From Cymbomonas tetramitiformis (lineage: Eukaryota; Chlorophyta; Pyramimonadophyceae; Pyramimonadales; Pyramimonadaceae): a stretch of DNA of 64,000 bases. Positions 1 through 64,000 of this stretch are shown piece by piece (position 1 is the first letter of the stretch; every line of letters begins with the position of its first letter). The notes below the pieces were generated by a model. The model did not search any database, had not been told where the DNA came from, and saw nothing but the letters and a program-made list of their open reading frames with translations. The stretch spans positions 1 to 64,000 of the forward strand of contig LGRX02033498.1 of NCBI GenBank assembly GCA_001247695.2, given 5' to 3'. The position numbers and the translations under genes were made by a program.

Positions 1-3000
1 ACGAACTAGTCGTTATTACAATATTGGTCGTTCAACCTACGTCTCGGGTTCACAACCCAATGGCGGTACCATCTAAGATGATGGGAGACGTATGGTACAA
101 AAGTGAGGAAGCGTTGTGCTTCAGCAGATCTTCTTACAGAGACTGCACTCACAACCCGCTATTACGTACACTCGCATTGCTGTCCAACTTTGCAGTGTTT
201 ATTTGTATATTGATAATATATTCACGGCGCCTGTTTATCCCGCCGTATCAAAAAATGAAAAATGTGAAAAATGTGTGCCCATTTTATTTTAAATTATGAT
301 TCTATACCTATTCAGGTATCAGAAAAACATAATGACCATGGTCATATCTCGTGTAACACCCTAGATATTAGGTGTGTAATATATAGGGGTATACATGTAG
401 GCTAACAAAATACGTAAAAATGCTCCACGCATGATTACAAAATGAAAAATGTGTGTGGATTTTTTTTGCTGATCTGATTATTCAGCTATATCTGAATATT
501 CCCTGATTTATACAGCACTTGTAACACCCTGTAACACCCCTAAAATTAAATGTGTGTCTCGGGGGTGTAACGTACCCTCTGAAAACCACCTTACATTCAT
601 TTAGGTATTAAATGCAGTTTTGCTTAAAAACCTTTGCAAAAAATTATACTGCTTATTTTTTACCTATTTTAGGGTTACAGATATCATGTAACAACCTAAT
701 CATATTATTGGGTGAAAGGGCCACTGTAACCAGATATGCCCTAAATGACACCTATTTATTAGATACACTTTGTGTTTGGCAGATATATGTCATGCTATTT
801 TCGACACAGACATGATTATGTATCGGGCAACAACCCAAGAACTGTTGCACAACAACCCTAACACTGTATGAGCTGCTTCCTATAAGGATTGCATGCTATA
901 AGCTATAAGCTATAAGCTATAAGCTATAAGGTATATAGGCAACTGACTGCCTATGTGTTCACACTTCCTCAAAGGGGGGAGAAGGTGGATAGGATTCACA
1001 CATATCCATTTCATATTCCGATCTGGTGATTTCTGATGGATTGCTTTTGATAAAATCACTGCATCCACAAATAACGTTGAAATCTGTACAACGTTAAATC
1101 CACCATCACTAATAAAGTGTAAACTCGGATGGGAAACTATATCCCAATTACTATAAGTTGACTCTTGCTCAGCATTTACATTCTCGAGTAAGTTTGGAAT
1201 GCTGAACTATATACATGACATATAACCTGATACCATGCTTAATTGCATTTCCTGGATCAGAAGATGATAGTTATATAATGTATATATATATATATATCCC
1301 ACCTGATACACTTTGGCACTATAGCCGTACATAAGAGTGGGAAGGACAAGTGCATCGCTGTAAGACTGGTTGATATAGTCCCAGTGCTGAAGGCAGAATT
1401 TGGCACCCGAATAACAGCTGATAACTGTTGGTGACCACCATGCAAGACCTTCCAAGCGTAACTCCTTTGTCCTGAGATGCAAGTGAATTGTTCATAATAT
1501 GTTGATATCACATAAAAGCATTCTGATAAAAACCCTATATATTCACATGAGTTGTCATCACTACAATGACATGGGTTTTTTGAATCGTCGAAATGAGTAT
1601 AACTCCGATGAATTCATTAGTACAGAATAAGCTGTTGGGATTATTCCTCCGGCTGGATTGCAATCATTCACAATCCCTGTACATCCCGGTGACAAAATAT
1701 TGCACTGGACTGATCACCACATTTGGTATAATCAGTGATATATAAGTCACCAGAGAAAGCATTGCAATCAGCACAATGCTGTCTAGACTCATAAAGATGA
1801 GTAACAGATATTCTCAGATGTAATAAATAGAGGCACAATGTGACCTACGCTAAAATCGCGTATGCTCGGGCACTGTATTGTGACTTGCGCTAAGATCGTG
1901 TATGCATGGACACAACATGACTCGTGCCAATGACGTGGACATATTTTATGCCACGACATCACATCTGAAATCAATAAATCACTCAGAGAAAAGGTGTTGA
2001 CATCAGTATAGCACCATTATACATATAGTCATGAGGATTTTAAAGAAGACACAGTCTCTCCGATATTGACAAACATGGTACATATCTTACCATGCTCTCT
2101 AATCGCATATCTGATATCCCACAGCATATAATGATGGTAATAATAAACCACTTCGCTGGAGGGTAGTGTTGTATATATATAGCACATGCTTGGGCACTAT
2201 ATGACCCACGCTGATGACGTGAATTCGGGCTGCATCCCAACGACTGCAATGCACCTTCGGTGCAAGGGGCTGCATCCCGAGAACTGCTATCCAGCTTCAT
2301 AGTAAGCTATCACGTCATCACATAGAGGTCGGACCTCTGTTGTATTTAAATGGCGCTTGACAACCGCCTAGCAATAAACTTCCTTGAGGGGGGAACGAAG
2401 ATGGTAAGCTAAAAATACAACTAAAACCCAAATAAATAATAAAGACAAATAATAAAATAAAACAATTAAGTTGCATCATCGTTTTTGCTTTGGTAAGCCT
2501 GACTATATACAGTCAAACCATGCAGAACTCCATGAAGTTGACACATATAAGTATCAAACATTTCTAAGGTCATCAGCCATGACATACATATGAGCTTGAT
2601 TTTGAAGATCTAGACATTGTATACCTTTGGTCTAGCGTGTATCCAGACTAGAATTGTATATTGACACGGTGCAAGCACTATAACCTTTGCCACCGATGAT
2701 CATTGAAAAAGGGCAACCATTCTTGATATTTCATACATATCATCTGATTGTATCATTAAAGGTGTCAAGAGTACTCAATGCAATATGCAGGCTACGGCCT
2801 TAGTACAACACCTAGAAAGGTCAAAGCCACTGAGCTAACCAATGCAGCATAAATGCTAGCTGCCTTGAAGGCTATACAATAAGCCTATTGCCCTTATGTC
2901 TTGATATGTATCCGTGTATTGGCATCTCTTTGAGGTAATTATGCCTACTGAATGAGCCATACCAACCATCTTGTCTTCATTGATCATTACATATCTGATC

Positions 3001-4380
3001 ATATTGCCATTGAGCAATTCATATTCTGTGAGATTATATATCACGAGGCATTTCATTAGTGCACATTAAACAATTATAGTGCAACAAAGATCATCAGCTC
3101 TTCATCCTACCAAAAGGTTGAGTTGTTGTCAATTGATTTTTCAGACACCATTTCTCAGAGGTATATTCATCATGAAAAACAGAGTCTGTGCAATCATGGC
3201 TATTCAGCCTCCGACATAGCTGACATAGCTATTTAACTTATGACCCAACCGTTGTTAAGCAGCCTCCACGCTATATAGATGAAAAATGGCAAGCAATCTC
3301 TTCGGTCATTCTTGGGCATAGAGCAATCAAGCACAGCCAATCCAGGATGTTTATCCCAAAATTCTCCAAGAGTTACTCATATTTTCCATGTGTCATTTGA
3401 AAACAGCTAATATACCGCCCTATGATGGGAGTCATCTCCTTCAGCGAGGGGAAGTGGTTATGCTGTAAAGTTAACCAATCTGATCATCATAAAAGTGACA
3501 GATTTGAAAAAATCGATTGAAACTTGTATTGAAAATGACTATTCCTTACAATAAGGTATTGCACCTAAGGGAATAAGGTTTCATCGTCTGAAATAGGAAA
3601 AGACTTTTACATTGACTCTAGTTCCTGAATCCATAGAAAAAATGTTCTTTCCTGTGCATATAGAAAGTACATTAGATTCAGATTCTGAGCATACAAATGG
3701 ACTTGAATGCACTCGGGTTTGTACTAAGTTGCAATTGTCCAAAGTTTTATTCTGACATCACTATTTATTTGTGGAATAGCATACAATGGTATAAACCATC
3801 CACATATAGATTGACACCATACTTGTGGTTTCATAACATTTGGCACATAAGACAAGCATGCTTCATTGAGAAATAAAGACTCTTTGAAAGCTCATTCTGG
3901 AATGTTTAGAAATTTGTTGCCTCGTCCATTAGGCCACGAAGTCTTGGGAAAAGCCATGGCGGAACTCGAACCCGCAATCTGCAGCTGGTTTCCAAGCGCA
4001 GTTCATCTTCATTCTGGAAAGTAACAGAAATTTTATAGTCATAAAACAAGTCACAATTCTATAGGATTGAAATGACACATTCATCATTCATACTTCTTTA
4101 TCATAACAAGTCTCTGAATAGTGTTTGCTCAAAAATAAAATGGGCACCATTGAGATAAGTGATCATCTACTGAAGGAGATACATATTTCACTAGGCAATG
4201 CCATGTTCTAATCATAATGAAATGACATGTCAGCCATCTATCAACTACGAAAATACAACTCGTAGTAAGTTGTTGTCATTACAGACACTTCTTAATTGAC
4301 TCTCCATTAGCTTCGATACCAAAGTTAACTTCGGTACCATCACTGATTCCGTTGTTCATTATGACAATCATTATCCAGAA
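1..4380. other. AT-rich gene-free region
   Basis: No open frame here looks like a protein. The stretch is AT-rich with scattered dispersed-repeat scraps. The phrase CTCGGGTTCACAACCC at the left edge recurs near 56,047. Phrases resembling 'ggctgcatcccaa' and 'gggcactatatgac' recur around 1,860, 2,190 and 4,490. Purine runs such as 'caaagggggga' (972), 'cttgaggggggaac' (2,384) and 'gcaagggggagga' (4,771) look like polypurine tracts of decayed LTR retrotransposons. That reading is inference; no LTR pair was found. Confidence 0.4.
894..930. repeat. 7-bp microsatellite (GCTATAA)n
   Basis: About five perfect head-to-tail copies of GCTATAA in AT-rich spacer. Confidence 0.9.
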
Positions 4381-4381
4381 A

Positions 4382-4486
4382 CATTGTCTAAGTTGGGCAC
4401 ACCATTGTCTAAGTTGGGCACACCATTGTCTAAGTTGGGCACACCATTGTCTAAGTTGGGCACACCATTGTCTCAGTTGGGCACAC
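4382..4486. repeat. 21-bp tandem repeat, five copies
   Basis: Five copies of a 21-bp unit (CATTGTCTAAGTTGGGCACAC, cited here only as its class: CATTGTCT then AAGTTGGGCACAC). The last copy has one substitution (CTC for CTA). The unit length is a multiple of three, so the frame stays open by construction; I do not take it as protein coding. Confidence 0.9.
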
Positions 4487-5353
4487 TATAGTGACCCTGA
4501 ACTGACAATGTATGTGGGCTGCAACCCAAAAACTGCATATTAATTCATAGTGAATTGACATTGGATATTTGACATCATCTGGCATTTGCCACATTCAAAA
4601 ACGTCAGGCATATTGCCGGTATGACGTAGAGACATCGGTGTTCATATTAACATTGTTACCTCGAAAGCATTCGATAAGTAATCTCAATCTGATTACTGAG
4701 ACCATTTTCACATGACATAATGATTGAATAACATCCTCCATCACCATCCGATTGGTTTGATGCATTTCTTTTTTGCAAGGGGGAGGAAGAGCATAGATTC
4801 ATTCATTTTCATACAGCTGCCACAAATTGATTTACATCATTGTGATTTTGCTTGGAAGATTAAAAATCTTATCAAAAGTTCCAGCATCTGTGTATAGCAG
4901 CCATAAAGTTAATAGCACGGTACATTATGCCGATTGAAACATCAAATGAAGTCTTATGTGACTTACTGACACATGAAGTTCATTATGAAGAAATCATAGA
5001 TGCATATTTCTCCGGCTCTATCATAGTATATGAAGGGCATTGACATAGGAGAACGATGGTTTTTCAAATGTGAATAAGCTATATTGTAAGCTTACGACCA
5101 TCACTTTGACATCAACAGCCTGAGATGCTGATTGTCGAAATTCAAGAGTTGAAGGATTCGTTGAATCAACCTTGATACATGTGTTTTGATTGATGAATTG
5201 TTGATCCATGTTTCTCCCCAAATCTAGAGAAGCTGGCACACAAGTTGTTGCCAATGTCTTAAGGAAAGCATCTGAGCAAAGGATTGCCAGTTGTGCCATC
5301 AGGCATCGAATTCCATGAACAGCAAAGCCGAGTGAGTAAATCCGCCACTCTAG

Positions 5354-5570
5354 CTATTTGCCCGTCATTCCTTCCAGGTTCATGACAAGAGATAATTCAT
5401 CAAAGTCATACACCAATGCATAAGTCACATGCATGGTTGCACAGTTTGTATCCGAATGCCATTCCATCAAGGTTAAGCATCTTGACAGTAACTCTGGCCA
5501 ACCAAAAGCCTTCCTGTCTTCGGATATCTTGAGCATTCTCATTTCCAGCTCCATTATGGACTAGGGAGCA
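5354..5570 (-). pseudogene. possible decayed retrotransposon integrase fragment
   Basis: A short minus-strand frame reads FGWPELLSRCLTLMEW, followed about 12 residues later by YALVYDFDELSLV. The spacing loosely resembles the C-terminal part of a gypsy-type integrase core (W-x-x-L-L ... N-x-x-x-H ... P-x-x-L-V-Y-G). No catalytic residues, LTRs or neighbouring RT are visible. It could be chance; a profile search would decide. Confidence 0.2.
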
Positions 5571-5712
5571 TCATAACTGTTCCTCGCCAGGACGCTAATC
5601 CTCAAAGCCGCACACTTGAGGCGAGCCTTATGAGACAGTGACCTTTGGCTTGTGGGGCGTCAACCCCTTATCATATCCTGAACACTTGCTTGTTAACACC
5701 TGGATAAATTTA

Positions 5713-6945
5713 TCATGCCCTACCAAATAAGGCCGGGTCCATGCGGTCACGGGACCAATAGGGACCCCTCATGGACCCCATATGGACCCGTATGGACCAC
5801 ATGGACCCCACATGGACCCGTGAAAAATGGATCACATGGACCCGTCGATGAAGCCTTCGGGCTTTTACCACTAGATTGGTCCAAAAGTTCCTATCGGTCC
5901 GGGGTGGGTCCCACACTTGGTACCACCGATTTCTCGGTCCATGCGACATTTCACCATGGGTCCATGCGGTGTTTCGTCGGTCCATGTGGGGTCCATGTGT
6001 CCATCGAAATCTCACCACGGATTCCTCGCCGCGGGCGTGGGGGACCTCGCATGGACCCGTATGGCCATGCTTTAAGGCAGCATGTGGTGCATGGACCGAC
6101 CCTGGACCGACCCCGGGCCGACCCTGGACCGACCCCGGACCGACCCTGGACCAAACATGATCGCTCGGACCCAGGTTGGACCAGCACGGACCAAACCTCC
6201 GATGGGCGCCCAACCGTACGGACCATATATGGACCTCGCGTGGACCCCGCGTGGACCCCGCATGGACCCATGGGTGGAGCACTCGAGATGGACTGCACGG
6301 GGGAGGCGATGCGTGGACCTCGCATGGACCTCGCATGGACCCGGGAGTGGCGCACCCAAGATGGGGTGCGTGGTGAAGGCGATGCGTGGACCTCGCATGG
6401 ACCCAGCATGGGCCCCGCATGGACCCGTAGGGTGGCACACCCGAGATAGACTGCGCGGAGAAGGCGATGCGTGGACCTCGCATGGACCCGTGGTGTGGCG
6501 CACCCGGCATGGGTTGCATGGTGAAGGCGATGCGTGGACCCCGCATGGACCCCGCATGGACCAGTGGGGGGCGCACCCAAGATGGACTGCACGGGGAAGG
6601 CGATGCGTGGACCTCGCATGGACCCGTAGGGTGGCGCACCCGAGATAGACTGCGCGAAGAAGGCGATGTGTGGACCTCGCATGGGCCCGTGGGGTGGCGC
6701 ACCCGGCATGGGTTGCGTGGTGAAGGCGATGCGTGGACCTCGCATGGACCCCGCATGGACCAGTGGGGGGAGCACCCGAGGTGGACTGCACGGGGAAGGC
6801 GATGCGTGGACCTCGCATGGACACGTGGGGTGGCGCACCCGAGATAGGGTGCACGGGGAAGGTGATGTGTGGACCTCGCATGGACCCGTGGGGTCGGTGG
6901 CGCACCCGAGATAGGGTGCACGGGGAAGGTGATGTGTCACTAGTG
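5713..6945. repeat. GC-rich CATGGACC minisatellite array
   Basis: About 1.2 kb of degenerate tandem units of roughly 60-75 bp. Each carries one or more CATGGACC words plus a block like 'ggtggcgcacccgagata' and 'ggcgatgcgtggacctcgc'. The left part (5,713-6,280) is less regular and also holds a run of 'ccgaccctgga' units (6,098-6,150). Long open frames exist on both strands only because stop codons are absent from the unit. A sharp composition change at 6,945 returns to AT-rich DNA. Confidence 0.9.
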
Positions 6946-7199
6946 AAAATGGGAATTTATGAATAATAAGTCAACCGGATAAAAACATTTCAGCATACAT
7001 AAAAAAATATCAACAACAACTCAAAGTATATCAGTATTTTGACATATTATTAAGCCGTTATAATTTCAAATGGATTTGAATGAAGTACGAGAAGCATATT
7101 TTTCTCATATGTCAATAATATATCAAATCCTTGATAGATACATACATACCAAGGCTACTAATCGGTTATGAATTGTGTAAAGCAATTATCCAGATTTTC

Positions 7200-7987
7200 T
7201 ACATCGGGCAATTTGGTCTACGTTAGATTTCCATATTTCAGTTTTTGGCTATTTTTGCTCTACGGTAGATTTCCAGATTTCAGTTTTTAGAATGCTTGGT
7301 TTCAGATTTTCTACCTCGGTCAATTTGCTCTACGTTAGATTTCCATATTTCAGTTTCGGGCTATTTTTGCTCTACGTTAGAGCATTTAGATTTCGGTTTT
7401 GAAATGCTTGGTTTCAGATTTTCTACATCGGTCAATTTGCTCTACGTTAGATTTCCATATTTCAGTTTTGGGCTATTTTTGCTCTACGTTAGAGCATTTA
7501 GATTTCAGTTTTTGGAATGCTTGGTTTCAGATTTTCTACATCGGGCAATTTGGTCTACGTTAGATTTCCATATTTCAGTTTTTGGCTATTTTTGCTCTAC
7601 GGTAGATTTCCAGATTTCAGTTTTTAGAATGCTTGGTTTCAGATTTTCTACCTCGGTCAATTTGCTCTACGTTAGATTTCCATATTTCAGTTTCGGGCTA
7701 TTTTAGCTCTACGTTAGAGCATTTAGATTTCGGTTTTGAAATGCTTGGTTTCAGATTTTCTACATCGGTCAATTTGCTCTACGTTAGATTTCCATATTTC
7801 AGTTTTGGGCTATTTTTGCTCTACGTTAGAGCATTTAGATTTCAGTTTTTGGAATGCTTGGTTTCAGATTTTCTACCTCGGTCAATTTGGTCTACGTTAG
7901 ATTTCCATATTTCAGTTTTAGGCTATTTTTGCTCTACGTTAGAGCATTTAGATTTCAGTTTTTGGAATGCTTGGTTTCAGATTTTAC
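7200..7987. repeat. AT-rich satellite with 337-bp higher-order period
   Basis: The monomer is about 112 bp and carries TTTGCTCTACGTTAGATTTC, 'catatttcagtttt' and 'gcttggtttcagatttt'. Three monomers form a block that repeats almost exactly 337 bp later (start of block at 7,296, again at 7,633). A diverged array of the same family lies at 63,480-64,000, at the other edge of the window. Confidence 0.9.
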
Positions 7988-8229
7988 TAGAAGGATGCAT
8001 GTGTAAAGTCATGGGGCAATATGGGTCCCCATCCGGTACCATACATGTGACCGGGCCGTTCACACAGGTCCCATATCGGTCCCATGTGGGTACCTTAACT
8101 TGCAAGCAGCACTCACTACTGTAACCGTACGAGGCGGTATGTACTGGTCCTAGACCGGTACCACGTCCCGTACCGATAGGCCCCCCCACATGTTCCCAAT
8201 GGGTACCACATCCTGAACACCGCACTCAC

Positions 8230-8760
8230 CACATCGCCTTCGCCATCGGAATCATCCGCAGAGTCGTCGGTAAGCTCTTCGGCATCTTCATCCTCCTCGC
8301 CACCGCCTTCCCGCTGTCGTCTCCGGATGACGATTCGCCATCATCATCACGTAGTTGTTTCCCAAACCCCAAGTCCTCGATGTGTTTCGCCAACGCTTCA
8401 AAGTTGGATATCACCTCGGCTTCCCGAGGGGTATGGTCACGATCCGCACCGCCCATCTCATCATCTCGGGAAGATGATCGCTCATTCTCTTCTTCGAACT
8501 CCTGTTGCGGAATGTATACACCATATATATTGTTTGACATGTCGGAGAATTTGACGGCGGCCAAGTTCACGTGTCGTAAGCCCTCGGTGGTGGCATTGAT
8601 TACACGGACAAATGCCATACTCTGAAACGTAGCGTCCAGGGCGGCTTCCTTGTATGTCCTGTGGAGTCGCCATCTATCGTCACATAGACAAGTGCCAAAC
8701 CATTTTATCCAGCATGTTGCAGGTAGAACGCCTGCAAAAGGTCGTACACGCTGGGGTGAG
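8230..8760 (-). pseudogene. broken acidic ORF, unknown protein
   Basis: A minus-strand frame runs from a possible splice acceptor (TTTTGCAG, about 8,735) through residues such as RTYKEAALDATFQSMAFVRV and HVNLAAVKFSDMSNNIYGVY to a charged tail. At about 8,300 the frame must shift to keep going: the new frame continues EEDEDAEELTDD then SADDSDGEGDV up to a good donor (GATGTG|GTGAGT, exon end 8,230). Acidic character on both sides of the shift argues that this was one coding segment, now frameshifted or joined by an unseen short intron. The family is not recognised. It sits between minisatellite arrays, so a transposon origin is possible. Confidence 0.35.
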
Positions 8761-8849
8761 TAAGTGTTTAAAGCGAGCAGTACTATACGGGGGCGGGGGC
8801 TCGGACCGATAGGAATCACTCAGTCCATAACCGGTCCCGAACCCCGGAC

Positions 8850-9560
8850 CCGTAGGAACCATGCCTTGGACCCCACACGGACCCGTCGGTACCATGCCTT
8901 GGACTCCATACGGACCCGTCGGTACCATGCCTGGGACCCCACATGGACCCGTCGGTACCATGCCTTGGACTCCTACCGGACCCGTTCGGAATCCACCGCA
9001 GCAAGACGCCGCAACCCTAATAAACCCTATGGTCCCATAGGTGGAACACAACCCGCCCCTATGGGGTTACGTAAAAAAACGCCGGGTCTAGGCGTGGGTC
9101 CGGGTCCATGTGGTCCAAAAATGTCTGACCATGCATGGACCTCGCATGGACTTGCCAAATAACCCGTTGAACCACTGTGGGACCGACGGCATGGACCCGT
9201 AATGAAGCCTATGGGACTGACGCACAGGTGTTTTTGCCCTTTTTTGCTTAAAAAAGTGCATTTTGGGGTTACGCGTTACACATGGACCTCACTTGGACCG
9301 ACCAGTGTTAAAGGCTCGCTCTCACGCTGCCCCCATGAGGAATAGCGGGTCCCCGAGATTTTACAAAAAAAACAACTGGGTCTAGGCGTGGGTCCGGGTC
9401 CATGTGGTGCAAAAATGTCTGACCATGCATGGACCTCGCATGGACTTGCGTCGGACCACTGTGGGACCGACGGCATGGACCCGTAATGAAGCCTATGGGA
9501 CCGACGCACAGTTTCACATTTTTGGGGATTCGAGTCACATGGACCTCACGTGGACCTATC
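8850..9560. repeat. CATGGACC-type repeats with a ~290-bp duplicated block
   Basis: From 8,850 to 8,990 there are four units of about 33-36 bp with 'ggacccgtcggtaccatgcc'. Then a segment starting 'ggtctaggcgtgggtccggg' (about 9,086) is repeated about 290 bp later (about 9,377), including 'aatgtctgaccatgcatgg' and 'gggaccgacggcatggaccc'. No protein is supported. Confidence 0.8.
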
Positions 9561-9849
9561 TAAAGAACGTCGGCGAGGCAAGCAGCGGTGTAAAGAATTC
9601 CTCGTTGAGAGATAGCGAAAATCGACCCAAAAATCGAAAAAAACAAAATTTGGGCACTAAAAGGGGCAGGTTGATTGCAATATATCCTGCCAAACAAAAA
9701 AGCAAAAATGTTTTTTTCCCGTGAGATATCGGCATTTTTGTGCGTGCGATTTTTTCAAATCGAACTAAAGGGAAAAAATCGAAGAACGGAAATCAGTTGG
9801 CGAAAGAGGGGCGGGGGTCGGGGGGGGTAAACGTGACACAGTAGCCTTT

Positions 9850-9912
9850 CATCGTCATCGTCATCGTCATCGTCATCACACGACATCGACATCGACATCG
9901 ACATCGACAGCG
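9850..9912. repeat. paired hexamer microsatellites
   Basis: A run of CATCGT units is followed at once by a run of GACATC units. They are simple repeats with related sequence. Confidence 0.85.
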
Positions 9913-10929
9913 CAGGGACACGGTGAAGGCGATAGGCGTGTGTCAAGCTCAACGTCAACCTCGGTACTGTATTGACTTTTCAGCATTTGGAGGATGGAGC
10001 TCAAAAGTCCTCCACTCAGTTTTGTCGGCGGTCTCAGAGAGCCCTCGTGCAGTCTTGCTCTGTGTGCTTTCTGTATACTGTGATATTCATGCATACGTAG
10101 ACCTTCTTGTTGAATTTTTATTATGGTTTGCTGACGCGTATTTTTTGCGCAATCTTTCTCTACTTGTTTGTGCCATTGGGGGTGGAAGAGACATGCGTCT
10201 CCCCAGTTCTTCGGACTGGAGCAAGTTCGTTGGTTTGATTCCAACCCACCCCACCGGACGATACGTATTTTGTTTTATTGGAAATATTCTGACCGGATTG
10301 TCCTTGTGCCCGCAGAAATCTGTTGAACGATGTATCCAGTTGAGCTCCCTCACGAACATCAGCACAGTCGGATGTTTGGTGCGCGACACTCAAATCGTCG
10401 GTTGTCTTGTTCGCTGTTTGGTTTCCATTTCTTTATTATTCGCGGTTGTGTTGCATTCGGTCTCTTTCTTATTATGCGTTTACTAATTTCCGTGTCTCGT
10501 TGTCCGACTGCAGGTCTGCTTACCGGCCGGTTGCATCTCCGCGTTCACGGTATAGGAAAATAGTTTGTAGGATGTTAGGAGTTTTGTGCGAGTAACTAGT
10601 TATATTTAACCTTTAAGTATTATGTGTTCATCAAGTATTTTATGTATGCTTTCGTCGATGTTAAGGTTTCGTGCCAACCTGGTTTGTGGTGAATTTTATA
10701 ACGATAGGGTGGATAGGCTGAAAATAATACGTGAATGTAATACGTTCATGTATGTTTAACAGTTCTGTCGTTGAAAGATGATCTGCCCTTGCTTGCTTTG
10801 TTAGCATGCACAATCTTTGTAACAATGCTTTGCCTTCCTCCGCCATGCGAGAATCTCATGCCCAGCGATAGCACGAACGGCAGCATTTTCGGACTCACAA
10901 GAGAGTACATAGACCTGCTAAATAATCAC

Positions 10930-11330
10930 GTGCGTGGACCTGCTTGATTATCTAATGGACCCGTGGAATAGTCACATGGACCCATCGAATAATAATGTGG
11001 ACCCGCTAAAGAATCACGCGGACCCGCTTAATACCCACATGGACCCGCTAAATAATCAAATGGACCCACAAGACAATCATATGGACCCGCTTGATAATCA
11101 CATGGACCAACGGAGTACTCACTTGGACCCGCTTAATAATCACACGCACCCGCTAAATAATCACACGGACCTGCTTAATGCCCACATGGACCCGCTGAAG
11201 AATCACGCGGACCCGCTTAATGCCCACATGGACCCGCTAAATAATCACATGGACCCGCAAGACAATCATATGGACCCGCTTAATAATCACATGGACCTGC
11301 TGAGTAATCATATGGACCCATCGAGCGAGC
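10930..11330. repeat. 21-bp CATGGACC array
   Basis: About 18 units of roughly 21 bp of the form AATAATCACATGGACCCGCT. The plus-strand frame reads a heptapeptide HMDPLNN repeatedly. The repeat core is the same CATGGACC as in the arrays to the left, which argues that the DNA word, not the peptide, is what is shared. Confidence 0.85.
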
Positions 11331-11860
11331 GCCCAAACGGGCGGGGTCCATGCTGGGTCCATGTGATGCATTCCCTACGGGTCCATGCGAGGTCCATGCG
11401 TCGCATGGACCCGTAGGAATGTCTGACCATCGGACCCATGTGGCCCTCACCGGTCCATGTGGGGTCCATGTGATGATAACTGCGTGGTCCCCGTGAAGTC
11501 CATGTGATTGTACCTACTGGTCCATGCGGGGTCCATGTTGGGTCCATGCGTCGCATGGACCCGTAGGAATGTCTGACCATCGGACCCATGTGGCCCTCAC
11601 CGGTCCATGTGGGGTCCACATGCTACGTACACACTAAGAGGTATCACATGGACCCCACATGGACCCGTAGGGAGGGTCCATGTGAGGTCCATGTGACTGA
11701 AAACCGTATGGACCCCACATGGACCTTCAGTGGACCCCATATGGACCCCTAGGGAGAAATGTCTGACCATTTGGGGCATGCGAGGTCCATTCCAAGTCCA
11801 CGGGGGTCCACGTGAGGTCCATGCGGGGTCCATGTGATTTGTGAATCACATGGACCCGTC
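11330..11860. repeat. CATGGACC / GGTCCATG mixed-orientation array
   Basis: The 8-mer occurs here in both orientations. A block of about 100 bp (starting 'ggtccatgcgtcgcatgg', about 11,391) recurs about 145 bp downstream (about 11,536), including 'ggaatgtctgaccatcgg', a phrase also found in the 9.1 and 9.4 kb copies. Confidence 0.85.
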
Positions 11861-11872
11861 CCTATTTGGTAG

Positions 11873-12190
11873 GGTTGCATGCTGAGGCCCACTGGTTGCA
11901 TGCGTAGGCCGGCTGGTTGCATGCGCAGGCCGGCTGGTTGCATGCTCAGCAAGGCATGCTGCATGCTCAGACGAGCTGGTTGCATGCGAAGCTGAGCTGG
12001 TTGCATGCGAAGCTGAGCTGGTTGCATGCGAAGCTGAACTGGTTGCATGCTCAGCAAGGCGGGTTGCATGCTCAGCTGGGCGTGTTGCATGCTCAGCTGG
12101 GCAGGTTGCATGCTGAGACCCACTGGCTGCATGCGCAGGCCGGCTGGTTGCATGCTCAGCAAGGCATGCTGCATAGCCGTGTCGCATGCC
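11873..12190. repeat. GCATGC-based 24-27-bp tandem array
   Basis: About 13 units of 24-27 bp such as GCTGGTTGCATGCGAAGCTG, each containing the palindrome GCATGC. Frames are open on both strands because the unit lacks stops; no protein is called. Confidence 0.9.
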
Positions 12191-12890
12191 ACCAGTCCGC
12201 TGCCCCCGGAGGGGGCAGGAAGTCCCCCTCCGGAATGGGTTGGCCTCGGTGTCCCGCCACCTCAGGGGCTGCTACCGGAGAGGGAACCTGCGCGGACCCC
12301 GCGGACCCCGCCGGACTGGGTCTGAAGCTAACTAACCCGCTTGGGTGGAGCTCGGACTGGGCCACCCTGTCCTGCGTCCGCCTTCTGCGTCATGCCTATA
12401 TGATGGCCCATGCGGTGACATAGATCATTTCGTCCCAGGGAAGCAACGCAGATTGCGAGAGTAGCCACCGTGACTCGGTGTAGGCCGTACAGTAGTCAGG
12501 TAACACACTATTCGATGAAAATGACATTATCATATATCATTTTAGGATTTAATTATATTTCAAAAAAATCAGGGTTTAGTGATATTTTTAACGCGAAATA
12601 AGGATGAATATAGGCAATGAGCTACAAAAGTGCAATATGCGTACAAGAAAACACCGAAATATGCATACAAGTATTATTCATCATTCAAATGTTTACCACC
12701 AAAGTATTGTTCACGCTATACCGTCGAGGCATGACTGATACTATCAGTCAGAGCGGTCGACATCTACCCATCATTCCTCTACTTGCTATTATATCATACC
12801 TCTACCGCCACTCATGATCATTCCTGGACCGAAACAATATTATCGCCACACAGCGCCGCTTGACGGACGGTGGAGAATGCCAAGCGCCTG
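12190..12890. other. spacer without recognised features
   Basis: A GC-rich stretch (12,190-12,340) is followed by AT-rich DNA. I see no gene, repeat array or RNA gene. Confidence 0.4.
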
Positions 12891-12892
12891 CG

Positions 12893-13645
12893 ATGCCCTT
12901 CAAACATCCGGAAAAAATCGAAGTCCGCCGCAATGGTGAGCTTGTGCGACTTCTGGAGGCTCCGGCTCTGGCAATCGAAGCGGCGAACGCCGCTCGGGTT
13001 CCTGCGTTGCCCGCCCGTATTCAAAACAGAATCGATCGTCCTCCGGTCGCTATGTACAACGGCAAACGCAAGAACACGGGCGTCGCCCAAAAACGCGCCG
13101 AACAGTATGTACAGGACGCACAGTGGGAGGTCAGCTACGACCAAATGACGGTCGACAGCTTTGCGGTGGCTCTGGCGGTGGAGAGCGAAAACGATAGGTT
13201 CGCATTCCGCGTTCAACTGAGGCGAGGCGAATGGTCGGAGCCTTTGTATTTGGTGAAAGTCGAGGGCCGCATCCCCTCACAGCACGAGTTGAAATACACA
13301 TATTACAGCCCTAGCAAATACACCGATGCCAAGAAGAAACTCCTAGGCAAACTCATCGCGAGCCACGATGGAGCTTTCAAGACGGCACCCGCGGGCAGAG
13401 CTGTGACCGAAAAGTTTGACAAGAATGAAATCGTGTTGTCATGGAACGTAGACGCGGACGACCCCAAAAACAGTATACCCAACGAGCAATATTCGCAGAT
13501 CGTAGTCGCCATGCTAGCACAAAAAACAAAAAGGCAGCGCCGAGACATGGGGGAATCGACAGAGTCAGATGGTAGCGACGATGAAGATGTGGACTTTGAT
13601 AATAGCCGGGCAGTAGCCATAGTGCAAGATATGGATGCGGACTAA
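12893..13645 (+). CDS. hypothetical 250-aa protein with acidic C-terminus
   Basis: An uninterrupted frame starts at the ATG at 12,893 (MPFKHPEKIEV) and stops at 13,645. The upstream frame is open back to 12,818, so a longer product or an upstream exon is possible. Amino-acid usage is protein-like: basic patches (AMYNGKRKN; KTKRQRRDMG), a segment HELKYTYYSPSKYTDAKKKL, then an acidic tail (ESDGSDDEDVDFDN). No known domain is recognised. The charge pattern would suit a nuclear protein or a transposon accessory ORF. The position beside repeat arrays, with no recognised gene nearby, leans toward transposon origin, but that is inference. Confidence 0.55.
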   Translation: MPFKHPEKIEVRRNGELVRLLEAPALAIEAANAARVPALPARIQNRIDRPPVAMYNGKRKNTGVAQKRAEQYVQDAQWEVSYDQMTVDSFAVALAVESENDRFAFRVQLRRGEWSEPLYLVKVEGRIPSQHELKYTYYSPSKYTDAKKKLLGKLIASHDGAFKTAPAGRAVTEKFDKNEIVLSWNVDADDPKNSIPNEQYSQIVVAMLAQKTKRQRRDMGESTESDGSDDEDVDFDNSRAVAIVQDMDAD

Positions 13646-13649
13646 AGTC

Positions 13650-14440
13650 CGGTTGTACACCTTGAAAATGATGTTTATAGATTGTATATAGAATTTCGGA
13701 GTATGAAATCGCTTGATTTTTGCAACCCTTGAATTTCCAAAAAGTGCTTTTTGCCCTAAATTTCAACCATAAAAAATCGATTTTTCTAACTTGTAATCAA
13801 AGTCACTTTGGTATCAACCGCCGAAAACACGAATTTTGCATCGAAAATCGCGAAAAACAAGCCATATTATTTCTTTAGGGTAATATCATTTTCCTCGAAT
13901 TGTTTGTTAGGTGTCAGGGTGACAGCTAATGACCCCGCAACGGGTATCACTGTCCTAGGGTTCGGGTTGACTTCCGAGAGACATATATTGATTATCTGTT
14001 TATTTTATCTATCTGAGTTCAGCCAGAGACTAAGTTATCTTATCGGGGTATTCACTCACTGTGATATCCCTCGCAGGTTATGAGCCCACCAATGCGTAGT
14101 TGGTATTTTACGCTGCGTGTTTACGATATGTCTGGCTAAGGTGGCACCGTGGTGGGGCTGAACGCCCTCGCTATATATGGGCGAGGTGGTGCTGATGCGT
14201 AAGCTTTTCGGTGTCGGTGATCGGTTGTAGCGGGCACCTGGCCACGGCTTGATTTTTTACGGGTTGTAGTGAAGTGGAGATTTCTTCACGCATAGTGAGC
14301 GACCGCCCACGTCACTCCACACGACCAATTCGCGGAATCCAGCTTCAGCTTCGCTATTCAGGCCGAGACGTCCGCTGTTACCATTACCGCTTTCACTCCC
14401 TCTTGCCCACCCTAGCTCAGCTAAGGCTCGCGGGTAAAAT
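13650..14440. other. spacer without recognised features
   Basis: AT-rich sequence directly after the ORF, then moderately GC-rich sequence from 14,090. No gene or repeat is recognised. Confidence 0.4.
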
Positions 14441-14446
14441 TCGGCC

Positions 14447-14587
14447 GGTAATACTTCCATTACCTTTACCAGGTAATTTACCGGTATTACCACAGGGCGT
14501 TTTCAACTGACCATACTTAAGCCCATAATTATCTGGTAAAAGGTAATACTTCCATTACCTTTACCAGGTAAATTACCGGTATTACCA
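14447..14587. repeat. two 46-bp copies of a GGTAAT/ATTACC-rich motif
   Basis: Copies at 14,447-14,492 and 14,542-14,587. Each begins GGTAATACTTCCATTACC and ends in a form of TTACCGGTATTACCA, so each is itself full of inverted GGTAAT/ATTACC words. A looser relative with GGTAATTCC lies at 31,260-31,300. It may be the ends of a small DNA transposon. Confidence 0.6.
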
Positions 14588-15076
14588 AGGCCCTTTTTTC
14601 ATTACTAGGTAAAACGCGAGCCTTAAGCTCAGCTCTGCTCACCGCCATTTTGTTGGACATCATTAGCTATGGTTGCGACCAGGTCATCACACTCTCTGAA
14701 CCCACTCACTCATCGGCATGTGCCCTCGCTTCATCGTGCGTTCCAGGCGACATATGGTCCCAGGGAGGGATAGCCATTTTCGGCGTGCTTGTGTACTGGC
14801 TAGATCTCGACTTCAACTTGCACGAGCGACTTTTGGCAGCCATCCCTTTTTCTGGTTAAGGGGACACTGGAGGTGCTGACGGTAGATCCAGCTTTCCGAT
14901 CTTACTAAAAGGTTGTAAGCGCACCTAGGCCACGCGGAAGAGGCACGATCATCACCACGTCCTAGGCGAAAAAATAACCTCTCCGCTACATTGCATCCCA
15001 CCTCTCCGGAACGTTCTCCCTCCCACTTGGTGAGCGAGTTGCGGCTCGCGCAAAGCAAACGGAAACCGATGCCCCA

Positions 15077-15802
15077 ATGGAGAACGGTGATTCCGAAGAT
15101 GAAAACTTTGTTGGAGGTTCGAGAAAACGATCACGCGAATCAAAGCCGGTGACTGTAAAGCAGGAACCTAAAGCTGAGCCGGAATCTGAAGAGAACAATG
15201 AGGAATCAGAATTAGACTCCGAAGACGAGGCGCCCTTGAACAAACGTAAGGCCATTGCGAAAAAGTCACCTGTGAACAAGGCGCCAACCACAAAATCGCC
15301 CAAACCAAATGCCGTGAACGAGAACAACAACAAGTATCATGCCCAGGTGTGGAGGGTGGCGGGGAATTGGGCGGGGAGGGGTGGCGGTGATTTGGGCGGG
15401 GACGGGTGGCGGGCACTTGGGCGGGGAGGATGGCGGGGATTTGGGCGTGGACGGGTGGCGGGGTTTGTGTCCGGCGAGAAGCGGACGCGCGAATCGGCGC
15501 AGCCCGTGGGCGAGGAGGTGCTGCACGGCATACCGGCAAACGATATACACGCGTGCGCGTTCGACGTGCCGCAGGACGGATTCGCCAGCCTCTGGTCGCT
15601 AACCCTAAACTGACATGCGCGTAGATATAACTTCTACCCGTTTCAGGTGAATATTCCCCCGCAGCCGCGCCAGGTGCCTGCAATCGAGGTTAAGTTCAGA
15701 TTAAGCGCAGATTTCGTGCTCACCGTGGAGGCGCGAGATCCTGACACGAAGCGTCACAAAGCATGGGTGCAGAACAAGGGCGCCATCGTTGTGAAGGGTT
15801 AA
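15077..15802 (+). CDS. two-exon gene: acidic/basic N-terminus joined to an HSP70-like segment
   Basis: Exon 1 is 15,077-15,346 (90 codons, starting MENGDSEDENFVGG). It is rich in acidic and Lys-Arg patches (GSRKRSRESK; PLNKRKAIAKK), a nuclear-localisation-like composition. It ends at GCCCAG|GTGTGG. Exon 2 is 15,647-15,802, after TTTCAG|, also phase 0, and encodes 51 residues including PPQPRQVPAIEVKF, LTVEARDPDTKR and NKGAIVVKG then stop. This matches the consensus of the HSP70 substrate-binding beta domain (P-x-x-P-R-G-V-P-x-I-E-V-x-F ... L-x-V-x-A-x-D). Everything else of HSP70 (ATPase, lid) is missing, so chaperone activity is not expected. The 300-bp intron is a G-rich minisatellite. The joining of the exons rests on matching phase and splice sites only. 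Confidence 0.45.
15348..15470. repeat. G-rich minisatellite inside an intron
   Basis: About four units of roughly 30 bp of the form GGGTGGCGGGGATTTGGGCG. It begins immediately after the proposed donor at 15,347. The G-runs could form quadruplexes. Confidence 0.8.
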
Positions 15803-15809
15803 TGGGACA

Positions 15810-16920
15810 ACCAGATATCTTGCAGGCTTTTCGGAGTTGTGAAAGCCAGCCTGTAGATTTTGGCCAAGGTTGCTGCTCACGGCAGCTGCTCTGTTTGAGT
15901 TACAGCATAAGCTTGGCACTCAGTGTCCAGCTGGGCTGTACACACTGAGCCATTGCTCGCCGCCAGCAGGGAAAACTAGTTTAAGCCTTACGGCCATCGT
16001 AGCAGCCGATGTACTCCACCTTGTGGGTTATTATATAGTTGAGTGTTATGCGATGGACGTTCAGCTGTGACACAAGAAGTTCCAACATATGTTAGTATTT
16101 AAATATTTTATGATGATTCGTTTTGATAAATTATGATAACTTGAATTTCCTCAGAGTTAAGGCAGGACTCTTTAACAGTGTTGATCAAAACAAGAAGTAA
16201 TAGGGGGTCTTTTGTGTGTATGCGGCCGTGGCTGCATATGCGTGACAGCCGTGTAACAGGCAGGTATATCAGTAATCATTGTTGAACACAATTGTGAATA
16301 AGCTGTTTACTTTCCGTCTTCGACGCGTTGTGTGCGAGTAGTTGCTTATTGGCGCACACAAATACGTGAGTTCGAAAACTACCAAGCAGTAGCTTTTTCT
16401 TGGACGCTGGTTGCTTTGGAATAGATGTCTACTACTGTAGTTGCACATTCCAAGTGAACAGGATGACGTATCACTGGCAAGTGCGTGAACCAGATCTCCA
16501 GCTTACTTGAGACAAAATATATCGGATATGAGTTCACTTTAGAAACGTACGACTCGTATAATAAAGCCACCAAATTGTGTCAGGTACCGATTTTCCTCCT
16601 GCGCGAAAAGGTCATCAACCCTATCAAGCACGTGTACACTGTGAAAAAAAGTCATCGCTATGTTAAGCAATGGTTATGAACGCAACTCTGGACGTTGGCT
16701 ACCAAGGCTTGCCACCGGCATAGCGGCCGATAGCGGCACACAAACCCCCATACATAAGGAATGCGAGTTGGGCCCGTTTCAATCCCGTGCGGTATATCTG
16801 CAACGGGCAAACAGGCACCAGAAGAAACCGATTAGTCACGACTTGCCAGAAACGCGCCCTTACAGGTCAATCACCACAGAATGAATGCGTTCGCTATGTT
16901 GCATTTAGTTGTTGGGCGTG
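15810..16920. other. spacer without recognised features
   Basis: Intermediate GC. Short open frames (for example near 16,485 and 16,660) have no recognisable domain. No RNA gene seen. Confidence 0.4.
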
Positions 16921-16926
16921 TTTCTT

Positions 16927-17226
16927 TCAGCAGATGGTAAGCGTTACCGTGTAGTCGTCCATAAAAGGCACGCCCATAAGCTTTCGCTTAACGCCGACAT
17001 AGCCTACAATCCCACCAGCTATATAATTGTGCAGTGCACTCCTCCTTCCATGAATAGCTTCCATTGGACACTGTAGCAAGTTATATCCATAAAGCCCTGC
17101 CGCATATGTGCCAAATACTCTGGGGAGGCGTGGTGCTGAAACTCCGTATTGAGCCATATCAATAGCCGTGAATATACCCGCCCCAGTGATTGCAGGCACG
17201 ATTGGCCTTGTTATGCAGTCGGTCAT
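16927..17226 (-). CDS. small PRAT-type (Tim17/Tim22/Tim23-like) membrane protein
   Basis: A single-exon frame of 99 residues starts at ATG 17,226 (MTDCITRPIVPAITGAG). Residues 59-80 (AIHGRRSALHNYIAGGIVGY) fit the PRAT signature R-x3-D-x6-(G/A)G-x3-G, except that His replaces the usual Asp. Two hydrophobic, Gly/Ala-rich segments (around residues 10-25 and 40-55) precede it. PRAT members work in mitochondrial or plastid inner/outer membranes as translocase channels (Tim17/22/23), OEP16, or the B14.7 subunit of complex I. At 99 aa it is shorter than the usual 130-200, so terminal exons may be missing. Which member it is cannot be settled from sequence alone. Confidence 0.5.
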   Translation of the reverse strand: MTDCITRPIVPAITGAGIFTAIDMAQYGVSAPRLPRVFGTYAAGLYGYNLLQCPMEAIHGRRSALHNYIAGGIVGYVGVKRKLMGVPFMDDYTVTLTIC

Positions 17227-17847
17227 CTTGAGACACTTTTTAAAAGCTAGTCCTGCGGCACATCCAGAAGAGCGAAGTTCAGGTGTGGAGGTGGCAGGAG
17301 AACAGGAAGCGGGGGCACCTCAAACTGAAACTGCTGAGATCCACGTCTGGTAGGAAAAATCTAAAGTTGATTTTAAAGTGATGAGGGATGATAACGGGGT
17401 GCACCGTGTTCCGTTCTAGTTAGCCTCTGCTCTGAACGGTGTTGAAGCTTGTCAGAGATTTATCGCCGCGTCACAAGGAAGGGACCCCCGTGGATCCCGG
17501 GAAACACGCAAGAGGGATATTTGACCAACCACGTTCTGCTGCAGTGGTGCCCGAAACAAATCTAGCGGGTTTTTTTCGGTGATGAAGTGATGAGATATCG
17601 TTTTGTTCGCCTCGCAACAACGTTAAGTTTTTCAAACATCCACATATATACTGCCTACAACATTCCTTCTATTGCTCATGCATCAATTTGTTCTGGCTAT
17701 GCACAGTACAAAAGTATGTGTTATCATCACGCACAATTCTATTCAGCTATTAGTTGGTTTCCTCAATTATATTGCATTCATCTTGAAGTTGAATACAATA
17801 TTCGTCTAATATTGAATTCGCTTTTAGTAACGAGGGAGTTTGTGGAA

Positions 17848-18547
17848 TTACTTCCACACGCCACCCGGGCTGTTTTGAAGAAGCAAGCTCAAAGAGCTTT
17901 GCCGGTGGGCAGTTAAGGAAGAAGTCTTTCGTCGTTGAATGAAGGGATGGGAATATAGCTGCGTAACACTCGGTCTCTTGTCTACCTCTTTTTGCAAGCA
18001 GCAGCCCACGAAGTCAAAGAATTCTGGAGAGTGCGTCTTGTGGCTTGGCAGTGGCGGATCCTCCTGTGAGATCTGGAGTAGGAGAAGGTCAAAGGGTCCA
18101 CTTGAAGTGTTATAGGGATACCTCCCCAAGGCAGCTTCGAGGAGAGTTATGCCGAAACTCCACACGTCATCTGCAGCGGTGCCTCGACCGTTATCGATTC
18201 GTTGAGGCGACGTGTAGCACACTGAGCCGAGCAAACGCTGGGTGCTATCTGGAGTTTCTTGGCAAGTACCGGCCAGGACATCCAGGTCGCACTCGTGCAA
18301 TGTGGAGCTTGTGCCAAAATCCGTCAGCTTCACCTCACCTCGTTGGCTCAGGAGGACGTTCTGCGGCTTGATGTCCAGGTGCAGAAGGTGGCGTTTACAG
18401 TGCAGGAAGATAAGAGCCGAGAGAATAGCGTCCGCCACCAGAACTAAACACTCCGCAGGCAAGGCTCCACAACGCGCTATGAGGCCCCCGGTGTAAAGAT
18501 TGTTAGATTCAAGATAGAATATTACGAGAGGAATAGATGCACCTTCA
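17848..18547 (-). CDS. MAP2K-like protein kinase, C-terminal part (partial)
   Basis: The frame holds the catalytic half of a Ser/Thr/Tyr kinase: catalytic loop LLHLDIKPQNVLL, magnesium loop TDFGTSS, activation-segment end YTSPQRI, then DDVWSFGITLLEAALGRYPY and HPFIQRR near the end. The SP(E/Q)RI and G-x-YP spacing is typical of the STE7/MAP2K group. The glycine loop, VAIK lysine and alphaC helix are absent. The frame starts just after a possible acceptor (TATCGCAG, about 18,547), and upstream sequence is AT-rich repeat without kinase similarity. The HRD Arg is replaced by Leu (HLD) while the catalytic Asp is kept. Either N-lobe exons lie beyond a long intron or this is a 5'-truncated copy. 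Confidence 0.7.
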
Positions 18548-18834
18548 CTGCGATAACATTTAATTATTTTAAACATAAAATTAAGAATAGTCGATAGTGC
18601 CCAAGTGTATACTCCGGTATAAATCCGAAAGAGAGACAGTGTATGGAGGGGGGGGTCTATATTTAATTATTCCAAACCGTGACGCGAACACCCTCATACC
18701 GAATGCGGGCCCTACGGCGCTACGGGTAGTAGCTACGGGTGCTCCACTGAATATAAGAATCATCGAAAATAAGAATTTTATAGGACGGACGGTGTTTCGG
18801 GGGGCTGCGGACCCCCCTCAAACTTGATAATAAG

Positions 18835-19030
18835 AAATTCGGATTTTTAAAATAAGAGTCCGGATGGACGGTATTATTGATCTAGTAATTAGCATGTGAT
18901 CGCAACAGTAATTACACCCAAAATTCTCTAAAATAAGAAGATCCAAGGATGGACGGTATTTTCTATCTAACTAGCACGCGTGATCGCCGCGGTAATTACA
19001 CCCGACAACCTCTAAAATAGGAAGATCCAC
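18835..19030. repeat. two imperfect ~95-bp tandem copies
   Basis: The phrases GGATGGACGGTATT, GTGATCGC, GTAATTACACCC and CTCTAAAATA recur in the same order in two consecutive blocks. It lies directly upstream (in gene sense) of the truncated kinase. Confidence 0.7.
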
Positions 19031-19179
19031 AACGATTCAATTGGATATCGGCTCCAACTCGTGATAATCACGGGCTCTTTATATATAGCTAATGAGTTCG
19101 TTGGGGACTTGCATGAGCTTAAGAGTCAACATAATACAACACAACTTAGATGTCCCAGCTAGCGCACCGATGATACATG

Positions 19180-22100
19180 CTACCTCAAGAACCGAGCTAA
19201 GAGCATATACTTAGGGTAACTATGATCCTTTATTTCGGGTCTGCTTCCGTTCATCTTCGCACGTTGATTATTAAACCAATTGGTGCATTGTTTCTCTGTC
19301 ACATCAAGGGTGGCTGCTAAATTAGCCCACCGCTCCGCATCTAGTGATGGACTCGTTTTAAAAGCTTCCTCCAACTTCCTCATTTGTTCTTCTGAAAACT
19401 TTGCCCGAATGCACTTTGCTCCCTCTGTGCACCACCACCATGCATCACAATATCAAACCCAATAATAGCACAAACAATATCACACCCCACAATATCAACA
19501 TGTTCCATTCTTCAAAATGTATAACTCAAAACACAGGAAGGGATAAGAAAATATAGGGCTTACGTGTTGTCGACGGTTGAGCTATCGTTTGAGGGACATC
19601 CGATGTTGCATCAACCACAAGCGATTGAGCTTTTTGGGCGTCCCGCAGTGCCGCTGCCGCATCTTTAGCCGCTTGCTTCGCCAGTCCCGCGAGCTTTTTT
19701 TGTTGTGCCATTTCCTTACGGGCCGCTTTGGCATCCGCCAATCGCTTCTGCTCCATCACGCGCACCTTCTCAGCTTCCATCACGTGCGATGAGAATGAGG
19801 TGTTTGCCTCGATCGCTTGAGCAATTGCCGCCTCTCGCCTCTCTTTCTTCGACAATCTTGGTGGCGGCGCAGCAGGCCGTTCCTTGGGAAACTCCATGTC
19901 CTCGAGGCCCTTCAGCTTCAAAAGATGATCCTGTGAAAATACCCACCCTCCAAAATTATGCTTTGTCCGATTAACTAACCTTATTAACCTGATTTGATGA
20001 GCATCACCTTGTCACACATATCCACATTACAAGTTCTCACCTCAGATCCATCAGCTGCCAATGTCATCCCCTTGTCGATGTATGCCTGATTGATGTTGTG
20101 GTTTTTCTCCGTGATCAACTTTTCATACGCGTCCCCACACCAGTGTGTATACATGATGCGCTTGTGACTTGCACTCGCAAATTCCCACTCATCAAAAGCC
20201 GTGTCTGAACTCTCTAGAAAAGCATTGCGCTCCTCCTTCACATACGTCTTGAGCTGATTTCCAACGCGCGAATCATCTACAACCGGCACCAGATCTGTGC
20301 AGTCTGCTTCACCGTATTCGGCAGTAGTGTTCCTGCCGTAGGTTTCACATCCACATCCAAACTCATGATCATGATGTGAACCTCACTCGTAACTTACAAG
20401 AATTTTCGGAACAAAACCCCAACGCAAAAAGTAGCTGGCGCACCCACAATGAAAAAGCTGCGGACTAGGCACAAAACACCCTACATATGTGGGATCTCAT
20501 TCGCAACCACGCATGCATTCAATGATATGAAAATTAGTTGTAAGTTAAGCGAACTTGTTGGATATACCCCTAGGACTCGGGATATATTCACTCAGTGGTC
20601 AGTTTTCTCAGAATGTAAATAAAGTTGATAAGTTGACCCGATATAACGGGCATAAACAGTTAGGGTTCGGGTTCGGGTGACAGTCATACACACTACTATA
20701 GGAAGAGTCATAAAGCGAGCGGTGTGACTGTTCCAGCACACCACCTAGTGTGGTGACTGGCTAGCCGAAAGTGAAACCTGTGAACAAACACCATCTACAG
20801 CGGTGGAAATTTGGGCTCTAAGGGAAGGCCTGTCCTTTCTGGCAGGGCGGTTCCCAGCCAAGAGTTGTAAACCTGAAACCGGTCCGTGATCGGACCCTTC
20901 TGCACATACAGCTACGGTCAATCTCACTGTGCAGGAGCGGCATGATTAACGTCCTAGCCACTAGTTGGCAGTGGCACTGCTGTGCCGGCCCGCAGCACAG
21001 TCACGGTGCCGTGAATTGAAGATGTTGATGCCGTGATTGAATCATTCGTAGAGCTCCAGAAGAAATCTGAAATGTCTCGATCGTCGTGCGAGGGATCTTC
21101 CCCGCCCTCCTCGTCAGTAGTCGGACCCGGTGAGTAGTCCGGTGACGGTGGTGCATCCCAGTACAGCGTTGGAGGGGGCGGGTGTACCGGGATGTAAGGC
21201 CCGATCGGTGCATTGTGAAGGCCTTGCCGAGCACGGTGCCGGCCGTGCCGGCGCGGCGGAATAGCAACCGGTGCCGCAGAAGTGAATGCAAGCTCGCAGG
21301 TGGTTGCCTCGGCAGCACCACCGACCTCCAGGCCGGTGTGGTCCGGTGCACACGCCTCGCCAAGAGTGGCAGCCGAGATTGGCGCCGCGGTGGCGCAAAC
21401 ACAGAAGAGAGCACACACCATCACCGCAATCGCCGTAGAGCGGCCAAACCCCCAAGGCGGTGCACCGCATCTCCGACGAGACGCTAGAGGCTGCGGGACC
21501 GCATCCTCACCGTCAGTAGGGTCATACCCAGCTGCAGACCCGTCCGCGTCGCTGTCGTAAGAGCCGGTCTCCGACTCGGCGTGCATGTATCGCATCGCGA
21601 AGTCCTTGCCCGCAGCCGTGACCGAGAGTCCCCCCATCCGCGCGATCTTGTCCGCAAAGCAGAGGTCGGGCTCGTGCGCGTGCATGGGGTCCACCGGCAT
21701 CATGTCATCGGCGTCGGACGCCTCCGACCCGCCTGGGTAAACATGCGTGATTGTCGCCGGCGGTAGCGCCGGCGGTGCGTCCTCGCGGACATGCGTGCAA
21801 GCGGCAGCCGAGATCCCGCTCTCGACACCACCGACCGTGAAGCCGCCCATGTGGGTGGCAGGCTGGCAGTAGGGCAGGAATTCCTGCAACGCACCATCTC
21901 CCCGCTCCGGCTCGATCCCGAAGGAACACGCCGAAACGCCGTCGAGCATCTCCGGCTTGCCCCCCGCCAGAAGGCAAAGCGCATCGAACCGCTCGCCGTC
22001 GTGCTCGTCCATGGCCGTCTGAAACTGCTCCGCTAGCAAGTCGTTCTCGATGTCACCGAGGGAGAAGCTGTGGAAGCTTCCCCCAGCGCCGTGCTTGCCG

Positions 22101-24631
22101 CCGTTCGGGCAGTCGCGGTGCCAGTGGCGGGCCTCGTCCTTCTTGCACGTTGAATTCTGGCAGAATGGAATGAAGTCGCCGCTGCCTTTGTGAAAGGCAA
22201 CGCGCTTCCTCACCTGCGACTGCGGCCAGTTCCCCCCTGTCGGGAGGTCACCGGCTGCAAAACGAACACCAGAGCCGCCTCCTCCGCTGCCGATCTTGTT
22301 CTTGTCCGCCCGCGGGGTAAAACCCCGCCCGTTGACCTTGTCCGTGAGGACCTTCAGCTGCCGCTTCACGTCGAGGATGATGGCCGTGAGGTCGGACAGC
22401 TGCGAGGTGTCGCCGTCAGTGGCCACGGCTGCCGCGGACAGGGTGAACGAGGCAGTGTGCGTACCGGCTGCCACGTGTCGGGCGTAGCACTCGAGGACCC
22501 ATTGCTGAATGGTGAGGAGGTCCACGGCCGCCCGCTGCTGGTGTGTGAAGAGCCGTGACACCACCGGCGCGTAGAATCCCGGGTCCAGCGCCGCGAGGAA
22601 CAGCTCCTTCACCTCGTCATCGTCGAGAGTGTTGCGCCTCTTGGCAGACCGTAAGGCCGCGTTGAAGTCCGTGATGGACTCGGACGGGTCGGTGTGGGCC
22701 TTCAAGCGGACGCCAAGGAGGTCCGATGTCCCCTGGAAGGGTGCACCGGAGTCCAGCAGACGCCGTGCGAGCTCCAGCAGGGCTCGCTTGCCGTCCAGAG
22801 GGTGCAAGGCCGCAGACGCCTCGAGCCAGTCACCCGCTGGAGAGGCGGGACATACGATGAGCTCGAGCGTTGAAAAAAGAAGTTTGTTGGCCTCGGGACG
22901 GACGGCCAACGCGGAGTCCTCCAAGTCGAACATCGGCGCAAACAAAGGATCCTGCGCCTCGAAAGCCTCCTGGATAGCAGGCACTAGCTTGGAGAGAAGC
23001 ACCTGCGCGTTGGACTCCGTTCCCGTGAATCGCTCATGCTTCTCACGGAAACATTTTCGGATCACGTGCTTCGCCACGCTCTCGTCGAAGCGCTCACGGG
23101 TGAGAGTGCGAACACCCGCCAAGAAAACAGCCCGAGCGGAGTTCGCAGCCGGAACACCAGTAGTTGCCGGCGTAGCCGGCGTGACGGAATTACGGGCAGC
23201 AGCGGAGTCAAAAATCGTAGCTAAAGAGCGTCGGCGAGACGCCATACTCGAGGTCAATCTAGTTGCAACCATGGTGAAAGAGACTGTAGAGACGAAGTGA
23301 GGGTAAAACGGACGAGGTGCGGAAGGGGCGGCGGCCAAAAGTCGTAATGCGGTTGTCGAGGAAAACACGGAAAAGCTGCGGCGCAAAGATCTCCCCACGT
23401 GCATGTGGATGCAGAGTGACGCGGCCAAGGAAAGTGGTGTCGGATCCGACCAAAATTTCCAACGCCAACCAACGCGAAGCGAGGAAAATGAGTCCGCCTC
23501 GTGCACAAGCTTCTCGCAAATCCAATCAACCAGGCATCAGCTAGGCCATACCGCCCCGCCGCGCCTCTAGTGGAGCCCCTCACTCCATCTCAAGCGCCGC
23601 CGTTTAGCCAGACATGGCTAAAATTCGCAGTGTCTAAAAAAAGAGTGCGTGGGGCCAAACCTGTTGGATATACCCCTAGGACTCGGGATATATTCACTCA
23701 GTGGTCAGTTTTCTCAGAATGTAAATAAAGTTGATAAGTTAACCCGATATAACGGGCATAAACAGTTAGGGTTCGGGTTCGGGTGACAGTCATACACACT
23801 ACTATAGGAAGAGTCATAAAGCGAGCGGTGTGACTGTTCCAGCAGAACTTTCGGAACAAAACCCCAACGCAAAAAGTAGCTGGCGCACACACAGGTAGAA
23901 AGCTTGCGGCAAGATCAGACGAGGCACAAAACACCCTGCTGCATAGGCAGGATCTCCTTCGCAACCATGCCCTCAAATGTATTATACATGGTTCTAAATA
24001 AGGAGAATTTTCGGAAGACATCGGCGCAGAAAGCACTACCTTGAATCCGCCGGCACGCCTACGCTTGTAAACGCCTAGCAGGTCGCGAGCGATGTCGTCG
24101 TATCTGCCACGTTTGGGACCTCCAAAGCCACGTTTGTATTTGGACTTTGGATCTGCTGCTTGTGCGCGCAACTTCATTTCGTTACCCAGCCAACGCCTCA
24201 CGTTAGATGGAGGCACACCCATCGCTTGAGCCGCAGCCTCTGGCGTCATGCCTCCATCCAACAGCTTGTGGATGGAGTCCAAGGCCTTGACCTAATCAAC
24301 ATCATGCACCTCACTACTTGAGTATCACTAACGAATATCGAAGGAAGACGGACTACTTGAAAAAATGTTCACACAAGAAAACGATACACACCAACACGGT
24401 TTTGAAGGACAATACCTTATGAACAACGGGCGGTCGATTCCGGGTGGTCGCTCCTCTCGAGCCTACTTTATGCCAAGTCGACGACTCGCTCGCCACCATT
24501 TCAGTCTCTTTCACGAGCTCGTCGATTAAGTCGTCCACAAGAGAGCCTTCGTATTCATCAACAACCGCACTCTCCACGTTCGAGGATGACTTCTTGTGAC
24601 TAGACGCCCTAGGATGCTTAAGTTCGCTCAT
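19180..24631 (-). CDS. transposase-like split gene with HTH and homeodomain, interrupted by an LTR element
   Basis: Exon A is 24,416-24,631 (72 codons, MSELKHPRASS...). Exon B is 24,040-24,291 (84 codons) with a resolvase/transposase-type HTH, TPEAAAQAMGVPPSNVRRWL. Both junctions are phase 0 (CATAAG|GTATTG, GATTAG|GTCAAG, TTCAAG|GTAGTG). After the interrupted intron come about 20,340-19,985 (DTAFDEWEFASASHKRIMY; TCNVDMCDKVMLI), a coiled-coil exon about 19,935-19,573 (SKKERREAAIAQAIEA; MEQKRLADAKAARKEM) with donor ACAACAC|GTAAGC, and 19,180-19,431 with a homeodomain (RAKFSEEQMRKLEEAF ... EKQCTNWFNNQRAKM). The C-D junction is not in phase with the sites I can see, so the gene may be decayed. 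A catalytic DDE domain is not visible. The order HTH, unknown domain, coiled coil, homeodomain is unusual. Host-gene origin is not excluded. Confidence 0.5.
20400..20545. repeat. copy 1 of a duplicated intron block
   Basis: Starting TTTCGGAACAAAACCCCAAC and running through 'gcaaaaagtagctggcgcac' and 'aggcacaaaacaccct', this block matches 23,847-23,975 on the other side of the LTR element. Before the insertion the two copies were direct neighbours in the intron of the transposase-like gene. Confidence 0.8.
20556..20738 (-). repeat. LTR (3' copy in element sense)
   Basis: 183 bp, TG...CA ends. Contains GTTAGGGTTCGGGTTCGGGT, a telomere-like run. One mismatch to the other LTR (gttgaccc here, gttaaccc there). 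Confidence 0.92.
20954..23272 (-). CDS. Gag-like polyprotein of the LTR element (772 aa)
   Basis: I chose the ATG at 23,272 (MVATRLTSSMASRRR); the frame is open further upstream into the leader but that part is Phe/Trp-rich and less protein-like. The order is: variable N-terminus; a helical capsid-like region (FREKHERFTGTESNAQVLL ... FQGTSDLLGVRLKAHTDPSE, resembling copia-type Gag); a Gly-rich linker; and a zinc-knuckle-like Cys/His cluster CQNSTCKKDEARHWHRDC. The cluster's C-x4-C-x6-H-x-H-x2-C spacing differs from the classical C-x2-C-x4-H-x4-C. Downstream are an acidic region, a hydrophobic stretch (AIAVMVCALFCVCATAA) and a Pro-rich acidic tail. There is no aspartic protease motif. It would form particles packaging this element's RNA, using enzymes from an autonomous relative. 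Confidence 0.75.
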   Translation of the reverse strand: MVATRLTSSMASRRRSLATIFDSAAARNSVTPATPATTGVPAANSARAVFLAGVRTLTRERFDESVAKHVIRKCFREKHERFTGTESNAQVLLSKLVPAIQEAFEAQDPLFAPMFDLEDSALAVRPEANKLLFSTLELIVCPASPAGDWLEASAALHPLDGKRALLELARRLLDSGAPFQGTSDLLGVRLKAHTDPSESITDFNAALRSAKRRNTLDDDEVKELFLAALDPGFYAPVVSRLFTHQQRAAVDLLTIQQWVLECYARHVAAGTHTASFTLSAAAVATDGDTSQLSDLTAIILDVKRQLKVLTDKVNGRGFTPRADKNKIGSGGGGSGVRFAAGDLPTGGNWPQSQVRKRVAFHKGSGDFIPFCQNSTCKKDEARHWHRDCPNGGKHGAGGSFHSFSLGDIENDLLAEQFQTAMDEHDGERFDALCLLAGGKPEMLDGVSACSFGIEPERGDGALQEFLPYCQPATHMGGFTVGGVESGISAAACTHVREDAPPALPPATITHVYPGGSEASDADDMMPVDPMHAHEPDLCFADKIARMGGLSVTAAGKDFAMRYMHAESETGSYDSDADGSAAGYDPTDGEDAVPQPLASRRRCGAPPWGFGRSTAIAVMVCALFCVCATAAPISAATLGEACAPDHTGLEVGGAAEATTCELAFTSAAPVAIPPRRHGRHRARQGLHNAPIGPYIPVHPPPPTLYWDAPPSPDYSPGPTTDEEGGEDPSHDDRDISDFFWSSTNDSITASTSSIHGTVTVLRAGTAVPLPTSG
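23662..23844 (-). repeat. LTR (5' copy in element sense)
   Basis: 183 bp, pair of the 20,556 copy, followed by the second GAACT target-site copy. Confidence 0.92.
23847..23975. repeat. copy 2 of the duplicated intron block
   Basis: Homologous to 20,400-20,545. The LTR element inserted just upstream of this copy, with GAACT forming its first bases. Confidence 0.8.
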
Positions 24632-24639
24632 GCTTGCGC

Positions 24640-25680
24640 AGAGCGTCGACACTATCATAGGCTTTGCTACGATGACGACATGAATGCTTTTTACCAAGCT
24701 CTATCGACAAAGGACCACCTTGTTTGGACGTAAAGAATTTGAATAGCGTGCTGTGCATGGTTCAAACGTGCACTGTTGGAGAGCATACTGTACTGTTTCC
24801 ACAGCTGACCACGGAAAAAACAAGAGCGCTTGCAAGCTGGTCCGTAAATCCGAAATGTAATCGTAGCCGATGGATATTCTCCTTGAGTTCGCTACGGTAT
24901 TGCAACCATTCGATCAAACATCCGGATTCTTGGAACGGCTTGGTCATTAAGCTCTAATTACCAGTAATTAACACAATCGAGCATGTCAGAATTTAAGGAG
25001 ATTCCCGTCCATTTGCCCGATTTAATTACTCCGTCCACCACCTTATATTCGGTGGAGCACCCGTAGTAAGGATGATGGAAATAAAAGATTGCAACTCCAT
25101 GAATAGATCTCAGTGTCACTCCAACGGTTGCTTCGCAGTGCGCACGTGTGCAGAGCTTTACAAAGAATCTAACGGCTGATAGCGATTTATCGAGATCTTC
25201 TGGCTGTTGCTACCTTACCTTGACTTCGCGCTCCCGAGCTCGAAGGGTAACCTGCTTCCAATTAAGACCAAGTGTCACCAGTCGAGTGTCCACCGAGTAC
25301 GGGTTATCGCCATCAGTTTATACAGTCACGAGGCAGTCGAGTGTATCTTACCTTCTTACGTTAGTGAAGAGTCGGGTGAGGCTGACGTGAGGGACCACGG
25401 TTGAACTCAGAACAGTTTTTACGTTGCTGATGAGTTGAGAGCCGAGCCGATGGCTTGAGGTATTGAAAAGCTTGAACTATTTCGAAAAGCTTGATCAATA
25501 GTGCATGTTTTTTTCAATTGGAATGGCAGGCTTTTGTTTTAGAATAGGAAATTGCTGCAACGTCACTAACCAGCAGAACCATCGGAGCAGAATACTTTGA
25601 CACCAGAGGTGCTGCAAAAAAAGTCCGATGCCGAATCTTGAAGTCCGCTAGTATCCCTCGCAAACATCTCTACGATTGAA
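24640..25680. other. intergenic region upstream of the myotubularin gene
   Basis: No convincing ORF, array or RNA gene. It lies between two divergently transcribed genes. Confidence 0.4.
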
Positions 25681-25681
25681 T

Positions 25682-25690
25682 TATATAAAA
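25682..25690 (+). promoter_or_regulatory. TATA-like box
   Basis: TATATAAAA lies 52 bp upstream of the chosen myotubularin ATG. It is the only good TATA match in the preceding few hundred bases; the spacing leaves only a very short 5' leader. Confidence 0.25.
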
Positions 25691-25741
25691 TTATTCTTTA
25701 AAATATCTGACCAAAGCAGTTTTTCATACTTCTATGTGGCC

Positions 25742-28231
25742 ATGAATACACCGCGAGTAACTGTTAGCGTGCTTGAAGCGAAAGGCATCCTTGCTAGCGA
25801 CAGTACTGGAACAAGTGATGCATACATTAGGATGACACAGCAGTTGGTGACGACAGAGCATGGCTTCAACAAGAATCTTTCGAAAGATCCAAAGAACTTG
25901 CTATTTGAGACTGCAGTCGTTCCAAACTCTTTGAATCCCAAGTGGGTTTATGAGCGGTATTTCGTAAATTTGGATGACATGGCGCGAAGGTGTAACCGTG
26001 ATGGAGCGCCCCCATACTTAACGCTAGAGCTGTGGGATCGAGATGAGATGCCGCCTTTGAGTTCACACCATAATGTGGTTCCAGATCTTATCGATGCCTT
26101 CAAAGGAGATGATTTCGTAGCAGCCTGCCGGGTACCATTCGAATACCTGGTTCGCCCATCTGCCACGTGGTTCGCTCTCTTCAACCCACGATTTGGCAAG
26201 CATGACCAACCCAGGAATGCGGGCGCTATATTGCTCGAATTCTGGCCTGAAAACGTGGACACGTTGTCCCGTGAAGCAAGACTTGTTTTCGAGCCTGCGC
26301 CTGCAATTGAAATAAGGAGACCTTCGACGTTCGGATACCTACTCACTGGAAAGACAGAACGAGTTGGCCAAGTGTTGAAAAACGTGTACCTGGAGCATTC
26401 CAGCGATACCATTACCTCGCGAGGAGATCTTTTGATAACGTCTCACGAGCTCGTGTTTTCATCTGCGTCTAGTCACGGCGAGGAAGAACCGCAGGAACCA
26501 TCTCCTCTTCGAGCACTAAGCCGCAGTGATCAGTTCCAAAAGTCAAGAAAGAAAGACTGCCCTCCAACCCTCTTCGTAAACGCTCGAGTACTGCGGATCC
26601 CCTTGGGTAGTATCGAAAGTTGCCGCTTCAAAGAACCTTACCTGACCGTGACAACCCACGAGCAGAGAGTGATAAAGTTCAAGGTTATCGGCTGCGAGGG
26701 TAAGGACTCTCCTGAGCTCGTGGCAATGCAGCTGGCAGTAGGTAGCTTACAGGACCATATCCAGTGGTCCCTGATGGAGCAGCAGTTCTGTTTCGACTCG
26801 GACATCCTCATCCGCTGGTGCAAAGACCAGCTGCCGGGTGCCCCTGCGCGCCGCCTAACTGCCGAGGAGCTGTACCAGGATTATGACCTACTTGGAGAGT
26901 TCAATCGACAGGGTGCGCTGGAGGATAGCACTCCCTGGAGGTTAACAACCGTTAACAAGGAATACGAACTTTGTCCCACATATCCTTCGGTATTGGTCGT
27001 ACCTAAGATTGTTGCCGATGACGACGTGTGCAAGGCAGCAGCCTTTCGTTCTAGAAATCGCCTTCCCGCCTTGACATATTGGGATAAGGAAAGCCGAGGG
27101 GCAGTCTTTCGTTGCTCGCAACCGCTCACCGGCATCACAAGCAAGCACAGCGAGTTTGATCAGGCATTGATTGATGCAATTACTGCGGATCAAGACGACT
27201 TGCTCATAATTGACTGTCGACCTAAGATGAATGCTACTGCGAATCAAATGGCTGGTAAGGGTTTCGAGGATCCAGACTGGTACCGAAGCGCCAGGATACA
27301 CTTTGCTAACATCCAAAACATTCACGCGATGCGAGCCTCGCTCAAGGCCTTAGCAAACGCCACGTGGGACAAGAACTGCGATTGGCGGAAGCATGTGGCC
27401 TTAACTCTCGATGCGGGCCTCAAAGGATACGAGCACGTCAAGACAGGCCACTCCGTGTTGGTGCATTGTAGCGATGGCTGGGACCGCACGGCCCAAGTAA
27501 GTGCTCTCATACAGATAATGCGAGAACCCTTTTATCGTACGATAAGGGGTTTCGCAGCGCTGATTGCGAAGGACTGGTGTGCGTTCGGGCACAAGTTCTT
27601 AGACCGCTGTGGAGGGCCGTCGGAGGACGAGCAGTCCCCTATTTTCGTGCAGTTCCTGGATTGTGTGTTTCAACTCCAAGAGCAAAATGAACCCGCGTTC
27701 GAATTCAACAACCGGCTGCTGGTGTTTCTGGCGGGCCACGCATACTCGCGGCTGTTCGCGGACTTTCTGTTTAACTCCGAGTTGGAGCGCGTGACCCATT
27801 TGTCCGAAGATGTCTGTACCGAAAGTATCTGGTCGTATGTGCTCGAGCACGAGGACCAATATTTGAACTTCGCATATGATGACAGTGTCGCTGACCTTAC
27901 CATTTGTACTACCGAGGACTGCATGAAGTTGTGGGAGGCTCAGCATCGAATGCCGACTTTTGCGCCAGGTGCAGAGCTTAGTGTTCCGGAGGAACGGCAC
28001 CCCACTTCCAATATCAGATTGTCCACGTTAAGAGACAAGGACTCCCTAGTTTTGCTTAAGTCACTCGAAGGACTTCCAGTGTCAGAGCAGGAGGCTGAGG
28101 AGCTAGCTGTGGAGGCGGCCTGCGATGATGAGGCAGAAAAAAAGTTCATAGGCAGAGCCAGAAGTGGAACGCCTGCACTGTATGATTGGATTTCTGGACG
28201 ATCACACTGGTTTGCATCGCAGTCGAAGTAA
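25742..28231 (+). CDS. C2-GRAM-myotubularin phosphoinositide 3-phosphatase (829 aa)
   Basis: Intronless frame; the ATG at 25,742 is the first in-frame ATG. Residues about 1-160 look like a C2 domain (VTVSVLEAKGILASDSTGTS then DAYIRMTQQ; NSLNPKWVYERYFV; LTLELWDRDEM). Residues about 190-330 fit a PH-GRAM domain (GQVLKNVYLEHSSDT; GDLLITSHELVF; EPYLTVTTHEQRVIKF). Residues about 380-700 are the myotubularin phosphatase domain, with the intact C-x5-R site VHCSDGWDRTAQVSALIQI, preceded by DDLLIIDCRPKMNATAN. The enzyme should remove the 3-phosphate of PI3P and PI(3,5)P2 on endosomal membranes. There is no C-terminal FYVE or obvious coiled coil. Family members usually begin with the GRAM domain, so the N-terminal C2 is an addition. 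Being single-exon contrasts with the intron-rich genes to the right. Confidence 0.93.
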   Translation: MNTPRVTVSVLEAKGILASDSTGTSDAYIRMTQQLVTTEHGFNKNLSKDPKNLLFETAVVPNSLNPKWVYERYFVNLDDMARRCNRDGAPPYLTLELWDRDEMPPLSSHHNVVPDLIDAFKGDDFVAACRVPFEYLVRPSATWFALFNPRFGKHDQPRNAGAILLEFWPENVDTLSREARLVFEPAPAIEIRRPSTFGYLLTGKTERVGQVLKNVYLEHSSDTITSRGDLLITSHELVFSSASSHGEEEPQEPSPLRALSRSDQFQKSRKKDCPPTLFVNARVLRIPLGSIESCRFKEPYLTVTTHEQRVIKFKVIGCEGKDSPELVAMQLAVGSLQDHIQWSLMEQQFCFDSDILIRWCKDQLPGAPARRLTAEELYQDYDLLGEFNRQGALEDSTPWRLTTVNKEYELCPTYPSVLVVPKIVADDDVCKAAAFRSRNRLPALTYWDKESRGAVFRCSQPLTGITSKHSEFDQALIDAITADQDDLLIIDCRPKMNATANQMAGKGFEDPDWYRSARIHFANIQNIHAMRASLKALANATWDKNCDWRKHVALTLDAGLKGYEHVKTGHSVLVHCSDGWDRTAQVSALIQIMREPFYRTIRGFAALIAKDWCAFGHKFLDRCGGPSEDEQSPIFVQFLDCVFQLQEQNEPAFEFNNRLLVFLAGHAYSRLFADFLFNSELERVTHLSEDVCTESIWSYVLEHEDQYLNFAYDDSVADLTICTTEDCMKLWEAQHRMPTFAPGAELSVPEERHPTSNIRLSTLRDKDSLVLLKSLEGLPVSEQEAEELAVEAACDDEAEKKFIGRARSGTPALYDWISGRSHWFASQSK

Positions 28232-28234
28232 AGC

Positions 28235-31020
28235 AGTTGATCCTCAGTCTGGATGCCACGTGCTGTGCACTGAGTTTGTGGAATGCCAGTCTAAGGATGG
28301 TTTCCTTCATGTTGCCTATTCATCTCAGAACGCCAACTCGCTGCTTTCTAAATTCTTTGCTGCACATACATATGGCTCTAGCATATGGTGCTAGGATTGT
28401 ACATTGTCGTGGTGTTTCTAGGGTGTGTGTATAATATATGTACGTGTATGAAAATTCTCCCGAGATTCGGATATTGAATATTAAAAAATGTAGGATATTG
28501 AGCACAGGGTCGAAAGGGGAAGAGAGGCATGCATCTCCACTTTTGTGCTAGTCGTGCATGCTCGTCTTGAGGTACTAGAGTGTTAGTTCCAAAACGATAT
28601 GTGGGTCCTTCACGAATATCATTAGTATGATGACAAATGCAATAGTCCCACTGGATGGTCATAACCGGGTTTTGTTGAGACGATGCCTGGTTTGTGGAGG
28701 ATAGCCCGCTTACGGATGATGATAAATCGTGATGTGCTCCCTATCGAGAAAAATCGGACACATACTTTGTTCTTGCGTCTAACATTGCAACGTAATAGTC
28801 GATTCGCGTTTCAGCGAAGCTCCCAGTCGAACTGCAGCACGGCTTTTCAGCCACCGATGGCGATAATGGTAAGGGCGGCAGCATACCGGGTTGACAAAGC
28901 TCGGATGCAATTTGAGGTAAAGGAAATATGCCCCTCCGAAAATGCAATGGCATTGCATCGATGGCTATAATGACTTACTGTACTTTAATTTGGTTGGACA
29001 TGTCTCGGGCAAACGATCACACTACTTTGTAAGTCCCATATGAGGTCATACAAAAGGGGAGAAGGTGCTGTTGATGTTTTGGATGACAGATCCAGACCAC
29101 GACTTGATATTAACTAAAGATATCGGTCCACCAAGTACATCGAGATGGCACACTTATTTAGAGATCCACGTAAACAAATCATGCGATGTTGCATGGCATG
29201 TGTAGCACATTCCACCAAGCTGTGCAGATTTTGATGTTGGCCCCAAACAAGAAAAGCTGAGAGTTAGGTTATCATCAACTGGAGGTGTAGCAAATCGCAT
29301 ATGTACCAAAAATTACAAATTCGTGGCATTTGTCCGGTTTGCGCGTCCGGTTTGTCCGCGCTTGAGCCACTTATACACTCAAACTTCAGAAAACTTGTTT
29401 TACATCCATAAGCTTATTTAAGGCGCATCCCCTTTGTTATTTGAAAGTCGGTCGTCAATATTGCAATTTACGGAAGTAGCACTCGGAAACAAGAATGAAA
29501 CCCAAAACATATTACATCGATCTGCTCCTCCTGCCTCCACTGCCTCCACTACTGGAGGTGAACGCGTAGCCCTAAGACCGGCTGCAACCAGTAGACCCGA
29601 AAAACCTCTTTGAATTCAGCAGGGCCATATCAGTCTAGTAGCCTCTCTGTGGATAAAATCGCCCCCAAAAAATCACGGTAGCGTTGGGTGGGCGATTCAC
29701 AACTACCTCAAGGACCAGAGGATGTTAGTCATATGTAACATTACATATTCTATTTTCAAATTAGTTCCCCGCCTCTCGCATCGCCCTTAGCATATTTTCC
29801 ACCATCTGGCCATGCGCATGCATCATTGCCATGTATCGTATCGTCAAGTTAAACACATCCATACAAATACGACCGAGACATGACGCTCCCATTCACATAT
29901 ATAAAGTGTCGTTTTGTTTGCAGTAGCTGGCATGCCCTTAGACAGATGCCCTTCTTTGAATTAACCATGGTTTGTGCTGAGTCATTAGGCTTGATGTAGA
30001 TGTATCACTTACGCCAAATCATTTTTATCAACCCCTCAATGTTTATCAATCCCTCAGATATGAAAGTGCGCAGAGCATTCGTGATGGTATCCTCCTACGC
30101 GTGTGGTGCATGGGTTTGGAGCATTATGTATCGTATCATGTCATGTTGCATGAAGACGCCGACGGTGTGTCGCATGGCGTTCCAATCAGTTGTTGTTCTA
30201 TAATGTGCACAGAATTTGGTGCGCCTGCAGTTTCCGAAACAAATATAGGCTTCAACGCATTGCACATATTGATCACCTGTTGCATGGTAGTCCACACAAT
30301 ATGATATCAGAATTTGATGGAAACTTATATAATAATGAAATCGTTCGCAAATTATGATTGTAGTGTGACAGATTGTACTAGAACCTTATCCGAGAGCGCG
30401 GAGCGGATTTTCTTCTTCATGTCTGCCATCAAGGCAGCTCTCGTATGTGATGTCAGCGTCATGTCAACATCGGTGCTGCAATGCTCATGTTTTAGCCTCT
30501 TGCTTGATTTCATACAGACACCCACAACTCTTTGAAGAACACCTTGGCGGTTTGATGTTTTGTCTGTCCGCGATGCAGCAACATCGTCACTTTTGGAAAC
30601 TGGCGCTGTCATCGCACATCACACAACATAATGTCACAACCTCGGCATTGTAGTTGTATTCACTCTGGCTCTCGACCTCATTATTGTCACCGCATGATGA
30701 TTGTGTTTATGTCGTCTTCCATCGACTGTATATGGATACGATGGATATCGACATTATACATCAGGGGTGATGTGCGTGTTTGAGTTTCACTGCAGAGCGA
30801 CCATTACTACGCACAGACGTGCCCTCCAAAGGAGAGAGAGACTGCGCAGGCGCTTGACTTTCGGGGAAAGCAACCCAGGACACCGAGCGTTACCGTCCCT
30901 CTCGGATTGCTGAGCTCTTGTTACATATATAGGGGGCACTACAGCTTGAAATTTTCACTTGCTCGGATGCGACTCTTCCCCATTCAATCTTGCATACAAA
31001 GTTTGCTGAGAAACCAATTT
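28235..31020. other. spacer without recognised genes
   Basis: AT-rich, low coding signal. Short frames near 28,683, 30,000-30,300 and 30,700 have no domain. No tandem array beyond small simple repeats. Confidence 0.4.
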
Positions 31021-31027
31021 TCTTCCG

Positions 31028-31072
31028 ATATAAAACATCAACCCTGGCTTACCACAACGCACTTACATAATC
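31028..31072 (-). repeat. SINE 3'-tail fragment
   Basis: Contains AACATCAACCCTGGCTTACC ACAACGCACTTA, the reverse complement of the family tail (TAAGTGCGTTGTGGTAAGCC AGGGTTGATG). Confidence 0.6.
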
Positions 31073-31829
31073 ATGCAACCATTGTTCGTCGGGGGGTGGG
31101 CACTCATGTGGGTGTAAGGATCGCAGATTAATAGTAAGAAGATTTCAGCCGTTTGGAATTACTGGTTATTCCAAGGGAAGAATTTCCTTGTACCAAACAA
31201 GCATATGCTTTGTAATGGGTACCTGTAAACGCTCTTGAGATTACTGGCAGTAATTTGACCGGTAATTCCAGGGTAAGAATTACCATCCCAAAAATTACCG
31301 CGAACCTTATGTGGGTGGGGGGCGCCGGTGCGAGCGCTATGTTTGTGAGGGCAGCAGTTCCCATAATCACATAAGTTCCCAGCAGTTCCCATGATCACAT
31401 AAGTTCAGAAAATTGCAAGATCGTCAATAAGACCATCATTCTTGCCTGCTCAGCAAAATGGCAAGGGTCATTACCATGACGGCTTCACCAGGCCACCCAG
31501 AAGCTGCGCCATCGATGATTTCGGATCTCTTAGAATATGAATCCAAGTAGGAAGATATGCCGGTTTGGTGTATATTGTGAAGATGAATATATATCCTTGG
31601 AACACCGTTCGATATGAGCTGAAATATAAAGTGATTAATCTAAGAGATAAATAATACGGCTTCGAGACGATATAATCCAAGGGTACGCGTTATCGACACA
31701 GTTGCCTACATGCATGTGTTCATAACGCAGCATGCATTACTATACGTGTAGAGATAATCACGTGGTGCATGCTAATATAGTCTGTGTATGCAGCGACCTT
31801 CGCTCATACCTGCAGTATGTGTGTTTCAC

Positions 31830-31972
31830 GCTGTGAATCGCTTCGTGTGTAGCCTTGTTTGCCCCGGCACGCCGGGACACGCGTCGTGATTATCACGGTC
31901 TGATTTGACAATCGGATGCCTCTGTTGCTTGGCACATATCGCACAATGCGTGGTGGTAAGCCAGAGTGAATA
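31830..31972 (+). mobile_element. SINE copy, 5'-truncated
   Basis: Shares with the complete element at 38,484 the blocks TGTAGCCTTGT, GCCCCGGCACGCCGGG, ATCGGATGCCTCTGTTGCTTGGCACA and TGGTAAGCCAGAGTGAATA in that order. The tRNA-like head is missing. Confidence 0.75.
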
Positions 31973-33138
31973 CTATATAAATAATACGGTAATAAAACCT
32001 AAACCCGGATCAGACAAACGGTCACTCAATAGAACCTGCAGACTGTACTCGGACAGTCATCACTGCCACAGGCATCACGGATACCTACAGTCTGACGAGC
32101 TAGAGGCCCGCACTGGGACTCCTGGTCAGGGCTACCTGCCCAGATCCTAGCCACAATTGTTGAGAAACTCGACACACGTTGGATATCTAGTGTTATTGAC
32201 ACTTGACTGTACATTAATCCCAGTCAATCGTTTGTTCTCTCCCTAATAATTTAATGTCATCGTGCCGCCACTTCCAAACCTGTGGTTGGGTTTCTCAAGG
32301 TCCCACTTTCTCAATCCAAAATCAGTTGGGAACTAATCAACACTGGTTTCGGAAGCTTCTGAAGATGTATATACCTATACACATATGTATATGTTACGGC
32401 ACGTGCGCGCCACACGCTTGTGCCAGCACGAGCACACATCGCGCGTTACTCAACATGCTGGTTTGTCTGAAGTTGGTCACATGCATGCTGGTATATGGCA
32501 TATTCCAACAACCGGTGTTGAGCGCGTCTGTGGTAGCACAGGCGAGTCATGGGATGTTGGGTCGGTGGGATATGGAGGGGTGCTTAGTTTGCTGGGGGAC
32601 GAGGAGGTTGCTTGGGGTTCGTACGGGGAGTCGGATGCCGATGGGGGATGTATGGGAGGATGGCGTGAGGATAGTGGGAGAAATTAGCGGGGATGCAGGG
32701 AAACTTACAGGGAAACTTGTAGGGCGGTGTCAAGGGACTTTACATGAGTGTAAGGGGGCGCTAGGGGCCGAAAGAAGGTCCTGGAAATGGCTGTAAGTGC
32801 TAACCGGGGTAAAGCAGTCATGTTGTACCAGAGACAATGATCGTGGAGGTACGGTTTAGTGAATACCGTCACAGTGAATAAATGGCCTTCTAAGTGTGAA
32901 GCTGCATGTTGTGTCGCAGGTCATTGTGCAACTGACGCGGTCAACGAGCGAGGCGGCCAGTGGAGCACTGAGATGTTGTGTGATGACTGAATTTACTCAA
33001 CACAGGCTTCGTTTTGGAAGTGGGACCTTCCGACATCCAATCATAAGTTCCGAGCAGGACAAGAAGTCAACACGTCAAAATGGTGACTTGAACTTGATTG
33101 TGTACTAGTATGTTCCTCGCTATCGATCGTTTCACATA

Positions 33139-33415
33139 GGGTGGGCGAACATTGCTTTGGGGGAGAGGGCCCCAATTCCGGACAAGGATTTTGCCCCCCC
33201 TAGCAGCACATCTTAACGTCTAGGGGGGCTAACCCACTCCCCTAGCAATCTACCTCCCCTAAGAGTTCCCTTAAGTGTGTGTTTTTCGGAAATCCTAGGG
33301 GGGTTAGACCCCCTCCCTAGCAACACGCTTTAACGCCTAGGGTTTTGCACCCGCCCGCCTACCAAGACGGTGTCCGGAATTGGGGCCTCCCCCCCAGAAC
33401 AATGTTCGCCCTCCC
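33139..33415. mobile_element. MITE with ~45-bp terminal inverted repeats
   Basis: The left end GGGTGGGCGAACATTG ... CCCCAATTCCGGACA is matched, reverse-complemented, by the right end TGTCCGGAATTGGGG ... CAATGTTCGCCCTCCC. ATA flanks both ends (33,136-33,138; 33,416-33,418) as a possible 3-bp target duplication. The interior holds two blocks of the hairpin type CTAGGGGGG...CCCTAG. A related right-hand end lies at about 34,385-34,430. No coding capacity. Confidence 0.85.
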
Positions 33416-33741
33416 ATACCAGAGTGTTGGCATTTGTCCGGGAATAGAAGGTCGAATGCAAAGGCGGAGAGTTTGTGCTCGAAGTCATGGAAAGTTGCCG
33501 AGGAAAGTGTCACATTCTTGCTGCTCGGCGGGAGACGGCCTCTACGATAAGTCCAGTTCTCGATTTCTTGCTGCAAATGCAGACGCTGCATCAGACCTCA
33601 AAACAGCGCCCAGCCATCAGCTACCCGAAGTGCTCTCCGCTCGCAATGATAATGAGCAAACACATCCACCTTGCTTTAAGTGACAACCATATAGCTGCAT
33701 ACCTACAGTGTTTATTTTGGGACAATGTTTCGTTGGCTTAC

Positions 33742-36700
33742 CCTTTGTGAGTCGATTTCCACAACAGTCCCAACTCCGAGTCGGAGTACAGCGTCTCCAA
33801 AGGCGCGCTGATCCCACCACTGCAGCAATGGAACGACAACACTCGGAACGCCGTGCATGAGACACCGCGCCGTGGTCCCGGACCCTCCATGATGGACCAT
33901 AGCTTTGCAGTGTGGAACCAATGCCTCGTGGGGTATACCACCATCTGCGCTGAAACAACATAGTACCAACGTGCCATTCATCACACATACGATACTATGA
34001 ATTAACCATCAACCCTGGTTTACCACAACGCACTTATGGCGTGTACCAAACACAGAGGCATCCGATAGTACACACAAACTGCAACTAAATACGTGACGCT
34101 TCTCCCGTCGAGAATGGGGTACTATATATGTGTGTGTATTAAACCCACCCACCCTGTCTTACCACAGCACACTTACCGCGGTACGGTATTATGAGTGTGT
34201 GTGTTTATTTATTTCACATCCTACAATTGAAACCTCATTCAGGCAACGCGATGTTATCGGAGCACCTATGATAAAACAAATAGGCCCTTGAGGAAATATC
34301 AGGGCGGTATCGTCACCGTGGGGGAAGCCCCCATAGGTGTTGGGATGTGCTGCTAGCCTGGAGGGACAACGAATCCCTGGTAAAGAATTAGGGTCCTCCC
34401 CCCCCAGCAATGGCCACCCTCCCTATTGATCATAGAACATGCCAGTTCCTTGAGAATGATAAACAGGCGTCGTGGTGCTGCACCGCGCAACAATGCATAT
34501 TGGCACAATGTTATTCCAGGGGGTATTGGTTTGTAGAGTAGGGACTTGCGCGGCCCATACACACCGGACAATGCACAACATGTCGTCAAATATATCCACA
34601 TCCACATTTTTGCTGTGATTATTGGCTTTGAAAGTACACTGAGATGCTGCTAGATTGCCAGGAGCACGATGATCTGAAGCAGTGTGGCGCATAGCATCCT
34701 GGCATCCACCGGGGCGTCCGCTAGCTGACGTGTTGGCATTGACGATGCTGGCGATATCACTTGGATCATCTGCAGAGTCGCCATCCCGACTTGCTGAGCT
34801 TGAACTCATACTGGATAGTTAATAGATAGCTAAACCAATGTACACACAACTATAATAATTATGAAATGTGTTTATAAATTGCGCAGGTAATCACGCAGGA
34901 CTGATTGATTTCACGTCACTTCGATTCCCACTTTGTTATTGAATGCATAAATTGAATTTTGTTACCTGCTGCTGCAGGCAATGCATGCTTTCCGCTCGCA
35001 TTGACACGTGGAAGTAATGCTATACATCGATTCCCAGAAGATATTACGGCTCTGTGGGATCAACACATATGATCGACGATCAGGGAGTGCGCTGACACAC
35101 AATGGAATCGGCGCACTGCTGCAGAGTCACTTTACATTAAATAATGTCATCAACGTACACGCATGCAACTGTAGTATAGTGAGAGAGTGTGTGTGTGTTA
35201 TCACGGTCTGATTTACCAATTAGATGCCTCTGTTGCTTGGCACAAATCGCACAATGCGTGGTGGTAAGCCAGAGTGAATACTACAATAGTGAGAGAGAGT
35301 GTGTGTTTACATTTATCTCGGGACAGTTATAATATGATAATTATACTGTGGCGTAAGTGTTCGATATGTAATCACTATATAACATTTTGTGTATTTTCAC
35401 TGTCGTGAATTGCCAGTGTAGCCTTGTATACCCCGTTTGCGCCGGGAGAAGCGTGGCGTATTAAGTCGCGGTCCGTGTCTACTATCGGATGCCTCTGAGT
35501 TTGGCACACGCGGTAAGTGTGTTGTGGTAAGCCAGGGTTGATTTTTAATACCTGATTGCGGTGTGCATGATCAGAAGGGCAGTTTTGTCCAAGTTGCCAA
35601 TGCTTCCAAATGATACCAGGATAGGGATGTCGCTACCACTCTCGTGACACAAGAAATTCACAATAGCATCTAAGTATGAAATGAACCCCCTCATCCCCGT
35701 GACCCATCACACGGGACACACGCACAAACCTCGCCGGCATGAGCTACATTTGACACATTCATTTTGATCCAGATGCAAACAACTATATATATATATATAT
35801 ATAGCTGACCAAAAATACCTGTGTGTGTGTATATTGATATTTTACTCAACGCAGTAACAAAGTGCGTTGTGGTAATGCCAGGGTTGATGTTTGGTTTTAC
35901 TCAATAATAAGTAGTATAGTAGGCTTAATGCGTATTTGAACACACTCTTTGTAATACCGACGGGATAATAATTTACTTTGGGATCCTCATGGAACTATTA
36001 TCACCCATATTTTGCCTGGCAGCGCTATAGGTTATTGTATGTAGTTATGTGCATCCCTGTAATGAGTGTATACTAGCATATTAAAGATGACTGTGGGTTG
36101 TAGTAAGACAAACATTGACACTGTTTTATAAATAGTGCAAAGGATCGATCAGTTATATTAGCACAATCATGCGCAGGCTACATGACTGCTATGCGGCGCG
36201 CCACATGTGCTTACCTGGGAGGTCACTTTCAGACGGCGCATCTAGTATGGCAAATCCCGGAACATAAACCGCTGCACTCGTATCTGTGGCTGTTGGTGAT
36301 ATGTTAAACAAGGTGGGGCTATATAGCATCAAGCCTGGGCATGCAAGTCTGCTTTGTACCCGTTGGAAAAAATCTTTTATGCTGAGTGGAGGTAATTTCA
36401 GAATCTTGCAGTCCACCATCAAGTGTTATCTCCACCGCGCCCATCACACACAAGCAACATCCCCAACCACATCAGTGCCGCACATGCTACTATGATACGG
36501 TACGAGGCACGCCGTTTGCTCATCAGCAACCTTATCATGACATGGAAATGCACTACTTTTACTCATCAGCAACCTTGTCATGCCATGGAAGTGCACTACT
36601 TTTACTCATCAGCAACCTTGTCATGATATGGAAATGCACTACTTTTACTCATCAGCATTCCCCCCCTTGATGGCGGTGGCACGCAAGCCACATCCACAAG

Positions 36701-39700
36701 TAGCGGTAAGAGACAAATCCACAAACCAACGTTTGAATAAACGTATGGCGGCTTTTTACAAAGAAATTGCTCACTCAGTTCCACGTCTATACCAGCTAAC
36801 CACTGGGTCCGTACATATTTCAATGGCGAATATCTCATAAAACCGTCATGCTTTGTTGTATTTCACCGGCAGAGCAATCCTGCAGCAATTCATTATGACT
36901 AATTCTACCAAACATACAGTGTGGAGTATTCACGCAGAGAGATTGTTTAAACCCTTATTATAGCCGGTGTTGGATTTTTTTTCTTAAAGCGTGTGTTTTG
37001 CGTTGGGACCCATAACATCTCCACCTTACACACCATACTCATGCGGGTCGAATATGTTGTTGGAACCCACAAGACCTACATTTTAAGCTATTATGTATAT
37101 ATGTACTAGCATATGTATATATATATATGTGCTAGAAGTGCTGGTCAGATTTGTATCCTGAACAGTTTTGCATACATTTTTAGATTTTACATATAATTTG
37201 GTTTATATCTTTTCATTGAATATATGTGTATGTATACTTGATCGCTTGGGGACTTTGTGAATAGTCGAAAGTGGCTTCACACAGGTGCGCCCAATTATCA
37301 CATTTGTGGAAATGAACGGGTTATCATCCTACCATGTTTGTGTTTAGTTGAAGTTATATATTTTTTATCCCCCCGCGTTGGTTGATACCGTCCTGGTTTT
37401 TCAGGGCCCTATTTTGGGTGCCCCTGTTTCACGTTGCGTGCCCGTAAGTGGTGTGGCAGGGTGTATACAAAATATATATGTTAGACATATATCACGAGAT
37501 ATATCACAATATCCAAGGAAATTTGGAGTTTCAAAAGCGACTTTCAGTCAAATGCCCAATGACAGGTAGGGGAGAGTCGTCCATGCACGCGTAAAATCTT
37601 TAAAAACAAAAAGGACATTCATTTCAATGTTTTCCCATACTTAAGCAATATTTTGATGATTTCCGCCTACAAGTGCGTATATATCGACCTTGCCCTTAGT
37701 ATATTGGGTTCCCATGGATGAATATCGTAAATTTTGAACATATATGGCCATGCATGTGCAAGCTGAAGCCGACGCCTTCACACATACAGTATGCCCATTT
37801 AACCCCTCTTCCGGTAACGGAATCTCTCACTTCTCTGGGATCATACCTTTTCTGGAATATCTACATCTCTAGAGATCCGATTCAATTTTTGAAAATACTC
37901 ACGGAAAGGTCTGGTTCAGGCGGATCCGATAAGCCTATGCAAATTCATTTTTATCAACTACACACAATACTACGCTCAATAGAATCATAAAAGAAAGCCA
38001 CTATCATTATGACGTGTACTCACAATATGATAACCCTATTCATGACCCTAGCACGCCAATGTACTGTTTAGTCGAGGACTGAAAGTAGGGTCAGTGTTAG
38101 GGTTATAAACAATCATGTTAGGGTTGATACGAGGGATGAATACTTTCGGTAGGTAAAAAACCGCTGCGCGTTTGTAAATACTTTTTACATTTTTCCTAGT
38201 GTCACTTGTTTAAGTGTATGGCTAGTCGCGCCTTGAGTAGACGTTTCCAAAACTATTTTCAAATTGCCATTTGGCTACGGAACACCGCCAGAATCCAAAT
38301 TTTAGTGTTTGTTACGCTAGCGTAACAAATACCAGAAGAGGGGTTAAGCTCATTTTGGACTGAAATGAGGGCCCCAAAAGATGCTTTTGTCGGCTCACTT
38401 TGGCATCGATGGGTATGGTGAGTGTATATGGCTATCACATACTAGCATATCCCCAAGCATGTATAAATGCATAGTATGGACATCAAGTTGCTCCTGTAGC
38501 TCAGTGGCATAGAGCGGTCGCACTAGAGAGCGATTCGTGGCAGGTTCAAATCTTGCCGGGGGCATTTTCCGCCCCTGGCATTTGAAAGGATCAACCTGAC
38601 GTGTACAGTGGATTCGTCACTACCATTTATGGAATCCATCGACCAGCGTGAATCGCCATTGTAGTCTTGCATGCCCCGCCCGCGCCGGGTAAAGCGTCGC
38701 GTATGTATGCCGGTGGTATCGCCTGGTGTGCATGTAAGTCGTGGTCCGTGTTCACTATTGGATGCCTCTGTTGCTTGGCACATGCCAGTCGCTTTGTAGT
38801 AAGCCAGAGTGTAATTAAATAGTATGGACATGCGCCCGTATGTATATCGAGTTTGTGGTAGATGCTGACAACTTACGTGCCGACGTGTGAAGGCAAAATG
38901 ATCAACATCGTTTTGTTACTGTTACGCTAGCGTAACAGTCACCGGCTAAGGGGTTAAAGGTAGCATGTGTGTATTTTTGTATATTTTAGGTATTGAAATC
39001 ACGTGACTTCTATATTTAACGTTTGGACCTCGGTTCAAAAACATGTTTTGATCTACCCTTTCCTCTAGCTACCAAAAAGTTCGTTGCAGAAGCTCGATTT
39101 GTGTGTTTAAGGTGTTTTCTAGGGAAAATGTTTTCCCTGTAAAATGCCCCCCAAAAATGTGCCCGAAACCCCCCAAAACCTCCAATAAGCGCTACATTCC
39201 GAAGGCGGTACCTTAGTTTTAGTAATATCGTATCACTCTAAAAATACCATCACACCATATACAAATGTATTGATATGACACCATATATTAGAGGCATCCA
39301 ATAGCTTTAGTAATATGTCTTGGAGATACACTCCTTTTTTAAGATAAAAAAAGTTACGGTTATCTTTAAAATATCCTTATTTTAATCGATTCATCTCCTG
39401 CTTTTGGCACCTTCTCCACCGCAAGACCCAAGAATATTTATGGCAAAAAAATGCCTGAGCTTTTTTAACCAGACAAAGTATTGTGTTATACTCTAATTTG
39501 ACACATACTTAAACTCTGCTTCGAAATAAACGTCGACAGTATGATTTGTGAAAATTCTATAATATGTTATCACAATTTGGTTCGGTTGTTCCATACCATA
39601 CCCGGTTTCGTCTCCTTACCGGTTACTCATTACAGTAATCACTGAATATCTGAAAAAGGATGACGCTGCTGTCACATTCACTCCATAAGCACAGATTGAA

Positions 39701-42700
39701 CACTCAGGCTAGTGTCTGAGTAGAGAGCCAGACTATCATGCGTGTTACCCTACCTGCTGTCCTATTAATGCACAATGGGCACAAGAAGCAAAAAAGACCT
39801 GCACAGGCTGCGCATAGGCCCATCTCCAACCAATGGAAACCCACAAATGCCAACGCACACACACACCGATGAAATATACACATATATATCCATTGTGTAT
39901 GATAGAAGCTTTTATTGTTGTGGTCTGTATTTGTTTTTTGTGTCTAATGTGTCTCGCATGCTCCCAACACGAACACGGTACATACATAATCATATATGGT
40001 ATGAGGTTTCTTGTGCAGTCTCACTTGCATAATCACCTGTCAGCCGCTGGCAGCGCGTGCGATCGTAGATTGTGCGCACTAGCTTTTTCTACGGATCGAT
40101 GCACATCATATATGTACACATCATCAGTATATCACTCCAAAACCACCACCATCACGTCATATACAAATGTATCGACTCGACACTGAATGTAGACATCATG
40201 CGTGTGTCGCTCACATGCAATATCAATGGTGTGTGTGTCGGCATATGAGGTGCATGCGAGGTATTGTGATATGTAGGTATTTGGGATTATTGTCCATTAA
40301 ATGCGAATACATCTCGGCTTGGATGAGTTGAAATGTACGAGCTTACTTTTTCTCGGAACTCGACAACACCATGGTGCGCACCCTGCAACCATCCACGTGT
40401 TATCTTTGAAGCTATCTTCATGTGATTTGTCATATTTACCACAGCCCACCTGATCCACGCACATTGGCAGCATATATATATATATATATAAGAACAGCAT
40501 GCCCATACATTATGAGTGTGCACAATCCGTCCCCGGGATATGCTTGGGGCATAATCATATCCAGCACTCCAAAACACCATAATATTTCATATTATTGGTG
40601 ACAACGTGTATCAGAGGCATGCAGGGTCGCGCATACCGTGCCAAACACTTATGTGCCAGTGCGGCGCGCGGCCGGGAAGACTCATTGGGACAGAACCACA
40701 GCTATACATTATCTACACACCCTGCAATGTGATGCCAATAAAGGACTCTCACAATACAAAGCGAGAACTTGGGGCACCCAAAATCCCAGATTAAAAGTAC
40801 AGTAAGTGCCGACCGTTAAGAAAACAGGAATTTCAGCGTCAACCAGCTTTTCCCTTATTTTCATAACAAGCTTATATATGGAGTGTTATGTGTTAAATAT
40901 TGTGACGACGATGCGAAAAAGCTGGCCGATTTCTTAACGTAGAGTTCTCTTAACGGTAAGAACTTACTGTAGGCATTGATGGAAGATATATCGTGACAAT
41001 CTCTCAAGCATCGCGGGTACCCAATTTGGTGAATATTGCAGGCTGGCCTAAAATCTCCGGTTTTCTTAAAGGCGAGTCGTCATTATTGTAATCATATGCA
41101 GTTTGCATGCTGTGTGTGTGTGTGCGTGTGTGTAGGGGGGCAGGGGAGAGACATATTGGTGTTCGTGCAGTATTACGCTGCCTGCTGAGCAAGGTGCTAC
41201 ATGCTGTGATGAAATATGCCATATACTGTTAGTATACACCCGGTGAGTCACATCGTGCATCCGATTGCGCCACTAAAACATAGATATTTGTGTGTGTGTA
41301 TGTGTGCCATGTGAGGCACTCGTTACATATGGGCAAATCAAGGTACTACAATATATATATATATATATATGATTTGCATCTGAACAGTTTTTCATATATT
41401 TTAACATTATACATATAGTTCAGCTTACATCTTTTGGTTGAATATATGTATATCTGCTTATTTGTGTGCTTGATCGCTTAGGGACTTTGTGAGCATTTTA
41501 TATCAAGGGTGTCTACATACAGGTGTGCCCACCTATCATTTGTGGAAATGAACGGGATATCATCCCTCCATGTTTATGTTTAGTTGAATTTCTATATATT
41601 TTACCCCCCCGCGGTGGTTGATACCGGCCTGATTTCCAGGGCCCAATTTTGGGTGCCCCTGCTTCACGTTGCGTGCCCGTAAGTACCGTGACAGGGTGTA
41701 TACAAAACCATATATGATGCAATGTCTGTTTGATCACTAGCATCATCAATATTTATGTAGGAAATGATAGCATTCACTCTGGCTTACCACCACGCATTGT
41801 GCGATTTGTACCAAGCAACATAAGCATCAAAATAGCATGTTATATAGTCTCCACACAGCCTTGCTTGTCGATGTGATCGTCTACTGGCATCATCGACGCA
41901 CCGAGTCAACTCTCGAGATCTTGGCTTTTACTTTGATATTATTTGCTTGTTTTATTTACACTTTGCTGCATTTTGATTAGCAATTCCAATGATCCCGCCA
42001 ACCGGCTGCGACTAAAATTGATGAGAGTGGTCACTCACGATTTTATCACATCAATCTGCAGTCTGTTTGTTTGACGGTTCGTTTACGGATGTATATCATG
42101 CACACGACCGCAGTCATCACTTCGTTATCAGTGCCGTAAAATTTGCTTTCATTGTTAGCGCACTCCCCTGATCTCCCGCACAGACATCTAGCCCATCGCA
42201 GACATCTAGCCCATCGCAGCCATCTAGTCAGTCAGCATACTACACTATTGTGATTGGTGTTCTTATGTTTTAAGAAAAAAGTGATTACAGTATGTGATTT
42301 GCCCAGGTCTGCTGTCCTGATAAATAACAGGGGTATTCATAATTATAGCATTCTTATAATTGTAATTACTGTATGCAAATGTTGGACAAACACACACACA
42401 CACACACATACCTGGACCGCTTACATCCATACGCTGGCAGACGCCATGCAGGTCTTGTGCAGGGAGAAAGCGCGATCTCCCACACAACTGACGGACCACC
42501 TTCGAAAGTCTGGGAAATATTCATGCACATTGGCATCAGACTGCTTATGCACATTAACATATCGGGGTGAGGATGAAGTAGTTTGCATGCATTGTAGATT
42601 GCCTGGCCATAATGAAACATCGCGTTCCTGAACAACAAAATCCAACAATTCATATAAATCAAGGAGTCAGTACAGGCTGCACATACACTGTAGCAAAATG

Positions 42701-44352
42701 TAAAGATGGCGGATACCGTTACACAAAATATATATGAAATCTAATACAACATCGATAGCGCAACGCAGGTCAGAACATTCGTTCATGATCCAACTAGCAA
42801 TAATCTGCACCATCGCTGACTTCAAAATTTCCAACGTAAGTGCCATTAGCATGATTGTAGTGTGCAATATCATGGCGGTTGTGTCTTTTTATCTGGTTGC
42901 CACTACACGTACTTGCATGCATAAATCGACACAATCACCCAGAAATTGGCAAATAACCGCACGATACGCAACGCTCTCGGTTTCCGTTTATAAAATCAGG
43001 ATACTCATTATGACGTCCTACTCATAGCCGCCGGCATTTGCGATCGATTCATCATAAATTCATACTGTACAATGACCATAATCTTGCACAAAATTAGGAG
43101 ACTGCGGCTACCATGTATAAACCATTGATTGCACAATCATTCAGTACATTGATATATGACATATACATGTATTTTGGGTGTCAGTATTACATACGCGTGC
43201 GCGCACAAGGATTATGGTGGTTCATTCTTCCTGCTGCCATACACACACACACACACAATTGCATGCAACGAGCCAACAACCAATGTGGGGCGCCCAGATG
43301 AGAACATGCGAATAAATCATGTCATATTCATTACACAAATATGGCGCGGTAAGGGTGTTGTGTACCCTCGCTTGTACCCTCGCTGGCATACGGTGATATG
43401 TATCAATGAGTGTCTGTATGCAGATATGTGTAGGTGTAACAAACTGATGAAGGGCATGCCTAGTGGTAAGCATATCCAATTTTGAATAATGGCAGATTTC
43501 AGATGTACACGGCTAAAAGCAAACATTTAATGTAACGAAACATTAAGTGAGCTGCAAGCAGATAAATGATCTAAATTGCATTATCCTGCGAGGCCGCTGC
43601 TTTTGGGGAATAGCATGGCTGTAAGAAGCAGTCTCGAGAGGTCCGTCGTCACCAAAACCACCTTGGTGAATATTTGCATATGCATTTTGCACCTGCAGGC
43701 ATACGAGACTGCTGGTTGCTATATGTCGCGATAGTAGTCTTAGTCGTACGTAATAGCGCAATACGTGTACTGTATTTACACGTGCCTGTCGCCACCGAGC
43801 AGGCGTTGCATCGACGATTAATGAAAACATCGTTTCGGTAACCAAGAAAACGAGAACACACCACCGAATCGATTCGAACACACACAGTGACTACACCTGC
43901 ATGACGATGATCTACTGTACGATGGCTACATTTTCATCCCCAACGATGATAATGCCCCTACTGTCGAGGGATGCGCAGTATTACATGTTAGTAATACGTT
44001 TTTGCTGTGCATGCGTGCATGTAGCTATATGATACATTGTTGAAAGCTTGCATCGATCGATCTACACACACACAGCGAACGGCATGAGATCGACCAACAA
44101 AGCTTGACCCATCATCATCCCGAGTGGATGTGGCCACAAAATCAAGAAGCGAGGGCGGGGCCGTGACAAAGATACCACAAGCGCATACATATTCCCAACC
44201 CAAATGCAAAGCATGGAAAGATGATACGATGTGACCGATCGTCGCCAAACAAGCTGTTGGTCTGCGGGTTACGGAGTAAGCGGACCTGTGGCATGCCCCC
44301 GGTGGCTCCCGGTCGATGGATGGGACACAATTTGGTCCATGAACCATATGTC

Positions 44353-44403
<51 letters not shown>

Positions 44404-44825
44404 CACACGCACACGCCCACACGCCCACACCGGCCCGCGCACGCACCGACTCGCGCACGTCCACACCACACCACCCATGATGAATTCGACTGTATAGAGT
44501 GGAGGAGAAGCAACTTCTATGACATTATGTGGACTTCAAGGGCGTACGCGCTCTCATGCGGTTGCTGCACAAGTACTTTTCGAATATCAGAGGTCGTAAG
44601 CCATTCATTATTCTCAGAGTCGTTTGCTGGCAGCATCATCGGACTGCTTTCTCCTGCATCGACGAACTGAACGCCATAGCTCGCCACCATATCTATATGT
44701 TCGGTTCCGCACACGAGTATTGGCATATGACCTCGTGCCTTAAGCGCGACAGCAACAGCGATAATTGGCTGAATGTCGCCACGCGTGCCGAATGACGCGA
44801 GAACTATGCGCAATGGGCGATTCAT
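33742..44825 (-). CDS. sterol-glucosyltransferase-like UDP-glycosyltransferase, long introns
   Basis: Exons read right to left. Exon 1, 44,825-about 44,535: MNRPLRIVLASFGTRGDIQP, the N-terminal signature of the UGT80/GT28-like group. A likely exon 42,804-42,717 carries IIASWIMNECSDL and AIDVVLDF. Then 36,404-36,215 (ILKLPPLSIKDF ... YVPGFAILDA), 35,669-35,552 (DIPILVSFGSIGNLDKT), 35,051-34,966 (RAVISSGNRCIALLPRV) and 33,944-33,742 (PHEALVPHCKAMVHHGG SGTTARCLMHGVPSV). The last four join in perfect phase and carry the sugar-donor motif HHGGSGTT and the DQ pair. The product should transfer glucose from UDP-glucose to a sterol or lipid at a membrane. About 60 residues between exons 2 and 3 and the extreme C-terminus are not located (a possible decayed continuation, DAASAFAARNRE, is near 33,560). 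Introns hold SINEs, a MITE relative and other repeats. Confidence 0.75.
34002..34112 (-). mobile_element. SINE tail copy in a UGT intron
   Basis: The reverse complement reads GGGAGAAGCGT ... TACTATCGGATGCCTCTGTG ... GTGCGTTGTGGTAAACCAGG GTTGATGG, matching the tail of the 38,484 element. It lies in the 34,965-33,945 intron. Confidence 0.7.
35178..35310 (+). mobile_element. 5'-truncated SINE with ~22-bp target duplication
   Basis: The tail segment (TATCACGGTCTGATTTACCA ATTAGATGCC...GGTGGTAAGCCAGAGTGAATA, about 35,199-35,284) is bounded by ATAGTGAGAGAGTGTGTGTG on the left and ATAGTGAGAGAGAGTGTGTG on the right. Truncation plus a long target duplication is the outcome expected from LINE-type target-primed integration. 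Confidence 0.7.
35400..35549 (+). mobile_element. SINE copy abutting a UGT splice donor
   Basis: Blocks TGTAGCCTTGTATACCCCG, TTGCGCCGGGAGAAGCG, CGCGGTCCGTGTCTACTATC, GGATGCCTCTG and GGTAAGCCAGGGTTGATTTT occur in family order. It is antisense to the UGT gene, and its tail ends within about 5 nt of the donor of exon 35,669-35,552. Confidence 0.75.
36410..38305. other. UGT intron sequence with dispersed repeats
   Basis: Probable intron. It contains three 60-bp repeats at about 36,515-36,655 ('ctcatcagcaaccttgtcatg' with 'gcactactttta') and the interspersed repeat listed at 37,140. No exon identified. Confidence 0.45.
37140..37485. repeat. interspersed repeat, copy 1
   Basis: Diverged direct copy of 41,365-41,730. 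Shared ordered phrases include CTTGATCGCTT(G/A)GGGACTTTGTGA, TTTGTGGAAATGAACGGG, CCCCGCG(T/G)TGGTTGATACC and TTTCACGTTGCGTGCCCGTAAGT. Both follow a TA-rich microsatellite. No TIRs or target duplication found. Confidence 0.7.
38308..38329. repeat. 22-bp perfect palindrome
   Basis: Core GTTACGCTAGCGTAAC extended symmetrically by TTT/AAA. Followed by 'accagaagAGGGGTTAAG'. See the partner at 38,918. Confidence 0.85.
38484..38818 (+). mobile_element. complete tRNA-derived SINE with 13-bp target duplication
   Basis: ATAGTATGGACAT occurs at 38,471-38,483 and again at 38,819-38,831, bounding a 335-bp insert. The insert begins with a tRNA-like head (38,490-38,564) and continues through a body (CCCGCCCGCGCCGGGTAAAG; GGATGCCTCTGTTGCTTGGC) to the tail GTAGTAAGCCAGAGTGTAAT TAA. 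Truncated tails of the same family occur at least seven more times between 31.0 and 41.8 kb. Confidence 0.9.
38490..38564 (+). ncRNA. tRNA-like head of the SINE (pol III promoter)
   Basis: Folds as a cloverleaf: acceptor GCTCCTG/CGGGGGC (7 pairs with G-T), D stem GCTC/GAGC, anticodon-like stem GTCGC/GCGAT, T stem GCAGG/CTTGC, then A. Box A (TAGCTCAGTGG) and box B (GGTTCAAATC) are intact. The anticodon loop appears to have eight bases, so it is a SINE promoter, not a working tRNA. Confidence 0.85.
38918..38939. repeat. 22-bp perfect palindrome, same core
   Basis: Same GTTACGCTAGCGTAAC core, extended symmetrically by ACT/AGT, so the arms changed together relative to the 38,308 copy. Also followed by a GGGGTTAA phrase. 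Confidence 0.85.
41365..41730. repeat. interspersed repeat, copy 2
   Basis: Pair of the 37,140 copy in the same orientation, also within the UGT gene span, following a (TA)n run at 41,350-41,370. Confidence 0.7.
41768..41825 (-). repeat. SINE 3'-tail fragment
   Basis: CATTCACTCTGGCTTACCAC CACGCATTGTGCGATTTG is the reverse complement of the tail seen at 31,940 and 35,245. Confidence 0.7.
44357..44415. repeat. (CA)n microsatellite
   Basis: A long CA run grading into CGCACA units; creates His-Thr frames that are not coding. Confidence 0.9.
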
Positions 44826-44829
44826 ATGC

Positions 44830-45790
44830 GGAGTTTTCACGCGTCAGTGCCGGTGGCCGTGTAGATCGATGCATGTGCGCATAATCTATTTGAATAATTT
44901 TGATAGGCGGAGTGCGGCTAGCAAATCACCTAGCTAATCATAGCATGCCATGATATATCTGAGTACGCGCACGCGAGCGTACGCGCTCGCGTGTGAGGAC
45001 GTGCGCGTGCATGTGTGCGGATTTTCTCCAGGACCGTCCGTCGGTGTTATGAAACGCGACTTTGACATTAATGTTGGTATTCGCTTACCAAGAGGCAAGC
45101 ACATAGGTGTGCATACATACGGTGCACGCGGTCATGCCATTAATAATGTGCTTCACGTCTTTGTTTTGCTTGGCGAGGACGTCTGGTATCTGATATCGAT
45201 GAACTGATGTATGCGGCTATAAGTATATGAACGGCAGTTATATATGGATTCAGAGCACCACCCGTTACGGCATTCGCACACAATGATATAACTATCGGCC
45301 ATCGAAGGCTACGCCTTACTCATCGATTGTTGATATTTGCGCATTATTCATCAGAATGGCGATACGTGTGCACCGCCGTAGTGGAAATCTCGACAGCTTT
45401 GTCAACTGCCACCTATCTTAAGCAGAGGTACTGATGGCGCAGACGTGAAATGCAGATGGTGTCGGTAGGAATTCCTAGCGGTCGCATGTGCGTACGGAGA
45501 TTGATCTAAAATAAACCATCCACATCCTGATGAGCACTGATGGCCTCTTCATGCACGATATCTTCGGGTACCGCACAGGAACGATCGATACGAAAGATTG
45601 TGCGGTGATTGCATTCCTCTATCGCTATCGCTCCCACGACTTTCGTTTATTAGTATTGATCGGTGACTCTATGCCGCCCTCCCCCTAATGGCATCGTCCT
45701 AGCACAATTCTCCGTGGTAAGCTCACCCCGTCATCCTTACCCTGCTTTTCTGCACATTTCAACAACCCCTAAACTACTCGTCACCAGAGT
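44830..45790. other. upstream region of the UGT gene
   Basis: No ORF with recognisable content. A 22-bp hairpin (ACGCGAGCG tacg CGCTCGCGT) lies at 44,971-44,992. Confidence 0.4.
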
Positions 45791-45807
45791 TTCTCCGAGC
45801 GCGGCCT

Positions 45808-45935
45808 GTGACACGCGAGGGTCGGCGTTACAGTTCATCGAAGAGGCTCGTAGAAACGGACTTATGGACCCCAGAATGTTACAAACCCTAAATATATATT
45901 TTAGTCCATAAGCTCTGTGGACAAGAGGAACCTCT
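45808..45935 (+). repeat. duplicated exon-like segment, copy 1
   Basis: Reads DTRGSALQFIEEARRNGLMD PRMLQTLN on the plus strand, then a stop a few codons on. It is preceded by TTACCCTGCTTTTCTGCAC ... CACCAG, a plausible acceptor. A paralogous segment lies at 54,005-54,125. Unknown protein. Confidence 0.5.
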
Positions 45936-46682
45936 AAACGGCGATTTCTTCCGATAACTAATATGCACGATCCTGTTTTAGGCGCAACCAGCAATTATTT
46001 CATCGCCATTTTCTAATCCCCCCAGTTCTACGCCGCCAGCATGTCGACGGTGTCACGATTCCTGATCAGCTGCGCACTTTAGAATTCGAGGAAGCCGACA
46101 GGAAGGTATGCTTCCTCTTGTGGACAGATCTGACCCAGTAGGAATTGTGAGTGCAAACGTCTTTGAGCCAACCTGACTCAGGTCCTGACAAAATACTACA
46201 AACTGAGGTATATCACTATTTTTGTTGGATCATCTGGTGTGATACATGTACTCTGTCTACACGACTCTATTCAATTTCAATAGCTTTGTAAAGGATATCA
46301 GGAAGGGTCATAACTACACACATCGCAAATGTTTTCCGAAAGCTGAGGAAGAAAATAACTGTACCTGGGTTCTACATTCATGCAGGCGAAACCCAGCTCC
46401 AAAATTAATTTCTCTTCAATATTGTTATGTTAATCTTACCTGCATGCTTGCTTACATTTTCTTCCTGGAACTAAGCATGGAATTTATATATTCAGCAAAC
46501 TGCTTTCGCCCGGGCCACAGATTCGTAGAGAGGGATACTGTGGGTCATTTTGTTCCTTGTTTTACCTCATACAGATGCCAATGTTTTCATCAAGGCCAAT
46601 TATCCTGCGTCCGATGTGGCTGCAGCCACACAGCATTTTAAAATGTGCTCCCGTGCAAAGCGGGTTAGGTCTACTCGCATTA

Positions 46683-48909
46683 TTACTTAGAGGAGCTTTT
46701 GGCAGGCATCCGAGACGTGCTATAAATATAAATTGATTGCGTCCCACGCTCATCACTTGGATATGCTGCGACTTGAAAGCCCCTGCATTCTGGTAGCTCC
46801 CAGTTAATGCTGACGACCACATTCTCTGCACAGAATTACGAGGCAGCCGTGTCAGAATAGCTGTGCAATGTGCATATAACCCTGCCACCATCGATTATCG
46901 ATGCATTGTCGTCAATCCACGATCGTCGTGACTGTGCAAACACCGCGGTTTGAAGCAGGGCTTCCATGCGATCTATGCGATCTCGCATAACATACTGCAT
47001 ACAAGGCTGTCACAAGCATTCGGCTTCAAGATGGTTCGACATGCAGAAAATTTTGCAAGAGGTCAGGCATCCTGCCAGGGGTGCACATAAGAGTATACTT
47101 GGGTCTGCCTGAAGGTAAGGCAGCAGCCGCTGCGCAATCTTTTGCAGGCAGCTCGGGAGAAGAAAGACGATTATCACGCTTGCGCCATCCAAACTGACTT
47201 CAAAGATGTCCGCCGTCTGACATCCCCAAGCATGCCCCGTGTGAGATGGGGCATCCAAGCATCAAAAATTGGATGAAGGATCGGTCCACTGGCAGGGTAA
47301 TCTGGTGTGATCACGGATCAGAGTGTGGAAGGCCGGTCTATCTCCCCTCTGAGCCGGATCCCACTTACAGTTCTCATGCTTAAAGCTAACTGCGTCGGAA
47401 CACCTTCCTCGGGCAGCACTGCCATCTTACCTGAAACTGCACCAACTCTCTGACTCCACGTGTGGCAGCGGCTACGGTGGCGCCTTCCACGAGATCTGAT
47501 TGGCCCCGGCACCACCCAGTGGCCTTATGGATCCTATGGCCCATGCTCGGAAAGGATCTGATTCGCCCCGGCACCACCCAGTGGCCTTATGGATCCTATG
47601 GCCCATGCTCGGAAAGGATCTGATTAGCCCCGGCACCACCCAATGGCCTTATGGATCCTATGGCCCATGCTCGGAAAGGATCTGATTGGCCCGGCACCAC
47701 CCAGTGGCCTTATGGATCCTATGGCCCATGCTCGGAAAGGGTCTGATTGGCCCCGGCACCACCCAGTGGCCTTATGGATCCTATGGCCCATGCTCGGAAA
47801 GGGAAACTGTACGGTATTCTGTGCTGCATCGCACATTCAGGCAGAACCTTGGTCGAGGTCTACGCCGAGCCCAGCGGCGCCGTGAACTTCGGCAGCGTGG
47901 AGAAGGAAGCGGCCATCCCCGCAGCCCAGGTCCAGCACATAGTCCTCCGAGCTCACTCCCACCTGCGCGGACGACGTACACATGAGCCAATGCGTGTGTA
48001 GATGGAGTTGCCGTTCCATCTGAGGACTACCCGCACTCATTGCGGCTACGTCGCTCGCACTCACTGCTTCAGGCGCAGCGATGACCTCTGCGATGCCCTG
48101 CCAATGGCCGATGACCTCTGCGATGACCTGCCGATGGCCGATGACCTCTGCGATGACATGCCACTGGCCGGCCTCTGCGGTGACCTGCTAGTGGCCATGA
48201 CCTCTGCGATGACCTGCCAGTGGCCATAACCTCTGCGATGACCTGCCAATGGCCAGAATGACCTCTCACGATGACCACCACCAGTAGCCGATGACCTCTG
48301 ATGACCTGCCAATGGCCGATGACCTCTGCGATGACCTGCCAATGGCCGATGACCTCTGCGATGACCTGCCAATGGCCGATGACCTCTGCGATGGCCTGCC
48401 AATGGCCATGATCTCTGCTGGCAGGAACTACATCCAGTGTCTCCCATGATATCAATGCAGTCACCCATGCGTCTCACATCGCGAGACATTAGCGTGCAGC
48501 AAGTGGTACCGACCAATGGAATGCTGCCACGAAGTCGAGCCCAAGGCACGACCAATGGAATGCTGCCACGAAGTCCAGCCCAAGGCACGGTGAATGCAGC
48601 TGATGCCACCCGTAGGGGCCTCACCCTCGTGCACACCGATTCGACAGTCTCGGGCGTTGCGGGAACAAAGGGCGCCTCGAAGCCGTCCGCCCAGTTGTAG
48701 CAGAACAATCTGGACGGTGCTGGCGTGTCGGAGAAGAGCCCCGGGTTCCTTCGCATCTTCTCCTCAAACTCGGGATCCGAGCCAGCATCGGCATCGGCAT
48801 CGGCATCAGAGCCGGCACCGGCACCGGCACCGCCATCGAAGCCGGCATCCGCGGCACCTTCTGATGTGGTGCTCGCACTGTCAAAATAGTTAGCATCCTC
48901 GAGCGCCAT
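46683..48909 (-). CDS. class I SAM-dependent methyltransferase, five exons, 241 aa
   Basis: Exons: 48,909-48,625; 47,962-47,848; 47,495-47,431; 47,216-47,099; 46,825-46,683. They total 726 nt with every junction in phase, ending at TAA. Exon 1 has an Asp/Ala-Gly-rich leader then EAPFVPATPETVESV. Exon 2 carries the SAM motif I, DYVLDLGCGDGRF, and the motif II acidic end GLGVDLDQ. Exon 3 continues DLVEGATVAAATRGV. Exon 4 has DIFEVSLDGASVIIVFLLP. Exon 5 has NVVVSINWELPECRGFQ ... SIYIY. The order PFVP ... LGCGDGR ... FLLP ... VVS-x-x-W fits small protein- or metabolite-directed methyltransferases of the ATPSCKMT-like kind. The substrate is unknown. Introns 1 and 2 are filled by minisatellites of 30 bp and 62 bp. 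Confidence 0.88.
47493..47802. repeat. 62-bp intronic tandem array carrying a splice-acceptor motif
   Basis: Five units of 61-62 bp (starts at 47,493, 47,555, 47,617, 47,679, 47,740). On the gene strand each unit contains GGCCAATCAGATC or a one-base variant of it. The copy at 47,496/47,495 is the acceptor used for methyltransferase exon 3 (AATCAG|ATCTCG). The array occupies most of the 353-bp intron 2. Confidence 0.9.
48070..48420. repeat. 30-bp minisatellite in methyltransferase intron 1
   Basis: About 11 units of the form GATGACCTCTGCGATGACCT GCCAATGGCC with small deletions. It lies wholly inside the 662-bp intron 47,963-48,624. Confidence 0.9.
48508..48597. repeat. two 45-bp direct copies in the same intron
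   Basis: CGACCAATGGAATGCTGCCA CGAAGTC(G/C)AGCCCAAGGCA occurs twice in tandem. Confidence 0.85.
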
Positions 48910-49214
48910 CGCCTTTGCATGCGCCTGTTCTTACGCCCCCCTCCCCCACCTCCCAACCTACGCCAATGGCCGTCCAAGAGGAGAAGATGAGCATCCCCCG
49001 CACGCTGCGAGACTGATCAGCAACCTCCGTCGTGCCGGCGCCCCCGATGCTCGAACTGGTGCATGCGGAGGCGCTCGCCCCCCTCCGAGCAGTGGCCTTG
49101 CCATGTGCCCGGAACTGTGCGGCTCGCAATCAAGTCTGCATGGGGAGGGGCCAGGGAACACGTGGCTCGCAGCGAGCGCGCAGCTGATATGCTGTGAAGG
49201 GGGTCCGTGCATAC

Positions 49215-52200
49215 CTCCAGAGCCTTCTCATCCAGGTCCGCACTGGGTGCTTCTTCTGCGCGATCCCCAGCACGCAGCCTCACCGGCCGAACATCGCCCA
49301 AGTCCACTCTCGCCGGGCATCCTAGCCACAGCTCGCGTGGGTGCCAACTACAGCGACAAGAGATCGGCCTCGCAAGCCTCGCTCTACGGCGTTTCAAGAG
49401 ACAGCCCGATGCACCACGTGGCGTGTGAATCAAGCGGGCGGCGCACACCGCGGCGAGGGGGATGGCGCGTGGGGCACCTGTTTGGGAACAGGTTGAGCGA
49501 ATACTCACCGTGAAGGAAGTGGAGGAAGCGGTCCTCCCCGCGCACCAGGGTAGCACTCTCCTGCTCGACCCCTTCTCCCCACAAGAGTGACCGGCCATTA
49601 CCAAACCGCGATTGCCACATTCTTTTCATTGGGCCCAGACAGCTGCTTGGCTTCGAGGCATATCCTGGCCGTGCGGAGGAAACGTGCGGAGCTTGTCTGC
49701 CAGCATCATGAGCTACACTGGTCAAGCCGCAGGGGGGCAGCAGGGAGTACGAACCTGGCTACCAATACGTCGTCGTACATGCGCTGCCATGTAGCGTATC
49801 GCAAAGCCGACTCTGTTCCCCATATCCGCGCGTGGCATGTGACGTCAAGTACATATTTGTATGCCGCTAGCCGATGTGATGGCTTTACTGCTGTTCTAAT
49901 TTTAAAAAAAGGTGATCTCTCACCATCCGGCTTTGTCACCAACACTTGCACCAAAATCAGGTAAACAGCGTTTTTTTTCACGCAGCTTTGGACCAAAATT
50001 GAGTTCTTTCTGCCCTCGGTTCTCAGATCAGATTCAACTATGCAGGCATACTTATCTAAAGTTTCATGCCGGCATTATTAGACACGATCAAATACGCAAG
50101 CACTCTGTATCGAGCGGTCTCGCCTGTAACGGGGCAGAGATCGAGATCTTGGTCAGCGGTTGGTGCGCGATTGGAAATCGGTAGTCTGCAACAACATTTT
50201 ATCGATCCTCAGCGGCCACAACCCGGGAGGCCCTTGCGATGGGGGGGGGGCGCACAACCCTGGAGGCCCTTGCGATGGGCGGGCCGCACAACCCTGGAGG
50301 CCCTTGAGATGGGGGGGTCGCACCTCCGCTCAGTGCTTGTGTTAGGACCTGAACCGTGCACGTTATAGAAGTGGTGAAAGGAGCACTCTCCTGTGCTCCC
50401 CACGAACCTCGCCCCCTTGTGGCTGTCTCACGTCTCCAACCTGCACCGTGCGTCTCATGTCGCCATTGTGACAGATTCCACGGACCAAGCATGCCTCATC
50501 TCTGAGCGCCAGGTGTCAGGCATTCACCCACGTTGTCGATGTGTGGCATCTTCATTATCTCATCGAGAGGGAGTGATGCGGTGATACAGACTCCCAGTAA
50601 GCAATTTGAAGACCCTTAGTTACGCGATGCCTCGGCTTCACCAAGCGCATTGCCTCCCCCCGTGCTGACGCAGAGGTGTGCGCCTGCATTGTGCCCAGAA
50701 GCCACTTGACTGCGTGGGGATGCGGTGTGCCCACGTGAAGCTGAACCGCCCAGCTGACGCAAATCTCATTCGACGCCGCGTGTGCTTGCTTGGTGGCATG
50801 CCCGCTCGCGTGGCACACACGTTCTCGCGGGAGGCGGCTTGGCGCCTCGAGGAAGAAAGGGACAGTCACCTGGATCCAGCTCGGCTGACACTGGCTCCGA
50901 TGTGCACAGCCTGCCCGCCCAAGCAACCCGTGGACAGCAGTCTCTGGCAATCAAGTCGTGCTATACGGCACACCTTGGACATTGCTGCTGACATCGTCAG
51001 TAATGCCCTAAAAAGCCCTAAACCCTAAATGGCACGTTAGGGTCATGTAGTGACCCTATCATGCACAGCCGGGCAGGAGGGCTCGTTGCACCCCCTTTGA
51101 GGAGGTTAGGGGAACGGTGCCTCGAATACGAGTGCTACTAACCCTCTGTGCTCCGGCAGTCTCTAGGGCCCAGCATACTCCGCAACAGCAGAGCATTGTC
51201 ACCGGCTGACGAGGGCGCACACCCCCGAGAAGTACGCAGCTGCTCGAGGTCCACGGTCTGCCCGAACGCCAGGAGATTCGTAGCAGCCGGTCGCTCGGTA
51301 TGTGTCAGCTGGCCCTGCAGTGGAAGGAGGACTGTGGATCGGTGAGCTGAGGAAGTGTCATGGTGTGCACCCCACTTGCTGGCCCCGAGTAAAGTTGCGC
51401 ACGCGCTTCAGGCGGCGGCGGCAGGTGGCGGCGGCGCCCCGAGTAAAGTTGCGGACGCGCTTCAGGCAGCAGCGGCAGGCGGCGTCGCCCCGAGTAAAGT
51501 TGCGCACGCGCTTCAGGCGGCGGCGGCAGGTGGCGGCGGCGCCCCGAGTAAAGTTGCGCACGCGCTTCAGGCGGCGGCGGCAGGTGGCGGCGGCGCCCCG
51601 AGTAAAGTTGCGCACGCGCTTCAGGCGGCGGGGGCAGGTGGCGGCGGCGCCCCGAGTAAAGTTGCGCACGCGCTTCAGGCGGCGGCGCCAGGCGGCGGCG
51701 GCGCCTCGAGTAGCGCTGCCTCGTGGCATGTCCAATGGCAACGAGCACAGTGTCCACTGCATAATGAAATAGGCGCGGCTCGATCTACGTGGGCATGCCT
51801 GATGATGGCTTTCGGGATAGAAGCGGAGGCAGCCGCTGCGTTCGTTGCTCGGGGAAAGCGCCAGCCAGCATGTGAGCACATCCTCCGATGGCGCAAGGCC
51901 TGCATACGTGGCATCCTGCAGCTCGTGCCACCCCATACCCCATCTCGGCACACGCACTCTCCTCTGAACGCCGTTATGACACCCACTGAGCAGCCCAGCC
52001 CCCCCTCTGAGCACCAATGTCCCCCCTTGTAAGGATCGCGATCGCTTCCTTGAGAATCACACCTGTCCCTCAACGCATCATTGAAGGTTTGTGAGCATGT
52101 CCTCAGCATCATTGAAGGTTTGTGAGCATGTCCCTCAACGCATCGATTTTGAAGGATTGTGTGTCCTCAAACGCAACATTGAAGGTTTGTGAGTATGTGC

Positions 52201-53777
52201 CTCAATGCATCATTGTTGTGAGCATGTCCCTCAACGCATCATTGAAGGTTTGTGAGCATGTCCCTCCGCTCTGATAAGCACTGCGATCGCCCTTTCGTGC
52301 ATAGTCGCCTTGACCACCACTCCCCTCCTCCAACCAACTCCCCTCCGCCGCACAGATCATGCAGAAGTCAACCGGGACTTAGCTCGGGGCGTAGTAAAAC
52401 TCAGTTCAACAGCGGCATTACGGCTTCAACAACTCCCCATCTCGAGCACCTCCAACTTCCCGTCCAAGCTTTAGCACCCACGTCAGAGGAACAGCCTGGC
52501 AGGAGATCCTTGTGACATACCTGGTGCCAGGAGAAGAAGCTATCCGAGGAGGGCCCCTGCGCAGCAGTGTGACAACCCTGGGTGAGGGCATGGGAGATAG
52601 GGCCTCAATTTTCGAGGCGACGACCTGAGTCAGACCGAATCGCCATGAGGTGGTCGCCAACCGGCCACGTGGCCCAAGAGCCGCGAGAAGCCCGCCCAGC
52701 TGCTGGCCCTTCAGCCCGCCCAGCCGCCTGCTCCTCGCACGGAGCTTGTTGTGGCGGGCCGCGCCTCCGGAGCAAACCATGCAAAGCACAGTTCTGCTCT
52801 GTTTGTCTCGGAGAAACAGGAGTTGTGCGCACCTTGATGTTCACATCGCTCGACCAAACCAGAATATCGGGACCGAGGATGGCCTGCACGACTTCGAGGA
52901 TGCGTGGATGGCGCACCAGCTGCGCGGCCCAGCGCGTGAGGAGGTGGAGCTTGAAGCGCTTGTTTCCTGCGAATGAATACCGACTTTAACACCGGTGTCA
53001 GTTCCTTGAGAACATTTCCCCGAGAACCGCGCTTCTTCCTCAAAGGCTTATCCAAACACTATGCCGCGCCATCCGTTGCCTCCGCGAGGTATCGCGTTTA
53101 GGATACGGCCGTTGACAACGGCTGTCATCATCGCGTTTGAGCACAGCTTATGCTAAATTTTGGAACGTCACTTCTTAACTCTTCACTACCGGACCTTGGA
53201 AGGGAAAAAGGAAAATGTGTGCACAGGTATGGCATACACACACGAAGCGACCTGCGGACCGCATCATGAATAGCATACCATAAGCTCGTTGTCCCAACGA
53301 TCCTGCCACGCAATCTGCAGAATCCTGTGAATCAGATTTCAAACATGGCACACACACACACACAAGGTGGGTGGCGAGGAAGGGCAATGTTCGGGGAAAA
53401 TATGCGCACGCGATAAGCGTGCCACGAAAAGTCACCTCGTAAGGAGTGGTCACACTCGTAGGCTTCAAGATCTGCCCTGAGTGTTCGCGCTTGATCTGCA
53501 ACATCCAACATATGAGAACGGAACTCAGAAACCTCGGGGACACTTTAGGGTTGTGGTACAATAATAAGATCTCTCGCCACATTCAGCGCGTGAAACGTCA
53601 TATGTCGCCACATAAGAATAGAACGCCTCACCCATATGAGCGCGGAGCATGCGGGCTCGCCACATCTGGGCTGTCAAAGAGAGAGGAAGGGTGAGGGGCA
53701 CCGAACGCACCGGGAGAAAGCACACGGACAGGGGAAAGAAACCCTTGCTCGCGGAACTTGGTGGCTAGTTGCTTCAT
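49215..53777 (-). CDS. phytanoyl-CoA dioxygenase (PhyH) family oxygenase, eleven exons found
   Basis: Exons: 53,777-53,711; 53,495-53,436; 52,966-52,833; 52,556-52,521; 51,915-51,799; 51,314-51,223; 50,910-50,870; 50,390-50,324; 49,812-49,755; 49,560-49,509; 49,255-49,215. They sum to 765 nt (255 codons), all in phase. The start is MKQLATKFREQGFLSPVRVL. Key parts: ILGPDILVWSSDVNIK; iron ligands WHQ|D (exons 4/5); DVLTCWLALSPSNERSGCL; NLLAFGQTVDLE; second iron His and 2-oxoglutarate Arg in SFHHFYNVHGSGPNTSTERR; VGFAIRYMAAHV; TLVRGEDRFLHF; APSADLDEKALE. It should be an Fe(II)/2-oxoglutarate hydroxylase. The last exon is not settled (a candidate acceptor CGCACAG|TTCCGG lies near 49,127). Exon 4 is 36 nt. 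Exon 5 ends at CAG|GCATGC, implying a GC-AG intron. The exon 6/7 junction is the least certain. Confidence 0.88.
50217..50315. repeat. ~37-bp tandem repeat in a PhyH intron
   Basis: Three units with ACAACCCTGGAGGCCCTTGC and a G-run. They lie in the intron between exons 8 and 9, just past the donor at 50,323. Confidence 0.8.
51388..51716. repeat. 54-bp GC-rich minisatellite in a PhyH intron
   Basis: Six units of about 54 bp (CCGAGTAAAGTTGCGCACGC then GCTTCAGGCGGCGGCGGCAGG and similar). They fill the 484-bp intron 51,798-51,315. Multiple-of-three length leaves long spurious frames on both strands. Confidence 0.9.
52055..52268. repeat. ~33-47-bp tandem repeat in a PhyH intron
   Basis: Units with CAACGCATCATTGAAGG and TTTGTGAGCATGTCC, about five copies. 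They lie inside the intron 52,520-51,916 between the microexon and exon 5. Confidence 0.85.
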
Positions 53778-54004
53778 ATTTAAAACGTGCGATATTTCCT
53801 CTGGTTGCAGCAGCTTTTGGCAGAACTTTATGGAGGAGTATTTCAGGAGAGCTGCTTGTTCACATATACATAACTTGAAAGACTTCTTAGACGAGAGTTC
53901 GTGCGAGTTTCGTTTTAGGTTTTACCATTATCGGTGTTATCTGTTTTGTGGCCTATCCTACTCTCGCAAGCCAGTGGTTACGAGCTTCGGCCGCTGCGCG
54001 TTGC

Positions 54005-54130
54005 GCGGCCTGGGACACGCGAGGGTCGACGTTACAGTTGATCGAAGAGGCTCGGAGAAACATGGACCCCAGAGTGTTACAAACCCTAAATGCAGATTTT
54101 CGTGCATAAGCTCTTGGGGACAAGAGTAAA
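54005..54130 (+). repeat. duplicated exon-like segment, copy 2
   Basis: Reads DTRGSTLQLIEEARRN then MDPRVLQTLNADFRA stop. It differs from copy 1 by substitutions and a six-base in-frame deletion. It lies about 230 bp upstream of the PhyH-like start, on the opposite strand. Confidence 0.5.
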
Positions 54131-54148
54131 TGAGAACTGGACGAAACG

Positions 54149-54274
54149 CTAAATGCATTTAGGAAACAGTGTCTTCACAAAATTACGCGGTCCAAATGGG
54201 CGGATGCTGCCATCGGACGATTCTGTTGAATTTTTTGATCGTGTATCCGCTAGGCGCCCACTAAATGCATTTAG
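54149..54274. repeat. segment flanked by two identical 14-bp palindromes
   Basis: CTAAATGCATTTAG occurs at 54,149-54,162 and 54,261-54,274, with 98 bp between. Confidence 0.7.
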
Positions 54275-54687
54275 GCCACTAAATCCACGGCCGTCGCCTT
54301 CCACTCCCCGCATCCTTCCTGCACCACCCCCCACCCCCCCCTAGTCGAGCACACGACCTAAACCAACGTCAATAGATCGCAATACCGGTGTTAATAGGCG
54401 AGCACCGATCTAGCGGGGGGATAAAATGCACCGGGACGAGAAAGGAAAGGTGAACTGAATCAAAGTCGCCCTGTCGTCATGCGGTCCACAGGTCCCATAA
54501 TGCCCATGACCTATCAGTGTACAATACTAAGACATACTAGTGAGATCTGAATCATCGTGTGAAACGAGGACAAAAAACGGATCCAGGGTTGGACACCACT
54601 GGGAAGGATCAACTTGGAGAGCACCGGAATACACATGGAAAATCTGGTGACGAGAAGCATGAGACATTATTTTTGTGGGCCCTAACC

Positions 54688-55310
54688 CTATGGGTGACCC
54701 GTATCCTCTATCGAACCCCCGTTGCCCCACGGAGCACCACGTCCATACCTCTTCAGGTCCGCAACCTTAATTTCGTACCTCCTCCGAAGCCGGCGAGCAA
54801 AGTCATGCCCTCCTTCCACCATCTTAGCGGTATATGAACACCAAATGTCGAAAAAGAAATCTCTCACCAAAGGTTTGAGTCTGCCCCTCAACTTATCCGA
54901 GACCGCCTGGCCGAGGTGGGATACCAACCAAAGTCTCAGTTATGCTGTTACCTTACCGTACAAAAAGTCCTCTCTGTGCGTCGGCAAAAGTATGCTCTTC
55001 ACTATTGTGCTTGGCATCCTAACGTTAATGTCTGGCGGCAAGAGCCCCTCAATCTTGCCCGCTAATTGTTTGGCCCCTTCCTCGTATGACCTCGCCATAG
55101 CCGGGCATTTACAAAAGATGCGATGCTCATTCGCCACCTCCCCATCCTGTACGTGTAGCGGGCAAGCATATTCCGGGTAAAAATTCGGGAAGTGTCTATC
55201 ATTAGTAACTTGAATGTTCCTTGGGGTGGGCAGGCTGCCCCACCCCAACTTTGCTGCAAAGATGTTGTTCGTATGATGTGCTCCTTGCCCCGCTCTGAGC
55301 ACGGATGCCT
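54688..55310 (-). pseudogene. reverse-transcriptase-element C-terminal remnant with one in-frame stop
   Basis: The frame (SVLRAGQGAHHTNNIFAAKL ... ) contains ACPLHVQDGEVANEHRIFCK CPAM, resembling the zinc-binding C-terminus of non-LTR retrotransposon ORF2 proteins (zf-RVT: C-x2-C ... H-x4-C-P). At 54,940-54,942 a single TAA interrupts the frame (YGKVTA stop LRLWLVSHLG). The same frame then continues LRGRLKPLVRDFFFDIWCSY to 54,688. No RT core is present upstream; the frame is lost just before a hairpin-flanked insert at 55,332. Domain assignment is tentative. Confidence 0.45.
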
Positions 55311-55331
55311 ATTGGCTACTATCCTTAATCC

Positions 55332-55554
55332 AGATCCTCCCACAAGGATCTAGCGCAAATGGGCATGGCGACGTTGTATGTCGTATTTCTTGGCCCGGCA
55401 TATGCTTTGGGGCAATATTTATGAACCTTTTGAATTATCTATAACATTGGTTTGTTTGAAATGTCGATGGTTTGACCTTTAATCTTAGCGTGGTTTGGGT
55501 GGGTGCTTTCACAGAATTTTAATTAAAATGCTAGATCCTACCACAAGGATCTAG
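55332..55554 (+). mobile_element. 179-bp insert flanked by duplicated hairpins (copy E2)
   Basis: Hairpins AGATCCT-CCCACA-AGGATCT (55,332-55,351) and CTAGATCCT-ACCACA-AGGATCTAG (55,531-55,554) flank 55,352-55,530. The insert ends 'aattttaattaaaatg' and shares 'ccttttgaatt' and a GT-rich block with the insert at 60,753. No coding capacity. Confidence 0.65.
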
Positions 55555-55610
55555 GGTACCGACAACTCTAGGCCTTGTTACACGAGCTCGAGTTGGTGCG
55601 TATGTTGTTA

Positions 55611-55622
55611 ACCCTCGAGGGT
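55611..55622. repeat. 12-bp palindrome ACCCTCGAGGGT
   Basis: Perfect palindrome 57 bp beyond the E2 hairpin. Confidence 0.6.
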
Positions 55623-55726
55623 ATCACCAAAACTAATTTTGTAAGCCCTTTAATATATCATACTAGCCGTATTAATCGCCGCATATGCGCATGACATTGT
55701 CAGGGATATGACCGATGATATATGTG

Positions 55727-55795
55727 TCATACATGTCATACCTGTCATACATGTCATACTATGTCATGTCATGTCATGTCATATGTCATAATGGC
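55727..55795. repeat. (GTCAT)n-type microsatellite
   Basis: Irregular run of GTCAT, ATGTCATAC and similar words. Confidence 0.85.
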
Positions 55796-55799
55796 ATAC

Positions 55800-56845
55800 A
55801 GTCGTCGAGTATTGTCAGTACGGTCGACTATGACATGTACAGTCACAATGTTTGTCATCCACTTAAGGTGAGTGACACCTGTCATCGAGAGGCCAGGTAT
55901 TGGCATCGAGATGGCGAAGCAAGACAATTCTTGAAGAACCGAAGTGTTCTGAGAAGACGCGTCTTCGCTTCAAGCATGAAATGAACAACATGTGAGCATC
56001 AATGGCTATATCGACCAGCCGATGCGGGTAGTTCACCCAATGCCCTCGGGTTCACAACCCGATGGTGGTAACGCGTATGACGCGTGAGGGCATTGAGGTA
56101 ATATGAGGAGCATTGCCAGGCTCGAGCAAGTATTCTGGTCACAGAACTGCTGCACTCATACCCCACTACATACTTGCGCGTGCTTGCTACAGTTCAATAG
56201 CAGCCGCGTCTCATATCAGTCCGTATATGACCCTGAGAGACATGGTGTAGTACCGTCGAAATTCGATATTTCCATCATAACCAGGGTCTGAAAATCGTAT
56301 TCTAGAACCTCTAGCGGTAGTTCTAAACGTTCAAAAAATCCAAAAAACATCCCAAGGAGACTTTGAAGTCATATTAAAGTACTGAAGTACGTACTCACCA
56401 AGGCAAAGATCTAGCCTCAAAGCTTTAAATGGACCAAGACTTACGCCCAAAATGCGAAATTGTCCCCATACTTAAGGAGTGTGTATATCTTACCCATGTG
56501 ACCGCGTTCGTGTGATGTGTCCAATATACATGACCCCAGTCGTATTTTGACCCAAACATGATTAATATACCTGCATACCTTGAGATATATCATGTATATA
56601 GTGGCAAAGGATCGATGCACGATTGGCCAAAAAATGTGGAAGATACATCCCGTTTTTGAAGCTTTAAAAAACGCAGCAGTTCAAAATTTGGTTGGGGCAT
56701 GCTATAAATGTATTAGCTAGGAGCATATATGATGGACTCTCGTCGAACCACGCACCATACTACTTAGTATAGGTCCCATGTGGAAAGTATTCCTTGGCGT
56801 TGACTTGTAGAAAGCTCGTGGGGTGCCTAAATAAATGATTGAAAA
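55800..56845. other. spacer without recognised genes
   Basis: AT-rich. Contains the dispersed phrase CTCGGGTTCACAACCCGATG (about 56,046), which also occurs at the left edge of the window. No ORF supported. Confidence 0.4.
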
Positions 56846-56848
56846 AGT

Positions 56849-56896
56849 GATCCTTGTGGGAGGATCTAGAGCGTTCTAGGTCCTCCCACAAGGATC
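56849..56896. repeat. 48-bp near-perfect inverted repeat of the hairpin sequence
   Basis: Two 22-bp arms (starting GATCCTTGTGGGAGGATC; one mismatch) around a 4-base GCGT spacer. Each arm is the E2 flanking hairpin (GATCCTCCCACAAGGATC) in opposite orientation. Confidence 0.85.
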
Positions 56897-56899
56897 TCG

Positions 56900-58235
56900 G
56901 GATAGTAGTCACTATGCACATGAACCTTGCTGATATAGAAACTTAATGTGTTGGCTCGGGCCCGCCTTCCTCAAAGCCGACTGAAGCAAAAATTTTGTCC
57001 ATGTCATCGTACTATAATGTGTGTGTGCATGTTGTCTTTATATTTTATTCATTATGCTCACACTTTCATTGTCACTTACCACATAGTATTTCGGAAGGTA
57101 TCGGTTCGTCTCCCGCAAAATGCATGAGTGAACTCTCGCTTCCTTGGCCCGCCTATCCGCCGCAGCATTCATCATACTCGGTAAGCGTCCTCTCTACCTG
57201 TGTGTGACTTTGCGTGCACCAGTTCTTCTACTGTCTCCACTCCTCTACCTTCCCGCATATCAATTAGCCCTGAGCACCGTTTTCGCGTTTTTTTTTGCGA
57301 AAAATAGGAGGGCTTGCAAAATGCGAAAATTTCGCGAAAAATAGGAGGGAAATTTGTGGGAAATGGGAAGGAAGGAGGGGGTGGGATTTCGCACATATTG
57401 CACCGATTTCCCGAAAATTTTCCCCTCGACCCTGTGTCACGCGATGCCACGAGATGACTTAATTGACATTCAAATATTCTGTTCGAACGCTAGCGCTCGC
57501 GCCTTGGCCAAGAGTGGCCTCTCGCCGTGTCGCCTTCGCATAATTATTGTTCATGGGGCGGTCTTCCACTGTTCTCGTCGAGCATGGATCATGATGAGGA
57601 TCGGTTCTTGGGGTTAAGCCTTGGCTTAGACCTAAATGACGAACAGTCAGGCGCATGCGAGCCACCATGTGGTGACACGGGCGCTTCCATAAGCGTGTGT
57701 AATTTGATTTTAATAATACGTATCATCAGTATGGCCACACTTGTGATATTGTGATTGTGTGAACGCTGCAATTGTGAAAATGCAGAATGTGCACAAGCAG
57801 TCTGATTTGCATTATCTTCCTTGGTGCCATGAATTGTCACTAGCGTAGGTCCGCCGCCTTGAGCTCCTGGGTCCTAGCAAACGCTCAATCGTGTACGCCA
57901 CATATTTGCCTAGTAATAATAAACTAATAATAGCATAACAATGGAATGGAAGAATTATATGTGTGATTCGTGGCTTCCTGCCTTACAAATGCGTGCATGT
58001 CTCTAGCGGCTCTATAATGCGCCCTCTGCCGCATACAACCAAATATTGTTGTATATGTCTATATGTGGCATGTAGCACGGCTAGGTCCACGGACGGGCTT
58101 GCACTATAAATTGCATAATCAATGAAAATGGCATTAAGAAGTCGCAAGAAGTTTCAAGAACATGTTAGAAGTTATAAGAAATCACCCGAATGCAATATTT
58201 TGCATTTTCGATAATTATTGTGGCCACAGGGCTGC
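56900..58235. other. spacer without recognised genes
   Basis: No domain-bearing frame. Pyrimidine-rich stretch about 57,200-57,260 and a TTTTTTTTGCG-type inverted motif near 57,285-57,345. No RNA gene seen. Confidence 0.4.
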
Positions 58236-58239
58236 TATA

Positions 58240-59015
58240 CAAGTCGCAGATGGGCCGCGGAGCAGGATATGCATGTCTCGTGGGCGCGTGAGATATGCAA
58301 ATGATACGGTGAAGTTATTAGAAGTTGTGAGAAGTATCTAGAAGTTATTACTAGGCATCGAGAAGTGATATTTCACATCGGGTCACATTCGCGGGGCGTT
58401 GGGGAGCTAATTTCGTCTGTAAACTGACTGCAAAACAGAAAATGCATGTCTCGTGGGCGCGTGAGATATGCAAATGATACGGTGAAGTTATTAGAATTTA
58501 TGAGAAGTATCTACAAGTTATTACTAGGCATCGAGAAGTGATATTTCACATCGGGTCACATTCGCGGGGCGTTGGGGAGCTAATTTCGTCTGTAAACTGA
58601 CTGCAAAACAGAAAATGCATGTCTCGTGGGCGCGTGAGATATGCAAATGATACGGTGAAGTTATTAGAAGTTGTGAGAAGTATCTAGAAGTTATTACTAG
58701 GCATCGAGAAGTGATATTTCACATCGGGTCACATTCACGGGGCGTTGGGGGGCTAATTTCGTCTGTAAACTGACTGCAACAACAGAAAATGCATGTCTCG
58801 TGGGCGCGTGAGATGTTGCACGTGATACGGAGAAGTTATTAGAAGTTGTGAGAAGTATTTAGAGGTCATACCTAGGCAATGAGAAGCGAAATTTCACATC
58901 GGGTCATATTCACGGGGTGCTGGGGAGCTAATTTCGTCTGTAAAAAGGGCTGCAAAGCAGAAATTGCATATATTGCGGGTGCGTGAGATGTAGCACGTGA
59001 TACGGAGAAGTTATT
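58240..59015. repeat. 173-175-bp tandem array
   Basis: Unit starts GCATGTCTCGTGGGCGCGTG at 58,271, 58,444, 58,617 and 58,791, with a diverged unit at 58,966. Later units diverge more. Each contains GAAGTTATTAGAAGTT and TTTCACATCGGGTCA. It ends about 115 bp past the 3' end of the DDE-like ORF and may be the subterminal region of that element. Confidence 0.92.
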
Positions 59016-59056
59016 CGAAGTATGTACAAGTCATAACAATATACACCGCAACATGG

Positions 59057-59112
59057 CCGTATCTACAATATATACAATATATACAATATATACAATATAT
59101 ACAATATATACA
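59057..59112. repeat. (TATACAATA)n microsatellite
   Basis: About five units of ATATATACAA directly downstream of the DDE-like ORF. Confidence 0.9.
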
Positions 59113-59131
59113 TCTACATAACACTAGAATC

Positions 59132-60763
59132 TCACAGAAGTGCCAACAACCGCTGATGCTCCCTCAGGGGTAGCATGTGCACATCCCCCCTCTTAACTAG
59201 GCGAACATCACATGCTAGTACGGCTTCACACGGAATCAAGCACTTCTTGCTAGTATCTAAGGTGTATGTATCTCGCACGTTTGGATCCGTCCACTCAAAG
59301 TATCTCCCCGAAATCACCGAGTCTCCAGGAGCAAATGTATGTCTATAGTCATCACGGCGGATCCTCCCGCCGACCTCCGTGACACCAGACAACGCCTTCA
59401 CCAAGTAGTAGGCATGCGATGCGTCCGTAGGATCCTTCTTCACCGCCATGATGCTACCACGCCGCACGGCTACACTCACACCCGCCGCATACTCCTCCAC
59501 CATGCCGCGAATCCTCACGGCGGCCGCGCCCGTAGCCGGCCGCAACTCCACATCTCTCCACGCATCCACGTGGGACGTCTCCAAGCATCCCTCCGAGTCC
59601 GGAATGGAGCGCACACACTCCGCATAACAATTCACACAATAGCATGTACGCTCACGTACCATCAACTTCCCCTCGCCCTCCCCCCCCCTTACAGAATGCA
59701 AGCGCTGCGTCCCATCCACCGCCTGGTATGCTGCACCAGCATTGTGATCCACCGCATGCAATCCTCCCGCCTCCTCGTGCAGTGCGTCCTCTGGTACCAA
59801 GTAAAAAAACCGTTGATTGAAGCTCGCTCTTGCCTTGGCGTAACTGCTATCCGCACGTCGGCTCAATCTCTCGCAACAGAACGCATGCAGGTCTGCAGCG
59901 CAATTGATGCGGGCATACCACTTGTCACCCTCTGATATGACCGCCACCGCCGCTGCGTGCTTGACATGCGCCCCCGCCCCATCCTGCTCCCCCTTGGCAT
60001 GCGCCGTCTCAAAGAAGTTCCGTTGGCAAGGTACACCTAATGACCACTCGTATTTGCTATTCGCCACATCCGCAAACCCTGCCGCGCACTTATTTTGTCC
60101 CGCACAACCATCTGCCCACTCGTGGATAAACAAGGGCTTTGCGATCCCCCTCCCGATGAAGTAGTCTCTGATGATCAACTCCCGCATGTACTGAATGAAG
60201 CGGTGATCGTGCTTCCGGTCATCGCTCAACAAGTACACGTAATCCTTCACCGGCACTGGGTTCTCCGCGGTTGATTCCACCCCATCCACGGCCATACACG
60301 CATGTCTCCACACCACGCAGACTAATATGGTCGCCTGCTTCACCACCCAATGCAGACTTTGCACTTCTCGAGGAATGTTCAATGAATGATTCTCCGAGAA
60401 GTCAAACAAGAACACCGCATGTCCCAGTGGCAAATCCCTGACGCACGTCTGAAACTGCCGCTGCTGGTGTAATGCCATGAAAGTGTGATATGCATATGGC
60501 CGCAGAAACGCGCAATCCCCGCAGCCTTCCAACTTCTTCCACGCCCATGCCTCCGGTTGCCCTGCGGTCGCGCTATTCACTAAGAAGTTCCCCTTGCACT
60601 GACAGTTTGGCGAGGCCCCCGGCTCGTGCCCCAGCAACAGCGCCTGCAACTTGGCGATCAAGGCGGCCAGCTTCGTCTTCTTCTGCACAAACTGCAGTCG
60701 CCGAATCTCCTTATGGCTACTGCCCGGTGGTATGGTACTGTCACAAGTACCAAAATGTATGCT
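59132..60763 (-). CDS. DDE-like transposase of an unassigned DNA transposon
   Basis: Open from 60,763 to the stop at 59,132; no ATG opens it, so a 5' exon or truncation is likely. Ordered motifs suit an RNase-H-fold transposase: VFLFDFSENHSL (first Asp), FIHEWADGCAGQNKCAAGFA (second Asp) and FFETAHAKGEQDGAGAHVK (third acidic residue). Between first and second lie HDHRFIQYMRELIIRDYF. A Cys pair TCYCVNCYAEC follows. I know this D ... W-x-D-G-C-x-x-Q ... H-x-K-G-x-x-D-G pattern from widespread transposon proteins but cannot place it in a named superfamily. The 173-bp array sits downstream and a hairpin-flanked insert at the 5' side. No terminal inverted repeats were recognised. Confidence 0.6.
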   Translation of the reverse strand, partial: SIHFGTCDSTIPPGSSHKEIRRLQFVQKKTKLAALIAKLQALLLGHEPGASPNCQCKGNFLVNSATAGQPEAWAWKKLEGCGDCAFLRPYAYHTFMALHQQRQFQTCVRDLPLGHAVFLFDFSENHSLNIPREVQSLHWVVKQATILVCVVWRHACMAVDGVESTAENPVPVKDYVYLLSDDRKHDHRFIQYMRELIIRDYFIGRGIAKPLFIHEWADGCAGQNKCAAGFADVANSKYEWSLGVPCQRNFFETAHAKGEQDGAGAHVKHAAAVAVISEGDKWYARINCAADLHAFCCERLSRRADSSYAKARASFNQRFFYLVPEDALHEEAGGLHAVDHNAGAAYQAVDGTQRLHSVRGGEGEGKLMVRERTCYCVNCYAECVRSIPDSEGCLETSHVDAWRDVELRPATGAAAVRIRGMVEEYAAGVSVAVRRGSIMAVKKDPTDASHAYYLVKALSGVTEVGGRIRRDDYRHTFAPGDSVISGRYFEWTDPNVRDTYTLDTSKKCLIPCEAVLACDVRLVKRGDVHMLPLREHQRLLALL

Positions 60764-60952
60764 TTATTATGGGCACTAGATGGGGTGTATGAGTCCCATG
60801 AAGGTTTTGAAAAATCATTTAGGACCCTTTTGAATTGTTATTGATGCTGAAATGTACTCTCGTGAACTTTAGGTATGTGTATGTGCGGTGTGCTTTTGGG
60901 GGGTGTAACGCCATAAAATTAATTAAAATTTCTGGTACTGTCACAAGTACCA
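60733..60952 (+). mobile_element. 180-bp insert flanked by duplicated hairpins (copy E1)
   Basis: The identical 20-bp hairpin TGGTACT-GTCACA-AGTACCA lies at 60,733-60,752 and 60,933-60,952, flanking 60,753-60,932. The insert ends 'attaattaaaatttc'. It is related to E2 at 55,352 in length, in the 'ccttttgaatt' phrase, in the GT-rich block and in the 3' end. The left hairpin lies inside the open frame of the DDE-like ORF. Confidence 0.7.
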
Positions 60953-61124
60953 AGCGCGCGGTGACTTAAAAGGGCACGCTATGTGGCCACGAGGTGGCAT
61001 GCATGATGTCAAATTTCATTATTGGGATGTATCCTAAGTGGTCGTCATGCGGTGTGCCATTTGAACGTCTTTAACGCCAGTATTGGGATTCGATAACACC
61101 CAAGGGTGTGATAAAATGGCCTCT

Positions 61125-61545
61125 CACCCTACATTCTGGGAAAATCAGAAGACGTCTAGAAGACGTCTTCTGAACGTCTTATAGACGTCTTCGTAGAAAT
61201 GATGTCTTCTGGTTTCCAGAAGACGTCTTCTGATGGGAACGTCTTCTGGAAACCAGAAGACACTCTTCGGGGAAGACGTGCCGAAGATGTGCGGAATGTC
61301 TTCCGGATTTCGGAAGACATCTTCCCGGAAGACATGCAAAGGGCAGTCTTCCCGGAAGATAACCGGAAGATGTTCCGAATGTCTTCTGGGTCAGAATACA
61401 TTCTGACATGTGTTATCGACACATATGTGATGATTATGCAATTTGGCCACATAGCTACTTCATACCACACGTACGCTAGTCGCGTAATCACAGATGACAT
61501 TCAGAAGGCGCACGGAAGACATGCGGAAGACATTCCAGGTTTCTT
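61125..61545. repeat. GAAGAC/GTCTTC inverted-repeat cluster
   Basis: Dense nested palindromes on GAAGAC: AGAAGACGTCTTCT, TTCTGGTTTCCAGAAGAC, TCTTCCGGATTTCGGAAGA and others. The cluster starts just after CACCCTACATTCTGGG (61,125), a possible element terminus. Subterminal arrays like this are typical of CACTA elements. Confidence 0.75.
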
Positions 61546-61689
61546 CCTAACAACTTCAGGGTTGTCATCATGCTCTGTTGCTATGATACATAATATACGG
61601 CTAAGTTAATTGATAGGTCTATCTACACATACATGTACGATTGCATCTATTCAACATACAAACCACTAAGTACGATGCCCGGCGTATTA

Positions 61690-63426
61690 TCATGATCGCC
61701 TCTTGCGTCTTGCACCTTTCGGTCGTGAACCATCATCGTCGATGCACTCGAAAAAGTCAGCCTTTAAATCAAATACCACCGCTGTCTTCATCACAGGATG
61801 TTTCTTGATTACAACTTGGTGCTCAATTTGAGCCGCCAGGATGAATGGATCAGTAGTGTCCCAAGGTGTCTCGGGATCATCCGGGTCGTATGTGTACACC
61901 ACCTTTGCGGTATTGTCCGGCCCGTACTTCGAGTTTAGCTTGGCAAACCGTTTTGTCGTCGCTTGGTTGAATTCAGGGAACCACTTTCCCTTCACAAGAA
62001 TGTACTCTTTCGCGGCCAAGTCGACCTTGTAGATGCTATCTACCATTGCGTACCTGCGAGTTGGAGCCACAATTATACTCTATAGTAAGAATCCCCGAAG
62101 ACGTCGAGAAGACACACAGAAGACATTCGGTACATATTCTGCGCACTTTCACCAAAACGTAATGCACGGACGCACCGGTCAGTCTCGATTTCCTCGCCTT
62201 CGTTTGATGTTTTCTCCAGAGAAAAAGGCTCGGAAGTAACGTTGACAAGTTTTCTTCGTCTTGTCCTGAGCTGCCGTGCGATAGCAAACTCCTCGAACCA
62301 CGACCGAGCCGAAAGATTGACACACGTGAGGAGGCCCTTCGACGAGTGCCGCTTCATTCTCCGTGAATGGTCTCCCCAGCCAGACCTTGGGGTCGCTACC
62401 GTGCATATGCAGCGGCACATCCATCAGGCGAGACGCTCCGGCTCGTGCGCCGTGACTTCTCCGAACAGAATGGTTTTCCCTGCGAATGTATACGTGCACA
62501 GTGTCAGGACATGTATTTACCGAAGACGTGCGGAAGATGCCTGGAAGATATACAACACGTCTTCCAAGCATCTTATGGGTTTGATTTCTTACTTACCTCT
62601 TGCAGTAGGTGACGTAGGCGTCGAATTTTGCCTTCAACTTGCGGTATTGGGGCACGTTGCCATGCATCCACAGCTCCAGCGCTTTCGTTTCAGCGCGGGA
62701 GAGTACATGGCGCTTGCCTTGTGTTCCCAAAACCACGGTGTTCGGCGCCCTCAACGGTGCGGTGGCCAAGAACGGGAGCACGGGTGGCCGGGTGGGATTG
62801 GTGGTTGCCTCCCGCCGGCGACGAAGTACCAAGATTAACCCTCGCACCACATGTACCATCCGGTACCGCCCGAAGCCTTGCATAACACTCTGAACCGGAT
62901 ATGCATTGTTCTTCACCCACCTTCGAATCTTCCCGTTGAATGATTCGAACACGTACATCCATGTCCCCCGTATTGGACCATACATGAGGAGTTGGTCGGG
63001 GAAGTGGGAAAGCAAATGCGTGTTGATGACCAGCCAGTCAGGTGAGCCATCGCGCTCGAGTGACTTGAAGAACTCATCCACCAGATTTTGAAGCTTAGGA
63101 ACATCCTGCAAAATCACCAAATAAAAGGCAATTAGGGAAGACGTGCGGAATGTACTTAGAACGTATTCGGGGTGTCTTCCAGATGTCTTCCGTACCTTAC
63201 AGTCTACAAGCTCCGAAGTGAGCTCTCTCGTTATGACCGTCAACTGCCCGATCAAGTCTTCAAGCATGTTTTTCGAGTAGCCCTCGTCTCTATCCCAAGA
63301 CGCTAGCACGCTCATGATGCCCGCTTGTAGCATTTTCAACGCCTCGTGACACTTGAGCGTCTTCGGTCCGGTGTTCGTGCCGTTCGGACGCAACATCTTC
63401 TTATGGCCTTGCCCCCATTTGACCAT
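61690..63426 (-). CDS. CACTA-type (En/Spm) transposase C-terminal region, DUF4218/DUF4216-like
   Basis: Exons A 63,426-63,196 and B 63,105-62,597 join in phase; C begins at 62,479 in phase with B; D is about 62,053-61,690. A-B has the DUF4218-like path: TLKCHEALKML, then INTHLLSHFPDQLL and GPIRGTWMYVFESFNGKIR. C has the Cys-poor DGP-like run GSVVVRGVCYRTAAQDK. D has DUF4216-like YAMVDSIYKV, VKGKWFPEF and DPFILAAQIEHQVV. These domains follow the catalytic Transposase_21 domain in CACTA proteins; that domain is not in the window and would lie beyond the repeats at 63,480-64,000 or be lost. The C-D splice is not in phase with visible sites. All introns contain GAAGAC repeats. Confidence 0.75.
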
Positions 63427-63479
63427 TGTGATTTGTGATGACCATTTGTAATTAATTAGCAATAATCAAGATTGTTGCA

Positions 63480-64000
63480 TTTGTTGAAATTGAAGGGAAA
63501 ATGCGAAAGTGCAATTTTACATATGTCATTTTGCTCTACGTTAGATTTCCAAATTTTCAATCTCAACTAATTTTGATCTACGTTAGTTTTCTGATTTCAG
63601 TTTTTGGAATGCTTGATTTCAGATTTTTTTACATTTGTCATTTTGCTCTACGTTAGATTTCCGATTTTCAATTTTGGCTAATTTGGCTCTATGTTGGATG
63701 TCAGTTTTCAGTTTTTGGAATGCTCCATTTCAGACTTTTGCATTTGTCATTTTGCTCTATGTTAGATTTTCCAAATTTCAATTTTGGCTGATTTTGCTCT
63801 ACGTTAGATTTCAGGTTTCAGTTTTTTGAATGCTTGATTTCAGATTTTACAAACCAATTTCAGATTTTTGTATTTGTCATTTTGCTCCACATTAGATTTC
63901 CGATTTTCAGTTTTGGCTGATTTTGCTCTACGGTGGATTTCAGATTTCAGTTTTGGAATGCTTGATTTCAGATTCTGCTATTGTCATTTTGCTCTACGTT
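63480..64000. repeat. AT-rich satellite related to 7,200-7,987
   Basis: About four to five units of roughly 115 bp with TTTGCTCTACGTTAGATTTCC, 'ggaatgcttgatttcagatttt' and 'catttgtcattttgctcta'. Continues past the window edge. It abuts the first visible exon of the CACTA-type gene. Confidence 0.88.

What the first reader, a model, noticed from the sequence alone, without database searches (positions are those of the whole stretch)
55332..60952. Two related ~180-bp inserts, each bounded by a duplicated hairpin with locus-specific stems
E2 (55,352-55,530, 179 bp) and E1 (60,753-60,932, 180 bp) are diverged relatives: same length, shared 'ccttttgaatt', a shared GT-rich block and a shared A/T 3' end. 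Each is flanked by a direct repeat of ~20 bp that is itself a hairpin. The stems differ between loci (GATCCT versus GGTACT) but the loop side keeps CACA. If the direct repeats are target duplications, the element inserts into hairpins with a CACA loop. If they belong to the element, the stems have changed in a compensated way. Neither fits a transposon class I know.
Basis: partly seen in the sequence, partly recalled or inferred. Interest (0 to 1): 0.75.

Follow-up and report, generated by a model that had tools for sequence, protein, structure and literature searches.

The report
Transposon ends with paired palindromes
The two 'inserts' are not separate insertions: each is the stretch near the left end of a repeated, apparently gene-less DNA transposon of a green alga, and the hairpins are short palindromes that belong to the transposon and have changed in step from one transposon family to the next.

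Summary
The sequence observation is right: E1 and E2 are related, and each lies between direct copies of a palindrome. The frame is wrong. Genome copies show that E2 is bases 40-218 of a ~1,047-bp terminal-inverted-repeat (TIR) element (window 55313-56911, lengthened by a 546-bp nested insertion). E1 is the same part of a ~1,086-bp element whose left 413 bp survive in the window (60714-61126). Both start TGGCTACT and make 4-bp target duplications (28 of 30 E2 loci; 25 of 30 E1 loci; each 30 includes the window copy). The hairpins are neither target duplications nor insertion boundaries. They are subterminal palindromes at fixed places: about +20 and +220 from the left end, and two about 30 bp apart near the right end. 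Within a family the four share one stem, give or take single letters; between families it changes on both arms (GGTACT, GATCCT, AGTCCT). The CACA loop is not universal. No transposase was evident in the three copies checked, so these look like non-autonomous, MITE-like elements, probably of Cymbomonas tetramitiformis. The palindromes most likely serve as paired half-sites for an unidentified transposase, as in Hermes; this is inferred. Superfamily open. Ordinary in kind; the concerted change of the palindromes is the good part.

The parts
55313..56911 (+). E2-family TIR element, window copy (1,599 bp because of a nested insertion; 25 of 30 loci hold copies of 1,046-1,056 bp)
   Evidence: boundaries from BLAST and end alignment with 30 genome loci, one of them the window itself
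55309..55312 (.). left target duplication CTAT of the E2-family copy
   Evidence: L011
56912..56915 (.). right target duplication CTAT of the E2-family copy
   Evidence: L011
55313..55324 (+). left TIR TGGCTACTATCC
56900..56911 (-). right TIR, GGATAGTAGTCA here (GGATAGTAGCCA in 28 of the 29 other loci; not recognised in L016)
55693..56238 (.). 546-bp nested insertion in the E2-family copy, absent from the two copies it was aligned with
   Evidence: aligned with L013 and L023
56848..56867 (-). subterminal palindrome 3 (inverted; 6 of 7 pairs)
56878..56897 (+). subterminal palindrome 4 (6 of 7 pairs)
60714..61126 (+). left 413 bp of an E1-family TIR element (22 of 25 copies with both ends are 1,083-1,089 bp); the right part was not found on the contig
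60710..60713 (.). CTTA, presumed left target duplication of the E1-family copy (right partner missing)
   Evidence: L049
59132..60712 (-). coding remnant beside which the E1-family copy starts; proteins P0001 and P0003 read on through DGKEIRR at this point

Best explanation
E1 and E2 are the left subterminal regions of two related families of TIR DNA transposons that look non-autonomous (MITE-like, about 1.05-1.09 kb, no transposase evident in the copies checked). SHOWN: both begin TGGCTACT and end in its complement, make 4-bp target duplications at unrelated sites, and carry four short palindromes at fixed distances from their ends; the palindromes belong to the element, not to the target. 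SHOWN in one copy of each of three families: the four palindromes share one stem, give or take single letters, and the stem differs between families by changes on both arms. INFERRED: a transposase supplied in trans cuts at the TIRs and pastes the element with a 4-bp stagger; its DNA-binding domains, acting as a symmetric pair, read the two half-sites of each palindrome; each family's palindromes changed in step with its transposase's specificity. A palindrome on each side of a 180-bp stretch is then just two of the element's four binding sites.
For: E2: 635 first-look candidates, 40 scored (all 99-100% identical), 30 made loci, one of them the window. Alignments with the window run from 55307-55316 to 56880-56918 and, with few exceptions (L033, L021, L029), no further. 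Exact 4-bp duplications at 28 of 30, 5-bp at none; flanks dealt anew among loci match in 1.2 of 30 on average, 6 at most. E1: 821 candidates, 40 scored, 30 loci, one of them the window; homology to the window starts at 60705-60714 in the 29 others; exact 4-bp duplication at 25 of 30. Palindromes at element positions 20 and 220 or 221, and two 30 bp apart near the right end, in one printed copy each of E1, E2 and a third family E3 (1,061 bp, TSD CATA). Landmarks co-register from the TIR. Two more single copies, 1,338 and 669 bp, share termini, exact 4-bp TSDs and palindromes with GGTCCT or AGTCCT stems. Protein-level empty site: P0001 and P0003 read DGKEIRR without a break where the E1 copy starts. 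Precedent for the role: in the hAT element Hermes two subterminal repeats beside the TIR form a quasi-palindrome bound cooperatively by two BED domains (PMC10368747, passages).
Against: No transposase or autonomous copy was found, so mobilisation in trans and the binding role are untested. Hairpin or cruciform formation cannot be excluded: symmetry serves either. The window's E1 copy has no right end on its contig. Loci without an exact duplication: E2 L016 (right end not recognised) and L033 (CTAT v. AACA); E1 L048 (TGAA v. CCAA), L049 (the window), L062 (only an E2-like end, CTTA v. CTTG), L073 (no own right end), L074 (locus ends). In one search the right end was chosen by TSD among motif matches; 21 of the 25 passing loci had one candidate, and in the other four the first of two passed. 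P0003 is an annotated gene model and could be spliced, so the protein-level empty site is supportive only.
Confidence: 0.88

Rival explanations
1. Same TIR elements, but the palindromes work as structures: extruded cruciforms or single-strand hairpins that help cutting, replication or silencing, so that pairing rather than half-site sequence is selected.
For: Comparing the first palindromes of E1, E2 and E3, 4 of 7 pairs differ and each differs on both arms with pairing kept (my count); loops vary (GTCACA, CCCACA, TACCCA).
Against: Arms are only 6-10 bp; nearly the same letters recur at all four places of a family, which pairing alone would not require but one sequence-reading protein would.
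Confidence: 0.25
2. One reading: a ~180-bp element inserts into hairpins with a CACA loop and duplicates the ~20-bp target. A published model for IS1272 allows duplication of a whole stem-loop (PMC5678879, passages).
For: Direct repeats of 20-22 bp on both sides of each stretch; target stem-loops of 22, 24 and 30 bp are reported for IS1272.
Against: The same hairpins flank the same stretch in 30 of 30 E2 loci whose outer flanks differ; the element extends 19 bp beyond the left hairpin and about 800 bp beyond the right one; TSDs are 4 bp.
Confidence: 0.01
3. Site-specific (tyrosine) recombinase cassette: the palindrome with its 6-bp spacer is a lox-like site and E is a circle integrated between two copies.
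For: Inverted arms with an asymmetric 6-bp spacer resemble recombinase core sites; the Crypton paper gives 11-13-bp arms and 6-8-bp spacers (PMC3212892, passages).
Against: In the 60 loci examined E was always joined to the TGGCTACT-type end, though the queries would favour that; palindromes 3 and 4 are inverted and carry no cassette; TIRs and 4-bp TSDs explain the insertions.
Confidence: 0.02

Closest known systems
Non-autonomous TIR DNA transposons / MITEs (as a kind)
   Same: TIRs, fixed-length TSD, many near-identical copies at unrelated sites, no transposase evident in the copies checked
   Different: 0.67-1.34 kb, long for MITEs (recalled); superfamily unassigned because the partner transposase is unknown
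hAT element Hermes with subterminal repeats STR1-STR2 (PMC10368747, passages read)
   Same: Quasi-palindromic subterminal repeats beside the TIR, more sites further in
   Different: hAT TSD is 8 bp (recalled); here 4 bp, longer palindromes, two at each end
Ginger1/Ginger2 (PMC2836005, passages read)
   Same: 4-bp TSD; termini begin TG and end CA
   Different: Ginger termini are TGTNR and Ginger1 targets CCGG/CCGT; here TGGCT and varied TSDs
IS1272 stem-loop replacing transposition (PMC5678879, passages read)
   Same: Palindromes of 20-30 bp at the scene
   Different: There the palindrome is the target and is lost, with no TSD; here it belongs to the element

Membership tests
Non-autonomous TIR DNA transposon (MITE-like) | terminal inverted repeats | tested here: met
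   TGGCTACTATCC / GGATAGTAGCCA (E2), TGGCTACTGCCC / GGGCAGTAGCCA (E1):
Non-autonomous TIR DNA transposon (MITE-like) | fixed-length target duplication | tested here: met
   4 bp at 28 of 30 E2 loci and 25 of 30 E1 loci
Non-autonomous TIR DNA transposon (MITE-like) | no transposase gene | tested here: inconclusive
   longest stop-free run 132 aa (E1), 79 aa (E2), 71 aa (E3) in one copy each; these runs were not scanned against Pfam; the 1,338- and 669-bp copies were not checked
Ginger | TGTNR termini; CCGG/CCGT (Ginger1) or RTATAY (Ginger2) targets | tested here: not met
   termini TGGCT; varied TSDs against the definition
CACTA (En/Spm) | termini CACTA/CACTG, 3-bp TSD (recalled) | tested here: not met
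   termini TGGCTACT, 4-bp TSD
hAT | 8-bp TSD (recalled) | tested here: not met
   no match beyond 4 bp
piggyBac / Kolobok | TTAA target (piggyBac: abstract; Kolobok: recalled) | tested here: not met
   TSDs vary; TTAA at one E2 locus (L036) and one E1 locus (L060)
Chapaev, Sola, Academ | own transposase; 3-4-bp TSD and typical termini (recalled) | not tested
   TSD length compatible; no transposase found, and no source read here gives their termini
Helitron / Helentron | no TIR, no TSD, hairpin near the 3' end | tested here: not met
   TIRs and 4-bp TSDs present; Helitron features
Replitron | no TIRs, short direct terminal repeats, HUH endonuclease | tested here: not met
   TIRs present; definition from PMC10741241
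Crypton / tyrosine-recombinase element | short direct terminal repeats, no TIR | tested here: not met
   TIRs present; definition

The most novel reading that the evidence does not exclude
These families belong to an undescribed transposase superfamily of prasinophyte algae, marked by TGGCTACT termini, a 4-bp TSD and a four-palindrome end code in which all eight half-sites of an element are rewritten together whenever the transposase changes its specificity, so that families become orthogonal and do not mobilise one another.
Probability: 0.15. Interest if true: 0.55.

Novelty: new member of a known kind. Interest (0 to 1): 0.27.

Why it matters
It removes a supposed new class of hairpin-targeting element and replaces it with a clean case of transposon-end evolution: at least three, perhaps five, related families in one alga whose subterminal palindromes keep their places while their stems change. 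That is natural data on how transposases and their binding sites diverge, and it gives an end signature with which to look for the missing transposase in an algal genome whose repeats are largely unclassified (43.6% of the published assembly).

Tried and rejected
Tried and led nowhere: viral-contig scans with the E core (1 chance hit in an AT-rich contig), with the E2 hairpin (0 hits), and with TTAATTAAAAT-N-CTnnCACAAG (9 hits, each with a stem of 2 bp); P0001 in viral contigs (6 stretches matched a pattern, none a relative). Rfam: nothing on E1 or E2; eight matches in 55000-61300, all below their gathering scores, two of them on palindromes 3 and 4; in the whole window one tRNA. RNA folding of the E1 and E2 bodies lies within 1.1 SD of 100 mononucleotide shuffles, weaker than their mean in three of four cases; with both hairpins included three of the four strands fold 1.4 to 3.2 SD and one 0.6 SD below the mean, mostly the two repeats pairing with each other. 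Pfam on five ORFs of the region: only DUF4218, 26.3 bits against a cut-off of 27.

Considered and rejected: introner (the hairpins do not bound the insertion), SINE with a long TSD, tyrosine-recombinase cassette, HUH/IS608-like ends, CRISPR-like repeat duplication, IS1272-like stem-loop targeting; searches removed them. Before, working from the window alone, I leaned towards the recombinase and target-duplication readings; that was wrong.

Errors and biases of mine: the pattern had one N too many, so its six matches are copies whose hairpin is one base out of register (3 of 6 with an exact TSD: L078, L079, L082); the corrected pattern did not complete. The lower variability of the left 243 bp is no evidence of constraint, because the loci were ranked by that stretch. 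In one search palindromes were picked by half-site and at least 6 of 7 pairs, so its pairing totals (E1 693 of 693, E2 756 of 812, E3 26 of 28) lean upward. The 25 of 25 for E1 is circular; the fair count is 25 of 30. One search compared a protein with itself and told nothing.
Full report
WHAT WAS CLAIMED.

The hairpins and lengths are as stated. E1 and E2 align better than every one of 1,000 dinucleotide shuffles (global 73 v. max 62; local 89 v. max 76). No other hairpin with exact 6-bp arms and a 6-bp loop ending CACA recurs with the same arm within 1 kb in the window.

WHERE IT COMES FROM. The window is eukaryotic DNA. The assembly G000 has 851.7 Mb in 25,745 contigs; a published C. tetramitiformis assembly has 914.3 Mb (PMC10675990, passages).

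THE CLUE INSIDE THE WINDOW. Comparing outside the hairpins showed TGGCTACT 19 bp left of the first hairpin at both loci, and AGTAGTCA beside the extra E2-type palindromes near 56.9 kb. From TGGCTACT the shared landmarks fall at 25/25, 114/113, 207/206 and 226/225, with TGAAATGT the exception at 145/135.

THE GENOME SETTLES E2. A search with 55325-55560 gave 635 first-look candidates, of which 40 were scored, all 99-100% identical; 30 became loci, L011 being the window itself. In alignments over 150 bp they share the stretch from about 55313 to about 56911 with the window and little outside: L033 also has the window's left neighbourhood but another right flank, L021 and L029 have side matches of other repeats, and L016 stops at 56880. 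Copies in 25 of 30 loci are 1,046-1,056 bp; the window copy is 1,599 bp because of a 546-bp nested insertion at 55693-56238. Ends are TGGCTACTATCC (TGACTACT in L030, TGGCCACT in L039) and GGATAGTAGCCA. Exact 4-bp duplications flank 28 of 30; the misses are L016 (right end not recognised) and L033. None extends to 5 bp, and flanks dealt anew match in 1.2 of 30 on average, at most 6. Twenty-five full-length copies are 98.5% identical on average, 96.9% at least, but these loci were chosen for high identity.

THE GENOME SETTLES E1. The same search with 60725-60960 gave 821 candidates, 40 scored, 30 loci, L049 being the window. Homology to the window starts at 60705-60714 and stops at or before 61126 in the 29 others. 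Of the 25 loci with both ends and an exact 4-bp duplication, 22 hold copies of 1,083-1,089 bp; all 25 end GCAGTAGCCA. The five misses are L048 (ends found, TGAA v. CCAA), L049, L062 (only an E2-like end 1,350 bp on, CTTA v. CTTG), L073 (own right end not found) and L074 (locus ends one base after the element). A right end for the window's E1 copy was not found on the contig up to its end at 99,053 by search for the end motif and the palindrome, so that copy seems broken at 61126.

AN EMPTY SITE AT PROTEIN LEVEL. The E1 copy starts at 60714, straight after the codons for KEIRR of the minus-strand frame 59132-60712. P0001 and P0003 read ...DGKEIRR... without a break. The presumed duplication CTTA (TAAG on the coding strand) fits a GGT-AAG junction; the third base of that glycine codon was not seen, and P0003 is a gene model that could be spliced, so this is supportive only. 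A DNA empty-site search did not complete.

WHAT THE HAIRPINS ARE. One printed copy each of E1 (L047) and E2 (L013) carries four palindromes: at 20 and 220 or 221 from the left end, and two 30 bp apart near the right end. Over all loci, the first two are perfect in 30 of 30 E2 and 25 of 25 complete E1 copies, and the third in 28 of 30 and 25 of 25. A third family, E3, turned up beside one E2 copy (1,061 bp, TSD CATA) with palindromes at 20, 220, 998 and 1028. E2 and E3 are 78% identical over 54 bp at the same internal position (463 and 464), E1 and E2 82% over 33 bp (611 and 583), and TACTTAAG lies at 605, 608 and 633 in E2, E3 and E1, which speaks for common descent. The stem is TGGTACT in E1, AGATCCT in E2 and TAGTCCT in E3. 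In E1 all four are the same; in E2 and E3 palindromes 3 and 4 each differ by a letter that breaks one of seven pairs. Comparing the first palindromes of the three families, 4 of 7 pairs differ and each differs on both arms (my count). Loops are GTCACA, GTCACA, ATCACA (read inverted) and ATGACT in E1, CCCACA or ACCACA in E2, but TACCCA, TGGGGA or TCCCCA in E3, so CACA is not a rule. Two further single copies with the same termini and exact 4-bp TSDs are 1,338 bp (L078, a GGTCCT palindrome) and 669 bp (L079, AGTCCT); L077 and L080 have the left end but no matched right end.

HOW IT MOST LIKELY WORKS. Shown: TIRs, 4-bp TSDs, copies at unrelated sites, fixed palindromes, family-wide stems. Inferred: movement by a transposase acting in trans, and binding of a symmetric pair of its DNA-binding domains to each palindrome. 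The closest worked-out case that I read of is Hermes, where two subterminal repeats next to the left TIR form a quasi-palindrome bound cooperatively by two BED domains, and exact phasing matters (PMC10368747, passages). A structural role (cruciform, hairpin) is the main rival; the recurrence of nearly the same letters at four places favours a protein that reads sequence.

FAMILY. As a kind this is a TIR transposon, apparently non-autonomous. The superfamily is open. Ginger shares TG...CA ends and 4-bp TSD but is defined by TGTNR ends and particular targets (PMC2836005, passages), which are not met. CACTA and hAT (recalled) and piggyBac (abstract) are not met. Sola, Chapaev and Academ were not tested. 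No paper naming such elements was seen in two searches: Cymbomonas with 'transposable element' (6 papers) and with 'terminal inverted repeat' (4 papers). Of these I looked into PMC10675990 and, on integration only, PMC12220804, both by passages. That is a thin search; the elements may well sit among the unclassified repeats of the published assembly.

VERDICT. The covarying four-palindrome ends are the part worth keeping.

Noticed in passing
window 38310-38327 and 38920-38937: Perfect palindrome TGTTACGCTAGCGTAACA twice, 610 bp apart, in direct orientation, both followed at a similar distance by GGGGTTAA, with a tRNA-like gene between (38490-38564, Rfam tRNA 40.8 bits); the bases just outside the two copies also differ in a paired way. 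Possibly another element with palindromic ends.
   Followed up: partly
window 13606-13619 (minus strand): TGGCTACTGCCCGG, 14 bases identical to the E1 left end, inside the plus-strand open frame 12818-13645. Perhaps a remnant, perhaps chance.
   Followed up: no
window 55693-56238: 546-bp nested insertion in the E2-family copy, with ATGTCAT-type repeats; 55696-56215 has an 86% match elsewhere in locus L029. Its own ends were not resolved.
   Followed up: partly
E3 element on C25302 (L045+L013 joined), element positions 635-662: A stretch 89% identical over 28 bp to the E1 right end, ending AGTAGCCA, lies inside E3: a degraded E1-type end or a shared ancestor.
   Followed up: no
L033: Shares 53825-55653 with the window at 99.6% and the element's right part, but has a different right flank: a rearranged or alternative copy of the window's locus.
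   Followed up: no
window 61145-61280: Dense inverted repeats of AGAAGACGTCTTCT type soon after the break of the E1 copy, with related stretches near 66.7-67.2 kb of the contig.
   Followed up: partly
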